From Desulfobacterales bacterium (GTDB lineage Bacteria; Desulfobacterota; Desulfobacteria; Desulfobacterales; JAHDSC01): a stretch of DNA of 35,935 nucleotides. Where the stretch lies: contig JAFGES010000062.1 of NCBI GenBank assembly GCA_016931455.1, positions 1-35,935 of the forward strand, written 5' to 3'. Below the pieces are notes generated by a model that did not search any database, was not told the origin of the DNA, and saw only the letters and a program-made list of their open reading frames with translations. Positions 1 to 35,935 of this stretch are shown piece after piece. The position numbers and the translations under genes are program-made. How positions within the stretch are numbered: the stretch's first letter is position 1; every line of letters starts with the position of its first letter.

Positions 1-92
1 AAATTTCACTACACTAATTAAATTATTTTTTTAATTGTTTTCAATAGGTTATGAATGGGAAAATGACCTAAAGGGAAGATTCCGGTAGTAAT

Positions 93-704
93 CTAAATTT
101 GGCGGCCACCGACCACCGCGAAGGTTTCTTCCCAAAACGGGTGCAGCAGTTCGATAAAAAAATGCAGGATCTTAGCCGTAACTCCCCAAATCACAACGTC
201 TTGATAGGGATACCTTAAATCGCGAATATCAGGTTCACGACCATGAAATTTTTTCACATTGTGTATTCTTAAAAGTTCTTTGACCGGGATTTCCAATACT
301 CTCGCAATTTCTTCGGTATCATGCCGAATGGACCCTTTTCCGTTCCATAAACCGATAAAGACTTCGATATCTTTATAATGAATGGTCTTAAAATGTCCCA
401 TGGAGCCGATTAATTCAACATGATTCCTTTGAATATTAAGTTCTTCTTCAAGCTCCCGAAAAGCCGCCTCCTCAGGCCCTGCATCAAATTTATCAATATG
501 CCCTCCCGGAAGTGCCACTTGATTTCGCCACGGATACCCTTCGTTGTCGGATTTTTGAATAGCGAGCAAATGAGGTTCTTGCCTTTCAAAAAGAATCAAA
601 AACACACAAGCCGACTGATAAAATTTGCCGTCCGGCGGTCCCGGCAAATTTGCATTACCAATTATATATTTCAAACAAGAAGAAGTTATTTTCATCTGTT
701 TCAT
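93..704 (-). CDS. NUDIX hydrolase, CoA pyrophosphatase-like
   Basis: Predicted cytoplasmic NUDIX hydrolase of 203 residues. Residues about 60-90 carry the NUDIX box: a PGGHID stretch followed by FRELEEEL, giving the metal-binding RE..EE core. The usual glycine two residues before the end of the box is replaced by Asn (ELNI). The residues before the box (LAIQKSDNEGYPWRNQVALPGG) resemble the extension typical of CoA pyrophosphatases (NudL type), so cleavage of CoA or a related nucleotide pyrophosphate is the best guess. The substrate cannot be fixed from sequence. No good ribosome binding site precedes either Met1 or Met4. It is the last gene of a minus-strand run with thioredoxin, CcdA and ProC, 34 bp after the thioredoxin stop. 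Confidence 0.85.
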   Translation of the reverse strand: MKQMKITSSCLKYIIGNANLPGPPDGKFYQSACVFLILFERQEPHLLAIQKSDNEGYPWRNQVALPGGHIDKFDAGPEEAAFRELEEELNIQRNHVELIGSMGHFKTIHYKDIEVFIGLWNGKGSIRHDTEEIARVLEIPVKELLRIHNVKKFHGREPDIRDLRYPYQDVVIWGVTAKILHFFIELLHPFWEETFAVVGGRQI

Positions 705-738
705 TGATCAAAAATACTGAACGTATCGTTAAGTTTCA

Positions 739-1212
739 CTATTTCTCATTTTTTTCTACAAATTTTTGGAAAGACATTTGCTTGTAGCTATCCGTATAAA
801 TATATTTAATAATGGAAAATAATTTATCAGGTGGGATATAACCGGGCAAATTGCTTATTTTCTCCCCGTTTTCCGCTACAAACCAAATTGACGGCAGTCC
901 TCTAACTTGGTAACTTGATGCAATTTTATTTTCCCTGTCAAAATCTACCTTGACAGGAATGAAGTTTTTATTAATACAGGTTATCACTTTGCCGTCTTTG
1001 AACGTATGGCTGACCATTTTTGTGCAGTAGGAACACCATTCAGCCGTAAAAAAGAGAAACAATTTTTTTTTCTCCTTGTTTCGCAAGGTCATACCTTCAT
1101 TATAGGAGTGCCATTTAATATCGTCAGCCCTTGCGATATTAAATGAAAATCCGCTGAATAAAAATATAAAAATCAGTATAATAAAACCACCGGCAATGGA
1201 TTTCATCTTCAT
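739..1212 (-). CDS. Exported thioredoxin-fold protein (CSYC active site)
   Basis: 157-residue exported protein. Residues 1-29 form a signal peptide (hydrophobic FIILIFIFLFSG core, likely cleavage after ARA). The mature part is a thioredoxin fold with a redox-active CxxC (CSYC, about residue 60) after FFTAEW, and the cis-proline motif RGLPS. It resembles the thioredoxin_7/DUF255-like group of periplasmic reductants. The start has AGGA eight bases upstream, inside the 3' end of ccdA, and only 5 bp separate the two genes, so they are almost certainly translated together. CcdA would pass electrons from cytoplasmic thioredoxin across the membrane to this protein, a split version of the DsbD arrangement. 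The final acceptor is unknown. Confidence 0.85.
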   Translation of the reverse strand: MKMKSIAGGFIILIFIFLFSGFSFNIARADDIKWHSYNEGMTLRNKEKKKLFLFFTAEWCSYCTKMVSHTFKDGKVITCINKNFIPVKVDFDRENKIASSYQVRGLPSIWFVAENGEKISNLPGYIPPDKLFSIIKYIYTDSYKQMSFQKFVEKNEK

Positions 1213-1217
1213 AATTA

Positions 1218-1922
1218 TTATCCTATGCGGCCTAATAAATTAAGCCTGTTGGTTATCAGCAAAAGCCCCACAAGTATCAAAAGAATTCCGGCTGCCGGAT
1301 TTAAATATTTCATCACTCGAGAGGCTTTTTTAATAAATACAAAAAAGAAATTGATAAAAATCGACAAGATAATAAACGGTAAAGCTAATCCGATAGAATA
1401 AAAACAAAGCAGCAAAACCCCCTCGCCGACGGTTTCCCGGCTTCCGGCAATAATAAGCATGGATCCTAATAATGGCCCGATGCAAGGACTCCAGCCCGCC
1501 GCAAAGGCCATACCAATAACAAGAGGACCTAAGAAATGTAAAGGCTTTTTCCCCATATAAATTCGTTTTTCGTATTCAAGAATATGAATGCGAATTATAC
1601 CGGTCAAATGAACACCTAGTATGACAATAAGAATTCCGCCGATTATTCTAATGATTTCTCTATACGAATAAATAAAACTTCCAAGATAAGAAGCCGAGGC
1701 GCCCATCATAATAAAAATAAACGAAAACCCAAAAACAAATAACAAGGTCGATATAAAGACTTTTTTTCTGATACCGGTATTACTGCTCCTTGTCAGCTCT
1801 TCAATTGAAAAACCGGTTATAAAAGTAAAATAGGCCGGAATTAGGGGAAGTATACAAGGTGTAAAAAAAGATAAAAGTCCTGTTAGAAAAGCAGCCGGAT
1901 ATGATATTGTTTCAACAAACAT
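1218..1922 (-). CDS. ccdA: CcdA-type transmembrane thiol-disulfide electron carrier
   Basis: 234-residue integral membrane protein with six hydrophobic segments. It carries the two hallmark cysteine motifs of the CcdA/DsbD-gamma family: FFTPCILPLIPAY in the first helix and GWSPCIGPLLGS in the fourth. The family relays reducing equivalents from cytoplasmic thioredoxin to periplasmic thiol proteins, for example for cytochrome c maturation. Length is normal. The ATG is preceded by GAAGGA at good spacing. The thioredoxin-like gene follows after 5 bp and is the likely partner. It is 21 bp downstream of proC on the same strand, so the four genes probably form one operon. Confidence 0.9.
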   Translation of the reverse strand: MFVETISYPAAFLTGLLSFFTPCILPLIPAYFTFITGFSIEELTRSSNTGIRKKVFISTLLFVFGFSFIFIMMGASASYLGSFIYSYREIIRIIGGILIVILGVHLTGIIRIHILEYEKRIYMGKKPLHFLGPLVIGMAFAAGWSPCIGPLLGSMLIIAGSRETVGEGVLLLCFYSIGLALPFIILSIFINFFFVFIKKASRVMKYLNPAAGILLILVGLLLITNRLNLLGRIG

Positions 1923-1943
1923 AAGTTAATTCCTTCGAGCAGC

Positions 1944-2804
1944 TCACGAGTCTGATCGGCTTAGTTCTTTAGAACGTTTGGCGGCAGCTTCAATGGCTGT
2001 GATTATAGTCTGCTTGACCTTGTTATTCTCCATAACTTTGAGAGCTGCTTCAGTTGTACCACCGGGGGATGTTACTTTTTGACGCAGTATTTCGGGCGAT
2101 TCTTTTCGCTCTTCCAAAAGCTTAGCAGATCCTTTCAGCGTAGTCAGCGTCAGCGTTGCAGCATCTTGTGGATTCAGCCCCAATCGTTTACCGGCTTCGA
2201 TCATCGATTCAACCAGATAAAAAACGTAAGCAGGCCCTGAACCCGATAAGGCTGTTACCGCATCCATACATTCTTCTTTAAATTCAACCACACGCCCCAT
2301 GGCTTCAAGTATTGCCCGAGTTAATTTTACATCTTCTCCAATCACATACCGGTTTGTACTCATACCACACATGCCGGCTAAAACAAGCGCAGGGGTGTTG
2401 GGCATCACCCTTATAATGGGCAGTTTTTTTCTATCATTCTCATCAAGTTGAGGATAGAGTAGCCCTTCAATTTTCTGCAAAGTGATGCCGGCGGCAATAG
2501 AGATAATCAGCTTTCTCTCCTCGATCCGGTAGTTTTTACCGGCTGTGATTTGTGAAAGCAATCGGCCGATCTGTTGAGGCTTCACGGAAAGAATAACAAT
2601 GTTGCATTCTGAAAAAAGTTTAAATTGATCTTCAAGGGGCAAAATTCCATATTGGTTACAAATCATGTTAAGACGTTCTTTTCTGATATCGCAGACATAT
2701 ATCTTCGAAGGCGCCGAAAGTTTAGACCGTAGAATAGCCCCAATAAAAGCTTCTCCCATATTACCGGCACCAATAAAACCTATTTTCCGGTTAAGTTCCT
2801 CCAC
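1944..2804 (-). CDS. proC: Pyrroline-5-carboxylate reductase
   Basis: Catalyses the last step of proline synthesis, NAD(P)H-dependent reduction of pyrroline-5-carboxylate. The N-terminus has the Rossmann motif IGFIGAGNMGEA. The C-terminal half has the family signature around SGSGPAYVFYLVESM and SPGGTTEAAL. An open frame extends up to 2864, but the start is better placed at the GTG at 2802-2804: AAAGGAG lies five bases upstream, and the protein then begins just before the Rossmann strand, as in other ProC proteins. This gives 286 residues. First gene of the minus-strand group with ccdA, thioredoxin and the NUDIX gene. Confidence 0.93.
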   Translation of the reverse strand: MEELNRKIGFIGAGNMGEAFIGAILRSKLSAPSKIYVCDIRKERLNMICNQYGILPLEDQFKLFSECNIVILSVKPQQIGRLLSQITAGKNYRIEERKLIISIAAGITLQKIEGLLYPQLDENDRKKLPIIRVMPNTPALVLAGMCGMSTNRYVIGEDVKLTRAILEAMGRVVEFKEECMDAVTALSGSGPAYVFYLVESMIEAGKRLGLNPQDAATLTLTTLKGSAKLLEERKESPEILRQKVTSPGGTTEAALKVMENNKVKQTIITAIEAAAKRSKELSRSDS

Positions 2805-3124
2805 ATTATCTCCTTTGTAATCTTTAATGCAATTCGAATGGATACAGTCGCCGATGTTTTCCACTCACTAATTGGCTTTATTATTTTCAAAATAAAAATA
2901 TACAGATTGAACTATTCTTTGACAATAAAATATGTATCCTTTCGAAACATTTTTATATTTTTTAGGTTTACATTTGGGGTATGTCAATGGCGTTACCTTT
3001 AAATTTCTTGACTTATCTCTCAGAATATATTTAACATACTTAAATTTTAATTTAAGTCTCAAAGAGGAGTAATGTGAGATCCGTTTGAGAAAAAATTTCA
3101 GAGAGTAAAGGAGTTCTGAGTCTT
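2805..3124. other. Divergent intergenic region between proC and yggT
   Basis: About 320 bp of very A+T-rich sequence between divergent genes. It must hold promoters for both directions, but I see no convincing -35/-10 pair. A 64-codon minus-strand frame here (2868-3062) is rich in Lys and Tyr as expected of translated A+T-rich noncoding DNA, so I do not call it. Confidence 0.5.
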
Positions 3125-3424
3125 ATGTTTATAATCGGCAACCTAATTGGCGCTGTTGCATTAGTTCTTGACTATGTTCTGCTTATCTTTATGTGGATTG
3201 TTATCGCGCGGGCCGTTCTATCATGGGTTAATCCGGATCCTTATAATCCTATTGTTCGATTTATCAACAATGTTACCGAACCGGTTTTGTATCGTATTCG
3301 CGCTAATCTTCCAGTAACTTTCGGCGGTATTGATCTTTCACCCATTATCGTCTTTTTGGGAATCATTTTTCTTCGAAAATTTGTTGTTGAGAGTCTTTTC
3401 AGGTTATCTGCAAATTTATCATAA
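3125..3424 (+). CDS. YggT family membrane protein
   Basis: 99-residue membrane protein of the YggT family with two hydrophobic hairpin segments (about residues 8-30 and 70-90). Between them is the conserved ARAVLSWVNPDPYNPIVRF region, typical of the family. AAAGGAG lies eleven bases before the ATG. YggT proteins are linked to cell-envelope organisation, and in Gram-positive bacteria they sit in the ylm-divIVA cluster. Here too a DivIVA gene follows, 21 bp downstream, and proC is divergent. No catalytic residues are visible. Confidence 0.88.
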   Translation: MFIIGNLIGAVALVLDYVLLIFMWIVIARAVLSWVNPDPYNPIVRFINNVTEPVLYRIRANLPVTFGGIDLSPIIVFLGIIFLRKFVVESLFRLSANLS

Positions 3425-3445
3425 GAAATATTAACAGGTGTGCAT

Positions 3446-3949
3446 ATGGAAACAAAACCAATTGATATTCAGCATCAAAAATTCAGGGTAAGATTCAGAG
3501 GCTTCGACATTCGGGAAGTTGACACTTTCCTCGAACAAGCCGCAGAAGCATTTGAATCTCTCCATCGTCAAAATAAAAATTTAAATGATGAAATTCGTAG
3601 GCTTAAACACGAGATTAATTCTTATAAGGAGCGTGAAGAAACATTTAAACGGGCATTGGTCAATTCTCAAAAAGTTCTGGATCAAATGAAAGATAATGCC
3701 CATAAATCCGCTGAACTCATTATTGCTGATGCAGAGGTCAGAGCGGAAAAAATGTTAAACAAAGCGCATAATCGACTGGCTCAATTGCATGAAGACATCG
3801 CCGAACTAAAAAGGCAGCGCATCCAAATCGAAGTTCAAATACGATCAATTATTGAAGCTCATTCCAAGCTTCTTGAAATCGGTAAAGAAAAAATTAAAGC
3901 CACGGATGAGGAGGATTCGAAATTAAAATTATTAACTCAACCCAAGTGA
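3446..3949 (+). CDS. divIVA: DivIVA domain protein
   Basis: 167 residues, with the DivIVA N-terminal lipid-binding module: PIDIQHQKFRVRFRGFDIREVDTF, including the characteristic F.....RG.D..EVD.FL pattern. After it comes a long coiled coil (about residues 30-150) rich in Glu, Lys and Arg. Such proteins form polar or septal membrane scaffolds; the exact partner here is unknown. Translation could begin at the GTG at 3440, but the ATG at 3446 has ACAGG at seven bases, a more usual spacing, while the GTG has it only one base away. It follows yggT closely, so the two are probably co-transcribed. Confidence 0.88.
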   Translation: METKPIDIQHQKFRVRFRGFDIREVDTFLEQAAEAFESLHRQNKNLNDEIRRLKHEINSYKEREETFKRALVNSQKVLDQMKDNAHKSAELIIADAEVRAEKMLNKAHNRLAQLHEDIAELKRQRIQIEVQIRSIIEAHSKLLEIGKEKIKATDEEDSKLKLLTQPK

Positions 3950-4255
3950 TTTTATACTCCGGTTGGAAACTATTTTCCTTTTATGGATCCACAATGCAAT
4001 GATTTTCCATTTAGACCTATCCATTTTTTTCTAAATCTATCATTTAAACCAGCCTTCATGCCATTTCGTTACCAAAATAGCGAAACCGACAAAAGCCCTT
4101 TATCATTCAGTTAGATTAGATTTTGTAGATTTTAATGTAAAGAATTTATTCGAAATGTCGATATCCCTTTTTAGCTATGAAAGTTATCCAACTTTTAAGA
4201 TAGCCTCCCCTTCTATGGGGTTTTTATCTCGTGTTGAAAATCGGGAGTAAAATAT
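3950..4255. other. Intergenic region before pilT
   Basis: 306 bp without a credible gene. A small hairpin with a CCCC/GGGG stem (4207-4210 and 4217-4220) is followed by five T and could act as a weak terminator or leader structure before pilT. The rest is A+T-rich with no clear signal. Confidence 0.4.
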
Positions 4256-5338
4256 ATGGCAAAAATAGATGCTTTCTTTAAATTGATGAATGATCAAGGG
4301 GCCTCAGACCTTCATCTTGTTGCCGGGCAACCGCCCGCACTCAGAATCAGGGGCGATATCGAAAGAGTTAAGTACAAGGTTCTCGGTAATGATGATTTAA
4401 GAAGCATGCTTTATGAAATTACACCTGAGGATAAGGTAAAGGTATTTGAAGAAACAGGTGATGTTGACTTTGGTTATGAAATACCCGGACTGGCCAGGTA
4501 TCGAGCTAATTTCTTTATGCAAAAAAATGGGGTCGGAGCTGTTTTCAGAGAAATTCCAAGTACAATCTTGACTGCCGAGCAACTCGGGCTTCCACCTGTA
4601 CTATCAAAACTTTCTTTACTGCCCAGAGGTTTGATCGTGGTTACCGGACCCACGGGAAGCGGTAAATCTACCTCGCTTGCCGCAATAATTGATGTCGCCA
4701 ACCGTTCTCGTAAAGATCATATTATTACCATTGAAGATCCTATTGAATTCGTTCATCAAAGTCAGGGTTGTATTGTTAACCATCGCGAAGTCGGGCTTCA
4801 CACCAATACGTTCAGTGCGGCATTACGCGGCGCATTACGTGAAGACCCTGATATTATTCTGGTCGGTGAAATGAGAGACTTGGAGACCATTTCCCTGGCT
4901 ATCGAAGCAGCATCTACCGGGCACCTTGTTTTCGGCACCCTGCATACCACCAGTGCGGCAAAAACGGTTGATCGTATTATCGAAGTTTTCCCTTCTTCCG
5001 AACAAGCTCAAATCCGTTCGACCCTTGCTGACGGACTTAGGGCGGTAATCGCCCAAGTTCTATTTAAAAGAATTGATAAAAAAGGCCGCTGCGCGGCACT
5101 TGAAATATTAATTGCAACCCCGGCTGTTCGGAATTTAATCAGAGAGGCAAAAACACATCAGATTCCATCAATGATTCAGACCGGTAAGAAATACGGTATG
5201 CAACTTCTGGATGATGCGATCATGGATCTTTATAATAAAGGGTGGATTAGTGCGGATGAATCCTATGCCAAAGCTAATGATAAAGCAAGATTCAGACCTT
5301 TTCTTAAGAATCCGCCTGCCGACTTCACCGAAGCCTAA
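4256..5338 (+). CDS. pilT: Type IV pilus twitching/retraction ATPase PilT
   Basis: 360-residue cytoplasmic hexameric ATPase that powers pilus retraction. Visible in order: N-terminal PilT/VirB11 module with the ASDLHL motif (residues 16-21), Walker A GPTGSGKST (about 131-139), the Asp box with ITIEDPIEF, Walker B ILVGEMRD (about 200), the His box TGHLVFGTLHT, and near residue 290 AVRNLIRE. This last is the PilT-specific AIRNLIRE motif needed for retraction, and it separates this protein from assembly ATPases. The ATG has GGGAG nine bases upstream. A PilU-like paralogue follows 21 bp later. No other pilus genes are in the window, so the machinery must be encoded elsewhere. Confidence 0.95.
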   Translation: MAKIDAFFKLMNDQGASDLHLVAGQPPALRIRGDIERVKYKVLGNDDLRSMLYEITPEDKVKVFEETGDVDFGYEIPGLARYRANFFMQKNGVGAVFREIPSTILTAEQLGLPPVLSKLSLLPRGLIVVTGPTGSGKSTSLAAIIDVANRSRKDHIITIEDPIEFVHQSQGCIVNHREVGLHTNTFSAALRGALREDPDIILVGEMRDLETISLAIEAASTGHLVFGTLHTTSAAKTVDRIIEVFPSSEQAQIRSTLADGLRAVIAQVLFKRIDKKGRCAALEILIATPAVRNLIREAKTHQIPSMIQTGKKYGMQLLDDAIMDLYNKGWISADESYAKANDKARFRPFLKNPPADFTEA

Positions 5339-5359
5339 AACTTTTTATGAGGTTAATGT

Positions 5360-6529
5360 ATGCGAAGACAGGAAGTTGATCATATTCTTACAAAAATGCT
5401 CGATTCTCATAAAAATGTATCGGATCTAAATCTGACAACAGGGAAGCCATTACAAGTTGAAAGCTCCGGCGAATTGATTGCTGTTGATATGAAGCCCCAA
5501 TTCAAAGAACTCACGCCTTTTCAGACGGAAATTTTAGCTCTAAACCTTATCAACCAAGACCCCCGTCTAACCGGTAAACTACAATCCGAAGGATCATGCG
5601 ATCTATCATACAGCCTAGCAGGCAAAGCTCGCTTTCGTGTAAATATTTTTTCTCAATCCGGCAGTTATTCCATTGTCTTAAGGAAGCTTGAAACCAAGAT
5701 ACCTACTATTAAAGAACTTAATCTGCCGGCTGAAGCTTTTTACAAGATTGCAAAAGAAAGAAATGGTATCATTTTTGTAACCGGTGCCACCGGATCAGGA
5801 AAATCAACTTCACTTGCAGCGGTGTTAGACGAAATAAACAATAATAAATCCGTGCATGTTATAACCTTAGAGGATCCCATTGAATATCAGCATCCTCATA
5901 AAAAGTCCACATTCAATCAACGAGAACTTGGGACCGATTTTGATTGTTTCGCCAGCGGCTTGCGAGCGGCTTTAAGGCAGGCACCAAAAGTAATACTTGT
6001 AGGTGAAATGCGTGATAGAGAAACCGTGGAAATAGGATTAAGTGCTGCAGAAACCGGGCATTTAGTGTTGTCGACACTGCATACCGTCGATGCCGGTCAG
6101 ACAATTAACCGTATTCTCGGTATGTTCAATACCGAAGAAGAAAATCAAATTCGTATTCGACTGGCCGATACGGTTCGTTGGATTGTATGCCAGCGGCTGC
6201 TTCCTAAAATAGGGGGTGGCCGGGTGGCGGCATTTGAAATCCTAGGAACTAATTTAAGAGTAAAAGACCTTATTTTACATGCTGAATCTGAAGGAAAAAC
6301 CTATTACGATATTATGCGAAACGGCAAACCATTCGGCATGACTACATTTGACGACTATATTATCGGATTATACGAAAAAGGACTGATCACTCAAGAAACT
6401 GCGGTGACATACTCTTCTCGCAAGGGAATCGTGGGTCGCGGTATTGATTCCGTCAAAAGTGCGCGCGGTGAGGCTACTACGGATATAGAAAATCTTGAGA
6501 TTGATCGGAATTACAAAAAATCTTATTAA
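5360..6529 (+). CDS. PilT/PilU-type accessory retraction ATPase
   Basis: 389-residue second retraction-type ATPase with the same layout as its neighbour: Walker A GATGSGKST (about residue 141), ITLEDPIEY Asp box, Walker B VILVGEMRD (about 210) and His box TGHLVLSTLHT. The AIRNLIRE motif is degenerate (NLRVKDLILHAE), and a C-terminal tail of about 40 residues follows the ATPase fold, as in PilU-type proteins that work with PilT rather than alone. GAGG lies seven bases before the ATG. It is probably transcribed with pilT and with the zinc-ribbon protein downstream. I call it PilU-like rather than PilU because orthology cannot be proved here. Confidence 0.88.
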   Translation: MRRQEVDHILTKMLDSHKNVSDLNLTTGKPLQVESSGELIAVDMKPQFKELTPFQTEILALNLINQDPRLTGKLQSEGSCDLSYSLAGKARFRVNIFSQSGSYSIVLRKLETKIPTIKELNLPAEAFYKIAKERNGIIFVTGATGSGKSTSLAAVLDEINNNKSVHVITLEDPIEYQHPHKKSTFNQRELGTDFDCFASGLRAALRQAPKVILVGEMRDRETVEIGLSAAETGHLVLSTLHTVDAGQTINRILGMFNTEEENQIRIRLADTVRWIVCQRLLPKIGGGRVAAFEILGTNLRVKDLILHAESEGKTYYDIMRNGKPFGMTTFDDYIIGLYEKGLITQETAVTYSSRKGIVGRGIDSVKSARGEATTDIENLEIDRNYKKSY

Positions 6530-6592
6530 TCGTTGTGAGTAAAGTCGCGTAAAAATACATTACTTTTTCAAGGAAGGTTCTTTATCAGCATC

Positions 6593-7243
6593 ATGGATAT
6601 ATCATGTGATAATTGCCAAAGCAAATTCAGAATTCCCGACGAAAAAATCCCCTCCGGCAAAGCCGCAACCCTTAGCTGTCCCAAATGCAAAAAAAAGATA
6701 TCTCTTATTCAAGGGGAAAAGAACCGGCCGGATCCGGAAAAAAACACATATGATCAGATTGACTCGGATTCATATGACGCCTCTGAAAAACCTTTTGATT
6801 TTGTCGAAGAAGAAGGAAAAACCGTCCTCGTCTGTGAGCCTGATTCCACAATAAAGAAAAAAATAATAACCGTTCTCGATCTCATGGAATACCACATTAC
6901 TGAAGCAGAAAATATGCGCGATGCTTTAAAAAAAATGCGGTATCATAACTATGATCTTATTGTCGTGAATGAGGATTTTGATACAATCAACCCGGATTCA
7001 AACGGGGTCTTAATCTACCTTGAACGTCTTCATATGGCGATACGCCGAAATATTTTCGTAACCCTGATGAGCAGCAGGTTTAGAACGATGGACAACATGA
7101 CGGCTTTTAATAAGAGTGTAAATTTAGTTATAAATAACAAAGACATAAATGATTTTGATAAAATCTTAAGCCGAGGTATTACAGACAACGACTTTTTTTA
7201 TCGGGTGTTTAAAGAATCTCTCAGAAAAATGGGACAAATATGA
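6593..7243 (+). CDS. MJ0042-type zinc ribbon fused to a pseudo-receiver domain
   Basis: 216 residues in two parts. Residues 1-40 are a zinc ribbon with two CxxC pairs (CDNC and CPKC) of the MJ0042/zinc_ribbon_4 type common in deltaproteobacteria. After a charged linker, residues 76-200 resemble a response-regulator receiver (KTVLVCEPDSTIKKKI at strand 1, YDLIVVNEDF at strand 3). The position that would be the phosphoacceptor Asp at the end of strand 3 reads Asn (VVNE), so phosphorylation is unlikely. It follows the two retraction ATPases by 63 bp on the same strand and may tune twitching motility by protein contact. That role is an inference. Confidence 0.75.
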   Translation: MDISCDNCQSKFRIPDEKIPSGKAATLSCPKCKKKISLIQGEKNRPDPEKNTYDQIDSDSYDASEKPFDFVEEEGKTVLVCEPDSTIKKKIITVLDLMEYHITEAENMRDALKKMRYHNYDLIVVNEDFDTINPDSNGVLIYLERLHMAIRRNIFVTLMSSRFRTMDNMTAFNKSVNLVINNKDINDFDKILSRGITDNDFFYRVFKESLRKMGQI

Positions 7244-7290
7244 TCTAAGTGGTTTTGCATTTACTATACTCATTTAGCATTATAAAAAAG

Positions 7291-8055
7291 TTAACAATTT
7301 TCGCTGATAATCCGCAATCCCTCTAATGTCAAAGCCGGTTCAACAATCTCAATCGTCTCTGAAACGTTTTGCATAAGAGAAGCAAGACCACCTGTGGCAA
7401 TTATTTTGGGATCTGAATTCATTTCGATCTTCATTCTCTTAACCATTCCGTCAACAAGGCCCGCATATCCATAAATAATACCGGACATGATACTGGTAGT
7501 TGTATCTTGGCCGATAACCTTTTTAGGGGCAACAAAAATTTCGACTCTAGGAAGTTTAGATGCCTGTTTAAATAAAGCTTCAGCGGAAATCGCTATTCCG
7601 GGACAAATTGCCCCACCGAGATAGTTTCCATCTGCCGAAATTGCATCAAAAGTCGTTGCCGTACCAAAATCTATCACAATCAAACTGGTCGTATACTTGT
7701 GAAATGCAGCGATGGCATTGACGATCCTGTCGGCTCCGACCTCTGCCGGATTCTTGTAAAGTATCTTCATTTCCGAAACAGATCTCGCATCAATCCAGCG
7801 AGGCGAATGTCCCAGGTATTTACGGCAAAAAGCATCCAAGATGGGAACCATTGGAGGAACTACGCAGGAGATGATGGTTTTGTCGATTGATGTGGGATTA
7901 AGATTGCCTCCTGAAAACAAATTGGTCGCAAGCACATTGAATTCGTCTTCAGTCGTATTTCTCTCAGTACGTATACGCCAGTGTTTAATCAGATTCCCTT
8001 CGGCGTAAATACCTAATACCGTGTTTGTGTTACCAACATCGATTACAAGCAGCAT
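7291..8055 (-). CDS. coaX: Type III pantothenate kinase
   Basis: 254 residues, the first step of coenzyme A synthesis: ATP-dependent phosphorylation of pantothenate. It belongs to the ASKHA fold, with DVGNTNT at the N-terminus (phosphate 1), GADRIVNAIAA near residue 100 and DFGTATTFDAI near 125 (phosphate 2), and GGAICPGI. These are the CoaX signature motifs, distinct from type I and II kinases. It is convergent with the zinc-ribbon gene and lies 38 bp downstream of ybbR on the same strand. Length is typical. The ATG has AAAGGA a little far upstream and a nearer GAG. Confidence 0.94.
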   Translation of the reverse strand: MLLVIDVGNTNTVLGIYAEGNLIKHWRIRTERNTTEDEFNVLATNLFSGGNLNPTSIDKTIISCVVPPMVPILDAFCRKYLGHSPRWIDARSVSEMKILYKNPAEVGADRIVNAIAAFHKYTTSLIVIDFGTATTFDAISADGNYLGGAICPGIAISAEALFKQASKLPRVEIFVAPKKVIGQDTTTSIMSGIIYGYAGLVDGMVKRMKIEMNSDPKIIATGGLASLMQNVSETIEIVEPALTLEGLRIISENC

Positions 8056-8093
8056 ATCTCATTTATTCCTTTAAATTAGTAAGGGATCGAATG

Positions 8094-9023
8094 CTAATTT
8101 GATATCTTTACCGTAAATATTTCGGGCTTGACGCTCACTAAAACCATCTTAAGCGGTAGCATTATAGCAGCCCGCCGAGCATATACACCAGGTTTCAAAT
8201 TTTTGAGATCAAGATATACTTTGATGTCATTTTTTATTTGAAGCTTTTTGAGGATATTCGTAGGACCTTTCACTTCAATGTTTATAGTTGGGGGTGTAAT
8301 CAAGCAGTTATAAGAAGTATCTTCGCAGACAACAGGTATATTCTCAAATTTCTTTTTGATAATTTCTTCTTCGATCGATATTTCAGCTAAAATAATTGTC
8401 GAAGAAGAGATAATATACAGATTTTCTGCAAGATCAAGTGGAATTTCAATCTTAAACGATTCCGATAATCCTCTTAGGTTGATCGGCTTTGTAAAAATTT
8501 TTTCAATAGAATCCAGCATGGGCTTAGGACCTCGTAGGATAACCGACGATGGTTGGGACACCGCACTTGCAACGAAAAATCCTTCCACAGGATTTCCGGA
8601 AAATGATATTGCAACCGGCAGTTCCTTTTTTATCTCATTTTCTACCCGCACCGTCAAGAAAGACGGATGTAAGCTTATCGGCGAAATACCCTTTGGAAGC
8701 GGGATCCGGCTGAGATCGATAGAAATAGGATTCGCACCAATATTTACTTTAGATACATCCAGCAGATATCTTAAGTTAAGGTCCGGTAAGGTTTCGATTA
8801 ATTTTTTCGAACCTGAAACTCGAAGTTCGATACCATTTACTTGAGGACCGATTATGGTTAATCCTTCAGGAACTTCACCAATATCGACAGGAATAAATAA
8901 ATCAGTTTCCTGCAAAGATGAACCTGACAAAAACGCAAAGAGTATACTACCTAAAATGAAGCACAAAAAAAGCCATTTTAAATTTTTATTTTCAAAAATA
9001 AACATCTTTCTGATGCTAATCAT
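8094..9023 (-). CDS. YbbR domain protein
   Basis: 309 residues: one N-terminal transmembrane helix (about residues 15-33, LKWLFLCFILGSILFAFLSG) followed by tandem YbbR repeats, recognisable by the recurring pattern of paired strands ending in V.GP...L. The family is secreted or anchored and usually sits beside the diadenylate cyclase CdaA (DisA_N), which it regulates. Here folP lies directly upstream with a 47-bp gap, and there is no CdaA gene in between. The start is uncertain: ATG at 9023 or an internal ATG at 9005, neither with a clear ribosome binding site. Confidence 0.82.
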   Translation of the reverse strand: MISIRKMFIFENKNLKWLFLCFILGSILFAFLSGSSLQETDLFIPVDIGEVPEGLTIIGPQVNGIELRVSGSKKLIETLPDLNLRYLLDVSKVNIGANPISIDLSRIPLPKGISPISLHPSFLTVRVENEIKKELPVAISFSGNPVEGFFVASAVSQPSSVILRGPKPMLDSIEKIFTKPINLRGLSESFKIEIPLDLAENLYIISSSTIILAEISIEEEIIKKKFENIPVVCEDTSYNCLITPPTINIEVKGPTNILKKLQIKNDIKVYLDLKNLKPGVYARRAAIMLPLKMVLVSVKPEIFTVKISN

Positions 9024-9070
9024 ATTAACAGTGAAATTCTTAAGACAGTTTCTTAGTTTGATAAAAATTT

Positions 9071-9937
9071 TTACATATTTTTAATCGCATCAATAATTTT
9101 TAATGTTGTCCGAGCATGCATGACTTCATGAACCCGGACGATATGAGCACCCTGTAGAACTGAAACGGCGATTGCTGCTTGTGTTCCCACTTCGATTGGA
9201 TCGATAATGTTAGGTGTTTTTTTTATTATTTCATCTTGAAGGATTTTTCGAATAAAAGATTTTCTTGAAGGTCCGATCAAGATGGGAGCATCCAGGGGCT
9301 TCAATTCATGGAGGTGCTTTATGATCAGCAGATTTTGACCGACAGTCTTACCAAAACCTATACCCGGATCAATGATGATTTTTGATTTTGAAATTCCTTT
9401 CCGAACAGCTCCGTCAATCGAATCTCTTAAAAATAATTTAATTTCACTGATGAGATCATCATATAGCGGCGAAATTTGCATAGTTTTTGGAATTCCACGC
9501 ATATGCATCAGAATTACCGGCACCCCACTTTCTGCAACCACATCAGCCATATACGGATCAAGCCGAAGCGCTCCGATATCATTGATAATGGAAGCACCGG
9601 CTTCGAGCGCTCGCTTAGCTACAAAGGCTTTTGAAGTATCTATTGAAATCGGAACGGAAACACGCTTTGCCAATTTACTAATCACAGGCTCAACGCGTCG
9701 AATTTCTTCATCAGCCGATACGCATTCAGAAAACGGCCGCGTCGATTCTCCACCAATATCAATAATATCAGCTCCCTCTTCAAAGAGCCTAAGACCTCGA
9801 TCCACGGCAGCATGGGGTGAAAAATATTTCCCCCCATCAGAGAATGAATCGGGAGTTACATTTAAGATACCCATAATTAGGGTATGCTTACCGAGTTCAA
9901 GATCGTGTGAATCCCAAAAAATTTTATATGTTTTCAA
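9071..9937 (-). CDS. folP: Dihydropteroate synthase
   Basis: 288 residues, condenses p-aminobenzoate with the pterin pyrophosphate in folate synthesis; TIM-barrel enzyme and sulfonamide target. Motifs: MGILNVTPDSFSDGG near residue 22, DIGGESTRPF near 60, IDTSK and NDIGALR near 100-120, and a C-terminal RVHEV (the conserved R.HD region). The start is a TTG at 9935-9937. This is supported by the family's usual 20 or so residues before the first motif and by the lack of another start there, although the ribosome binding site is weak. It lies 43 bp after ftsH on the same strand, the conserved ftsH-folP order. Confidence 0.93.
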   Translation of the reverse strand: MKTYKIFWDSHDLELGKHTLIMGILNVTPDSFSDGGKYFSPHAAVDRGLRLFEEGADIIDIGGESTRPFSECVSADEEIRRVEPVISKLAKRVSVPISIDTSKAFVAKRALEAGASIINDIGALRLDPYMADVVAESGVPVILMHMRGIPKTMQISPLYDDLISEIKLFLRDSIDGAVRKGISKSKIIIDPGIGFGKTVGQNLLIIKHLHELKPLDAPILIGPSRKSFIRKILQDEIIKKTPNIIDPIEVGTQAAIAVSVLQGAHIVRVHEVMHARTTLKIIDAIKNM

Positions 9938-9979
9938 ATGTCGAATTCGAGTTGGAACCTATCATTATAAAAAAGAGAA

Positions 9980-11857
9980 TCATACCATTTCCTGCGCACC
10001 GGTTTCCTCTTCATTTTTCTTATCGCTACTTTCGTTTTCTTCAGGTACCCTTGACGAGAGCTCAACATTGGGGCGCATCGAAACAATGAGGTCATCTAAT
10101 TCCGCACCCTGGACCGTCTCTTTTTCCAGCAGCATTTCCGCTAATTTATGGAGAATATCTAAATTTTCCTCTAGCACTTTCTTTGCGCGTTTGTATGAAT
10201 TAAGTATCAAGCTGCTTATTTCATTATCAATCCTTCGCGCTGTTTCTTCAGAATAATCTCTGTGCTGGGCAATTTCGCGTCCAAGAAAAATTTGTTCATC
10301 ATTTTTTGCGTAAGAAAGCGGTCCAAGCGTTTCACTCATACCCCAGGTACGTACCATATTCTGTGCAAGTTCCGTTGCCTGCTTAATATCGTTTGCTGCA
10401 CCGGTACTGATTCGGCTAAAAACAATTTCCTCAGCAACCCGCCCTCCGAAGGCAACCGATAATTCGTTTTCGAGCTGATCTTTATATTTAAAATCTCTTT
10501 CTTCGGGTAAAAACCAAGTAATACCGGCAGCACGCCCCCTGGGAATAATGGTAATCTTGTTGACGGCATCCGTGTCGGGCAAGAAGCGTGCAACCAGTGC
10601 GTGACCACCTTCATGATAGGCAGTGGTCTTCCTGTCCTCTTCCCTGACAACCTTGGACTTACGCTCCAGTCCCATATAAACTTTATCCTTGGCATCTTCC
10701 AAGTCAAGCATACCGATTTTTTCTTTATTTCTTTTTGCAGCGAGCAAAGCGGCCTCATTGACAAGATTCTCTAAGTCCGCTCCGGAAAAACCGGGAGTTC
10801 CCTTTGCCAGTATCAAAGAATCAACATCAGGTCCCACGGGAGTTTTTTTCAGATGAACCTTGAGGATTTTTTCACGGCCTTTGATATCGGGTAAAGAAAC
10901 AATTACTTGTCGATCAAAACGCCCGGGACGCAAAAGCGCCGGATCCAATACATCGGGCCGGTTTGTTGCGGATATCAAAATAACCCCTTCATTCGACTCA
11001 AAGCCATCCATTTCCACTAATAGCTGGTTTAAGGTTTGCTCTCTTTCATCATGTCCGCCCCCGAGTCCTGCGCCTCGATGCCTCCCGACGGCATCAATCT
11101 CATCAATAAAAATAATACAAGGAGCATTTTTTTTGCCTTGGACAAAGAGGTCTCTAACGCGTGAGGCACCAACGCCGACAAACATTTCGACAAAATCCGA
11201 ACCGCTGATACTAAAAAACGGAACACCCGCCTCGCCCGCAATTGCACGTGCCAAAAGAGTTTTCCCAGTGCCGGGAGGTCCCATCAGCAAAACCCCTTTA
11301 GGTATCCGCCCCCCAAGACGTGTAAATTTTTTGGGTTGCTTCAAAAATTCTACAACTTCTTGGAGTTCTTCCTTTGCTTCATCAATGCCGGCAACATCCT
11401 CAAATGTCACCTTGTCTGATTGATCCGAAAGAAGACGGGCCCGACTTTTACCGAATGAAAGTGCTTTACCCCCTCCGGATTGCATTTGCCGCATAAAAAA
11501 TATCCATACGGCAATAAGCAAAATCATTGGAAACCATGAAACCAACACAGACATATACCAAGGTGACTCGGCCGGGGGTTTTGCCTTAATTGAAACTCCC
11601 TTTTCTCTTAGCATACCGATAAGATCGTTATCCTGAGGAGCATATACTTTAAAACGACTACCGTTAATATTTACAGCATAAAGTTCCTGGCCCTGTATAG
11701 TCACCTCTACAACCCGCTCATCATTTACCATGGTGAGAAATTCGGTATAGCTGATGTTTGATTCAGAAATACGTTGTTGATTGAAAAGGTTATAGAGCAT
11801 AATCATCATCAAAGTGATGACAAGCCATAAGGCCATATTTTTATAAAATGGATTCAA
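9980..11857 (-). CDS. ftsH: ATP-dependent zinc metalloprotease FtsH
   Basis: Membrane-anchored AAA+ protease that degrades misfolded membrane proteins and short-lived regulators. Two transmembrane helices (residues about 8-25 and 100-120) flank a periplasmic segment. Then follow the AAA domain with Walker A GPPGTGKT (about 192), Walker B IIFIDEID and the second region of homology with [17 protein letters not shown], and the zinc protease with HEGGH (about 415). The open frame runs up to 11890, but I place the start at the TTG at 11855-11857. A perfect AGGAGG (11867-11872) lies nine bases before it, inside the longer reading frame, and the protein then begins right before helix 1. This gives 625 residues. 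Confidence 0.95.
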
Positions 11858-11913
11858 AAGTTTTTTCCTCCTGAAAATTTTTTTTATCAAAATATATTAA
11901 TCATAATTAGAGA

Positions 11914-13389
11914 TTAGGCAAGCAAAAGTTCCATTTTAACTACATACCGGGTTGAAGGTTTCACCTTGACGGAACCGGCAATTCGATAGCCGGCAACCCA
12001 AATAATACATTCACGGCTCAAAAGAATAGGGCACCGTATGCGTTCAAATCTTGAAACTTTATTGTTTATAAAAAATGTTTTTACCTTTTGAGTGCCTGTC
12101 ATACCAAGAGGGTTGAAGCAATCTCCCGGCCGAAAGTTTCTAACGGTTAGCGGAAACTCCAATTCTTCCATATCAAAAAAAGCTACCTGCTGTCCAGTCA
12201 GAGGGTGATTGAATGGTTTTTTTATAACCATGCAAGATGATCTTATGCTATCGCCGGTTTCTTTTATGACCGTTAATTGCGGCTTTAATTGCGGCTTAAA
12301 AATTTTATATTCGAAAGTAAAATCATCTGCACCCTGAGCCGGCTCAGTCGAATCTCTGAGTGCTTTTTTTTCTTTTATAATAAGGAGGAGATCGCCGGTT
12401 CTTTTCAATCTAATACGATCGGGCAGATCAAGAGACCAGAAGAGAGATCCATGTTCTAAAAGATTTAAAGCGGAATCAATATGCAAAAAAGTAATACGTC
12501 TTAAATTGCCTTTGATTTTTTGGATCGCCCGGCGAATTATTCTTCTTTTTGCAGCTGGATCGATTTTGTTAAGCCTTGGAACCGAAAGGATAATTTTTTC
12601 AATTTCCATGGCTAAAACAGATTTTTCAAAATTGGGTTCTATTGCTTTTTCAATCCATTTATCCTCATATTTCATAACTGAACCAAAACGATTCAGTGTT
12701 TCAATAATCCGTGGATTATAAGACGCTTTTAGAATAGGAATTAAATGATGTCGTATTTTGTTTCTCAGGTATTTAAAATCGTTATTGGAATCGTCGACAA
12801 TAAATTTTAAGCCTTTTTCATTCACATAATTCAAAATATCCGTCCGCATGAGTCTTGAAAGCGGACGGACTATCAATTCATCCCTGACAGGAGGAATTCC
12901 TGAGATACCGAGAGGACCACTGCCTCTTAAAAAATTCATCAATATAAGTTCTGCATTATCATCGCTATGATGACCCAATGCAATCTTTTTATAACCGTTT
13001 TTTTCCGCAATATGTTTTAAAAAAGCGTAACGAACCTGCCTAGCAGCTTCTTCTAAGGAAAGTTTATGTATTGACTGATATTTGAGAACATTTGCGGCCT
13101 TCTGATAAAAGGGCAATCCAATTTTTGCGGCAAGCGAGGCAACGAATTCAGCGTCATTGTCTGAATCTTTTCGGCGTAGGCAGTGATTGAGGTGAGCAAT
13201 ACCCAACCTCATAATTGAAAATCGATCAGCCAATGTTTGCAAAATATGCAACAAGGCCACCGAATCAGGTCCTCCGGATACACCTACAAGAACCGAATCA
13301 CCCGCCTGAAACATTTCGTATTCAACGATAGTTTGTTCGACTATATGTAGAATTCTCTTAATTTTTAGACTTTGACGCAATGCCGGCAT
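11914..13389 (-). CDS. tilS: tRNA(Ile)-lysidine synthetase
   Basis: 491 residues. Modifies the wobble cytidine of tRNA-Ile(CAU) to lysidine, so that it reads AUA. The N-terminal PP-loop ATPase has VGVSGGPDSVALLHIL (about residues 34-50), followed by the conserved LNHCLR, HHSDDNAE and an RPL motif. The C-terminal part includes the TilS_C substrate-binding domain (RNFRPGDCFNPLGMTGTQKVK). Length is normal for the long form of TilS. It sits 24 bp upstream of the longest ftsH frame on the same strand; tilS-ftsH is a common gene order. Confidence 0.93.
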   Translation of the reverse strand: MPALRQSLKIKRILHIVEQTIVEYEMFQAGDSVLVGVSGGPDSVALLHILQTLADRFSIMRLGIAHLNHCLRRKDSDNDAEFVASLAAKIGLPFYQKAANVLKYQSIHKLSLEEAARQVRYAFLKHIAEKNGYKKIALGHHSDDNAELILMNFLRGSGPLGISGIPPVRDELIVRPLSRLMRTDILNYVNEKGLKFIVDDSNNDFKYLRNKIRHHLIPILKASYNPRIIETLNRFGSVMKYEDKWIEKAIEPNFEKSVLAMEIEKIILSVPRLNKIDPAAKRRIIRRAIQKIKGNLRRITFLHIDSALNLLEHGSLFWSLDLPDRIRLKRTGDLLLIIKEKKALRDSTEPAQGADDFTFEYKIFKPQLKPQLTVIKETGDSIRSSCMVIKKPFNHPLTGQQVAFFDMEELEFPLTVRNFRPGDCFNPLGMTGTQKVKTFFINNKVSRFERIRCPILLSRECIIWVAGYRIAGSVKVKPSTRYVVKMELLLA

Positions 13390-13654
13390 CTATAAGCTCG
13401 GAAATACTTTATTCTCCACTCTTATTTAGCAGAATAAGGTCGGATTTCTCTTCCATCCTAGGTATGATCTTTATACCTTAATCAATGAAATGGCTTTGGA
13501 TCATTTTGATATTTTGAAAGTTGAAAGATTAGGTTAAAAATTTTCTTAAAATATACTAAAAACATTTATATGTCAATATAAAAACACTGTATATTGAGTT
13601 GCATAAACAGCACTCACATACATCTTGTGGTATGAAATCAAACTCTTTTTTTTC
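13390..13654. other. Intergenic region between tilS and the SRP RNA
   Basis: About 265 bp with no credible gene. It must hold the tilS promoter on the minus strand, which I could not pin down. A minus-strand open frame across 13556-13822 is antisense to the SRP RNA and is rejected. Confidence 0.4.
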
Positions 13655-13683
13655 TTGAAAAATAATTTCTATAAGATTATAAT
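13655..13683 (+). promoter_or_regulatory. Sigma-70-type promoter of the SRP RNA
   Basis: TTGAAA at 13655-13660, a 17-bp spacer and a perfect TATAAT at 13678-13683. Transcription would start at about 13690, immediately before the structured block that precedes the SRP core. This suggests the primary RNA includes that block. Confidence 0.65.
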
Positions 13684-13690
13684 TTTTTTG

Positions 13691-13895
13691 TTGTGCTAGG
13701 CGGGGAGTTAGCGGTGCCCTTTTCCCGAAATCCGCTTTATGCGGGGCTGAATTCCCCCTAAAGGGTTTTACACTGGAATTTTGCAGGCCCTTCTGATCGG
13801 TCGCCGCGCAACAGGCAGTCATGAACCTCGTCAGGTCCGGAAGGAAGCAGCGATAAGTGAACCCGCCTGTGTCGTGGATCGATCCCGATCAAATT
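13691..13895 (+). ncRNA. ffs: Signal recognition particle RNA (4.5S-like) with 5' extension
   Basis: RNA scaffold of the signal recognition particle, which binds Ffh. The conserved domain IV tip, GTCAGGTCCGGAAGGAAGCA, starts at 13830. It is enclosed by nested pairings: ACAGGC (13811-13816) with GCCTGT (13865-13870), and GATCGG (13795-13800) with CCGATC (13885-13890). The core is thus 13790-13893. Upstream, 13692-13790 is also structured (AGCGG with CCGCT, CCGC TTTAT GCGG, GGGGA with TCCCC) and starts with a GTGCTAGGCGGGG block that I recall preceding the SRP core in other phyla. The promoter at 13655-13683 points just before that block. The 5' boundary is inferred; the core is certain. Confidence 0.88.
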
Positions 13896-14245
13896 ACGGC
13901 TTCATTATTTCAGAAAAAGATTCGATAGGGGGTGCACAACGAATTTAATTCCTTCCAGCCTAATTAACTTGCCGCTACGACCCCTACGATATCCGACTAA
14001 AATGGCCTATCAGCTAAAGTTCAAAGATTATAAGTGCAAACGTATCTACCTCATAATTGTTACCTTGACATTATTTCAGATAGTATTATTTTTAGGGAGT
14101 TTATTCGATCAGAGCTGTTTTTTTGCGAACACTTTTTAATATTATATACGATGTACACTACAATTTCCTTTTGCTTTCATTTTAAAATTAATCATAGCAA
14201 ATCTTAATGAATTTGTGCTCAAATAAATGAGGAGAAAATCAGCTG
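13896..14245. other. Intergenic region before grpE, with a candidate promoter
   Basis: 350 bp without a gene. TTGACA at 14065-14070, a 16-bp spacer and TATTTT at 14087-14092 form a plausible housekeeping promoter for grpE-dnaK. I looked for a CIRCE operator (TTAGCACTC, N9, GAGTGCTAA) and found none. No clear terminator for the SRP RNA is seen. Confidence 0.4.
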
Positions 14246-14860
14246 ATGAATGCTAAAAAGAATACAAAAAAGGAATCGGAAACCGTAAAGGGTTGCGCAG
14301 ACGATACGATATCCAATAAGCCGCCGGATGATAAAGAACAGGAAGTCAAGACGGATGATACCATAGATGAATTGAAAGCAAAGCTCGCATCCAAGGAACA
14401 AGAAGCAAAAGATACCTATGACCGCTTTTTAAGGGTTTCCGCCGATTTTGAAAATTACAAAAAGCGTTCCGAACGTCAAATGGATGATTTTAAAAAGTTT
14501 GCCAATGAATCTTTAATAAAGGAACTGCTTCCGGTAGTGGATAATTTGGAACGTGCGCTAATCACTTCAGCAGCAAACGAACAATCCAATCAGACTATTG
14601 TGGAAGGCGTTGATCTAACCATCAAGAATATTCTGAAAGTTTTTGATAAATTCAGTGTAAAACCGATGGAATCTTTGGGTAAGCCCTTTGATCCCGCTTT
14701 CCATCAGGCGGTTATACATGAAGAAACGGATGATCACCCAGATAATACTGTTTTTAAAGAGCTTCAAAAAGGCTACCTGATGTATGACAGATTGCTCAGG
14801 CCTGCCATGGTTGCCGTTTCAAAGGCAAAAACAAAAAGTGACGGCGAAAAAAACGAATAA
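14246..14860 (+). CDS. grpE: Nucleotide exchange factor GrpE
   Basis: 204 residues. Co-chaperone that releases ADP from DnaK. An acidic, Lys-rich N-terminal tail of about 45 residues leads into a long coiled coil, followed by the conserved GrpE core (RVSADFENYKKRSERQ, LLPVVDNLERAL, and the C-terminal beta domain with GKPFDPAFHQAV and KGYLMYDRLLRPAMV). GAGGAG lies upstream of the ATG at slightly long spacing. dnaK follows 74 bp later. No hrcA or dnaJ is next to them in this window. Confidence 0.96.
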   Translation: MNAKKNTKKESETVKGCADDTISNKPPDDKEQEVKTDDTIDELKAKLASKEQEAKDTYDRFLRVSADFENYKKRSERQMDDFKKFANESLIKELLPVVDNLERALITSAANEQSNQTIVEGVDLTIKNILKVFDKFSVKPMESLGKPFDPAFHQAVIHEETDDHPDNTVFKELQKGYLMYDRLLRPAMVAVSKAKTKSDGEKNE

Positions 14861-14934
14861 CAAGGAACAAAGCATATTCACATAAACATCAAGATGCAAA
14901 ATATATTTAGGCGAAAAGCTAAGGAGGATAAAAA

Positions 14935-16851
14935 ATGGGTAAAGTAATAGGGATTGATCTCGGCACTACAAATTCCTGTGTGGCGGTGATGGAGGGGGGT
15001 GAGGCAAAGGTTATCACAAATCCTGAGGGGGGGCGAACAACGCCTTCGATAGTCGCAGTTACGGAAAGTGGGGAAAGATTGGTGGGTCAGATCGCTAAAC
15101 GTCAGGCAATCACCAACCCTGAGAACACGGTTTTTGGTGTCAAAAGACTAATTGGTCGTAAATATTCATCGCCCCAAGTTCAAAAGGATATCAAAATACT
15201 TCCTTACAAGATTCAGGAGGCAAGCAACGGCGATGTTCGTATCAATCTTCGAGGAAAATTGAATAGTCCGGCAGAGATATCATCTTTTATTCTTGCTAAT
15301 ATCAAAAAAACGGCTGAGGAATATCTGGGTGAAAAGGTTACCGATGCAGTTATCACCGTACCCGCTTATTTTGACGACAGCCAAAGACAAGCCACCAAGG
15401 ATGCGGGGAGGATTGCCGGCCTCAATGTTTTGAGAATCATCAATGAACCGACTGCGGCTTCACTTGCATATGGACTCGACAAAAAAAAAGAAGAAAAGAT
15501 TGCCGTTTTTGATTTAGGCGGTGGTACATTCGACATTTCCATACTTGAAATCGGTGAAGGCGTCTTTGAGGTCAAGTCCACCAACGGTGACACGCATCTG
15601 GGTGGAGAAGATTTCGACCTTCGTCTCATTGATTATCTGGCAGATGAATTCAAAAAAGATCAGGGAATTGATTTACGCAAAGACAAAATGGCATTGCAGC
15701 GTTTAAAGGAAGCAGCCGAAAAAGCGAAGATGGAACTTTCCACTTCGCTGGAAACCGATGTCAACTTGCCGTTTATCACAGCCGATGCAAGTGGTCCCAA
15801 ACACCTCAATATTAAGATAAGTCGAGCCAAGCTCGAAAATCTTGTCGGCGATCTGCTTGATAATCTTGAAGGACCTTGCCGACTTGCTCTTAAAGATTCA
15901 GGCCTTTCATCCGGAGAAATCGATGAAGTTATACTTGTCGGCGGAATGACGCGAATGCCGGCCGTCCAGGAGCGGGTCAAACGGATATTCGGTAAGGAAC
16001 CTCACAAAGGGGTAAATCCGGATGAAGTGGTTGCCGTCGGCGCCGGCATTCAGGGTGGTGTCCTAAAAGGAGATGTCAAGGATGTTCTTCTGCTCGATGT
16101 GACCCCTCTTTCTTTGGGTATCGAAACCTTAGGCGGTGTCATGACAAAACTGATCGAAAAGAACACAACAATTCCGACCAAAAAGAGCCAGATCTTTTCA
16201 ACGGCTGCAGATAATCAGCCGGCCGTCTCCATTCACGTCCTTCAAGGAGAACGAGAGATGGCCGCCAGCAACAAAACACTAGGTCGTTTTGAGCTGGTAG
16301 GCATACCTCCTGCTCCAAGAGGCGTACCTCAAGTTGAGGTAACCTTTGATATTGACGCTAATGGTATCGTCAATGTATCAGCCAAAGATATGGCTACCGG
16401 TAAAGAACAGTCCATCCAAATCACTGCCTCCAGCGGATTGTCAAAAGAAGAAATCAATAATCTAATCAAGGATGCAGAGCTTCATGCAGAAGAGGATAAA
16501 AAGAAAAAACAGCTGGTAGAAGCCCGTAATACGGCAGATGCATTGATCTATTCAACGGAAAAATCTATTAAAGATCTTGGGGATAAAGTCGATGCCGCAA
16601 CAAAAAGCAAAGTCGAAGATGCAATCAGTCAGCTCAAAAAAGCAATGGAAGGCGAAGACGATGCCGAAATCCGACGATTGAGTGAAGAACTGACACAAGC
16701 CTCGCATAAGCTAGCCGAAGCGATGTATCAACAAGCATCGCAGTCCGGCGCACAGCAACCGGGTGCAGGGGGAGCCGGCCGGGAAGGTGCTCCACCTGAA
16801 GAAGATGTGGTGGACGCTGATTTCGAAGAAGTCAAAGACGATAAAAAATAG
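14935..16851 (+). CDS. dnaK: Chaperone protein DnaK (Hsp70)
   Basis: 638 residues, normal length. ATPase domain with [18 protein letters not shown] at residues 5-22, the phosphate-2 motif FDLGGGTFD, and [11 protein letters not shown]. The substrate-binding domain begins after the linker [16 protein letters not shown]. The C-terminal tail is acidic and Gly/Ala-rich and ends in [12 protein letters not shown], the usual co-chaperone contact tail. AAGGAGG at ideal spacing before the ATG indicates high expression. It is co-directional with grpE and ends 20 bp before a strong terminator. Confidence 0.98.
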
Positions 16852-16870
16852 GATAAACCCTCTATTTGCC

Positions 16871-16905
16871 AAAATCCCGCGACCTATTGGCGCCGCGGGA
16901 TTTTT
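16871..16905. terminator. Bidirectional intrinsic terminator between dnaK and the acyl-CoA synthetase gene
   Basis: An 11-bp stem (AAAATCCCGCG with CGCGGGATTTT, loop 16882-16893) followed by T residues on the plus strand; the A-tract on the other side serves the minus strand. It lies between convergent genes, and the plus-strand T-run overlaps the stop codon of the minus-strand gene. Confidence 0.9.
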
Positions 16906-18478
16906 ATATTTTGAAGCTCTCCGAAATCCCCGCATACTTTTCCCGCAACTTGGGTTTTTCGATTTTGCCCGTCGGGTTGCGAGGAACCTTGTCAAAAATT
17001 ATCCTTCGGGGCCTTTTATATTTGGGAAGTTGCCGGCAATAATCGTTGATCTCTTCTTTGGTGATTTTTTGTCCCTCCTTTACCTGAACAATGGCTGTGG
17101 CGATTTCACCGAGGCGAAGACTGGGAAGCCCAATCACGGCGACATCCTGAATATTAGGATGTGCTTGGAGGAAATTTTCGATTTCCACCGGGTAAATATT
17201 TTCCCCCCCCGTTATAATAAGGTCTTTTTTTCGATCCACCAGCCAGATAAAGCCATCTTCGTCTTGTCTGGCCATATCTCCGGTCAGTAGCCAGCCGTCA
17301 ATTAAGGTGGCTTGGGTGGCTTCCGCATTTTTATAATACGATTTCATAACCCCCGGACCTTTGACCATAAGTTCTCCAGTTTCGCCCTGCACAACCGAAC
17401 GAAGCTGATCATCAACAATTTTCGATTCCCAGTCAAATCCGGGCAACCCGATTGCGCCCACCTTATGTATATTTTCTATCCCTAAATGAACGCATCCCGG
17501 TCCGGTTGTTTCCGTTAAACCATAATTGGTATCATACTGGTGGTGAGGGAAAAACTTTTTCCATTCTTTTATCAGGCTGGGTGGTACAGGCTGAGCACCA
17601 ATATGCATAAGGCGCCATTGATCTAGTTTATAATCGGCGAGTTTCAATTCTCCACTTTCAATAGCAAAAAGAACATCCAGAGCCCAAGGTACCAAAAGCC
17701 AAACCACCGTTACTTGTTCCTCTGAGATGGCTTCCATAATCCAGCGTGGCTCAATTCCTTTCAAAATAACCGCCTTAGCCCCGACGATCAAATTGCCGAA
17801 CCAGTGCATTTTTGCGCCCGTATGGTATAGGGGCGGAATGCAGAGGAAATTGTCGTTGCGCGTTTGATGATGATGACAATTTTCAACAAAACAGGCAAAT
17901 TCCAAATTCCTATGCGTTAATAATGTCGCTTTCGGCATACCTGTGGTTCCGGATGTAAAATACAGTGCGGCATCGTCTAAAATATTAATCTCGATTTTAG
18001 GATCAACCGGATTTTGAGACGCCAAAAGTTTATGATAGGATTCCGCATAGACGGGCCTAATTTCTTCAGGACCCACAAAAACATAGATTTCAACGGTTTG
18101 ATCGAGATCCGTTTTAATCAAGTTGATCCGCTCGATGAACTCTTCACCGAAGATGAGAACCTTAGCTGCTGCAATTTGGGTACAATGGTATATCGTTTGA
18201 GAATCAAAACGAAAGTTTAGTGGAACCGCCCAAGCACCTGTACGTAAAATGCCGAAATAGATCGGCAGCCATTCGATACAGTTGGTCATCAGCTGAACTA
18301 CCCGATCGCCTTTTTTTATCCCTTTGCTCAAAAGCGCACCGGACAATTGATTTGCCTGATTATCAAATTCCGTCCATGTTATCTCAACCCGTCTATTTTT
18401 TTCGGGCTCACGTTCCACAAGCGCGATTTGCGAGCCATACATTCGAGCGTTTCGTGCTAGCATCTCCGTAATCAGCAT
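16904..18478 (-). CDS. AMP-dependent acyl-CoA synthetase/ligase
   Basis: 524 residues. ANL-superfamily adenylating enzyme that activates a carboxylic acid through an acyl-AMP and joins it to CoA. Motifs: P-loop YFTSGTTGMPKATLLTH (about residue 173), GLTETTG, the A8 hinge TGDMARQDEDGFIWLVDRKKDLI, GGENIYPVEIE, and the catalytic lysine in NPTGKIEKPKL near residue 508. Medium- or long-chain fatty acids or aromatic acids are possible substrates; the specificity cannot be read. AAAGGA lies six bases before the ATG. Monocistronic, convergent with dnaK and divergent from the 303-residue protein. Confidence 0.9.
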   Translation of the reverse strand: MLITEMLARNARMYGSQIALVEREPEKNRRVEITWTEFDNQANQLSGALLSKGIKKGDRVVQLMTNCIEWLPIYFGILRTGAWAVPLNFRFDSQTIYHCTQIAAAKVLIFGEEFIERINLIKTDLDQTVEIYVFVGPEEIRPVYAESYHKLLASQNPVDPKIEINILDDAALYFTSGTTGMPKATLLTHRNLEFACFVENCHHHQTRNDNFLCIPPLYHTGAKMHWFGNLIVGAKAVILKGIEPRWIMEAISEEQVTVVWLLVPWALDVLFAIESGELKLADYKLDQWRLMHIGAQPVPPSLIKEWKKFFPHHQYDTNYGLTETTGPGCVHLGIENIHKVGAIGLPGFDWESKIVDDQLRSVVQGETGELMVKGPGVMKSYYKNAEATQATLIDGWLLTGDMARQDEDGFIWLVDRKKDLIITGGENIYPVEIENFLQAHPNIQDVAVIGLPSLRLGEIATAIVQVKEGQKITKEEINDYCRQLPKYKRPRRIIFDKVPRNPTGKIEKPKLREKYAGISESFKI

Positions 18479-18668
18479 CCGTAATCCTTTCTTTCAGAGG
18501 AAATCATCGATTTTCGGAATAGTTATCAAATAAGCCGTAAATGGTCAAGTTATGGGATAAATATGGAAATATTTTTGGTTTCGATCTATGCAGGTAAGGT
18601 TATATTTGCTTTACCTGAAAAATTATGTCTATATAGATAAAAATTAATAGATATGGGGAAGTTGGAAA

Positions 18669-19580
18669 ATGAAGTTAAAAACAAGCCATTTAGAATTTGC
18701 CGATCAGATAGTTAAAATTCTCGACAGTGGCCTACACTTAAGCAAAGAAGTAGTGCACTATATCGACTCTACGTTCTCAAATCCATCGATAAAGGAACTG
18801 GAAAAAATTATCAAAGATGAGTCCAATTGTGAACGAGATCCTCTAATTGAACTGATATTTTTCCCGGATGAATCCTTTCAAGTCCAATTGGAAGAATTGC
18901 TGGAAAAAGGAGCTTTTCAAACGGCGGACGAAGAGAAAATTATCAATATAATTTCATCAAAAAAGCCGCAAACGATATTGAAGTTTCCGGATCAAAGAGG
19001 TTCTTTGAAACTTGAGCTACCGGAATCAGCTACCACCCAATTCATTGGACGCTTTCATATTTCAAAGCAATTCAACAAAAATTTAATTGAAATAATCGAC
19101 CACTTCGTTGTTGAGCAGCATAGAAATATAGTAAAGGTTAAATTAAGAAACTCCGGTTTTAAACAAACTGAAAATAAAATAGATTTTCTATGTTCTTTTT
19201 TCAAAAAGGTTAACTCAAAAAACATCCTATATTTTGAGATGCTGAATCTTCTTTTGTCCTTTCTGAACGAACTGCAAGATGATACGGATATCTTCAAAGC
19301 CCTCATGAATAAAAAAATCTTTTATTTTAAAGGTGTTCAGAGAGCAAAGAAGATTGAAGAGCAGATGGGCAAAGGCAACTTTGAAATTTGGATGTCTCAG
19401 GGCCTAAGAATGCCTTATGTTGATAAAAACGATCTGCTGAACAAAATGGGATTGATCGACAGAATAAGTCTGGCGGTTTTCGGTCGAACGGATTATTTCG
19501 ATCAGCTCCTTACAAGTGTTGATTTGGGTGAATATAAGGAGGAGAAGAGTATTGATAAAGTCATTGATATTCTTTCATAA
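18669..19580 (+). CDS. Conserved-looking hypothetical protein
   Basis: 303 residues, not recognised. No signal peptide or membrane segment; mostly amphipathic helices with many Lys, Glu and Ile, so a soluble cytoplasmic protein is likely. The N-terminal 60 residues look helical (LEFADQIVKILDSGLHLSKE), and a middle region (about 100-135) is more strand-like. A purine-rich GGGGAAG lies about ten bases before the ATG. It is flanked by a divergent acyl-CoA synthetase and a convergent aminotransferase and is likely transcribed alone. Codon use matches its neighbours and the frame is long and clean, so it is a real gene; I cannot assign a function. Confidence 0.8.
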   Translation: MKLKTSHLEFADQIVKILDSGLHLSKEVVHYIDSTFSNPSIKELEKIIKDESNCERDPLIELIFFPDESFQVQLEELLEKGAFQTADEEKIINIISSKKPQTILKFPDQRGSLKLELPESATTQFIGRFHISKQFNKNLIEIIDHFVVEQHRNIVKVKLRNSGFKQTENKIDFLCSFFKKVNSKNILYFEMLNLLLSFLNELQDDTDIFKALMNKKIFYFKGVQRAKKIEEQMGKGNFEIWMSQGLRMPYVDKNDLLNKMGLIDRISLAVFGRTDYFDQLLTSVDLGEYKEEKSIDKVIDILS

Positions 19581-19635
19581 TAACAGGTCTTATCCTTGCC
19601 TTTTAAATCGACTTCTTGATAAAAGGGGTAAAAAT

Positions 19636-20919
19636 CTATAAGGAACATCTTATCTTCTCTTTGCAAGCGGCAGCCAAGTGGTTATTGTTAGCCGTATTTG
19701 CCTGATTTGAGCTGTCAATATCCTCCGTCAGCTTTGGTAATGCCCGTTTGATTTGCCTCAATGCCTGGCGGATTCGATTTTCATTTTCCACAAGAGCTAA
19801 GCGGAGATAGCCCTCACCATCTTCTCCAAAACCGATACCGGGGGATACTGCGACATTGGCATGCTGCATCATTTGAACGGCAAAATTCATTGATCCTATC
19901 TGCGCATAGGGTTCCGGAATTTTTACCCAAACAAACATACCGGCCTTGGGCTTGGTGACCGGCCACCCCATTTGTTGAAGTCCCCGGCAAAGTACGTCTC
20001 GTCTTTGTTGGTAAATCCGGGCTTGTTGTAATACTTCCTCATCACAATGTCTCAACGCCACAATCCCTGCAATTTGGATGGCTGAAAAGATTCCATAATC
20101 ATAATAACCCTTAATTTTGGCCAGACCTTGGATGATTTCACGATTGCCCACACAGTAGCCCATTCGCCACCCTGCCATATTGTAGGTTTTTGAAAATGAG
20201 CCGAATTCCACCCCCACCTCTCGGGCACCGGGAACCTCTAAAAAGCTGGGCGCAACATAATCATCAAATATAATTTTAGCATATGCGAAATCATGTATGA
20301 CCATGAAGTTATACTTTTTGGCCAAGGCAACGATTTCCCGGAAAAGATCCAGGTTTGCTAGAATTCCTGTCGGGTTGTGCGGATAATTGAGGATTAAAAT
20401 TTTGGGCCGTGGATAAAGCGATTCACACATATTGGCAATTCGCTCCAAAAAAACCTCTTCTGATGCCAGCGGAATGCGTATGACATTGCTACCGGCAATA
20501 ATAGCCGCATAAATATGAATTGGAAAAGCCGGGGTAGGAACCAGAACCGTATCTCCGGGGCCGACAAGCGCCAGACACAAATGGGAAATACCTTCTTTAG
20601 AACCAATCGTGCAAATTACTTCCGACTCACTATCCAGCTCAACTTCATAATCTTTTTGGTAGGCAAGAGCAATTTCTCGTCTTAAATTTTTAAGTCCGGC
20701 GGCGACGGGATATCGATGACTCTTATGATCTCGAACCACATCGCAGAGTTTTTCGATCACAGCCTCCGGCGCCGGATCAATAGGGTTTCCCATTCCCAAA
20801 TCGATCACATCGTCACCCTGCCAGCGTTTTTCCATCTTTATTTTATTAATCATGCCGAATAGATATGGCGGTAATTGCTCCATCCGTTTCGCGAACTGAA
20901 TATTATTATTTTTAGGCAC
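19636..20919 (-). CDS. PLP-dependent class I aminotransferase, alanine transaminase (AlaC-like)
   Basis: 427 residues, fold type I PLP enzyme. Visible: the N-terminal DLGMGNPIDPAP, substrate/PLP contacts YPHNPTG and HDFAYAKIIFD, the PLP lysine in SFSKTYNMAGWRMGYCVG (about residue 243), and the C-terminal substrate arginine in YLRLALVENENR. Overall similarity is to the AlaC/LL-diaminopimelate-like branch that transaminates pyruvate with glutamate to make alanine. The start is GTG at 20917-20919 with AAGGAG six bases upstream. A leader with five consecutive alanine codons and terminators lies upstream (20964-21135). This is independent support for a role in alanine synthesis. The last 25 residues are an Asn/Ala-rich tail outside the fold. 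Confidence 0.85.
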   Translation of the reverse strand: MPKNNNIQFAKRMEQLPPYLFGMINKIKMEKRWQGDDVIDLGMGNPIDPAPEAVIEKLCDVVRDHKSHRYPVAAGLKNLRREIALAYQKDYEVELDSESEVICTIGSKEGISHLCLALVGPGDTVLVPTPAFPIHIYAAIIAGSNVIRIPLASEEVFLERIANMCESLYPRPKILILNYPHNPTGILANLDLFREIVALAKKYNFMVIHDFAYAKIIFDDYVAPSFLEVPGAREVGVEFGSFSKTYNMAGWRMGYCVGNREIIQGLAKIKGYYDYGIFSAIQIAGIVALRHCDEEVLQQARIYQQRRDVLCRGLQQMGWPVTKPKAGMFVWVKIPEPYAQIGSMNFAVQMMQHANVAVSPGIGFGEDGEGYLRLALVENENRIRQALRQIKRALPKLTEDIDSSNQANTANNNHLAAACKEKIRCSL

Positions 20920-20963
20920 CTTATTCTCCTTATTTCAATTTCAAAATCTGAAATATCAAAAAC

Positions 20964-20992
20964 AAAAAAACCCCGAACCATTCGGCCCGAGG
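20964..20992 (-). terminator. Second leader terminator upstream of the aminotransferase
   Basis: Read on the minus strand: a nine-pair stem (CCTCGGGCC with GGTTCGGGG, including G-U pairs), a four-base GAAT loop and seven T residues. It lies between the first terminator and the aminotransferase start, so transcripts must pass both to express the gene. Confidence 0.85.
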
Positions 20993-20994
20993 CT

Positions 20995-21029
20995 AAAAAA
21001 TGCCATGGGCTCTTTAAACAGCCCATGGC
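20995..21029 (-). terminator. First leader terminator (attenuator hairpin)
   Basis: A perfect 10-bp stem (GCCATGGGCT with AGCCCATGGC, plus-strand 21002-21011 and 21020-21029) with an eight-base loop. On the minus strand it is followed by A and six T. It begins about 29 bases after the leader-peptide stop codon. Its 5' arm overlaps the antiterminator arm at 21023-21041 by seven bases. Confidence 0.92.
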
Positions 21030-21097
21030 GTCAGCAACAGCTTTAATTTGAATTATTTTATACGCTGCCGATCGTCGCCTGGACTGAGTCCATCGCG
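21023..21097 (-). promoter_or_regulatory. Putative alanine-responsive transcription attenuator (alternative RNA structures)
   Basis: Three mutually exclusive pairings can be drawn on the minus-strand RNA. Hairpin 1:2 (21076-21097) pairs CGC..TGGAC with GTCCA..GCG around a TCA loop, directly after the alanine codons. Alternative 2:3 pairs 21064-21082 (CCA, GGCG, CAGC) with 21023-21041 (GCTG, CGCC, TGG). Region 3 shares seven bases with the 5' arm of the first terminator. A ribosome stalled on the alanine codons would cover region 1, free region 2 to pair with 3 and prevent termination. A ribosome that reaches the stop codon would cover region 2 and allow termination. Pairings were drawn by hand. 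Confidence 0.75.
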
Positions 21098-21135
21098 GCC
21101 GCCGCAGCACTGATTATCTGCTTTAATTTATTCAT
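21058..21135 (-). CDS. Leader peptide of the aminotransferase attenuator (25 aa, five consecutive Ala)
   Basis: The minus-strand ATG at 21133-21135 opens a 25-codon frame reading MNKLKQIIS, then five alanines (GCT GCG GCG GCC GCG, 21094-21108), then MDSVQATIGSV and a TAA. Six of its 25 residues are alanine. The Shine-Dalgarno sequence is weak, as in many leaders. It lies between a promoter and two terminators in front of an alanine-type aminotransferase, so its job is most likely to sense charged tRNA-Ala through ribosome stalling. It is not expected to make a functional protein. Confidence 0.8.
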   Translation of the reverse strand: MNKLKQIISAAAAAMDSVQATIGSV

Positions 21136-21172
21136 CTTAAGTTATACTCGTATATTCTTTTCAATTTTATTA

Positions 21173-21201
21173 AAAATATATTAACCTTGATTGTATGTCA
21201 A
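21173..21201 (-). promoter_or_regulatory. Promoter of the aminotransferase leader
   Basis: On the minus strand: a perfect TTGACA (plus-strand 21196-21201), a 17-bp spacer and TATTTT (21173-21178). Transcription would start near 21166, about 31 bases before the leader-peptide ATG. Confidence 0.6.
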
Positions 21202-21292
21202 GCAAGAAAATTGTTCATATTCTTAAAAAGTGAACACAGGATGAAGCGCAACGCAGAAATTGGACTTTTTAGGACACCGTCAATTTTGACTC

Positions 21293-21514
21293 TTATTTTT
21301 TGTCTAATTCAGCCAATCGATTCTCGGCATCTTGAACATATTTGCTCTTAGGATATTTTGCTAAAATTTCAGCATACAATTGTCTTGCATGTTCCGTATT
21401 GTTCTGAAGCTCCTCCAACCGTGCGGTTTCAAAAAGCTCCTCAGCTTTATTCGCCGAACATCCGGAAAGCAACAGGGATAAGATAATCATTAAGCTTAGA
21501 AGTAGCCGTTTCAT
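21293..21514 (-). CDS. Small lipoprotein with a TPR-like helix pair
   Basis: 73 residues. A lipoprotein signal peptide (residues 1-19) ends in the lipobox LLSGC with Cys19 as the lipidation site and Ser at +2, which favours the outer membrane. The mature part is a single TPR-like unit (A.ELFETARLEELQNNTEHARQLYAEILAKYPKSKYVQDAENRLAEL), similar to a unit of BamD/YbgF-type proteins but far too short to be either. GGAGG precedes the ATG. It stands alone, divergent from lolA. Function unknown; an envelope role is likely. Confidence 0.8.
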   Translation of the reverse strand: MKRLLLSLMIILSLLLSGCSANKAEELFETARLEELQNNTEHARQLYAEILAKYPKSKYVQDAENRLAELDKK

Positions 21515-21742
21515 AATTCCTCCGAATATATATCTATTAACTCAAACGCAGGTCTGACTTTAAAATTGAGAAGTAGTATAGAATCAATTTTTCCACGAGT
21601 CAATAAAAGCGAAAGCACAATCTATTTTCATCTTATCGAATCCTATTTACAAAAAGATCCCATTCATGTAATAGTCTGAACTTATCAAATAGTTTCGATA
21701 ACAATAAGTTGGCTAACTTTTTTTCAATTAGGCGTATTCACG

Positions 21743-22435
21743 ATGAAGGTCAAAATACTTATATTTCTTTTTTTCAGTCTTATATCTGTTGAAACAAAAT
21801 CGGTATTCTGTAAAGATATTTATTCATCTAATTCAATCGATAAAAACTCCCCTATTACACTGAATGAAATTATTAACAAAGTCGAAAATCGGTATACAAA
21901 TTCGGGTTTCTCAGCGCTTTTTTTTCAAGAGTCCACGCTGAAAGCAATGGATATAACGGATACGGCTTCGGGTAAAATTTTCATTAAACGTCCCGGAAAG
22001 ATGAGATGGGAGTATGAAAAACCGGAAAATCAAATAATTATTACGGATGCTGAAAATTTATGGATCTACCGGCCGGCCGACAATCAGGTGATGATCGGTA
22101 ATGCCGTAAACTATTTTGGAGATGGGAAAGGCGGCAGCTTCCTATCCGATATAAAGCTCATCGAAAAAAATTTCAAAATTACCTTTGAAAAAACGGATCC
22201 AAATCATAATTATATTTTAAAACTTATACCCAATGAAAAAAAATATGATCTATCTGAGATTTATTTGTCGATATCAAATATAAATTTTGATATAGTTCAA
22301 ATAGTTACATATAATTCATATGGTGATGAAACCCGCATCCAACTCAAGCAATTGGAATTCGGGCAGAATTTTGATGATACCATGTTCAGTTTTAAAATTC
22401 CTCAAGGCGCTGATATTGTCGAGCTCGAGGAATAA
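21743..22435 (+). CDS. lolA: Outer membrane lipoprotein carrier protein LolA
   Basis: 230 residues. Periplasmic chaperone that takes lipoproteins from the LolCDE transporter to the outer membrane. An N-terminal signal peptide (about residues 1-23, ILIFLFFSLISV core) is followed by the LolA beta-barrel fold: ALFFQESTLKAM, then KIFIKRPGKMRWEYEKPENQIIITDAENLWIYRPADNQV, which is the best-conserved family stretch. Its length is slightly above the usual 200. The ribosome binding site is weak. nadA follows after 19 bp and may be co-transcribed. It is divergent from a small lipoprotein, a plausible cargo. Confidence 0.9.
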   Translation: MKVKILIFLFFSLISVETKSVFCKDIYSSNSIDKNSPITLNEIINKVENRYTNSGFSALFFQESTLKAMDITDTASGKIFIKRPGKMRWEYEKPENQIIITDAENLWIYRPADNQVMIGNAVNYFGDGKGGSFLSDIKLIEKNFKITFEKTDPNHNYILKLIPNEKKYDLSEIYLSISNINFDIVQIVTYNSYGDETRIQLKQLEFGQNFDDTMFSFKIPQGADIVELEE

Positions 22436-22454
22436 TGGATAAAGGGGTTAAAAA

Positions 22455-23360
22455 ATGAAGGCAAAGATAAAAGAACTACTGAAAAAAAGAAAAGCGATTA
22501 TGCTTGCTCATAATTATCAGCCACCGGAAATTCAAGATCTTGCAGACATTTGTGGCGACTCATTGGAATTGAGCATCAAGGCCTCTCAGACCGATGCGGA
22601 AGTCATTGTGTTTTGCGGAGTTCATTTCATGGCCGAAACCGCATCGATCCTATCACCGGATAAGATTGTGCTCCTTCCCCGTCGAGATGCCGGATGTCCC
22701 ATGGCCGATATGGTGACCGCGAAAGCATTAAAGTCCAAACTCGATAATCTTCCGCCCATGCCTGTCGTCACCTATGTAAACTCCCCGGCATCGGTCAAGG
22801 CTCTCTCTACTATCTGCTGCACATCAGCTAATGCGCTTGAAATCGTAAATAGCTTGGATGCCGATGAACTTCTCATGGTACCTGATCGCAACCTCGCCAG
22901 AAACACGGCGGCGCAGACGGATAAAAAAATCCATGCGTGGAATGGATATTGCCCGGTTCATGATCTTTTGACACCGGAAGCTGTTAAAAAAGCCAAAGAA
23001 CTTCATCCGGATGCGGTGTTCATTGCTCATCCTGAATGTCGACCTGAAGTTATTCAATTGGCCGATGCCGCCTTGAGTACGTCCGGGATGATTCGATTTG
23101 CAAAAGAATCAAAAAGCAAGGCTTTTATCATCGGTACCGAAAAAGGGATGCTTTATCCTTTGAAGCAGGCCAATCCCGGGAAAGAATTTTACCCGGCATC
23201 CGAACAAATGATCTGTGCGGACATGAAAAAGATTTCGCTTGAAGATATTCTCAGAAGTCTGGAATTGATGGAAGGGCAAGTCAAAGTGGCTGAAGAAATA
23301 CGACTCCCGGCCATGGAAGCGGTTAAGAAAATGATTGATCTTGCCCTCAAAAAATCATAA
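22455..23360 (+). CDS. nadA: Quinolinate synthase A
   Basis: 301 residues. [4Fe-4S] enzyme that condenses iminoaspartate with dihydroxyacetone phosphate to quinolinate in NAD synthesis. Family motifs include [24 protein letters not shown] and [12 protein letters not shown]. The three expected cluster cysteines are present: AGCPMAD (about residue 80), GYCPVHD (about 165) and MICADMKK (about 255). AAGGGG lies at good spacing from the ATG. The length is that of the compact NadA form. No nadB or nadC is in the window. Confidence 0.95.
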
Positions 23361-23416
23361 TTTAAAACAAAATACACCTTCTACCTTACCCGGACATGTG
23401 TTAGGCGGAAAGATAT

Positions 23417-23485
23417 TCACGCAAAGCCGCAAAGGATATAAAAAGAATTGTTTTAAGACGTTTAAAATTTAGCGGCTTTGCGTGA
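23417..23485. repeat. REP-like inverted repeat downstream of nadA
   Basis: A perfect 14-bp inverted repeat: TCACGCAAAGCCGC at 23417-23430 and GCGGCTTTGCGTGA at 23472-23485, separated by 41 bp. No T-run follows, so it is not a standard terminator. It lies between convergent nadA and yebC, a typical place for dispersed palindromic repeats. Confidence 0.7.
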
Positions 23486-23526
23486 TATAAGTGAAACCAT
23501 CCTCAATATAAATTCAAGTGTCGTCC

Positions 23527-24273
23527 TTATAATCCGTTAACAATCTCCTCGGGAATATCAGCGTTGGTGTAAACTTTTTGTACATCTTCACAATCTTCTA
23601 GGCCTTCCATCAACCGAACCATCTGTTCCGCTTCTTTGCCTTCCAGGTTTGTGTTTGTTTTAGGGAGCATCGTAATTTCAGCTTCCAGATAGGAAATCGA
23701 TGCCTGATCAATGGCTTCTTTAACAGATTCAAAGTCTTCGGGCGCGCTGATAATTTCAAAATTATCTTCATCTTCACGCACGTCCTCCGCACCCGCATCA
23801 AGTGCCAACTCCATCAGGGTTTCTTCTTCAACGTCTTCTTTTTTGATATTGATATACCCTTTTTTCTCGAACATCCAGGCCACACACCCATTTTCACCTA
23901 GATTTCCTCCGCTTTTATTGAAAAGATGCCGGATATCGGCCACTGCCCGATTTTTATTATCCGTCAATGATTCAACAAGAACCGCAGCGCCGCCGGGACC
24001 ATAGCCTTCGTAAATGCTTTCCTCGTAATGGACCCCCTCAAGCTCACCCGTACCTTTTTTAATTGCCCGTTCGATGTTGTCCCTGGGCATATTTTCATTT
24101 TTTGCTGCTTGGATCGCAGCCCTCAACCTCGGGTTTGCAGTCGGGTCGCCCCCGCCTCCCATGCGCGCAGCCACTGTTATTTCCTTGATCAGTTTGGTGA
24201 AAATCTTACCCCGTTTGGCATCTGCTGCACCTTTTTTATGTTTTATCGTCGACCACTTACTATGCCCCGACAT
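23527..24273 (-). CDS. YebC/PmpR family translation or transcription factor
   Basis: 248 residues of the highly conserved YebC/TACO1 family. The N-terminal signature [20 protein letters not shown] is followed by [20 protein letters not shown] and [14 protein letters not shown], all diagnostic. Members act as regulators, and some promote translation of polyproline stretches; which role applies here is unknown. It is the last gene of a minus-strand set, 9 bp downstream of rlmE and then radA, so probably in an operon. Length is normal. Confidence 0.95.
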
Positions 24274-24282
24274 ATTTACCTC

Positions 24283-24885
24283 CTACTTTTTGCCCAATCC
24301 TAGAATATAAATTTCTTTGCTCGCCTTTCGGGAGCTTTGCGGTTTAAAAATATTATATTTATCAAAATTTATTCTAACTTGATCTGAAAATTTCTTAAAA
24401 TCCTCACCCTGGAATATTTTACAAACAAAGGCACCTCCGGGTATCAGCACCTGCTGAGCCACCGAAAGTGCGGCCTCACAAAGATTAAAAGATCTTGCGG
24501 CATCAACATTTTTATTACCCGTTGTACTTGGTGCCATATCACTTAAGACAATGTTAAAATCATTCCCGATTGACTTGAACCATTGATCATCAACCTTAAA
24601 AATATCAGCCGTATAAATTTTGACATGGGGCGGGACCGTGATTGTAACAGGCTTTATATCGACCCCTATGACAGATCCTTTATCACCGGTCAAATTTGCC
24701 GCATAAAGCACCCACGATCCAGGGAAACAACCCAGATCGAGAATTTTGTCACCCTCTTTAATCAGTTTATATTTCCGCTGTATTTCTTCAAGCTTGTAAA
24801 CTGATCTGGCAGGAAAATGTTCTTTTTTAGCACGGCGGGAATAATGGTCTTCCCACTTGCTATGCTTTGCGGTTGAACGTTTCAT
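24283..24885 (-). CDS. rlmE: 23S rRNA 2'-O-methyltransferase RlmE (RrmJ/FtsJ)
   Basis: 200 residues. SAM-dependent enzyme that methylates U2552 (E. coli numbering) of 23S rRNA in the large subunit. Visible: SAM-binding LDLGCFPGSWVLYAA (about 46-60), VIGVDIKPV, DMAPSTTGNK, and the K-D-K-E catalytic set (Lys in SVYKLEE, Asp in LSDMAP, Lys in VCKIFQG, Glu in SKEIYIL). N-terminal Lys/Arg-rich stretch for RNA contact. yebC follows at 9 bp; radA is 95 bp upstream on the same strand. Confidence 0.95.
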   Translation of the reverse strand: MKRSTAKHSKWEDHYSRRAKKEHFPARSVYKLEEIQRKYKLIKEGDKILDLGCFPGSWVLYAANLTGDKGSVIGVDIKPVTITVPPHVKIYTADIFKVDDQWFKSIGNDFNIVLSDMAPSTTGNKNVDAARSFNLCEAALSVAQQVLIPGGAFVCKIFQGEDFKKFSDQVRINFDKYNIFKPQSSRKASKEIYILGLGKK

Positions 24886-24980
24886 ATACTGATGTCTTTT
24901 TCAAGTCAAGAAAGTAAACGCGAGTCCCGAACCGGCACACCCGTGACGATCTAACTAAGTTATAACATATTGATTATTTA

Positions 24981-26348
24981 TCATATAATAAATTCGACCG
25001 CTTCAGATACCGTCTTGATTCCGATCAATTCCACAGCCTTTATTTTAGTCATTCGTTTTAAGTTGCTCATCGGTACGAGGCATCTGGTAAAGCCCATTTT
25101 CATTGTTTCAGCCACCCGGGCTTCCACCTGGCTGATCGCCCGGACTTCTCCGGTGAGCCCCACTTCTCCGAGCACCGTTAAACCTTCCTGAATCGGCTTA
25201 TCCAAAAAGCTGGAGGCAATGGCGGCAATAATGGCCATATCCACAGCCGGTTCATCAATTTTAACACCGCCGGCAACATTCATAAAGATGTCATGTCCCA
25301 TTAAGTGCATCCCCAACTTTTTTTCCATAACGGCGACAAGTAAGGCCACACGATTGGGATCAAGTCCTAGAATGGTTCGGCGCGGTGTTCCAAAATTTGT
25401 CGAACTCGCTAGAGCTTGAAGTTCGACCAGAATCGGACGTGTACCTTCCATGCTGGCGGTTACAACCGATCCCGGCGAATTGGCGGGACGTTCCGATAAA
25501 AATACCGCCGAAGGATTGCTGACTTCGTCCAATCCTTTTTCCTTCATCTCAAATACGCCGATCTCGTTCGTCGATCCGAAGCGGTTCTTGACGGCGCGCA
25601 GAATCCTGAAAACGTGTCCCCGGTCCCCTTCAAAATAAAGAACCGTATCAACCATATGTTCCAAAAGCCGGGGCCCGGCAATTGCACCTTCTTTGGTTAC
25701 ATGACCAATTAAAAACGTGGGGATATTTGTTTTTTTGGCCATCAGCATCAGCCGCATGGCGGATTCCCGTACCTGACTCACGCTGCCGGGAGCTGATGTC
25801 AAATCTCCGCTGAACATGGTCTGGATCGAATCAACAACAAGCACATCCGGTTTGCAGGATTCAACCATTGAAAGAATCGATTCCAAATCGGTTTCAGAAA
25901 CCACAAACACCTCCGGCGATAAAGTCGACAGCCGTTTGCTTCTGATCATCAGCTGCCGGATCGATTCTTCCCCCGAGGCGTAAAGGACCTTATGGCCATT
26001 TTTTGCCAGACCATGCAAAGCCTGCAACATCAACGTCGATTTGCCGATCCCCGGATCTCCCCCGACCAGGACCAGAGAACCGGGAACCAGGCCGCCACCC
26101 AGCACACGGTCAAATTCCTTGATTCCGGTGGTACGGCGTTCTTCATCGTCGAACTCAATCGAAGTTAGGGCAATCGGACCCGTGGAAGGCGCGTGTGAAG
26201 ATGATCCAACGCCTTTGGAATTTTGTGGGAATTTACTTTCTTCAACGAACGTTTGCCACTGCCCGCAATCCGGACATTTGCCCATCCATCGAGGGGTTTG
26301 GTAACCACAGGTTTGGCAGCAAAAAATGGTTTTTAAATGTTTTTTCAA
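24981..26348 (-). CDS. radA: DNA repair protein RadA
   Basis: 455 residues. RecA-like helicase that helps process recombination intermediates. Order of parts: zinc finger C-x2-C-x10-C-x2-C (residues 11-28, CQTCGYQTPRWMGKCPDC), Walker A GGDPGIGKST (about 96), Walker B VLVVDSIQT, the RadA-specific KNRFGS motif (about 252), and a C-terminal Lon-protease-like domain with TVLGEVGLTGEVRAISQ. The start is a TTG at 26346-26348, which fits the family's usual dozen residues before the zinc finger. Heads the minus-strand group with rlmE and yebC. Confidence 0.95.
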   Translation of the reverse strand: MKKHLKTIFCCQTCGYQTPRWMGKCPDCGQWQTFVEESKFPQNSKGVGSSSHAPSTGPIALTSIEFDDEERRTTGIKEFDRVLGGGLVPGSLVLVGGDPGIGKSTLMLQALHGLAKNGHKVLYASGEESIRQLMIRSKRLSTLSPEVFVVSETDLESILSMVESCKPDVLVVDSIQTMFSGDLTSAPGSVSQVRESAMRLMLMAKKTNIPTFLIGHVTKEGAIAGPRLLEHMVDTVLYFEGDRGHVFRILRAVKNRFGSTNEIGVFEMKEKGLDEVSNPSAVFLSERPANSPGSVVTASMEGTRPILVELQALASSTNFGTPRRTILGLDPNRVALLVAVMEKKLGMHLMGHDIFMNVAGGVKIDEPAVDMAIIAAIASSFLDKPIQEGLTVLGEVGLTGEVRAISQVEARVAETMKMGFTRCLVPMSNLKRMTKIKAVELIGIKTVSEAVEFII

Positions 26349-26387
26349 GATTTCAGATTGACTCTCATTTTATTATTATTCAATATT

Positions 26388-26657
26388 TTGTTTACCCCAA
26401 CGTTGCAAAAGCCGGAGGGCTTCAGAGCCAAGGCGCCAAGGGGGGAAGCCGTAGTGAGCTACTGCGACCCCTTGGCAACGCCGGATCTGGAGTCCTCCGG
26501 CTTTCCCGTAGGGTAAACAATGAAGTGAATAAACCCTTGGTTCTGGAATTCACCTTTGGCACATTATTCCATATTTTCCTTCTATTCCACCACTATTATA
26601 TTTTGAAATCGACACATTATCTTTATTTTGCATCATTGTTTATGCAACGTTGGGGTA
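26388..26657. repeat. Palindromic MITE-like element
   Basis: Nested inverted repeats. The outer pair is a perfect 15-bp repeat, TACCCCAACGTTGCA at 26393-26407 and its reverse complement at 26643-26657. Read as CCCC...GGGG ends, these are flanked by TA on each side, as expected of a Tc1/mariner or IS630-type target duplication. Inside, a second palindrome runs from TTGTTTACCC (26388-26397) to GGGTAAACAA, with AAAGCCGGAGG facing CCTCCGGCTTT and CCAAGGGG facing CCCCTTGG, so about 130 bp can fold into one long hairpin. There is no transposase. Flanking A+T-rich sequence to 26830 holds nothing else I can identify. Confidence 0.7.
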
Positions 26658-26830
26658 TAGATAGCATGAGATAAATCAGCTATCAAGTTTTCCATTTATT
26701 ATTAGATGTGAAATGACGTCGATTGTTGAAAAACACTTCTTTATTTGATAGTGTCTAATTCAAATTGAAAATCAGAAGGTTGAAATTTTTGTTTCAAATA
26801 ATCAATTTAAAAAAAAGATATCATTAAATT

Positions 26831-27715
26831 ATGTCAAATCTACAGCCCATTCCCAACAAACGGATATTTTTCTTTGTTTCTTTATTAATCGTCAATTTGT
26901 ATATCCTTAACTCAATCGCGGTGGCAGAGGAAAACGGAAACCTTTTCAAATCGTTGCAGCAGATACTCATAGTCGACGGCTTTGACAAAAGCAAGATTGA
27001 AAAACTTTACAGCGACCCGGAAGTCGTATTTGATGTCAACGGGGTCTCCCGTTTTTTTATGCATCAGGAAGCCACACTGAATTACGATCAGTTTACCTCC
27101 AAAACATCCATTCAAGACTCTCTAAATTACATGCAAAAATATGCTGCTGATCTCGAAAGGACGGAAAAAACCTTCGGTGTGGATAAAAAAATTATTACCG
27201 CGATCCTTTTGGTCGAAACGCGTCTGGGAACCGTTTCGGGCAAAAGATCGGTATTTAACTCGCTTTCAAGTATCGCTTCCTTATCGGACCCCGGCGTACG
27301 GGAATTTTTATGGCATAAAATTTCAAACACATCCAAGCTTACCCACGCAGATTTTGAAAACTGGGTTCAGAAAAGATCCAACTGGGCTTACAAGGAGCTA
27401 AAAGCTTTCATACAATATACAGACCGCGAAAATATGAATCCTTTGATTATCAAGGGATCTTTTGCCGGGGCCATGGGGGTTTCTCAATTTATGCCCAGTA
27501 ATATTCTTGCCTATGGGAAAGACGGCAACAGCGACAATCGCATCGATCTTTTTGATCATGCCGATGCCATCGCCAGTATTGCCGGCTATTTGAAGCATTA
27601 CGGCTGGCATCCCGAAATCGACAAAAAAGCCGCCGCCAAGGTTATCCATCATTATAATCACAGCAATTATTATGTTGATACTATTTTAAAAATTTCCGAA
27701 CTTCTGAAAGGTTGA
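26831..27715 (+). CDS. MltB-like lytic murein transglycosylase
   Basis: 294 residues. Exported peptidoglycan-cleaving enzyme of the SLT_2/MltB family. Residues 1-32 hold a signal sequence (IFFFVSLLIVNLYIL core); there is no lipobox, unlike E. coli MltB. The catalytic Glu lies in ILLVETRLG (about residue 127). The family-typical stretch GSFAGAMGVSQFMPSNILAYGKDGNSDNRIDLFDHADAIASIAGYLKHYGW follows at 215-265. The usual C-terminal peptidoglycan-binding domain is absent. A small membrane protein gene follows at once and is probably co-transcribed. Confidence 0.9.
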   Translation: MSNLQPIPNKRIFFFVSLLIVNLYILNSIAVAEENGNLFKSLQQILIVDGFDKSKIEKLYSDPEVVFDVNGVSRFFMHQEATLNYDQFTSKTSIQDSLNYMQKYAADLERTEKTFGVDKKIITAILLVETRLGTVSGKRSVFNSLSSIASLSDPGVREFLWHKISNTSKLTHADFENWVQKRSNWAYKELKAFIQYTDRENMNPLIIKGSFAGAMGVSQFMPSNILAYGKDGNSDNRIDLFDHADAIASIAGYLKHYGWHPEIDKKAAAKVIHHYNHSNYYVDTILKISELLKG

Positions 27716-27717
27716 TA

Positions 27718-27948
27718 ATGGATTTACAAACAGCTGTTATGTTCTTAGGAATCTGTATTCCGTTTGTTCTCTTAACCATTTGGGGAATTGTTGATGCGGC
27801 TCAAAAGGAATTTGCCACAATGGGTAAAAAAGTTTTTTGGATAGCGATTGCATCGATTCCTTTTATCGGATTTATGATCTATTTAATTTTTGGTTACCGA
27901 AAAGGAAAGCGACCCGACAAAACAGATATGCCTATAAAAAATGTTTGA
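27718..27948 (+). CDS. PLDc_N-type two-helix membrane protein
   Basis: 76 residues. Two transmembrane helices (about 8-24 and 37-56) with a short polar loop, and the YLIFGYRKGKRP ending typical of the phospholipase-D-nuclease N-terminal (PLDNc) family; the nuclease part is absent, as in many bacterial stand-alone members. The start is the ATG at 27718, with AAAGG at good spacing. A TTG six bases upstream would overlap the transglycosylase stop and is less likely. Function unknown. Confidence 0.78.
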   Translation: MDLQTAVMFLGICIPFVLLTIWGIVDAAQKEFATMGKKVFWIAIASIPFIGFMIYLIFGYRKGKRPDKTDMPIKNV

Positions 27949-28002
27949 CAAATTAAAGCCTTTTCTATATTCAGGGTTAATATTTTGAATCCTCTTTCAA
28001 AT

Positions 28003-28078
28003 GGTCCCATCGTCTAGTGGCCTAGGACGTCGGCCTCTCACGCCGGTAACGCGGGTTCGAGTCCCGCTGGGACCACCA
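28003..28078 (+). tRNA. tRNA-Glu (anticodon CTC)
   Basis: 76-nt cloverleaf with encoded CCA. Acceptor GGTCCCA pairs with TGGGACC; the anticodon stem is TCGGC/GCCGG with loop CTCTCAC and anticodon CTC (reads GAG); the T arm is GCGGG TTCGAGT CCCGC. Discriminator A75 and CCA at 28076-28078. It serves as the integration target of the island that follows. Confidence 0.97.
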
Positions 28079-28085
28079 ATTCTTT
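28035..28085 (+). repeat. Left attachment-site repeat (tRNA-Glu 3' part)
   Basis: 51-bp block identical to 34380-34430. It starts at the first base of the anticodon loop and runs past the CCA end, the pattern of tRNA-targeting integrases. Weaker similarity continues to about 28176. Together with the right copy it delimits a 6.3-kb island. Confidence 0.85.
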
Positions 28086-28151
28086 TAAGGGTTTATAAAG
28101 GCCCACGGCAAAATTGATCTTTGGAAGCATGCCGTGGAAGCATCTTTATTC

Positions 28152-28190
28152 AAAATCCGTTATCGAATGCTCTCGATAACGGATTTTTTT
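28152..28190 (+). terminator. Intrinsic terminator of tRNA-Glu
   Basis: A 15-bp stem (AAAATCCGTTATCGA with TCGATAACGGATTTT, loop ATGCTC at 28167-28172) ending in seven T. Between the tRNA and this terminator is another stem, CCACGGC (28103-28109) with GCCGTGG (28131-28137), that is conserved in changed form in the right copy. Confidence 0.93.
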
Positions 28191-28309
28191 ATTGATAGTT
28201 CCGAAACATCATTTTTCAGCCCTTCCTCAGGACATATATATTCCTTCCTTTCTATCGCTCCTATGCGCCGCATCACCCTAGTGCGTGTTGGTTTCTCAAA
28301 TGACTGCAT

Positions 28310-28474
28310 TTAATTTGTGATCCAATTAAAAACAATCGGGGATGTATTGATTGCGATAGAATTCATAGCAGAAGAAGTGATTCGGGCGCGTTGCAAAACG
28401 CACATCGCAACACGTACACCGGCGTTTTTATTTTTCGGTTTTGGATTTTGATTTGATTTTTTAATCGTGCCCAT
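28310..28474 (-). CDS. Small hypothetical protein (54 aa)
   Basis: Minus-strand frame of 54 codons from an ATG preceded by AAAGGAG at eight bases, an excellent ribosome binding site. The protein starts with a Lys/Asn/Gln-rich basic stretch (GTIKKSNQNPKPKNKNAG) followed by a more ordinary sequence with VAMCVLQRARI. The same frame stays open for about 55 codons upstream of the ATG (through DLTDKDIQRFYQPH), so this could also be the tail of a truncated larger gene. It lies where an integrase would be expected, but I see no integrase motifs. Confidence 0.3.
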   Translation of the reverse strand: MGTIKKSNQNPKPKNKNAGVRVAMCVLQRARITSSAMNSIAINTSPIVFNWITN

Positions 28475-28817
28475 GTCCATCTCCTTTCGGAAATGGGGTT
28501 GGCAAGGTTTTAGATGTGGCTGGTAGAAACGTTGTATATCTTTATCGGTGAGGTCAAGTTGATTTTTTGCCCATTCGGAACTTGGCGGCGCGCTATCGAT
28601 TAAGTAATTTCTTTGCTATCTGATAAAATTTATATTATACGGAATTTTTGAGTGGTTTTACTATTTAATTTTAAGGTGTTGAACAAATTATGATATCTTC
28701 ATATTTATATTCATCTAATTGGAATGATATATGGCTAGGAGCTATTAGCATATCCAAATTTTTATTGTTAAACCAAAAATCGAGTAGTAGGTTATAAAGA
28801 AACCATACAATAACTAG
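28475..28817. other. Island left-end intergenic region
   Basis: About 340 bp of A+T-rich sequence. Apart from the upstream extension of the small frame described for 28310-28474, I see no gene, RNA or repeat. Confidence 0.3.
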
Positions 28818-29111
28818 TTAGTGCCTATCGTTTATTTTTTTTTGAATAATAAAATTAGATATTATTGGGCCAATAGCTACAACCAAAAAACATAGAAACC
28901 AAAACAAATGCTCTCCTTCATTAAATCCCTTAGTGACCCCGAAAGATGGGCTTGCGGATTGCTTTTCATGGCATTCATAACATGGGTTGGCCATTGGCTC
29001 GCTCAATGGCTTAACCACAGATTCGCAATCCGTAGGGAGAATAAAAGTATTGTCACTGGCATAAGCAATCTTGGGAATAACACAAATGCACAAAAGGATG
29101 AAATACTTCAT
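28818..29111 (-). CDS. Hypothetical exported protein with a CxxCH motif and C-terminal membrane helix
   Basis: 97 residues. Signal peptide at 1-18 (likely cleavage after YA), then one CYECH motif (about residue 44) of the heme c type, and a C-terminal helix (about 69-90, FWFLCFLVVAIGPIISNFII). This combination looks like a small membrane-anchored cytochrome or cytochrome-like protein, and argues that this strand is coding. GAGAG lies ten bases before the ATG. It overlaps 204 bp of a plus-strand frame (28908-29363), and both cannot be fully real. One CxxCH alone is weak evidence for heme binding. Confidence 0.45.
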   Translation of the reverse strand: MKYFILLCICVIPKIAYASDNTFILPTDCESVVKPLSEPMANPCYECHEKQSASPSFGVTKGFNEGEHLFWFLCFLVVAIGPIISNFIIQKKINDRH

Positions 29112-29363
29112 AAAATTTTGTCTCTCATAGCGAAATACAACTCTCAGTCGATAACAGCGACTCCAAAACGAATAGCTAAAGATTTAGATATAGACCAAGA
29201 CATTATTCTCGCTTACATGTGGGAATATCATAATGAACAATTTATAACCTTCAACTCAGGCGGCGTTAAACCTGGGATAGAAACCCCTTTTTTTCTTTCC
29301 CCAAAAGCATTAGAAACAATTGACATCGTTAAAAAACAAATCACAATCAGCAATAAAAGGTAA
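28908..29363 (+). CDS. Hypothetical protein with winged-helix-like C-terminal half
   Basis: Up to 151 residues. The part beyond residue 60 looks coding: a helical domain with IAKYNSQSITATPKRIAKDL and the strand-rich tail FITFNSGG....ETPFFLSPKALE, in the style of small winged-helix proteins. The N-terminal 60 residues are antisense to the exported CxxCH frame, have no ribosome binding site, and may be an over-extension; no better in-frame ATG exists until residue 111, so the true start may be a rarer codon near 29050. The next gene begins 6 bp after its stop, which supports a plus-strand pair here. Confidence 0.45.
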   Translation: MLSFIKSLSDPERWACGLLFMAFITWVGHWLAQWLNHRFAIRRENKSIVTGISNLGNNTNAQKDEILHKILSLIAKYNSQSITATPKRIAKDLDIDQDIILAYMWEYHNEQFITFNSGGVKPGIETPFFLSPKALETIDIVKKQITISNKR

Positions 29364-29369
29364 AAGCAA

Positions 29370-29615
29370 ATGGAAAAAACAGAATATGAAGATTTTATAA
29401 ACATTCTTTCTAAACACAAATTAAATGAATCTGACTTTGAGATAAAAGAAAAAAAAGAATATCCTCCACATGGATCAATCGGCCCACTTTATAACGAATT
29501 AACTATAAAACATAAAAAATCTAATACTTGCAAAACATACAGAACATATTGTGAGACATGGCTTACTGAATTTTCAAATGACTTAAAATCAAATTATTAC
29601 AGAACCCGGCAATAA
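29370..29615 (+). CDS. Small hypothetical protein
   Basis: 81 residues, soluble and acidic at the start (MEKTEYEDFINILSKHKL), then basic. AAAAGG lies nine bases before the ATG and the gene follows its neighbour by 6 bp, so translation is likely coupled. I have a vague memory of similar short proteins with YPPHGSIGPLYNELTI in accessory regions but cannot name a family. Its end overlaps the convergent gene by 19 bp. Confidence 0.55.
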   Translation: MEKTEYEDFINILSKHKLNESDFEIKEKKEYPPHGSIGPLYNELTIKHKKSNTCKTYRTYCETWLTEFSNDLKSNYYRTRQ

Positions 29616-29995
29616 ATAATCCAAGCATCTGCATCTTTCTCATAACTAATATATGGACGGGCACGAAATTCCAAAGGCTTAAACCCTTTTTTAGCCCAAT
29701 GAACAAAAATAGTCTGCACTAAACATCTATAGAGATTTACTCTATAGCCAAAATGTTCTTTGACATCGAGCATGCCGCCATTCGGCAGCTTCAGAATATA
29801 TTTCAGTACCCTTATTCCGGCGCATTCAAAGCGAATCGGCTTGGGTAAATCCCATCCAGTTAGGGCGTCACTCGGAAAAAGGGGCAGAACACGATCATCT
29901 CTTATCAAGGTATCCAAATATGGGGTTCGATCCGGAAACTGCCGCCAATCAAAGCCATGAGCTTCGGGTATTGGACCACTCTTTTTTGCAGTCAT
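29597..29995 (-). CDS. Hypothetical protein
   Basis: 132 residues, soluble, rich in aromatic residues (WRQFPDRTPYLDTL, FGYRVNLYRCLVQTIFVHW). No known domain recognised. The frame is clean and composition is protein-like. The start has only a distant AAAGGA. It overlaps the convergent small gene by 19 bp and lies 83 bp downstream of the IS110 transposase on the same strand. It could be a passenger, but nothing shows that. Confidence 0.5.
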   Translation of the reverse strand: MTAKKSGPIPEAHGFDWRQFPDRTPYLDTLIRDDRVLPLFPSDALTGWDLPKPIRFECAGIRVLKYILKLPNGGMLDVKEHFGYRVNLYRCLVQTIFVHWAKKGFKPLEFRARPYISYEKDADAWIIYCRVL

Positions 29996-30078
29996 GCTGC
30001 ATTTGGTAAATTAAGAGAATTTAGATCCTTTAATGTGATCTCAGTTAGGCGTCAAGATAGCAGTTTCCGGATCAAGCC

Positions 30079-31122
30079 TTATTGATCAAAGAACCGTTTC
30101 ATATCAAATGCCTCTTTGTTTTTAAGCATAAAATATATTGCACGTCCCAACTTATGCGCAAAAATGCCAAGTGCTTTGCCTTTGTTGTATTTACGTTCAA
30201 GTTTTGCCACGTAAGCTTTTGCCTGGCTGGAATCTCTCAGCATCAGAATGGATGCTTCCTTGATGGCCCACTTGAGGTGATGATTGCCGATTTTCTTATT
30301 TGAATGTCCGGCCCACTTGCCATTGGATTCTTTGACCGGACGAATCAGTCTGGCATAAGATGAAAAATCCTGAACGCGCGGAAATCTTTTAACATCATGA
30401 ACTTCATAAAGGATCACCAGAGCCAGGATTTGTCCGACACCGGGTATGGAACGGAGCAAATACAAGGCAAGATAATCGTGTTGCCGGGCAATCTTTTCAA
30501 TGTGCCATTCCAGTTTGGTAAGAATTTGATTGAGGGAGTTGATCATGGCAAGATCCACCTCAATAGTTTTGCGAACCTCAGGATCTTCGAATCGTTCTAC
30601 CACCCCTTCGTGATTGTATTTACGTGACAGCTTTTTTCTAAATACCGGAAGATTGTATTGAGTGTTGGTGTTTTGAATATGAGCAACCAGTTCGCTGCAT
30701 CGCCGGGAAATATACATACGTCGTCTCAGCAGATCTCGCGTGGCACGCATTTTTGCCGGATAAGTATAGGCTATGGGAAAGTTGCCGCCTTTAAACAGGG
30801 ATGCCAGTTTATAAGAATCGATTTTATCATTTTTAGTTTTACCGCCGTGAATGGCTTTCATGTATAGTGCATGTCCGAGCACAAAGGTAATATTGTGCTT
30901 ATGGCACAAATCTGCAAGCCAGTACCAGCAGAAAACACATTCGACGCCGACGACAAGATCATCGGTAAATGCTGCAACCAGTTCAAGAAAGGTATCGGGG
31001 TCGGTTTTAATGTTTTTGTGAATTTTTACACTGCCCTGTTGATCGATAATGCAGATGTACATTTTTCTTGCATGCAAATCGATACCGCAATAATAATGGT
31101 GTTGTTTTGTGTAGAACTTCAT
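30079..31122 (-). CDS. IS110-family transposase (DEDD recombinase)
   Basis: 347 residues. Two domains typical of IS110: an N-terminal RuvC-like DEDD domain (Asp in GIDLHARKMY, Glu in VGVECVFCWYW, Asp pair in KNDKIDSYKLA) and the C-terminal Transposase_20 domain with LLRSIPGVGQILALVILYEV and the serine region DFSSYARLIRP. The start is the ATG at 31120-31122 with a near-perfect AAAGGAGG eight bases upstream; a longer open frame to 31197 has none. The gene appears intact. IS110 elements use an RNA guide from the element's noncoding end (bridge RNA), and the upstream region here is strongly structured. Confidence 0.92.
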   Translation of the reverse strand: MKFYTKQHHYYCGIDLHARKMYICIIDQQGSVKIHKNIKTDPDTFLELVAAFTDDLVVGVECVFCWYWLADLCHKHNITFVLGHALYMKAIHGGKTKNDKIDSYKLASLFKGGNFPIAYTYPAKMRATRDLLRRRMYISRRCSELVAHIQNTNTQYNLPVFRKKLSRKYNHEGVVERFEDPEVRKTIEVDLAMINSLNQILTKLEWHIEKIARQHDYLALYLLRSIPGVGQILALVILYEVHDVKRFPRVQDFSSYARLIRPVKESNGKWAGHSNKKIGNHHLKWAIKEASILMLRDSSQAKAYVAKLERKYNKGKALGIFAHKLGRAIYFMLKNKEAFDMKRFFDQ

Positions 31123-31185
31123 CGGTTTGGCCTCCTTTGCTAGTGGGTTATAATTGTGTGGTGCATTTATATTACCCTTTCGATA

Positions 31186-31286
31186 CAATTGAGGCAACCG
31201 GAAGGGGAGTTGCCCGTGCGAGAATGGGCCCTTAAAATTGCTCGTCGGAGCACGGGCAACTCACCGACCGGTCATTTGCTCAATTG
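31186..31286 (-). other. Large structured region upstream of the IS110 transposase
   Basis: Nested inverted repeats: a perfect 13-bp pair GAGTTGCCCGTGC (31207-31219) and GCACGGGCAACTC (31250-31262), enclosed by CAATTGAG (31186-31193) and CTCAATTG (31279-31286). The position, just upstream of an IS110 start codon, fits a bridge-RNA-coding left end. It also fits a REP-like palindrome that the element inserted beside. The element's ends cannot be defined, because IS110 lacks terminal inverted repeats. Confidence 0.5.
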
Positions 31287-31302
31287 ATCATTTATTGGAG
31301 AA

Positions 31303-31374
31303 GGCCATAACTAGTATCAAAGGTTTCAACGCCGACAAGGCGTTCCGCCTTGCCGGTTAAACCTGGCGTTAGGC
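31303..31374 (+). other. attC-like integron recombination site
   Basis: An R''-like box GCCATAAC (31304-31311, one extra base relative to GCCTAAC) and a perfect R' box GTTAGGC (31368-31374) enclose a hairpin CAAGGCG TTC CGCCTTG (31336-31352) and a longer AACGCC/GGCGTT pairing. This matches the fold of integron attC sites. The cassette gene begins 21 bp after it. Confidence 0.6.
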
Positions 31375-31395
31375 GCCGCTATAAGAGGGATCAGA

Positions 31396-32076
31396 ATGGT
31401 GGAGCTTGTGATCATGGGATTGGTGATATCAGCCTTTGGCAGGGGAGCGCGTCCGACCGGCAAGAGCGTTAGCCTAATTAGGCTACTTGGTGGTATCGCC
31501 TATCTAGTCGTGTTATTTCTGGCACAGGGAGTTTTGGGAGTTTTGTCACTAGCAAGCCCATCGACTTCCACGGATCCACTGCCGTTCATCGCGATAGCTA
31601 TTCTAATCGCTAACGGGGCAGCGTTAGGCGTTGTGATCGCTATAGGCAAAGGTCTGTTCGGATCCAATCCACTGGATCTCAATCGATTCTTTCGAGCCTT
31701 GAACCTGTTGTGGATTTCCCTGGGGTTTGTTTTTCTATCTGCCGTACTGTCCGAGAATTCCCCGATGACAAGGCTCCATGTAATCATGGCTACGATAATA
31801 TTGATTCCCGCCGCCTCTCTATATGCCGCCAAGCGACTTGCCCACAACGCGCCGAATGCTGCGCTTTTCGCTTATCTCGCCCTCGTTGCAAATGTGATAG
31901 TAATCGCGGCTTCAATATACGTCACCGTACTAAGCGAAGTCTCGCATCCCATCGCGTTTGCGATAGTGAACTTATATTTTTCGACGTGGCTAACCATAAT
32001 TGCCGCTTTGAATATCTACGTTCTGTCTGTCCGAACATCTGCTGCAAGGAGACAGGTGGCGCCGCCCGCTCAGTAG
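31396..32076 (+). CDS. Multi-pass membrane protein in an integron-like cassette
   Basis: 226 residues with about six hydrophobic segments (for example GIAYLVVLFLAQGVLGVL, FIAIAILIANGAALGVVIAI, and three more in the second half). No family recognised. GAGGG lies six bases before the ATG. The gene is visibly richer in G+C than its surroundings, and its codon use differs. It is bounded by attC-like boxes: GTTAGGC before it and GCCTAAC 11 bp after the stop. This is the layout of a captured gene cassette. No integron integrase is present. Confidence 0.7.
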   Translation: MVELVIMGLVISAFGRGARPTGKSVSLIRLLGGIAYLVVLFLAQGVLGVLSLASPSTSTDPLPFIAIAILIANGAALGVVIAIGKGLFGSNPLDLNRFFRALNLLWISLGFVFLSAVLSENSPMTRLHVIMATIILIPAASLYAAKRLAHNAPNAALFAYLALVANVIVIAASIYVTVLSEVSHPIAFAIVNLYFSTWLTIIAALNIYVLSVRTSAARRQVAPPAQ

Positions 32077-32086
32077 GCAAGGCGGT

Positions 32087-32125
32087 GCCTAACCCATACA
32101 GATTGAACTGAGCGGCAGCACCCAA
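32087..32125 (+). other. Partial attC-like site after the cassette
   Basis: GCCTAAC at 32087-32093 is a perfect R'' box just after the cassette gene. The following bases do not lead to a GTTAGGC partner, so the site is truncated, or this marks the junction where the cassette was cut off from its array. Confidence 0.5.
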
Positions 32126-32449
32126 ATACCATATGAAAAACAGATTTACTCCCGCTCAGATTCAATCTATTGTTCAAGAGGCCCGGGTTTCCGGCACGAA
32201 AGCTGTTATATGGGCAATGGTTCGGAGGGCAACGACCGGATAGAGGTCACAGAGTTAAAATAATTTTTTTTGGAGTTGTTATTTTTCATTTTAATGCAAT
32301 GGGACCATCAATAATCAGGTTGAAAACGATGTGCCGTGCGACACAAAAAAAACACAAAATCCTATCATAGGCGCCATTTGGACGTACGTCACCGGTTGGC
32401 TGTCATTTGTAATTCAGCGATATTTTCAGCCAGGGGATACTCAAATATA
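32126..32449. other. Noncoding stretch between the cassette and the IS91 fragment
   Basis: About 320 bp. A 36-codon frame from the ATG at 32133 (MKNRFTPAQIQSIVQEAR...) is faintly like the N-terminus of IS3-type OrfA proteins, but it is too short to call. Nothing else is recognisable. Confidence 0.3.
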
Positions 32450-32468
32450 AATCCCTTGAAAAGGGATT
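32450..32468. other. Small palindrome beside the IS91 transposase end
   Basis: AATCCCTT, GAA, AAGGGATT: an 8-bp stem with three-base loop, 5 bp beyond the transposase stop. IS91 elements have hairpin-bearing termini, so it may be part of the element's replication origin end. It also resembles the palindromic part of some CRISPR repeats, but it is a single copy. Confidence 0.35.
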
Positions 32469-32472
32469 GAAA

Positions 32473-33012
32473 TTACGAGGTGAAGCCGAGTAATTTCCTG
32501 CTCTTTGGCACCGTTTTATTAAACACCGCTTGCGGCCTTTTTTTCCACAGAGGCAACTCAAACGGCAAAACGGAACAGACGTACTTCAGCTCACCGCCGC
32601 AGCTCGGGCAATACAGCGGCTTCGGCTTGGGGATCGCTGGTGGTGCCGGAGTCTCGATATCAAAGGCGTTGGCCAATTCGATCAGCCCCCGGATATCATC
32701 CAGAGATACCGACGCATTGGGATTCATGAACCCGTAGTACCGCACTTTCATAAGCCCGATGGGCAGTATATGCTGCAAAAACCGGCGGATGAACTCCATG
32801 GCATCCAGCTTCATTCGTCTGGTTCGCGAACTCCCGGATTTCCGATACAGGATAGTAACGATGCGACCTTCCACTTTATCAATACGGTGATCTGATATGG
32901 CGACTTTGAACACATAAGGCGCCAGATACTTTATGGTCTGCTCTGCGGCGCCCACGGGTTGAATATTGACGTTCCAGTCTAGGTTCCAAACCTCAGCAAA
33001 ATGGGGGAAAAT
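32473..33012 (-). pseudogene. IS91-family transposase, 3' fragment
   Basis: C-terminal third of a Y2-type rolling-circle transposase (Transposase_32). Recognisable by KYLAPYVFKVAISDHRI, MEFIRRFLQHILPIGLMKVRYYGF and a terminal zinc-ribbon-like CPSC. The frame continues upstream through AEVWNLDWNVNIQPVG, so the coding similarity extends to about 33012. The catalytic tyrosines and the rest of the N-terminal two thirds are missing. A GTG at 32955 could start a 160-residue product, but it lies in the middle of the family domain and is not a true start. Confidence 0.85.
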
Positions 33013-33168
33013 GGGGGTCGGACCGTGGTAAACGTTAGAAATAAAGAGATATTTAGTTAAAATTGGTACTCAAAATGGTCTTAACCTATCATTTTTAATA
33101 CCGAAAAGATTCATTTAAAAAATAAAGCCCCAACAAAAACATGCTGCGGATAATCCTCAGATCTTCAT

Positions 33169-33309
33169 GTTCGCTTTTCCGTTTGCATTAATTAAATTCA
33201 TAAGATAATGTTTATAGAAAAGAACAAGTCGGAGGAAACAGGTGACTGATATATTAAAAAAAATTGAGCGTGAGGCACTTAGTTTATCACATCAGGAAAG
33301 GGCATTTTT
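33169..33309 (+). repeat. Copy A of a 141-bp direct repeat (antitoxin 5' end)
   Basis: Matches 35286-35426 at 137 of 141 positions without gaps. It includes the promoter/leader and the first 22 codons of the antitoxin gene found intact at 35359. Sequence identity stops abruptly at both ends. The flanks at 33013-33168 and 33326-33456 show nothing recognisable. Confidence 0.9.
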
Positions 33310-33325
33310 CCCTTTACGGGTCTGA
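33242..33325 (+). pseudogene. Truncated addiction-module antitoxin
   Basis: GTG start with GGAGG upstream. Reads MTDILKKIEREALSLSHQER like the intact antitoxin at 35359, then leaves the homology after residue 22 and stops at codon 28. It lacks most of the protein and is surely nonfunctional. The duplication ends here, so the rest was lost or never copied. Confidence 0.85.
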
Positions 33326-33456
33326 CCAAGCCAAATCCGCTTTTGATAAGGACTTATACCAAAAAAGGCCTGCTTTTTTCAGCTTAGAACTGCACTTTCA
33401 GAGTTCAAAATGATAGTTTAAGGAATTGAATTCCGAAAAATTCTTAGGCCATGGTT

Positions 33457-33816
33457 TCATAAGCTTAACTCAACCCTGAAATCGGTCGCCTTAACAACCG
33501 GTCGAACTGTGCCCTTCTCCCGAATCAAATCCACAATGCCGTAATTGGAGAGGGTTTTTAAAGTTCTTGATAGATTTGATTTTTTCCGACCGGATAATAT
33601 TTCAAGCTGTGCCAAAGAAACCGGATGTTTGTCCCTGATCAGCCTTAATAGTTCCTGGTTTTGCCCGCTCAAAACCTGGCCAATGGATTCCATGGATTCA
33701 AAAAAAACCTTTGGATCATCCTTTTTGGGTTTGATCTCGCCTTTTGCAATGGCAATGGTTCTTTTTTGATACTCTTCTCTGGAGAGAACACCAATTTTCA
33801 TTATATTTTTTTTCAA
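33457..33816 (-). CDS. TumA-like antitoxin with winged-helix DNA-binding domain
   Basis: About 119 residues. The C-terminal half is a winged helix (LLRLIRDKHPVSLAQLEILSGRKKSNLSRTLKTLSNYGIVDLI), with the recognition helix near SGRKKSNLSRTL. The partner toxin gene precedes it by 4 bp on the same strand. Start choice: a TTG at 33816 has GGGGGA eight bases upstream; an ATG at 33801 (MKIGVLSREEYQKR) and an ATG at 33840 that would overlap the toxin are alternatives. It probably represses its own operon through the palindrome at 34195-34213. Family assignment rests on pairing and on my memory of TumE neighbours. Confidence 0.75.
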   Translation of the reverse strand: MKKNIMKIGVLSREEYQKRTIAIAKGEIKPKKDDPKVFFESMESIGQVLSGQNQELLRLIRDKHPVSLAQLEILSGRKKSNLSRTLKTLSNYGIVDLIREKGTVRPVVKATDFRVELSL

Positions 33817-33820
33817 TGTC

Positions 33821-34183
33821 TTATCCCCCAATATGTTCATTCACAGCTTTCCAAAAATCATCAAGAAGATGGCCGGCTGATTCAAATTCATATGGCGTTA
33901 CCCTATCGACATGGTGTTTATGGTCCCAAGTGATTTTTCTGCCTGAATACCTTTTGCGGCCTTTAACCTTTATCGCATGTGCGTTATCGAAGCCCACAAT
34001 CCGTGAATTGTTTTTGTCATGCAGGGTCAAAGAATACCGAACACCATGGGGTGTCGATGGCGTCGGATCAACCCTTCTGGCTTCAAACTTCACCCAATAT
34101 CCATTCTCCATAATGAAAATTTCACCATCCAAATCAAAAAGAGTATTGAGGTCGTGACCATATTCAGGAGAATGGTTATTCAT
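33821..34183 (-). CDS. TumE family toxin (DUF6516-like)
   Basis: 120 residues, matching the TumE/DUF6516 toxin family: FDLDGEIFIMENGYWVKFEARRV, then PTPSTPHGVRYSLTLHDKNNSRIVGFDNAHAIK and the HHVDR motif. The gene is complete and co-directional with an HTH antitoxin 4 bp downstream, the usual toxin-first order for this group. The promoter predicted at 34190-34219 would place the transcript start at or next to the ATG, so the message may be leaderless. Unlike the other two modules at this locus, it looks intact. The target of the toxin is not known to me. Confidence 0.78.
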   Translation of the reverse strand: MNNHSPEYGHDLNTLFDLDGEIFIMENGYWVKFEARRVDPTPSTPHGVRYSLTLHDKNNSRIVGFDNAHAIKVKGRKRYSGRKITWDHKHHVDRVTPYEFESAGHLLDDFWKAVNEHIGG

Positions 34184-34189
34184 AGGTAT

Positions 34190-34219
34190 ATGATATTATC
34201 ATCCGATGATAATTGTCAA
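34190..34219 (-). promoter_or_regulatory. Promoter with embedded operator for the TumE/TumA operon
   Basis: On the minus strand: TTGACA (34214-34219), 18-bp spacer, TATCAT (34190-34195). The spacer is almost entirely a perfect 9-bp dyad, ATTATCATC C GATGATAAT on the plus strand (34195-34213). A repressor bound there would block RNA polymerase, the usual way toxin-antitoxin operons are self-regulated. Confidence 0.7.
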
Positions 34220-34379
34220 CTGTTATTCTTGCAACACATTGAATTGAGGGAAAGACAAATTTTTACTTGAAAGCGGACACAAATTCGGACACAAAACGTC
34301 TTGCTTCTGATGCCTTATTTGCTTCTGATGCTTTTCGTAACTGCTTGAATCCATTGTGTTTGGGGTGGTTAGTGGAAGT

Positions 34380-34430
34380 CTCTCACGCCGGTAACGCGGG
34401 TTCGAGTCCCGCTGGGACCACCAATTCTTT
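34380..34430 (+). repeat. Right attachment-site repeat (truncated tRNA-Glu)
   Basis: Perfect 51-bp copy of 28035-28085: anticodon loop to CCA end of tRNA-Glu plus a few bases. The 5' half of the tRNA is absent, so this is not a tRNA gene. Similarity continues, at lower identity, to about 34516. That part includes a stem at 34442-34454 and 34477-34490 and the left arm of the tRNA terminator. The 160 bp before the repeat (34220-34379) hold only short ambiguous frames and no integrase end. Confidence 0.88.
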
Positions 34431-34510
34431 CAAGGGCTTATGATGCTTCACGACAAACTTGACCTTTTGGAAGCATGTCGTGGAAGCATCTTCATATAAA
34501 ATCCGTTATC

Positions 34511-34651
34511 GATTGCTCTGATAACTGCATATATAGTCTTTTCATCAGCACTGAACTGCTTGAAAGTCATGCCGTCTATAAATTTAGTCACCCTCTTTAT
34601 TTCTTATACAATATCTTCGAGATAATCTTCATAGTATCGATCATTCTTCAT
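34511..34651 (-). pseudogene. hepT: hepT (HEPN ribonuclease toxin), truncated and with a stop codon
   Basis: The minus-strand ATG at 34649-34651 overlaps the mntA stop as ATGA, the usual mntA-hepT coupling. The frame reads MKNDRYYEDYLEDIV, then TAA at codon 16 (34604-34606), then EIKRVTKFIDGMTFKQFSAD and EKTIYAVIRAI, which is clear HepT sequence. The similarity stops there at the junction with the tRNA-terminator copy. The catalytic R-x4-H motif, which lies further on, is gone. So the toxin is dead twice over. Confidence 0.85.
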
Positions 34652-34944
34652 ATTTCAACAGCCTCATCCAATACTCGCTTTGCAATCCTTGGTTTTAAAG
34701 TATTTTTTATCACTAAATCTACTTTTACGCCTAATAGATCAGATAAATAATTTTCAAGTTCAATATATCTGATTAGCCCCGGAACATCTTCATATTCGAT
34801 CAGGATATCCAAATCACTTTCACTACTTTGTTCCTGTCTCACATAAGAACCAAATACTGATAATGATTTGACCTGATATTGCTTCGAAAGTGTTGGAAGC
34901 TGTTTAGATAGTTTTTCTTTTATTTCAGATAGTTTTAAATTCAT
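34648..34944 (-). CDS. mntA: MntA-type nucleotidyltransferase antitoxin
   Basis: 98 residues. Minimal nucleotidyltransferase with the GSx10DxD motif (GSYVRQEQSSESDLD, with the metal-binding DLD) and a later VDLVI providing the third acidic residue. In MntA-HepT modules it AMPylates the HepT toxin to silence it. The start is at the ATG at 34942-34944, just before MNLKLSEIKEKL, as in relatives; an ATG twelve codons upstream lacks support. The gene seems intact, while its partner hepT is broken, so it is now an orphan. Confidence 0.82.
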   Translation of the reverse strand: MNLKLSEIKEKLSKQLPTLSKQYQVKSLSVFGSYVRQEQSSESDLDILIEYEDVPGLIRYIELENYLSDLLGVKVDLVIKNTLKPRIAKRVLDEAVEI

Positions 34945-35285
34945 TACACCCCACAAGCCATCCTTTGGCTCTTTCATCAAAACATTGGACCCTATTTTAC
35001 ATCTCCCGTCTTAGGTCCGGGCGAATCCACACATCGGTTACGACTATTATCTCTGTTGCTTAATAAAAAATCTTAACATAAATAATATGGTTTTCTCAAA
35101 ATAAAAAACTACATCTTTTAGAATGGGCTTTAAAAATCGCTCTTCAAATAAATAATGAATAAAAGTCCGAAGAACACCATACACTAGACTGATAGAGCCG
35201 TTCCCATTTTGAATTTTGACGGTTTTAGACTTTTAATTGTTTTTAAAACAGTCCCTTAGCCCCCAACCAGCTGGTGATGGTGGGC
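34945..35285. other. Intergenic region between mntA and the antitoxin repeat
   Basis: About 340 bp. It presumably holds the mntA promoter on the minus strand. I see no gene, clear promoter or repeat besides the start of the 141-bp repeat at 35286. Confidence 0.3.
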
Positions 35286-35426
35286 GTTCGCTTTTCCGTT
35301 TGCATTAATTAAATTCATAAGATAATGTTTATAGAAAAGAACAAGTCGGAGAAAACAGGTGTCTGATATATTAAAAAAAATTGAGCGTGAAGCACTTAGT
35401 TTATCACATCAAGAAAGGGCATTTTT
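35286..35426 (+). repeat. Copy B of the 141-bp direct repeat
   Basis: Parent-like copy of 33169-33309 (four mismatches). It contains the upstream region and the first 22 codons of the intact antitoxin gene. Confidence 0.9.
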
Positions 35427-35589
35427 AGCTGACAGGCTTCTTAGCTCTCTTGGTGGGAATGGGCTAAATGATATAGATATTGAATGGATTAATGAAGTTG
35501 AACGCCGATATAATGAATATAAAGATGGCAAAAGAAAAGGGATTTCAGCTGAAAAAATATACGCCGAGGTAAACCGGATTTTAAAATGA
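35359..35589 (+). CDS. Addiction-module component antitoxin (RelB/ParD-like)
   Basis: 76 residues. Fits the short putative addiction-module component family (TIGR02574 type): an N-terminal helix, SLSHQERAFLADRLLSSL, then DIDIEWINEVERRYNEYKDGK and SAEKIYAEV. The start is a GTG with GGAG eight bases upstream. It neutralises a RelE/ParE-type toxin encoded directly after it, but that gene is reduced to its last 27 codons. The stop overlaps the remnant's ATG as ATGA. Intact antitoxin without toxin. Confidence 0.85.
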   Translation: MSDILKKIEREALSLSHQERAFLADRLLSSLGGNGLNDIDIEWINEVERRYNEYKDGKRKGISAEKIYAEVNRILK

Positions 35590-35669
35590 TAATTGAACCG
35601 GATCATATTAGAATTATTGCTGTTGCTCATACCAAACGGAAACCAGGTTATTGGGCAGAAAGAACATGA
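35586..35669 (+). pseudogene. C-terminal remnant of a ParE/RelE-type toxin
   Basis: 27 codons (MIIEPDHIRIIAVAHTKRKPG and YWAERT). The RIIAVAHTKRKPGYW stretch is the typical C-terminal strand and tail of this toxin family, which is normally about 95 residues. The first two thirds are missing by an internal deletion that kept the ATGA coupling with the antitoxin. It cannot form the ribonuclease or gyrase-inhibitor fold. Confidence 0.85.
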
Positions 35670-35935
35670 TATTTAAATACAGCGATATGAATAGGCCATT
35701 AACGGATCGACTGACAAGATGTGAATGTTGCCCGCGCAAATGCCGGGTGAATCGGCTTGAAAAACAAGTCGGGTTTTGCAGGATCCATGCCAGTGTTCAG
35801 GTTTCTCATGCCGGTCTACATTTTGGAGAAGAACCCCCCATCTCAGGGACAAAAGGTTCAGGGACCATTTTTTTCGCTGGATGCAATCTTCGCTGTGTGT
35901 TTTGCCAGAATTACCAGATCAGCCAGGAGTTTCAG
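35666..35935 (+). CDS. PflX-like radical SAM protein (partial, runs off the window)
   Basis: First 90 codons of a gene that continues past the window. An N-terminal cysteine cluster (CECCPRKCRVNRLEKQVGFC) is followed by the radical SAM motif CNLRCVFCQNY (C-x3-C-x2-C), which binds the SAM-cleaving [4Fe-4S] cluster. This layout, with EEPPISGTKGSGTIFF between, matches the PflX/COG1313 group related to pyruvate formate-lyase activating enzymes; the substrate is unknown. Start: ATG at 35666 overlaps the toxin remnant's stop as ATGA; an ATG at 35687 is the alternative and gives the more usual N-terminus. Confidence 0.85.
   Translation, partial: MIFKYSDMNRPLTDRLTRCECCPRKCRVNRLEKQVGFCRIHASVQVSHAGLHFGEEPPISGTKGSGTIFFAGCNLRCVFCQNYQISQEFQ

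Follow-up and report, generated by a model that had tools for sequence, protein, structure and literature searches.

The region upstream of an AlaC-like aminotransferase gene of a Desulfobacterales bacterium is very probably a ribosome-mediated transcription attenuator, which would read the level of charged tRNA-Ala and control the gene. The region was found in positions 1 to 35,935 of contig JAFGES010000062.1 (assembly GCA_016931455.1), and this whole stretch of 35,935 nt is called the window here. A leader open reading frame (ORF), a run of Ala codons, their spacing, and the complementarities B:C, C:D, E:F, and D:E between the segments of the leader were established by sequence inspection and comparison, and they point to stalling of the ribosome, sensing of tRNA, an order of folding, and a role of D:E.

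The leader extends over about 20964-21201 of the minus strand and was read directly from the sequence. It starts with a sigma-70-type promoter (TTGACA-17-TATTTT, 21173..21201, with TTGACA at 21201-21196 and TATTTT at 21178-21173), which scored 10/12 in a promoter scan, and continues with a leader peptide ORF of 25 codons plus stop (21058..21135, translation MNKLKQIISAAAAAMDSVQATIGSV*). Five control Ala codons of this ORF, GCT GCG GCG GCC GCG (21094..21108), form segment A, the 5′ part of which is able to pair with the end of segment B. Segment B (21064..21086) starts 7 nt past the Ala run and is the 5′ strand of the putative antiterminator helix B:C, the 3′ strand of which is segment C (21019..21041). 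The 3′ part of segment C doubles as the 5′ arm of terminator 1 (C:D, 21002..21029; 10 bp followed by ATTTTTT, segment D at 21012-21002). Terminator 2 (E:F, 20969..20994) has 11 bp followed by a T-rich stretch, and its segment E (20993-20984) is complementary to segment D. Further downstream, also on the minus strand, the Shine-Dalgarno sequence AGGAG (20926..20930) precedes the aminotransferase gene (19636..20919, 427 aa), which starts with GTG at 20919. An initial annotation had listed the promoter, the 25-codon ORF with five Ala codons, the two terminators, and the Shine-Dalgarno sequence of the gene, and direct reading verified each of them at its place. It had also proposed an alternative pairing, which turned out to be real but longer than the 21064-21082 with 21023-21041 assigned to it, namely 21086-21064 with 21041-21019. 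The fold z-score of the leader was -3.4, and 1 of 200 shuffles folded equally well. Four terminator-like sites were present (two of them overlapping, in terminator 2) versus 1.0 ± 1.1 in shuffles, and promoter-like sites in the leader kilobase of the window were not in excess (4 versus 2.9 ± 1.5 by chance).

These parts suggest the following course of events. When alanine is plentiful, the ribosome would pass the Ala run and cover segment B, whereupon terminator 1 and terminator 2 would form and transcription would stop. When charged tRNA-Ala is short, the ribosome would stall on the run and cover segment A, and segment B, 7 nt downstream, could pair with segment C while the latter is being made, which would block terminator 1. 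A free terminator 2 would halt the polymerase even then, but the freed segment D could pair with segment E and thus weaken terminator 2, and the gene would be transcribed. Without translation A:B would pair, and the switch would be off.

The gene product is a class I/II PLP aminotransferase (PF00155). The best NCBIfam model was that of the alanine transaminase AlaC (YfdZ; NF006033, residues 10-394), and with 527.3 bits the enzyme of the window falls under the equivalog cut-off of 647, and therefore it is called AlaC-like. Its nearest solved relative, 2x5d, is named probable aminotransferase, and alanine would be its product. The gene is possibly transcribed alone, because its 3′ end faces a convergent ORF (18669-19580, plus strand, 303 aa), for which no Pfam or NCBIfam match was found at E up to 0.001. 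An alanine dehydrogenase is also encoded in the genome, and thus the aminotransferase need not be the sole source of alanine. Elsewhere in the window a bacterial large SRP RNA (RF01854; 13691-13939, plus strand) and a tRNA (28003-28075) are encoded.

Close orthologues of the gene (E up to 1e-150) were found in 113 of 389 genomes of the order, and the upstream DNA was examined for 71 orthologue loci, with 41 further genomes of f35, a large family of orthologues, outside this set. An Ala-leader ORF was present within 1 kb upstream in 42 of the 71 loci. At one additional locus, L031, an inserted ORF with a Cas12f1-like TNB domain separates the gene from the leader, which is located about 1.8 kb upstream. 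The leader was not seen in the remaining 28 loci, i.e., all 22 f35 loci and L044, L058, L060, L066 (463 nt available), L067, and L075 (gene start unsure). Within 350 nt upstream, 36 of the 71 orthologues had a short ORF containing four or more Ala codons (36/49 outside f35, 0/22 inside), in comparison to 0/22 upstream regions of paralogues with 49-52% identity, 4/534 flank windows, and 0/720 dinucleotide shuffles. At L037, L046, and L051 the distance between leader and gene is 400 to 650 nt instead of about 200 nt, and at L209 (527-2391) the Ala leader is separated from the aminotransferase gene by an ORF with a Cas12f1-like TNB domain, presumably of the transposon type. The initial annotation had asked for conservation in orthologous leaders. 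Wherever the leader is present, the Ala run, the spacing, and both mutually exclusive helices are indeed kept, with compensatory changes, but the leader is absent at the 22 f35 loci and in several other lineages, and L035 and L065 have no proper run.

A survey of 80 named loci, many of them from the same genomes as the first set, revealed the leader in 31 of 67 Desulfobacterota and 0 of 13 planctomycete loci (counted from the listing); loci with less than 100 nt upstream (L156, L186, L192, L196) were scored as leaderless, and short-run ORFs at L149, L160, and L205 were judged to be chance and left out of the count. The leader occurs, among others, in Desulfosarcina widdelii, D. alkanivorans, D. 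cetonica, Desulfoluna, and Desulfatitalea, and also in Desulforhabdus, Desulfacinum, Desulfogranum marinum, and Desulfobulbus elongatus, including named Syntrophobacteraceae. In this named set no leader was found at the loci of Desulfobacula, Desulfotignum, Desulfamplus, Desulfopila, Desulforhopalus, Desulfofustis, and Desulfobulbus alkaliphilus. A quick tree of 99 orthologues requires at least 8 changes to explain the presence of the leader, compared with an average of 31.6 in shuffles. This distribution would suit an old element that was lost several times.

Genomes were also searched with an RNA model. It gave 42 matches below 1e-9 among 389 genomes of the class, and 41 of them are on the contig of the aminotransferase gene, while the remaining one precedes an EamA transporter gene. 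These class tallies are lower bounds, as the genomes G211 and G212 are absent from the list of model matches (leaders L037 and L068, 123.9 and 84.8 bits, respectively). A search of 395 genomes of the phylum gave matches (E up to 1e-5) in 14, ten of them before this aminotransferase and four before other genes. The leader before the EamA-family transporter gene (L210:630-1714, minus strand) is of the Ala type, with 56.7 bits and three consecutive Ala codons.

The control codons were analyzed in the 42 leaders, for most of which an open Ala frame had been the search criterion. Four to six consecutive Ala codons were present in 39 of them (six in 8, five in 25, and four in 6 leaders); one further leader has three, and two have degenerate runs (Ala-Thr-Ala-Thr in L035, Ala-Ala-Ser-Ala in L065) and nevertheless kept the helices. 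Eight leaders were found by the RNA model alone (L209, L210, L225, L229, L230, L232, L234, L237). All eight have an open Ala frame, with four or more consecutive Ala codons in seven (L210 has three). Across 60 leaders the first and second bases of the five Ala codons are nearly always G and C (at each position at least 94% of rows, lowest 47/50), and any of the four letters occurs at the third base (three of them at codon 3). As judged from this comparison, fixed first two bases together with a variable third base are the pattern of a selected peptide. A chance Ala run was ruled out by the orthologue, paralogue, and shuffle counts together with the third-position variation, which also speaks against a pure RNA element. 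The Ala run ends 7 nt before the core of the B:C helix in 38 of the 42 leaders, and the stop codon is located 8-11 or 23-32 nt past the start of the core. From this spacing and the dimensions of the ribosome, a ribosome on the first Ala codons would leave the core free, and an advancing one would cover it. A loosely defined Shine-Dalgarno-like motif was detected upstream of 30 of the 42 leader ORFs, and the absence of a strong one is a weak point of the leader in the window. A strict scan yielded promoter-like sites before 19 of the 42 leaders, compared with 105 of 840 shuffles. According to PMC1183508, the sensitivity increases when control codons make up a large fraction of the control region, and a run of Ala codons alone fits this point.

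The helices were evaluated with an alignment of 61 rows, comprising 60 leaders and one antisense artefact (L043, minus strand), which was kept in the alignment tests of B:C, terminator 1, and D:E and dropped from the 60-leader analyses. The alignment model lacked the B:C helix. Nevertheless, 96.1% of the cells of the B:C core were paired, versus 20-55% in slid controls, and four of its six pairs had changed on both sides. None of 500 shuffles reached the percentage, the number of cells with a double change, or the covariation score, while 12 reached the number of double-change pairs and 26 the number of pair types; all shuffle and swap statistics ignore kinship, and relatedness inflates the shuffle tests. 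One core position includes A-U, G-C, and G-U pairs, another C-G, U-G, and U-A, and the tree implies a minimum of four switches of the second core pair between A-U and G-C. RNAalifold picked the B:C helix in the 42 leaders without any structure input. The duplexes had a mean of -28.2 kcal/mol for cognate strands versus -19.4 kcal/mol when strands were swapped between species (0/10000 permutations). In many leaders the outer part of the helix (columns 38-49 with 79-88) is poorly paired, and therefore the claim for the whole phylum is confined to the core. Terminator 1 was paired in 89.2% of the cells (slid controls 17-45%), with pair types and double-change pairs no better than in shuffles (reached by 33 and 81 of 500, respectively); in the 42-leader alignment its pairing is lowered by six leaders of the L036 type, the terminator arms of which are off by about four columns. 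The bases of segment C serve both B:C and C:D, and at each of five positions 46 to 60 of the 60 leaders allow either pairing. The A:B helix, formed by the Ala run and the end of segment B, appears weaker than both, with 71.2% of the cells paired (slid 21-50%). One of its five pairs fails in 25 of 41, and its pair types and double-change pairs are at shuffle level (242 and 497 of 500). At equilibrium folding the terminators were more stable than B:C even with segment A masked, and the on state was not reproduced, so the switching must be kinetic. Such a result is expected of a kinetic switch, but it is no evidence for one.

Several of these results bear on other explanations of the leader. It could be a conserved structured RNA, i.e., a small RNA, a riboswitch, or a protein-bound leader, the GC-rich run of which pairs and merely resembles Ala codons. 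The run is indeed GC-rich and able to form A:B as described above, and a unit of two terminators could yield a stable short RNA. However, the variation sits on third codon positions, the open Ala frame was kept in all eight leaders found by the RNA model alone, 41 of the 42 strong class matches are on the contig of the aminotransferase gene, and no Rfam family matched, which makes this explanation improbable. Alternatively, the nascent peptide itself could arrest the ribosome independently of tRNA-Ala charging. Single-residue runs can slow translation, and the residues past the run are similar within clades. Among clades, in contrast, the residues flanking the run differ widely (DSV, RSTARA, GNTVRV, CRLAAF, ARKTAWATVG) while run, spacing, and helices stay constant, and Ala runs are not known to arrest ribosomes, so that an arrest peptide seems slightly less probable still.

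The least probable explanation, to which we give hardly any weight, is that two ordinary terminators of an upstream transcript happen to follow a chance ORF and that the gene has another promoter. It would account for the fact that both hairpins are good intrinsic terminators and that the strict scan found a promoter-like site before only 19 of the 42 leaders. Yet such a pair of terminators would not keep the B:C helix, an Ala ORF, and a fixed spacing, and the near absence of Ala ORFs from the paralogue, flank, and shuffle controls argues against it as well.

For an attenuator responding to charged tRNA-Ala, the second terminator suggests a his-like architecture of six segments in which the two terminators are coupled, which goes beyond the initial annotation. 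D:E, which joins the 3′ arm of terminator 1 and the 5′ arm of terminator 2, was paired in 73.9% of the cells (slid 24-48%), with one of ten columns never pairing and with pair types and double-change pairs not above shuffles (387 and 186 of 500). The duplexes had -16.6 kcal/mol for cognate and -13.0 kcal/mol for swapped strands (0/10000 permutations), and with automatically found stems a seven-pair D:E was present in four of the six L036-type leaders. Terminator 2 as a redundant back-up is doubtful, because D and E are complementary and co-vary. As segments C and E resemble each other, the complementarity of D and E could also stem from a past duplication of the terminator.

The T-tails of the two terminators were counted in two ways in the 60 leaders. 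With fixed columns a T-poor terminator 1 was combined with a T-rich terminator 2 in 13 leaders, the reverse was found in 7, and both were T-poor in none. With automatically found stems the respective numbers of T-poor tails were 11 (terminator 1 only), 4 (terminator 2 only), and 6 (both), the last being Desulfoluna leaders in which the stem finder had absorbed the T-tract into the stem, and thus the counts are boundary-dependent. Under both methods terminator 1 is clearly T-poor in L035 and L132, and terminator 2 in Desulfoluna and L004. In the Desulfoluna leaders (L068-L073) a C-rich stretch follows terminator 2 in place of a T-tract (0-2 T of 10). Some of the segment E bases that are complementary to segment D fall in the loop of terminator 2, outside the E:F pairing. 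They match segment D with eight pairs in L069-L071 (both sides having changed in L070) and more poorly in L068, L072, and L073.

The topology of the enterobacterial his leader is A:B, C:D, and E:F against B:C and D:E. The leader described here shares with it (RF00514) the six segments, the two alternative sets of helices, the run of control codons, and a final terminator E:F opposed by D:E. In contrast to the his leader, it has Ala instead of His codons and a different gene, and most leaders have a T-rich tail after C:D (at least 5 of 9 positions in 47/60 with fixed columns, at least 5 of 8 in 43/60 with found stems); RF00514 had no match in the window. No Rfam family reached its gathering score on the leader (best sub-threshold matches 10.9-21.2 bits, E 0.059-4.6), and a known Rfam element was ruled out. 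Attenuators are known that sense His, Trp, Phe, Thr, Leu, or the branched-chain amino acids, and alanine is not known to be sensed in this way. PMC1183508 lists leader-peptide attenuators of E. coli and Salmonella for Trp, His, Leu, Thr, Ilv, and Phe. These have in common with the present leader a leader peptide with control codons, mutually exclusive antiterminator and terminator, and a gene for the same amino acid, and they differ in the amino acid sensed and in the two apparently coupled terminators found here. An alanine attenuator was not found in the accessible parts of the open-licence literature (PMC1183508, PMC2965389, PMC1262725, PMC13392391); the word alanine is absent from PMC2965389 and PMC1262725, and PMC13392391 concerns thr. 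Within this literature, the alanine specificity of a leader-peptide attenuator is probably new. If the proposal is true, alanine joins the amino acids read by leader-peptide attenuation, its control in this way would be widespread and probably old in sulfate reducers, and a poorly annotated clade of aminotransferases would gain independent support for a role in alanine synthesis. The coupled terminators would offer a simple model of how a two-terminator leader is opened by a single stalled ribosome.

Weak matches of the RNA model were mostly other attenuators of the same two-terminator layout, with different control codons and genes; one weak match, L227, had no recognizable attenuator. Twenty aromatic, Trp, and Leu leader loci of Desulfobacterota were analyzed (L211-L224, L226, L228, L236, L238-L240), a biased sample, as likeness to the Ala model was the basis of their selection and some of them are closely related. 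Both terminators could be parsed in 17 of the 20 loci, and D versus E had -10.9 to -24.9 kcal/mol (mean -17.8 versus -14.0 kcal/mol swapped; 0/10000 permutations). The leader peptide was not recognized in L221 and L240. It is tempting to speculate that the attenuators of Desulfobacterota share a domino design, in which two terminators would be opened one after the other, the disrupted first terminator releasing an arm that breaks up the second, in which the leader peptide would set the amino acid (Ala, Phe/Tyr/Trp, or Leu), and from which some lineages would have lost one T-tract. This generalization is offered tentatively, with somewhat less than even confidence, because the T-tail counts depend on the stem boundaries.

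The genes behind these other leaders, named in part by similarity, presumably encode DAHP synthase and a DeoC/LacD-family aldolase (aromatic/Phe leaders), a TrpB2-like protein (PALP; Trp leaders), and LeuA (Leu/Ile leaders). Phe or mixed aromatic leaders of related genomes (L216, L218, L219, L222, L223; L212-L214, L221, L224, L226; L217, L220) precede DAHP synthase-like and DeoC/LacD-family aldolase genes, which were checked with Pfam for L213 and L218. The phylum matches before other genes included a Trp leader (L236), a possible Trp leader (L238), and an aromatic leader (L239). L238 (1380-2570) has the peptide ..IGWWWAGSS.. and two terminators and precedes a gene for a Phenol_MetA_deg-family protein. 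The bacterium's own genome contains an aromatic leader of the two-terminator layout with the peptide MKIRFFYFCFFRFFSGFYFKK... (L228, about 380-1894; C92 about 2280-3800, plus strand). The gene behind it encodes a phenylacetate-CoA-ligase-like enzyme, and the aromatic leader peptide in front of the gene hints at a function of this ligase in the synthesis of aromatic amino acids.
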